Source: Burkholderiaceae bacterium
GTDB taxonomy: Bacteria > Pseudomonadota > Gammaproteobacteria > Burkholderiales > Burkholderiaceae_D
Direction of reading: 5' to 3'
Length of the DNA stretch: 13,928 nt
Assembly: GCA_019752915.1 (NCBI GenBank)
Contig: JAIELO010000412.1
Location: 1 to 13,928 of the forward strand
The position numbers and the translations under genes are program-made. Within the stretch, counting starts at the first letter, position 1. Every line of letters begins with the position of its first letter. The notes under the pieces were generated by a model. It was not told the DNA's origin. It ran no database searches and worked only from the letters and a program-made list of their open reading frames with translations. Below are positions 1-13,928 of the stretch, in pieces.

Positions 1-1080
1 ACCAAAAAATTCTTCGTGCTCTGCAGCCAGCTAGCGATTGGTGCCGGCTTTGCCGGTGTTGCACTGGCCATGTCGCTGCCGGACTACATGGTGGTGATGG
101 TGTTCCTGTTCGGCGTACTGTCGCTGATCGGCGCCACGCAGGACATTGCCTCAGATGGCGTCTACGTCACTTCGCTGGACGCGCCTACCCAGTCGCTGTT
201 TTGCGGCATCCAGAGCCTGAGCTGGAATATCGGCCCCATTGTCGCCTCGGGCGGCATGGTGTACCTGAGCGGCTGGCTGCATACCAACTACTTCCACCAC
301 GCTGCCGGCAGCTTCGGTGCCGAATGGATCGATGCGTGGCGCGTTATCTTCTTTATCGTCGCCGCCATCATCCTGCTGGCCGCCGTGTGGCATGCACGCG
401 TGATGCCCGATGGTGCCAAGGCCGACAATGCCCCGCGTTCGGTCGCGCAGGCAGCGTTTCTGCTGAAAGACTCCTTCGCCACCTTTTTCCAGAAGCGCGA
501 CGTCTGGTGGATGATCGGGTTTGCCTTCCTGTTCCGCCTCAGTATCGGCCTACTGGAAAAGATCGGCCCCTTCTTCATGGTCGATCCTGTCGCCCAGGGC
601 GGGCTGGGACTGTCGAACGAAATGCTCGGCCTGATCTACGGTACCTACGGCCTGATCGCCGTGCTGCTCGGCTCTTTGCTGGGTGGCCTGTTTGTCGCCA
701 AACGAGGGTTGAAAGCCAGCCTGTTTATCCTGTGCTGCGCGGTCAACATCCCCAACGTCACCTTCCTGCTAATGAGTATCTGGCAGCCGCATGACCTGCT
801 GCTGATCAGCGCCGGCGTCGCCATCGAAAAATTCTTCTTCGGCTTCGGCTCGGTGGGCTTCATGATCTACCTGATGCAGCAACTGGCGCCGGGCAAATAC
901 ACCACCACCCACTACGCCTTCGGCACTGGCCTGATGGGCCTGTGCATGATGGTAACCGGCGTCGTCAGCGGCCACCTGCAGCAAGCACTCGGCTACGTGC
1001 ACTACTTCTGGCTCGTCATGGCTGCCACCATCCCCTCCTTCCTGATCACCTGGTACGCACCCTTCCATCAGGAACACTAA
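1..1080 (+). CDS. AmpG-like MFS permease, 5' end outside the window
   Basis: The reading frame is open from base 1 and ends with TAA at 1078-1080, giving 359 visible residues with no convincing start inside, so the N-terminus lies outside the window. The protein is a polytopic inner-membrane permease: most of it is strongly hydrophobic segments, including a pair around residues 220-250 and a C-terminal helix ending in a short polar tail (PFHQEH). The early motif TQDIASDGVY resembles the conserved T-Q/H-D-I-A-x-D stretch of the AmpG/PAT-like branch of the major facilitator superfamily, whose characterised members import muropeptides or acetylated sugars by proton symport. About 60-90 residues (one or two helices) appear to be missing compared with usual family length. 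It converges on the TonB-dependent receptor, so it may carry that receptor's substrate across the inner membrane. The family call is fairly firm; the substrate is unknown. Confidence 0.8.
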   Translation, partial: TKKFFVLCSQLAIGAGFAGVALAMSLPDYMVVMVFLFGVLSLIGATQDIASDGVYVTSLDAPTQSLFCGIQSLSWNIGPIVASGGMVYLSGWLHTNYFHHAAGSFGAEWIDAWRVIFFIVAAIILLAAVWHARVMPDGAKADNAPRSVAQAAFLLKDSFATFFQKRDVWWMIGFAFLFRLSIGLLEKIGPFFMVDPVAQGGLGLSNEMLGLIYGTYGLIAVLLGSLLGGLFVAKRGLKASLFILCCAVNIPNVTFLLMSIWQPHDLLLISAGVAIEKFFFGFGSVGFMIYLMQQLAPGKYTTTHYAFGTGLMGLCMMVTGVVSGHLQQALGYVHYFWLVMAATIPSFLITWYAPFHQEH

Positions 1081-1096
1081 GCTTCCAGTAACACGA

Positions 1097-1125
1097 TCGG
1101 GGTCAGGGTAAACACCTGCCCCCGA
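1097..1125. repeat. REP-like imperfect hairpin
   Basis: TCGGGG-T-CAGG (1097-1107) pairs with CCTG-C-CCCCGA (1115-1125) across a 7-nt loop GTAAACA, giving a 10-bp stem with one T/C mismatch. No T-tract follows on either strand, so it is a poor intrinsic terminator. The CGGGGTCAGG arm recurs at 1220-1229. The look is that of a dispersed REP-type palindrome located between convergent genes, but genome copy number cannot be seen from here. Confidence 0.45.
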
Positions 1126-1166
1126 CATCCCTCCCGCAGCAAACATCCCACAAGCCCCACCTATCA

Positions 1167-1188
1167 CAGCACCTTCGGTAAGGTGCTG
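1167..1188. other. Perfect 9-bp hairpin downstream of the MFS gene
   Basis: CAGCACCTT (1167-1175) is the exact reverse complement of AAGGTGCTG (1180-1188), separated by the 4-nt loop CGGT. There is no T-run on either side, so it is not a textbook Rho-independent terminator. It could stabilise the 3' end of the permease transcript or act as a weak terminator. Confidence 0.5.
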
Positions 1189-1219
1189 ACAACCTTACGC
1201 GCGCTGCGCACAAACAAAG

Positions 1220-1244
1220 CGGGGTCAGGATACCGACGGCTGAC
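1220..1244. repeat. Degenerate second copy of the REP-like arm
   Basis: CGGGGTCAGG at 1220-1229 repeats exactly the arm at 1098-1107. Here only a short stem is possible: GTCAG at 1224-1228 with CTGAC at 1240-1244. It looks like a decayed or partial copy of the 1097-1125 element. Confidence 0.3.
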
Positions 1245-1252
1245 ACGGACGT

Positions 1253-1285
1253 AAAAAAACCCCCGGCCTTGGTAGGCCGGGGGTT
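1253..1285 (-). terminator. Rho-independent terminator of the TonB-dependent receptor
   Basis: A perfect 12-bp stem is formed by bases 1258-1269 and 1274-1285 (AACCCCCGGCCT with AGGCCGGGGGTT) around the loop TGGT. On the minus strand the stem runs into a seven-T tract (plus-strand A7 at 1253-1259). It starts 19 bp after the receptor stop codon. This is a textbook intrinsic terminator for the minus strand; on the plus strand only two T residues follow, so termination there would be weak. Confidence 0.9.
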
Positions 1286-1304
1286 AAGAGGGAGAGTACT
1301 ACGA

Positions 1305-3737
1305 TTAGAAGGACTTGCCGACGTTGATGCCGATGGTACGTGGTGGCAGGTACTGCGCCTGCCATGGACCGTTGGCATTCATCGCGCTGGTCTTGATTTT
1401 TGCATCTTCAACGTTGCGGACGTAGGCATCGAAGTACCAGCTGCTATGTGCATCGAAGCGCAGACCCAGATCGGTGCGGGTGTACGACTTCTGCTTATCC
1501 GGTTCACCCAGATTGAACACGCTCAGCCAGCTAGCCGTCTCGTAGTGCGCACTGATACGCGGGATCAGCGTGCCGCTATCGAGTGCAATGCTGTGCTGGT
1601 ACATCACTTGCGCAGCAAACTTCGGCGAGTGCGGCATGGTGTTGCCGGTCACGTCGAGGCAGGTGCTGATACCAGCGACCGGGCAGGCAGGCAGCGCATA
1701 GTCGTTACTACCACCGATCAGGTGTTTCAGCGTGGCGTTGGTGTACGCAGCGGTCAGCTGGATGCGGTCTACTGGCGTCAGCTTGGCAGCGATCTCGGTT
1801 TCCAGACCCCAGACCTTGGCACCTTCGGCATTGCTGGTTGCCAGACCGCGCGTACCATCCGGATTGGTCACCGGTGCGCTGAACTGGAAGCCTTTGAACT
1901 TCTCATAGTAGGCCGCGTTATTCACCCGCAGCGAACCACCGAGGAAGGTGCTCTTCGTACCGATTTCATAGTTGGTCAGCGTTTCGGAACCGTATGGTTT
2001 GCCACCATCCTGCAGACCGCCCGACTTGTAGCCGGTCGAAACGCTGGCATAGACCATATTGTTCTTGTCGATATCGTAGCCGACCCGCACCAGACCGGTC
2101 AGCTTGTGATCGGTGAAGGTTGCATCATTGCGCTGATAGGTCGAGAAACCGGAGCCGGGAGCCAGTGGATTCATCGATGGATTCACCGGTACTTGCGGTG
2201 CTGTCAAATCGCTCCAGCCATTGTTGGTGCCGCCGATGTTCTTGCGCTCGTCCGAGGTGTAACGCAGGCCGCCCGTTACGTGCAGACTGTCGGTAGCGTT
2301 CCAGGTGGTCTGGCCGAACACCGCTTTCGAATCCACGGTTTCTTTCGGCTGGATGAAGGAACCCTGCCAGCCTACGGTGCCCTGCTCGGTGCCGTTCATG
2401 ATCGGAATGTCGAAGCGGATGCCGTTATCTTCGTTAGCGTAGTACAGACCTAACAGCCAGTCCACATCACGCTTGCCGGTCGACTGGATTTCCAGTTCGT
2501 GGCTGTAGTTCTTGTACTTCGACCAGACCGTGTTATTGGCCTGGAAGCTGCCGCCGGTGGTAAAGCTGGTTGGCAGATTCGCGCCACCATCCTGATCGAA
2601 GGTCGACGAACCGTTGAAACGCGCATAGCCGGCGATGTAGGCGAGGCTGATGTCCTTGTTGATGGCGTAATCGAGGCGGCTACGTACCGAGTGCGAATCG
2701 CGGTTGACGTTCGGCGCGGTGTCGATCAGCGCGGACCAGAAGTCCTGACCGGCACGTGGCGTCTGCATCAGATTCATGCTCGGCGTACCACGATCCATAT
2801 AGTGTTCGTAGGCGATGTTCCATTTCAGGTCAGCCGATGGCTGCCACAGGAAACTCAGACGCGCAGCGCTCTGATCCTGCGCACTGTACTTCTGGCCATT
2901 GCTGACAAACAGATTCGGGTTGATCGGCTGGAAGCCGATCGGGTTGCCCGGATTGGCTTTGTTCCATGCAGCGATGACAGGATCGGCTGCTGCGTGCTGG
3001 GCTGCCAGTGACACGCTTGGTGCACGCTGGTAGCTCACATAGCCGTTGTGCTGCTCATGTACCACTGCGACGCGCATTGCCATGGTGTCGTTAATCGGAA
3101 TATTGACGGCACCGCGTGCACCAAGGCGACCGAAGCTGCCATAACCGGCTTCAAAGTTGCCGCCCTTGCCGCCGATTTCCGGCTTCACGGTCTGCATATT
3201 GACTGCACCAACGGTGGAGTTACGGCCCCACAGCGTACCTTGCGGACCGCGCAGCACTTCGATCCCTTCCAGATCGAACAGCAGCGCTGTGGCGCCTTCC
3301 GGACGTGGCGAATACACGCCATCGACGAAGGTCGCTACTTCCGGATCAGCGTATTCGGTTTTGGCGCTATCGTTACCGATACCGCGCAGCGTCATGGTAA
3401 TCACACCATGGTCACCCTGGCCGGTGGCAGCAAAGCCCGGTACCAGATTCACCACATCCTGCAAGGTCTGCACGTGGTTATCGTCCAGTGCCGCTGCGTT
3501 GATGGCGGTAACAGCCACCGGCGTTTTCTGCAGCGAAGTGGAACGCTTGGTCGCGGTGACATACACCTCGGTAATCGCGGTGCTGTTCTTGTCGGCGGCA
3601 GCGGTTTGCTCGCTGGCCGGTGCATCGGCTGCAGCGGCAGCGTGGGCAGCGAGGTTGGTGCCGGCCATCAGGGCGAGGATGGCCAACTGGATCGGGGACG
3701 ACAAGCGCTTCCCGGTGCGCGGTACGTGGACGTTCAT
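1305..3737 (-). CDS. TonB-dependent outer-membrane receptor
   Basis: Predicted 810-residue active-uptake receptor of the outer membrane. Residues 1-37 look like a signal peptide (basic start, hydrophobic core, Ala-rich cleavage zone). A TonB-box-like ITEVYVTA lies near residues 56-63. The plug domain follows, with conserved GIEVLRGPQGTLWGRNST at about residues 158-175 and VGAVN just after. The remainder is a beta-barrel of aromatic-rich strands ending in the C-terminal Phe (GKSF) typical of outer-membrane proteins. The ATG at 3737 is chosen because AAGGAG lies 4 nt upstream and the signal peptide starts there. A frame extending to 3875 adds 46 non-signal-like residues that merely translate the operator repeats. 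The gene diverges from the halogenase gene across a shared LacI-type control region and ends in a strong terminator. The substrate is not readable; a sugar or glycoconjugate is inferred from the operators and permease. Confidence 0.93.
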   Translation of the reverse strand: MNVHVPRTGKRLSSPIQLAILALMAGTNLAAHAAAAADAPASEQTAAADKNSTAITEVYVTATKRSTSLQKTPVAVTAINAAALDDNHVQTLQDVVNLVPGFAATGQGDHGVITMTLRGIGNDSAKTEYADPEVATFVDGVYSPRPEGATALLFDLEGIEVLRGPQGTLWGRNSTVGAVNMQTVKPEIGGKGGNFEAGYGSFGRLGARGAVNIPINDTMAMRVAVVHEQHNGYVSYQRAPSVSLAAQHAAADPVIAAWNKANPGNPIGFQPINPNLFVSNGQKYSAQDQSAARLSFLWQPSADLKWNIAYEHYMDRGTPSMNLMQTPRAGQDFWSALIDTAPNVNRDSHSVRSRLDYAINKDISLAYIAGYARFNGSSTFDQDGGANLPTSFTTGGSFQANNTVWSKYKNYSHELEIQSTGKRDVDWLLGLYYANEDNGIRFDIPIMNGTEQGTVGWQGSFIQPKETVDSKAVFGQTTWNATDSLHVTGGLRYTSDERKNIGGTNNGWSDLTAPQVPVNPSMNPLAPGSGFSTYQRNDATFTDHKLTGLVRVGYDIDKNNMVYASVSTGYKSGGLQDGGKPYGSETLTNYEIGTKSTFLGGSLRVNNAAYYEKFKGFQFSAPVTNPDGTRGLATSNAEGAKVWGLETEIAAKLTPVDRIQLTAAYTNATLKHLIGGSNDYALPACPVAGISTCLDVTGNTMPHSPKFAAQVMYQHSIALDSGTLIPRISAHYETASWLSVFNLGEPDKQKSYTRTDLGLRFDAHSSWYFDAYVRNVEDAKIKTSAMNANGPWQAQYLPPRTIGINVGKSF

Positions 3738-3810
3738 AAGTCTCCTTAGTCGTAGCATACGCGACGGATTGGCGCTGCTACATTTATCGTGGAATGCGAT
3801 CTCATGTTGC

Positions 3811-3826
3811 TTGAAAACGTTTTCAA
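3811..3826. promoter_or_regulatory. LacI-type operator O1
   Basis: TTGAAAACGTTTTCAA is a perfect 16-bp palindrome centred on CG, the form bound by LacI/GalR-family regulators. It is the best of three sites and lies nearest the receptor gene, within its predicted 5' untranslated region. Its centre (3818/3819) is exactly 21 bp from that of the next site. Confidence 0.8.
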
Positions 3827-3833
3827 ACTTAAT

Positions 3834-3845
3834 GAAACCGTTTTC
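3834..3845. promoter_or_regulatory. LacI-type operator O2
   Basis: GAAACCGTTTTC matches the O1 core GAAAACGTTTTC at 11 of 12 positions. Its centre at 3839/3840 is 21 bp from O1 and 21 bp from O3, so all three sites lie on the same DNA face if the helix repeat is 10.5 bp. Confidence 0.72.
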
Positions 3846-3850
3846 GTTCT

Positions 3851-3878
3851 TTGTGAAATCGTTTTCATGGTACATAAT
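3851..3878 (+). promoter_or_regulatory. Candidate promoter of the halogenase gene
   Basis: TTGTGA (3851-3856), a 16-bp spacer and CATAAT (3873-3878, one mismatch to TATAAT) give a plausible sigma-70 promoter, about 105 bp upstream of the halogenase start. Operator O3 begins within the -35 hexamer and fills much of the spacer, so repressor binding would block RNA polymerase. The -35 match is only moderate. Confidence 0.42.
3854..3867. promoter_or_regulatory. LacI-type operator O3
   Basis: TGAAATCGTTTTCA keeps the CG centre and both TGAAA/TTTCA ends of O1, with one substitution in the core palindrome (GAAATCGTTTTC, 3855-3866). It is 21 bp from O2 and overlaps both predicted divergent promoters, which makes it the likeliest site for simultaneous repression of the receptor and halogenase genes. 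Confidence 0.72.
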
Positions 3879-3896
3879 TCAAATCACGGATGTCAA
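3867..3896 (-). promoter_or_regulatory. Candidate promoter of the TonB-dependent receptor
   Basis: On the minus strand a consensus TTGACA (3896-3891) is followed after 18 bp by TACCAT (3872-3867), a 4/6 match to TATAAT. Transcription would begin near 3860, inside operator O3, giving a leader of about 120 nt that contains O2 and O1. The -10 match is weak, so this is tentative. Confidence 0.35.
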
Positions 3897-3983
3897 ACGA
3901 AAAATTCAAGAAGCGTTGTTTCCACGACATGGGGCCATAACACCCTGCGCGGAAAACAAAGCTCGCCAAGGAGATCAGCCAGT

Positions 3984-5591
3984 ATGTCTAATACTTTGTC
4001 CAGCACCATGTCCGGTGCCACGCCTGCTAGCAGTTCGGCAGCAGCAGCACCACACGCCATCAAACACGTGATGATCGTCGGCGGCGGTAGCGCCGGCTGG
4101 CTCACAGCAGCCTTCCTCGCCCGTACCCTCGGCACCGGCGCCGATGCTGACAGCGTGCGCATCACCGTGGTCGAATCGCCCGACATCGGTATCATCGGCG
4201 TAGGCGAAGGCAGCTTCCCGTCGATCCGCGGCACGCTGGCGGCGATCGGCATCGACGAAGCGCGCTTTGTGCGTGAATGCGACGCCACCTTCAAGCAGGG
4301 TATCCGTTTCAACGACTGGGTGCGCCCGCCGAACAGCGGCGGCAATCAGCACTACTTCCATCCCTTCAGCCTGCCCAGCCAGCGGCCCGGCGGTCCTGAA
4401 CTACTGCCCTACTGGCTGCAAGGCGTCGCCCCAGCAGGAACCGGCTTTGCGGCAGCAGCGACCATGCAGAAGCGGGTCGCCGATGCCTCCCACGCTCCCA
4501 AGCGGCCTAGCGATGCCGACTTCATGGGGCCACTCAATTACGCCTACCATTTCGATGCCAGCAAATTTGCCGCGCTACTCGGCAACCATGCCCGCACGCT
4601 GGGCGTGCAGCATATCGCCGCCACCGTGGAACGGGTGGAACTCGACAACGCGGGTGCCATCGCCGCAGTCCATACGCCGCAGGCAGGCCGTCTGACGGCC
4701 GATCTGTACATCGACTGCACGGGATTTCGCGCCACCCTGATCGGCGCAGCGCTGGGTAGCGAATTCCACAGCCTTAGCGACACGCTGTTTGTTGATCGTG
4801 CGCTGGCCATGCAGGTGCCATACGAACACGCTGACGCGCCCATCCCCTCCTATACCATCTCCAGCGCCCACCAAGCTGGCTGGACGTGGGACATCGGTCT
4901 ACAGCAACGGCGCGGCATCGGCTATGTGTATTCGAGCCGTCACAGCGATGCAGCCAGTGCCGAACAGGTGCTGCGCGATTACATCGGCCCGGCCAGCAAG
5001 GGACTGGAACCGCGCCAGTTGACGCTCAATCTTGGCTACCGCAAGCAGCACTGGGTGAAGAACTGTGTAGCGGTAGGTCTGTCGGGCGGCTTCATCGAGC
5101 CGCTGGAAGCGTCCGGCATCGGCCTGATCGAAACGGCTGCCTACCTGCTCGGCTATCTATTCCCCCACAACGGCGAGCTGGCACCTGCCGCACGTCTATA
5201 CAACGAGATGATGAGCGCGCGCTACGAACGCATCGTCGATTTCGTCAAACTGCACTACTGCCTGACGCAGCGGCGCGACAGCCAGTTCTGGATCGATAAC
5301 ACCGACCCGGCCAGCATCCCCGCAACGCTGCGCGACAAACTCGCCATGTGGCGCACGCGCGCACCGCAACGCATGGACTTCGTTGTGGACTATGAAATGT
5401 ACCCGCCCACCAGCTGGCAGTATGTGCTGTACGGGATGGAATATCCGACCGCGCTCTACGCCAATGCGCGCACCCTGCCACGTGCCGCCGAAGCGCGTGA
5501 AGAATTCCGCATGATCGAGCAGGTGTCGCAACGCGCGCTGGCCGATCTGCCCACGCATCGCGCGCTGATCGATCATTTTCTGCAACGTTAA
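3984..5591 (+). CDS. Flavin-dependent tryptophan-halogenase-family protein
   Basis: 535-residue FAD enzyme of the tryptophan halogenase family, cytoplasmic. The start at 3984 is preceded by AAGGAG with a 10-nt gap. The FAD-binding GGGSAGW is at residues 33-39 and GVGEGSFP at 72-79. DATFKQGIRF contains K104, aligning with the catalytic lysine K79 of RebH. GWTWDIG is at 299-305 and FIEPLEASG at 370-378, where E375 matches the catalytic glutamate. Family enzymes use reduced FAD, oxygen and halide to halogenate electron-rich aromatics through hypohalous acid. Two departures from tryptophan halogenases: WxWxIP reads WTWDIG, and the Ser after the catalytic Glu is Ala. Pairing with a TonB-dependent receptor under LacI-type operators recalls receptor-linked halogenases of Brevundimonas and Xanthomonas, which prefer free indole and bromide; the native substrate is unclear. 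No flavin reductase is nearby, so one must act in trans. Confidence 0.87.
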   Translation: MSNTLSSTMSGATPASSSAAAAPHAIKHVMIVGGGSAGWLTAAFLARTLGTGADADSVRITVVESPDIGIIGVGEGSFPSIRGTLAAIGIDEARFVRECDATFKQGIRFNDWVRPPNSGGNQHYFHPFSLPSQRPGGPELLPYWLQGVAPAGTGFAAAATMQKRVADASHAPKRPSDADFMGPLNYAYHFDASKFAALLGNHARTLGVQHIAATVERVELDNAGAIAAVHTPQAGRLTADLYIDCTGFRATLIGAALGSEFHSLSDTLFVDRALAMQVPYEHADAPIPSYTISSAHQAGWTWDIGLQQRRGIGYVYSSRHSDAASAEQVLRDYIGPASKGLEPRQLTLNLGYRKQHWVKNCVAVGLSGGFIEPLEASGIGLIETAAYLLGYLFPHNGELAPAARLYNEMMSARYERIVDFVKLHYCLTQRRDSQFWIDNTDPASIPATLRDKLAMWRTRAPQRMDFVVDYEMYPPTSWQYVLYGMEYPTALYANARTLPRAAEAREEFRMIEQVSQRALADLPTHRALIDHFLQR

Positions 5592-5670
5592 GGCGCACGC
5601 ATACAGCCTCGCACAATCGCAAGTTGAAAAGTCGGGGGATAGGGGAGATAAGAGGAATATCAGGGAAATC

Positions 5671-5744
5671 TGGAGCGGGTGAAGGGAATCGAACCCTCGT
5701 ATGAAGCTTGGGAAGCTGCCGTTCTACCATTGAACTACACCCGC
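5671..5744 (-). tRNA. tRNA-Gly, anticodon CCC
   Basis: The minus strand folds as a complete 74-nt tRNA: acceptor GCGGGTG paired with CACCCGC, U73 discriminator, encoded CCA, D-arm GTTC/GAAC and T-loop TTCGATT. The seven-base anticodon loop TTCCCAA places CCC at 34-36 (plus-strand GGG at 5710-5712), which reads GGG glycine codons. The overall sequence closely resembles E. coli tRNA-Gly(CCC). The anticodon stem GCAGC/GCTTC has a C28-U42 mismatch, whereas the E. coli version pairs fully there. Confidence 0.95.
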
Positions 5745-5753
5745 GTAGCTCGT

Positions 5754-5783
5754 ATTTTACGCGCGATTCCATCGGGCTGACAA
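5754..5783 (-). promoter_or_regulatory. Candidate promoter of tRNA-Gly
   Basis: On the minus strand TTGTCA (5783-5778), an 18-bp spacer and TAAAAT (5759-5754) form a good sigma-70 promoter. Transcription would start near 5747, only a few bases before the mature tRNA 5' end at 5744. No promoter for another gene is needed at this spot. Confidence 0.5.
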
Positions 5784-5856
5784 CTTTACTGCGCGACAGC
5801 ACCAATCAAGAGCAAGACGAAATCGCACGTCTAACCTGAACCGTCAACGAAACCTA

Positions 5857-6162
5857 TCATCTGAAGCCAGTGACTGCATCGTTTGCATGACTACGGATGA
5901 TCTTGCTTACCCTAGGATCATCACCATATTTCTTCGACAATTGCTGCAACTGTTTTTGCGCAGGCCGGCAATACTTGACAACTTGGCGCTCAACTTCTCG
6001 TTGGCGTTTCGTACTTAAGCCGCCGTCAAATTCACCTGCGAAGTGATCGCAAGCATCCGCGTTCTTAATGAAAACCTTTACCTCCGTCGGCAACGATTCC
6101 TCGGCAAATGTCGCGCCGAACAGCATTAGGCAGGCCAAACAAATCATTGTTTTCAGTTTCAT
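5857..6162 (-). CDS. Small exported protein with two cysteines, function unknown
   Basis: 101 residues. Residues 1-20 form a clear signal peptide (MKLK, hydrophobic core, TFA cleavage site), so the roughly 80-residue mature protein is probably periplasmic. The mature part is highly charged and helical in character, with NADACDHFAGE (C38) and VVKYC (C65) as the only cysteines, which could form a disulfide. It has no lipobox. I recall similar short exported proteins with a C-D-H-F-x-G-E motif, annotated as hypothetical. The ATG lies 2 bp after the stop of the M15 peptidase gene and has only a weak ribosome-binding site, so it is probably translationally coupled to that gene. This layout and the low GC suggest a protector or immunity partner of the peptidase; that role is inference. 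Confidence 0.78.
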   Translation of the reverse strand: MKLKTMICLACLMLFGATFAEESLPTEVKVFIKNADACDHFAGEFDGGLSTKRQREVERQVVKYCRPAQKQLQQLSKKYGDDPRVSKIIRSHANDAVTGFR

Positions 6163-6164
6163 AG

Positions 6165-6779
6165 TTAGCGACCGTTATTCGACCAATGTGGGATGTCTGT
6201 GCCGCCACCAGAATATTTCTTCACGCCGTAGGTGGAACCAATATCAATCAACTGTCGATTCATGCCGGTTCGGGGCGCAGTCTTGATCTGCACCATTCGT
6301 CCATTCGCATCTTTCATAGCAACCACTCCGCGCCAAGACAGGGACATGTCAATCGCAAGCCCCAAATTATGCTGGGAGCGAAGCGCGGGGGGAGTGCGAA
6401 GCCTGTGCATCGAGAGTGCATTGACCATCTCTTTGGCAGCAGCTACGGACCCGGCAACCGTCGGGTGATTCCATTCAATATCAACGCCAACCATTGCTGG
6501 AACAGCAGCAGGGTCTACTCCGTCATTGACGATCCGCCATGACCAGTGCATGAGATAAGAACGCTTCACTGGCCGCAATGTGGCATCGATTGTGACTCGA
6601 ATACCTGCTTCGGCCATAGCTTCGAGAAACTCCTCCACCGCCTGTCGAAATGTCCCTCTGAGGTCTCTGATGTTGCTACTACCCGGATATTTCCTTGCCC
6701 ATTGGGCTCCGCTCAACTCCTTTTTACCTTCATCTGTATAAGGCTTCCCTGACTTCGGAGCGAGACTGGTTGCTGTCAT
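6165..6779 (-). CDS. M15-type peptidoglycan peptidase (L-Ala-D-Glu or D,D-peptidase-like)
   Basis: 204 residues; the start is supported by GGAGGT 5 nt upstream. The C-terminal half carries the M15/VanY-type metallopeptidase signature: SQHNLGLAID at 135-144 (zinc ligands H137 and D144) and DIPHW at 195-199 (catalytic D195, third ligand H198). This spacing is like that of phage T5 endolysin-type L-Ala-D-Glu peptidases. Such enzymes cut peptide stems of peptidoglycan, a substrate located in the periplasm, yet the N-terminus (MTATSLAPKSGKPY) has no signal peptide or membrane segment. The enzyme therefore needs another route: a secretion system, a holin-like pore, or release by lysis. It is followed 2 bp later by a small exported protein. 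GC is well below that of neighbouring genes, suggesting transfer. It could be a prophage-remnant endolysin or a secreted antibacterial effector. Confidence 0.8.
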   Translation of the reverse strand: MTATSLAPKSGKPYTDEGKKELSGAQWARKYPGSSNIRDLRGTFRQAVEEFLEAMAEAGIRVTIDATLRPVKRSYLMHWSWRIVNDGVDPAAVPAMVGVDIEWNHPTVAGSVAAAKEMVNALSMHRLRTPPALRSQHNLGLAIDMSLSWRGVVAMKDANGRMVQIKTAPRTGMNRQLIDIGSTYGVKKYSGGGTDIPHWSNNGR

Positions 6780-6981
6780 CTGGAACCTCCATTATCGCGA
6801 GTGCTGGGTAGGGGAAATTCAAGAATAATTCGAAGGTGCATCATCGCCATTGATCGCAACCAAGAACTTATTGCGCCAGGCCGACGTTGTAGACCGTAGG
6901 CAATTTACCGGCAGCACCACCCCGGGCATCCGATCCTGATGCAGAATGGCAGAGCCCATCCGAACTACTGCAAGGAATGCC

Positions 6982-8241
6982 ATGAAATCCCTGATAGCCC
7001 TCGGCGTTGCGCTGGCCTTTGCTGCCCCGCTGGCGCAGGCCGACAGCAACGCTGCCGATCCGGTCAGCGCGCTGGTTGGCCAGCTCAATCTGGACCAGTA
7101 CAAAGCCACCATCAAAAGCCTGACCCGCTTCGGCGACCGCCGTCAAGGCACCCAGCGTAACCGCGATGCGCTGGACTGGATCGAAGCACAGCTCAAAGCC
7201 TACGGCTGCAGCAATACCGAACGCCTGCAATACGAGTACACCCAGCCAGCGCCCGATGCGCCCCCCGCCAAACGTGCGCCCGGCATCCCCAGCGGTGGTG
7301 CAGGCGGCCCGCCGGGACAGGGCGGCAGCACGCTATTCGGCAATCGCGCCCCGATCGGGGTGAATACCGATCCGCTACGCCAGCCCGATGAAAAGCTGCG
7401 CGCCCTGAACGCCGAAGCTACGCCGGTCGGCACCTCGCAGCGCGAGAATGTCTACTGCACCAAGATCGGCACCAGCCATCCCGAAGAAATGTATATCGTC
7501 AGCGCCCACATGGACGGTATCGGTTTTGGCGAAGCGGCCAACGATGACGGCTCCGGCACGGCGCTGGTGATGGAACTGGCACGCATCTTCAGCGCCCCCG
7601 GCGTGCAGACCGAACGCTCGATCCGCTTCGCGCTGTGGAACAACGAAGAAACCGGCCTGAATGGCGCAACTGCTTACGCCCAGCAGCGCAAGGATTTGCA
7701 GGGCATCGAGTCACCCGCCGGGTCCGGGCGCTATCCGGAGCCGCGCTGGCTGGGCGTGATCCAGCACGACATGATGTTGTGGGATCACGGTATGCCGATT
7801 CCTCTGCGCGACGCCAAGGGCCAGCTGGTGCTGGATGCGAAAGGCCAGACGCAATATATTTCGCCTGCCGAGCAGCGCCTCGAAGCGGATGTGAATATCG
7901 AGTACCAGAGCGTGTCGCGCCATGCCGATGCTTCGGCCAAACTGGCCTGGGCGCTGCGCGCGGCCAACGACAAGTACGCCACCAATTACCCGGCCACGGT
8001 CGGCTTCCACATGACCAATACCGACTCCACCCCGTTCATGGATCTGGTGCCTGCTGTCTCGCTGCGCGAGAATGAACGGGGGCAGCAGATCGGCGCTGGC
8101 TGGGACCCGAACTGGCACCAGCCTTCCGATGTGTATGCGACCTATTCGGACAAGGATTTTCTGCTGGGTTTGAACGCGGCGCAAACCACACTGGCCGGCG
8201 TGGCAAAACTGGCCGGTGCCAGTTTGCGCAAACTGCCCTAG
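6982..8241 (+). CDS. Exported M28-family zinc metallopeptidase
   Basis: 419 residues. The ATG at 6982 is chosen for AAGGA 5 nt upstream and the signal peptide at residues 1-20 (cleavage AQA/DS); the frame runs further upstream but without these marks. The M28 ligand set is complete: H176/D178 in SAHMDG, D188/D189 in ANDDGSG, E222/E223 in NNEETG, D263 in QHDMM and H379 in NWHQPSD. This predicts a co-catalytic dizinc aminopeptidase or related exopeptidase in the periplasm or outside the cell. Residues 89-120 form a Pro/Gly-rich low-complexity insert before the catalytic core. The common S-D-H-x-P-F stretch of M28 enzymes reads T-D-S-T-P-F here. It diverges from the M15 gene and converges on flagellin; no operon partner is visible. 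The exact substrate is unknown. Confidence 0.88.
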   Translation: MKSLIALGVALAFAAPLAQADSNAADPVSALVGQLNLDQYKATIKSLTRFGDRRQGTQRNRDALDWIEAQLKAYGCSNTERLQYEYTQPAPDAPPAKRAPGIPSGGAGGPPGQGGSTLFGNRAPIGVNTDPLRQPDEKLRALNAEATPVGTSQRENVYCTKIGTSHPEEMYIVSAHMDGIGFGEAANDDGSGTALVMELARIFSAPGVQTERSIRFALWNNEETGLNGATAYAQQRKDLQGIESPAGSGRYPEPRWLGVIQHDMMLWDHGMPIPLRDAKGQLVLDAKGQTQYISPAEQRLEADVNIEYQSVSRHADASAKLAWALRAANDKYATNYPATVGFHMTNTDSTPFMDLVPAVSLRENERGQQIGAGWDPNWHQPSDVYATYSDKDFLLGLNAAQTTLAGVAKLAGASLRKLP

Positions 8242-8255
8242 CGCTGGCAGGGCCA

Positions 8256-8284
8256 GGCTGGCAACTGGTCACCAGACGCCAGCC
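8256..8284. terminator. Inverted repeat between convergent genes, possible bidirectional terminator
   Basis: GGCTGGC (8256-8262) pairs with GCCAGCC (8278-8284), and inside it CTGG (8265-8268) pairs with CCAG (8272-8275) around the loop TCA, with a 2x2 internal bulge. It occupies the 58-bp gap between the stops of the M28 peptidase and flagellin genes. No T-tract follows on either strand, so the terminator role comes from position and stem strength only. Confidence 0.4.
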
Positions 8285-8299
8285 ACCAGCCTCTACGCG

Positions 8300-9757
8300 C
8301 TAGCGCAGTAACTGCAGTGCGTAGCGCGGCTGGGTATTGGCCTGCGCCAGCATCGACGTCCCCGCCGCACGCAGGATGCGCGCACGCGTCAGCTGCGCCG
8401 TTTCATTGGCATAGTCGGTATCGACGATGCGCGAACGCGCTGCCGCCAGATTGCTCGCGCCATTTTCGGCATTCCCCGCCGCTTCGCTCAGACGGTTGCT
8501 GAGCGCCCCCAGTTGCGAGCGGATGCCAGTGATCTCGTTGATTTTGCCGTCGTAATAATCGAGTGCATCGGTGGCACCGCTGAAGGTGGACATATCCTGC
8601 AGCGGTTCGCCACCGATATAACTATCCTTGGGCTGCAGGTCGATCGGCCCGATCCGCTCGGAGGTCTGAACGCCGCTGCTCAGCCCGGCCACCGAGGGAT
8701 TGCTGCCACCAATACGCATGGTATGCACGCCGGCGCGGGCGGCCTCGGTGACGACCACGCTACCGCGCTGGGTCCCCAGCGTCAGCCCCAGCGAGGCTGC
8801 CGCACCGCTATTCGATTCGCTCAGAATGATGTTGCGACCATCGGCTGCCACCAGTGTCAGCGAGGCGCCACTGGCCGTAGCACTGACACCGCTGGCACCT
8901 GATGCAGCGCTAATGGCATCGGCAGCGCTGGCCGCGCGGGCCGCAGCGTTGGGGCCGGTGATGGCACCGATATTGACGCCATTGATGACCAGATCGCCGT
9001 CGCCCAGCGCGCCACTACTGCCCACCGTGCCGGTCAGCGTGGTGCTGGCCGTGGCCGACACGTTGCGCACGTTCGAGGCATTGATGGCCGCAGCCACCGC
9101 ATACGCGCTGTCGGCCGTCTGTCCCGGTCTCACATCGTCCACCGAAGCCAGCACCGCTGCATTGTTAATCACCACATCGCCATAATGCATGGCACCCAGT
9201 ACCACCGTACCGGTGGCCTTGGCCTGCTGCTGGGCCATGTCGACCATGCTGCGGTTGTAGACATTCTGCACCAGCGCCGGCGCAATCGACACCAGCAAGG
9301 TCTGATCGGCTTCGGAACCGATCTGCAGTTGCGTGGAAAAGGAGCCGTCCAGCAGTGCGGTATTGTTATACCGCGCTCCGGCGACGATGTCCTGATTCGA
9401 GGCGGCCAGCGCATTCACTTCGACCTGAATCGCACTACGGTCAACCTGCGAATTGGTGTCATTGGCGGCCTGCACCGCCAGTTCGCGCATGCGCTGGAAG
9501 TTATTCAGCAACTGACCGGCCGCGCCATCGGCCACCTGCAGCAGCGAGATACCATCATTGATGTTCTGATGGGCGCGCCGCAAGCCGTTCACGGTCGCTG
9601 TCATGCGGTTACTGATCGCCTGCCCGGCACTGTCGTCGCGCGCCGAATTGATGCGCAACCCACTGGCCAGCTTCTGCAGGCGCACGAGCATATCCTCGCC
9701 CGACGCATTCAGGCTGCGCTGTGTATTCTGAGCTGCGAGGTTGGTGTTGAGCTGCAT
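8300..9757 (-). CDS. fliC: Flagellin (flagellar filament protein)
   Basis: 485 residues. The N-terminal D0/D1 region is typical of flagellin: NTNLAAQNTQRSL at 4-16, LASGLRINSARDDSAGQAI at 30-48 and a run ending in MRELAVQAANDT. The C-terminal D1/D0 region contains AARSRIVDTDYANETAQLTR, then MLAQANTQ and QLLR at the end. The central region (about 170-370) is an Ala/Ser/Gly-rich surface domain with two flagellin-IN-like stretches (around TADSAYAVAAAINAS and RAASAADAISAASG). No signal peptide is expected: the protein leaves through the flagellar type III export apparatus and polymerises at the tip. The start is fixed by alignment to the flagellin N-terminus; the ribosome-binding site (GGCGGGATGA region) is unremarkable. 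A sigma-28 promoter lies upstream. No flaG, fliD or fliS follows, so this may be one of several flagellin genes. Confidence 0.95.
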   Translation of the reverse strand: MQLNTNLAAQNTQRSLNASGEDMLVRLQKLASGLRINSARDDSAGQAISNRMTATVNGLRRAHQNINDGISLLQVADGAAGQLLNNFQRMRELAVQAANDTNSQVDRSAIQVEVNALAASNQDIVAGARYNNTALLDGSFSTQLQIGSEADQTLLVSIAPALVQNVYNRSMVDMAQQQAKATGTVVLGAMHYGDVVINNAAVLASVDDVRPGQTADSAYAVAAAINASNVRNVSATASTTLTGTVGSSGALGDGDLVINGVNIGAITGPNAAARAASAADAISAASGASGVSATASGASLTLVAADGRNIILSESNSGAAASLGLTLGTQRGSVVVTEAARAGVHTMRIGGSNPSVAGLSSGVQTSERIGPIDLQPKDSYIGGEPLQDMSTFSGATDALDYYDGKINEITGIRSQLGALSNRLSEAAGNAENGASNLAAARSRIVDTDYANETAQLTRARILRAAGTSMLAQANTQPRYALQLLR

Positions 9758-9803
9758 GCCGGCCTGAATTCATCCCGCCACGGAGTTATGGCAGTCGCTC
9801 TAA

Positions 9804-9830
9804 CTAACGGCAAAAAACGGCATAACTTGA
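9804..9830 (-). promoter_or_regulatory. Sigma-28 (FliA) promoter of flagellin
   Basis: On the minus strand TCAAGTTA (9830-9823), exactly 11 bp, then GCCGTTAG (9811-9804) matches the sigma-28 consensus TAAAGTTT-N11-GCCGATAA at 6 of 8 positions in each element with ideal spacing. It lies 46 bp before the flagellin start, as expected for a class 3 flagellar gene. The promoter separates flagellin transcription from the Sel1 gene upstream. Confidence 0.68.
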
Positions 9831-9888
9831 GCGTAACGGCGCAACGCTCTGCGGACACTGCCGCAATGCTGCAGCCGCTGCTTGCGCG

Positions 9889-11484
9889 CTAATGGGGCAG
9901 GAGTTCGAGTCGCTCGCGCGCCTGCGCCAGCTGGGCACTGTCCATCCGTGCCGCGACGTTTTTCAGGTAACGGCTGGCGGTGCCGAAGCCGTTGCGTTCA
10001 GCCAGCGCCAGCCATAACCAGGCTTGTGCGCTATCGGCGCGCACGCCCTGTCCGCACATGAACATCAGGCCCAGGTTGAACTGCGCCCGGGCATGTCCCT
10101 GCGCTGCGGCCTTCAGATACCAGTGGTGCGCCTGCGCGTAATCCTGCGCCATGCCCAGACCATTATCGCAGCGCAGTCCCAGCGTGAACTGGGCCAGCAC
10201 GTGCCCCTGTTCGGCCGCCTTGGCGTACCAGCCGTTGGCCTGCGCACAATCGGGCTGCGGCCCGTCGTCCTTATCGTGCAGCAGCGCCAGCGCATACTGG
10301 GCCGCCACGTAATCCTGTTCGGCAGCGCGGCGATACCAGTGCATCGCTTTCTTCTCGTCGCGCGGCACCCCGCCGCCCGTCTGGTAGCGCAGACCCAGAT
10401 CGAACTGGGCGCGCAGATGGCCCTGATCGGCCGCCTTGCGGTACCAGAACACGGCTTCCTGCTGATCCTGTGGCACGCCGTAACCGGCGTCATACAGATT
10501 ACCCAGCTGGTACTGGGCACCGGGGAAGCCTTGCTCGGCCGCCTTGCGGTACCAGTGCTGCGCCTGTACGTAGTCCTGCGCCACACCCTGACCATGCTCG
10601 TAACGCAAGCCGAGATTATTCTGCGCGCCGGCATGGCCCTGCTCGGCCGCCTTGCGATACCAGTCCAGCGCCTTCTGCTCGTCGCGCGGCACACCCTGAC
10701 CGTTATCGTAGATCAGCCCCAGATTGAACTGCGAGCTGGCGTGATCCTGTTCGGCAGCGCGGCGATACCAGAGGATCGCCTTCTGGCTATCCTGCGCCAC
10801 GCCATCGCCTTTATCGAAGCGCAGCGCCAGATTGAACTGCGCCGGTGCGTAGCCCTGATCGGCGGCCTTGCGGTACCACGACATGGCCTGCCCGACATCC
10901 TGCGGCACACCCTGACCGTGGTCATAGCGCAGCCCCAGATTGAACTGGGCCCGCGCATAGCCCTGCTCGGCCGCCTTGCGGTACCAGGCAATCGCCTGCT
11001 TGAAATCCTGCGGCACGCCTTTGCCAGTGTCGTACATCATGCCCAGATTGTTCTGCGCGCCAGCGTCGCCCTGTTCGGCAGCCTTGCTGAACCAGTACAT
11101 GGCTTGCTGGGTATCGGCCTCGAGGCCCTGACCTTTGGCATACAGCCAGCCCAGGTTGTACTGGGCTGCCGCATAACCCTGTTCGGCCGCCAGCTGATAC
11201 CACGCCGCCGCTTCCTGGAAGCTCTGCTGCACGCCCTGCCCCTTCTGGTACATCACGCCGAGGTTGTACTGCGCGTGTTCCAGCCCGGCCTGCGCGGCCT
11301 GACGATACCAGACCACGGCCAGTTCGTAGCTTTGCACTACGCCCTGCCCGTTAAAATACATAAAGCCCAGACTATGCTGGGCATTGGCTACGCCGCGTTC
11401 GGCCAGCCCCTTCACGCGCAGGAATTCGGCGGTGTAGGTGCTGCCGTTTTTGGCGTCGGCTTCGTTGGGACTATATTTGGTCAT
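9889..11484 (-). CDS. Sel1-like repeat protein with 13 tandem repeats
   Basis: 531 residues from the ATG at 11484. A TTG start at 11520 in the same frame would overlap the upstream gene and is less likely. After a short N-terminal part, about residues 36-500 are 13 head-to-tail Sel1-like repeats of 36 residues (consensus FNLGLRYDxGQGVPQD, then AxxWYRKAAEQG), followed by a tail of about 30 residues. Such alpha-alpha repeats form a superhelical scaffold for protein-protein contact. No signal peptide or membrane segment is visible, so the protein is probably cytoplasmic, unlike many exported Sel1 proteins. It begins 19 bp after the stop of the GGDEF-EAL gene, so it is probably co-transcribed and may scaffold or connect that regulator to a target. 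Its Shine-Dalgarno is weak, pointing to translational coupling. The specific partner is unknown. Confidence 0.9.
   Translation of the reverse strand: MTKYSPNEADAKNGSTYTAEFLRVKGLAERGVANAQHSLGFMYFNGQGVVQSYELAVVWYRQAAQAGLEHAQYNLGVMYQKGQGVQQSFQEAAAWYQLAAEQGYAAAQYNLGWLYAKGQGLEADTQQAMYWFSKAAEQGDAGAQNNLGMMYDTGKGVPQDFKQAIAWYRKAAEQGYARAQFNLGLRYDHGQGVPQDVGQAMSWYRKAADQGYAPAQFNLALRFDKGDGVAQDSQKAILWYRRAAEQDHASSQFNLGLIYDNGQGVPRDEQKALDWYRKAAEQGHAGAQNNLGLRYEHGQGVAQDYVQAQHWYRKAAEQGFPGAQYQLGNLYDAGYGVPQDQQEAVFWYRKAADQGHLRAQFDLGLRYQTGGGVPRDEKKAMHWYRRAAEQDYVAAQYALALLHDKDDGPQPDCAQANGWYAKAAEQGHVLAQFTLGLRCDNGLGMAQDYAQAHHWYLKAAAQGHARAQFNLGLMFMCGQGVRADSAQAWLWLALAERNGFGTASRYLKNVAARMDSAQLAQARERLELLPH
9901..11400 (-). 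repeat. 108-bp tandem coding repeats of the Sel1 gene (approximate bounds)
   Basis: The 13 protein repeats are also visible as DNA repeats. On the plus strand variants of GGCCGCCTTGCGGTACCA recur about every 108 bp (for example near 10431, 10539, 10647, 10863 and 10971), as do CAGATTGAACTG-like stretches. Several adjacent units are near-identical over 15-18 bp, which could support unequal recombination and repeat-number change. Confidence 0.75.
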
Positions 11485-11503
11485 ACCGTTTTCATCATAC
11501 CGC

Positions 11504-13771
11504 TCAGGCCTGGATCGCAATCATCGCCGCAGCACTGCTGCCGCTTGGTACCGCGTGCAGCATGCGGGTGCCGGCTGGCGCACTGGGGCTCTGCTGTTGA
11601 TTGAGCACGTCGATGAAGTTGGCCAGCGACAGCGGACGGTGATACAGATAGCCCTGCATGGTGGCGCAGCCATTCGCCTTGAGGTAGCGTGCCTGCACTT
11701 CCGTCTCGACGCCTTCTGCTACCAGATGCAGACCCAGCCCGCGGGCGATCGAAATAATCGCCAGAATCACCGGATAGTGACCATGCTCGTCGTGAATCTC
11801 CTTGACGAAGGACTGGTCGATCTTGATGGTGTGGATCGGGAAGCGGTGCAGATACGACAGCGAAGAATAGCCGGTACCGAAATCGTCGATCGCCACCGAC
11901 ACACCGAGCTGGCAAAGTTTGTTCAACTGTTCGATCGCGTACTGCGGATTACGGATACAGATATTCTCGGTAATCTCGACCTCGATCTGGGCTGGCGAAA
12001 TGCCATAGCGGGTCAGTGCCCCGCGCATTTTCTCGAAGAAGTCGCCGCGATCCAGATACTGCGGCGACAGGTTCAGTGACAGGCGGATCGCATCGCCACC
12101 GGCGGCATTCCACAGCAGCATATCGCGGCACAGCGCGCCCAGCATCCAGTCCGAGATCGGCAGCATCAGGCCATTTTCTTCGGCAAACGGCAGGAACTCG
12201 CCGGCCGACAGCAGACCGCGCTGCGGATGGTTCCAGCGCATCAGCCCTTCCGCGCCGATGATCCGGCCGGTCGCCATATCGATCTGCGGCTGGTAGTACA
12301 TTTCCAGCTCGTTGAATTCGAGTGCCTTGCGCAGACTCTGCTCCAGCGCGATCTTCTGGTGCGACACATCGAGCATCGAGTTGTGATAGAAGCTGTGGCC
12401 GTTCTTGCCGAGCGCCTTGACCTGATACATGGCGATGTCGGCATGGCGCAGCAGCTCGTCGATGGTCTCGCCGTCGCCGGGATAGATGGCGATCCCGATC
12501 GAGGCCGAGATGTGCACTTCGTGACCATCCAGATCGAATGGCCGGTGCAGGCTCTCGAGGAATTTGTCGGCAATCGACTTGGCGTCCTGACGGTCGCGCA
12601 GTTCCGGCAGCACGATGGTAAATTCGTCGCCCCCCTGACGCGCCAGCGTATCGCCGCGACGCAGGCAATCCTTGAGGCGCTGCGCAACCTGCTGCAGCAG
12701 CTCGTCGCCCTTGACGTGACCGAGGGTATCATTGACCAGCTTGAAGCGGTCCAGATCGACAAACATCACGGCCAGTTCGGTCAGCTTGCGTTTGGCCTGA
12801 ATCACGGCCAGTCCGAGGCGGTCCTTGAACAGCATGCGGTTCGGCAGATCGGTCAGAATGTCGTGATAGGCCTGATAGGAAATCACTTCTTCGGCGCGTT
12901 TGCGGTCGGTGATGTCGCGCGCCACACCGTAGGTACCGAAGAACTCGCGCTGCTTCACGTCCTGCTCCGGCACATGCATGCCGATCGCATTGAGCGAAAT
13001 CGTCATCAGGGTATTGCTGAAGGTACGTTCGATACCGCTACCAATATTCGACTTCAGGCGCAGTTCGACATTGCGCGAAGCGCGCTCGTCGGCGCGCCGG
13101 TCGTTGAAGGCATAGCGCGCCCGCTCCAGATCTTCCTCGTGCACCAGCACCGAGTAGTGCTTGCCGATCAGCTCTTCGCGGCTAAAGCCCAGCAACTGCT
13201 GTACGCGGTCGTTGACGAACGTGATCCGCCCTTCATGGTTCAGGGTATAGATGATATCGGGCGAACTATCGACCAGATAACGGTACATCTTTTCCGAATT
13301 TTCCAGCTGCGACGCGATGCGCGCATTGTCGATCGCGAGGCGGCGCTTCTGCAGCGCGTTCTCCACCGTTTTGAGCAGTTCTTCGCGGCTGTAAGGCTTG
13401 CGCAGATAGTCGTAGGCGCCGCGCTTCAAAGCGCCGATGGCGGCCTCGATGCCGACATCACCACTCATCACGATGATGTCGCCCTCGATGCCTTTGGCAT
13501 TGATGAAGTCCATGATCTCGTGGCCGCTCATATCGGGCAGGCGCAGATCGAGCAGGATCAGATCGAATTTCAGGCGGGTCAACTGGGCCAGCGCTTCGGC
13601 ACCATTGGTAGCCGTCACCAGTTCGTAATCACGGTCGCGCAGCAACTCGTACAGAGAAGACAGCAAGCGCGGCTCGTCGTCGACCAGCAGCAAACGCGGG
13701 CAATAATCTTTAGCGACGGCGACATTGGTTTGGGTCACCGCATTCAGACTGGCAGGGCTCAGGTTCATCAT
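11504..13771 (-). CDS. Response regulator with REC-PAS-GGDEF-EAL domains (cyclic-di-GMP turnover)
   Basis: 755 residues, cytoplasmic. Receiver domain at about 25-140: acidic D31/D32, phospho-acceptor D75 in LILLDLRLPD, S103 and K125 in RKP. PAS/PAC at about 160-293, ending GVARDITDRKRAEE. GGDEF at about 300-465: RQGGDEF at 378-384 is intact, and R371-x-x-D374 five residues before it is a complete inhibitory I-site. EAL at about 475-725: E508 in EGLMRW, N568, E599 in EVEITEN, D629-D630 in DDFGTGYSS, K650, E687 in EGVE and Q706 in MQGY. Both diguanylate cyclase and phosphodiesterase sites look competent, though EAL itself reads EGL. It lies 4 bp after a histidine kinase stop, its likely phospho-donor. 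Two ATGs stand in tandem (13771 and 13768); AAGG upstream suits the second better. Confidence 0.95.
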   Translation of the reverse strand: MMNLSPASLNAVTQTNVAVAKDYCPRLLLVDDEPRLLSSLYELLRDRDYELVTATNGAEALAQLTRLKFDLILLDLRLPDMSGHEIMDFINAKGIEGDIIVMSGDVGIEAAIGALKRGAYDYLRKPYSREELLKTVENALQKRRLAIDNARIASQLENSEKMYRYLVDSSPDIIYTLNHEGRITFVNDRVQQLLGFSREELIGKHYSVLVHEEDLERARYAFNDRRADERASRNVELRLKSNIGSGIERTFSNTLMTISLNAIGMHVPEQDVKQREFFGTYGVARDITDRKRAEEVISYQAYHDILTDLPNRMLFKDRLGLAVIQAKRKLTELAVMFVDLDRFKLVNDTLGHVKGDELLQQVAQRLKDCLRRGDTLARQGGDEFTIVLPELRDRQDAKSIADKFLESLHRPFDLDGHEVHISASIGIAIYPGDGETIDELLRHADIAMYQVKALGKNGHSFYHNSMLDVSHQKIALEQSLRKALEFNELEMYYQPQIDMATGRIIGAEGLMRWNHPQRGLLSAGEFLPFAEENGLMLPISDWMLGALCRDMLLWNAAGGDAIRLSLNLSPQYLDRGDFFEKMRGALTRYGISPAQIEVEITENICIRNPQYAIEQLNKLCQLGVSVAIDDFGTGYSSLSYLHRFPIHTIKIDQSFVKEIHDEHGHYPVILAIISIARGLGLHLVAEGVETEVQARYLKANGCATMQGYLYHRPLSLANFIDVLNQQQSPSAPAGTRMLHAVPSGSSAAAMIAIQA

Positions 13772-13775
13772 GACC

Positions 13776-13928
13776 TTACACGGAATCCATCACCCGCGCT
13801 GGTGCGCCGGCGACTAAACTGGTACTGCCACGGGCGGGCAGCAGTATTTCAAACGTCGTTCCGGCTTTACCGGAGCGGCAGGTGATCATGCCCTGCATCT
13901 TCTTCACCAGACTATGTACGATCGACAG
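13776..13928 (-). CDS. Histidine kinase, C-terminal end only
   Basis: The last 50 codons of a sensor kinase, running in from beyond the right edge and ending with TAA at 13778-13776. The visible start LSIVHSLVKKMQG is the segment after the G2 box of the HATPase_c fold (usually GLGLSIV), and FEILLPA is the final strand typical of the ATP-binding domain of two-component kinases. A non-conserved tail of about 17 residues follows. Its stop is 4 bp from the start of the REC-PAS-GGDEF-EAL gene, so the two are probably one operon and a cognate pair. The sensor and phospho-acceptor His domains lie outside the window, so the stimulus cannot be read. The call rests on about 35 informative residues. Confidence 0.82.
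   Translation of the reverse strand: MSIVHSLVKKMQGMITCRSGKAGTTFEILLPARGSTSLVAGAPARVMDSV

Follow-up and report, generated by a model that had tools for sequence, protein, structure and literature searches.

A conserved, 21-bp-phased array of LacI-type operators between divergent receptor and halogenase-like genes is the predicted switch of a glucokinase-linked sugar repressor

What reads the palindromes that lie between a TonB-dependent receptor gene and a divergent flavin-dependent halogenase-like gene, and why do they stand at an exact interval? The locus was found in the window (the whole analyzed stretch of 13,928 nucleotides), which is contig C17 of genome G000, an assembly of 2.71 Mb in 448 contigs that is 60.7% complete. 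The best matches among named records were to Oxalobacteraceae, chiefly Duganella. The receptor gene (1305 to 3737, minus strand; PF00593 and PF07715) and the halogenase-like gene (3984 to 5591, plus strand; PF04820, Pfam E value of 3.5e-131) were given starts at 3737 and 3984 by eye, and an MFS transporter gene (1 to 1080, plus strand; PF07690) has its 5′ end cut off at the contig end. The closest solved chain to the halogenase-like protein is 2pyx; the protein retains GGGSAGW and the lysine of FKxGIxF but reads WTWDIG, where tryptophan halogenases have the WxWxIP motif. Elsewhere in the window, a repetitive protein with NCBIfam ExoR-, AlgK-, and MotX-like repeat matches, below cutoff, is encoded at 9889 to 11520 between flagellin-like and GGDEF/EAL-like genes.

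Reading of positions 3811 to 3867 gave three CG-centered palindromes with centers at 3818.5, 3839.5, and 3860.5, a step of exactly 21 bp, or two helical turns. These are operator 1 (TGAAAACGTTTTCA, 3812 to 3825, 0 mismatches), operator 2 (TGAAACCGTTTTCG, 3833 to 3846, 1 mismatch), and operator 3 (TGAAATCGTTTTCA, 3854 to 3867, 0 mismatches), none of which is assigned a strand. When the window was scanned at up to two mismatches to TGAAANCGNTTTCA, four matches were obtained against 0.33 expected, and four were reached in 0 of 200 shuffles; three of the matches are operators 1 to 3, and the remaining one is at 11481. The preliminary description of this DNA had reported the three palindromes and their exact phase, which the sequence and the shuffles confirm, and the 21-bp steps are in line with its placement of the sites on one helical face. 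The array extends beyond those three sites: 21 bp further out, in the same phase, lies a degenerate fourth operator, site 0 (GGAATGCGATCTCA, 3791 to 3804, center at 3797.5, likewise strandless), which retains its CG center. Site 0 scores 5.7 of 23.4 bits in the window and at least 12 bits at the equivalent place in 18 relatives, on a weight matrix trained on strong sites of the very loci scored with it.

Chance palindromes, or selection of another kind, such as for promoter bending by phased A/T tracts, would be an extremely improbable source of this pattern. In-phase A- and T-tracts do occur within the sites, as bending would have it, but the shuffles speak against chance, and the operator letters vary with the recognition helix of the regulator while the CG center is retained (see below). 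Tandem duplication of a 21-bp unit was considered and rejected, as the spacers are mutually dissimilar and a repeat search reported no direct-repeat family within 3400 to 4100, the conserved units being short and the spacers unrelated. An old duplication may be the source of the array; the repeat search and the spacer comparison speak neither for nor against it.

The region upstream of the halogenase gene was scanned in 80 related loci in addition to the window (81 in total). Fifty-seven loci, the window included, have TGAAA-type sites by the halogenase gene and were anchored on the halogenase-proximal strong site, which was picked by hand from the site table before spacings were counted by script. 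The 24 unanchored loci comprise 23 TGACA-type loci and L094, which has a different gene order and also contains a 21-bp pair (3621.5 and 3642.5). A receptor-related ORF on the opposite strand was found in 79 of the 80 related loci; it is nonadjacent in L094, and L119 has none. In many Duganella loci, a TGAAAACGTTACCA-type match near 7984 to 7996 reads as a start codon with K-T-L-P after it, and the spacing counts do not include this match.

The neighbor of operator 3 lies at 21 bp in 48 of the 57 anchored loci, at 19 or 20 bp in 2, and at 38 to 40 bp in 5, and it is lacking in 2. The 21-bp phase is therefore conserved in homologous loci, the check that the preliminary description had proposed, but it is not universal, with a 21-bp neighbor missing in 9 of 57. 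A third site was found 42 bp from operator 3 in 28 of these loci and a fourth at 63 bp in 18 (at 62 bp in 2 others), and the pattern is nested, with a site at 42 bp but none at 21 bp in 0 of 57. In a quick halogenase tree with single support values, the two-site form occupies 18 of 20 rows of a Massilia/Undibacterium-type clade, and three or four sites are present in all 27 rows of the Duganella-type clade; the window belongs to a five-row group within the latter that lacks a strong fourth site. The loci with 38- to 40-bp spacing cluster in a separate group, and L073, with four sites, falls outside the Duganella-type clade, in a group with a support value of 94. Sites were probably gained outward in a constant register, the outermost having decayed in the lineage of the window.

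A consensus scan of positions 3650 to 4050 found two promoter-like sites against 0.3 expected. The predicted receptor promoter is on the minus strand (TTGACA at 3896 to 3891, an 18-bp spacer, and TACCAT at 3872 to 3867), with a predicted start at about 3860, and the predicted halogenase promoter is on the plus strand (TTGTGA at 3851 to 3856, a 16-bp spacer, and CATAAT at 3873 to 3878), with operator 3 between its hexamers. The predicted receptor promoter is sigma-70-like and fixed relative to operator 3, with at least four of six positions matched in both hexamers in 57/57 anchored loci, GTCAA located 24 bp past operator 3 in 56 (GTTAA in 1), and TAnnAT at the −10 position in all 57. The predicted plus-strand halogenase promoter stands at the equivalent place in 23/23 Duganella-type loci and 0/34 other anchored loci. 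None of these counts are independent trials, because the loci are related by descent and their anchors were chosen manually. From the scan and the locus counts, the predicted promoters overlap on operator 3 in back-to-back orientation, with the predicted receptor start near its center, which bears out the earlier placement of the array over both promoters. An arrangement of two separate promoters with the array between them was discarded, since both promoters fall on operator 3 in the scan and in the 57-locus count. As operator 3 keeps a fixed distance to the predicted receptor promoter and also, among Duganella-type loci, lies between the predicted halogenase hexamers, one bound dimer could cover both. 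In predicted receptor-transcript coordinates, the operator centers fall at about +1 (operator 3), +22 (operator 2), +43 (operator 1), and +64 (site 0), so that operators 2, 1, and 0 are in the receptor leader, past the predicted receptor start, and lie upstream of the predicted halogenase promoter.

Is the spacing itself under selection? In 23 Duganella-type loci, operators 1 and 2 are separated by 20 different sequences, which have a mean pairwise identity of 0.45 but a single length; from operator 1 to the receptor start, in contrast, 8 different distances were found, from 78 to 87. When 26 close and independent pairs were compared, spacer length had changed 3 times over 322 bp versus about 16 expected from the flanking DNA, in which 156 gap events were counted in 3060 bp (Poisson P of ~7e-5). 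No pairs above 30% distance entered this test; 2 of the 57 loci gave no halogenase protein, one right flank of less than 60% identity was excluded, and every spacer was taken as 7 bp, including those of the 38- to 40-bp pairs. The flank gaps come from automatic pairwise alignments and were probably overcounted, and at half that rate the length test becomes weak. As the flank gap count is likely high, the data are good, not final, evidence that spacer length is kept while spacer sequence drifts.

Against this background, the same repressor might simply occupy independent sites, with extra sites raising occupancy only and the 21-bp register reflecting ancestry or the footprint of a dimer. We consider this a possible reading, though not a probable one. 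It gains from the TGACA-type loci, which mostly hold two sites at 22 to 24 or 34 bp (among the 23 loci, pairs are spaced at 22 to 24 bp in 15, 21 bp in 2, and 34 bp in 2, with no clear pair in 4), from the anchored relatives with one site or a spacing of 38 to 40 bp, and from the absence of a 21-bp array at the GH1, glk, and regulator promoters examined. It does not readily accommodate an operator 1-2 spacer of constant length despite 20 distinct sequences in 23 loci, nor the four-site arrays of L073 and the Duganella-type clade, which are ungrouped in the quick tree and share the same register.

The candidate regulator was sought in eight congeners listed as complete, chosen by the authors from those of 36 same-genus genomes that gave the better halogenase matches (17 of the 36 have a halogenase that is at least 65% identical). 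These eight contain 39 perfect TGAAAWCGWTTTCA sites and 119 LacI-domain matches. Perfect sites within 200 bp of a LacI helix-turn-helix (HTH) numbered eight, one in each congener and always beside the same orthologue; a reversed control pattern gave 0 sites in each of the eight. Identities of 85 to 91% were found among four of the regulators, and the orthology of the remaining ones (L127, L129, L132, and L134) rests on scores of 651 to 704 bits. A glucokinase ORF diverges from the regulator gene in the eight congeners and in the L047 and L048 genomes (PF02685 in the L047 metagenome-assembled genome [MAG]) but not at five more distant regulator loci that were read. The regulator gene with its operator is present in the L047 MAG, the halogenase of which is 96 to 97% identical to that of the window. 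No orthologue was found in the window's own MAG (60.7% complete), where the nearest LacI protein is 38% identical, so the link between regulator and array rests on the relatives. The preliminary description had called the sites LacI-type and put the regulator gene outside the window, and both points agree with CG-centered even palindromes that recur, in relatives, at a LacI-family gene unlinked to the array and next to a glucokinase gene.

Two LacI paralogues could instead share or compete for the array. Each congener does have 10 to 20 LacI-domain matches, but in a genome scan confined to perfect sites a single LacI gene per congener is adjoined by one, and we therefore regard this as unlikely. 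Among 15 regulator loci read, a strong CG-centered site lies upstream of the HTH, no more than 400 bp away, in 12; the upstream site of the L147 locus is GG centered only, and L150 and L151 have no site of at least 8 bits near the regulator gene. A conserved GG-centered near-palindrome, CGAAAAGGTTTTCA, was also seen in L127 to L134, about 60 to 80 bp before the HTH codons and just past a likely extended −10 element, and might serve as a weak site for autoregulation.

In many relatives of the Undibacterium and Massilia types, a LacI gene comes directly after the halogenase gene. At TGAAA-type loci, all 29 LacI genes encode P/A-S/A before TVSR or TASR in the recognition helix, and at TGACA-type loci, all 22 encode I/T/M-K before TVSR/TASR; 29 of the 80 loci were without a LacI gene of readable helix in the stretch examined. 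This covariation is the strongest sequence evidence that proteins of this family read these sites. The TGACA-type loci of the Roseateles/Mitsuaria type (L104, L105, L107, L110, L112, L114, L118, and others) have the same gene pair with TGACAACGTTGTCA-like pairs, mostly at 22 to 24 bp, and with their different LacI (K-TVSR helix) they represent an apparent regulator swap at a conserved locus.

By sequence, the closest solved chains to the regulator are 3oqo and 3oqm (CcpA). CcpA is a global regulator acting with a phosphorylated partner, and its cre site resembles TGAAANCGNTTTCA; in contrast, the glk-linked repressor has a small regulon. Residues of the L047 regulator could be aligned up to position 355 of 359 with E. 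coli LacI up to position 329 of 360. The protein thus stops 4 residues past the LacI-core alignment, and a C-terminal tetramerization tail was not found in this orthologue, the one examined. Without such a tail, dimers bound side by side fit better than LacI-type looping.

In L047, the gene order is GH1 beta-glucosidase, MFS transporter, receptor, and halogenase. Elsewhere in the window's genome, contig C51 ends past such a GH1 gene (PF00232) with its own operator site; because the ends of C51 and the window have no exact 30-mer in common, their adjacency is taken from the L047 gene order. By that order, the MFS and GH1 genes occupy the place just left of base 1 where a LacI gene had been anticipated. 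Inside the GH1 gene, 540 bp past the first site, is a second operator-like site (L008 8502 to 8515, on C51), which is either an auxiliary operator or a coding coincidence and was excluded as a regulon operator since it lies in coding sequence and has 1 to 2 mismatches in 8 of the 10 loci showing it. The array might also serve as one anchor of a lac-like DNA loop to the GH1 operators about 5.7 kb away, and the internal site, with 0 mismatches to TGAAANCGNTTTCA, would suit such a loop. We judge it highly unlikely, given a candidate repressor with no tail beyond the LacI core, the mismatches of the internal site in most loci, and a GH1 gene that is differently placed relative to the array in Massilia-type loci, e.g., L076.

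Operators stand next to GH1, MFS, receptor, and glucokinase genes. Six further perfect sites were examined in G007 and G008, of which three precede GH3, GH9, and receptor genes. The GH3 gene (site at L135 6343 to 6356) and the GH9 cellulase-like gene (site at L139 5889 to 5902) were each seen in a single congener, as was this second receptor gene. Sites with no recognized sugar gene nearby were those of L136 (an acyltransferase-like ORF), L138 (a family-less ORF), and L140 (within a chemotaxis-receptor ORF). In the window's genome, two operator-like sites 53 bp apart (L009 519 to 585, on contig C216) lie upstream of another TonB-dependent receptor gene, possibly an additional regulon member. 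The GH1, MFS, and glucokinase genes suggest a beta-glucoside signal, and the regulon as predicted points to beta-glucoside use.

The best overall explanation, to which we assign a probability of roughly 0.8, is that a single sugar-responsive repressor of the LacI/GalR family has the array as its operator; this repressor would be encoded elsewhere, beside a glucokinase gene, and control a regulon for beta-glucoside uptake and breakdown. Very probably, the array functions as a switch, one of a type already known in outline. In the absence of inducer, repressor dimers would sit side by side on one DNA face, probably binding cooperatively by aiding each other. The dimer at operator 3 would shut both promoters, and those at the remaining operators would reinforce it and act as a roadblock within the 5′ leader of the receptor transcript. 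The dimers would be freed by a sugar, either glucose or a beta-glucoside, as the inducer, and the phased array would give the receptor a steeper switch than that of the single-site regulon genes. The DNA in LacI and PurR structures is kinked at the CG center. A more specific and quite doubtful reading would be a short in-phase repressor filament growing outward from the receptor start, in which dimers at +1, +22, +43, and +64 sum their CG kinks to a planar bend or wrap; the array would then act as a register-locked leader roadblock, tuned in strength by evolution site by site, from one to four, rather than by simple promoter occlusion.

Phased LacI-type sites have precedents. The part of a published comparative account that deals with them (PMC4052901) records tandem LacI-family sites before 1118 operons, in groups of three in 116 and four in 5, with distance peaks at 13, 22, and 32 bp. 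For RafR of Enterobacteriales and ScrR of Burkholderiales, it describes double sites only, at 21 to 22 bp, a spacing from which cooperative binding of two dimers was inferred (PMC4052901). The present array resembles theirs in its CG-centered even palindromes, the rule for the family according to that account, and in its conserved neighbors at 21 to 22 bp (21 bp in 48/57 anchored loci). It differs from them in its regulon and in the number and placement of its sites: there are as many as four, at a fixed distance from the predicted receptor promoter, and most of them lie past the predicted start. The published groups of three and four have the same number of sites per region, in a section that gives neither spacings nor gene names (PMC4052901). 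BglR-type LacI regulators likewise control beta-glucoside genes, a likeness drawn from their description (PMC4052901) rather than from sequence or motif letters, and the beta-glucosidase, transporter, and receptor genes of such a regulon are found here, where operators adjoin the GH1, MFS, receptor, and glucokinase genes. GluR of Caulobacterales, also compared by description, has glk among its targets (PMC4052901). With phased pairs and groups of three and four already described there, the array is best seen as a well-conserved case of a known principle, and it is unusually regular and well conserved among phased LacI-type sites. Titles and abstract openings of the literature searched showed no comparable array, and the word halogenase does not occur in the main text of PMC4052901.

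Control by one sugar-type repressor would tie the halogenase-like protein to sugar uptake. The native substrates of its relatives BrvH and Xcc4156 are given as unknown in PMC7336383. The relatives of this locus form a natural series in which one promoter has one to four operators in constant register. The series spans dozens of species, many of which have been cultured; Pseudoduganella danionis (L048), for one, is culturable and has the array. It can be used to test what a LacI-family switch gains from each added phased operator, and whether the effect depends on helical phase or simply on adjacency, with the TGACA-type relatives, mostly spaced at 22 to 24 bp, as a natural contrast.
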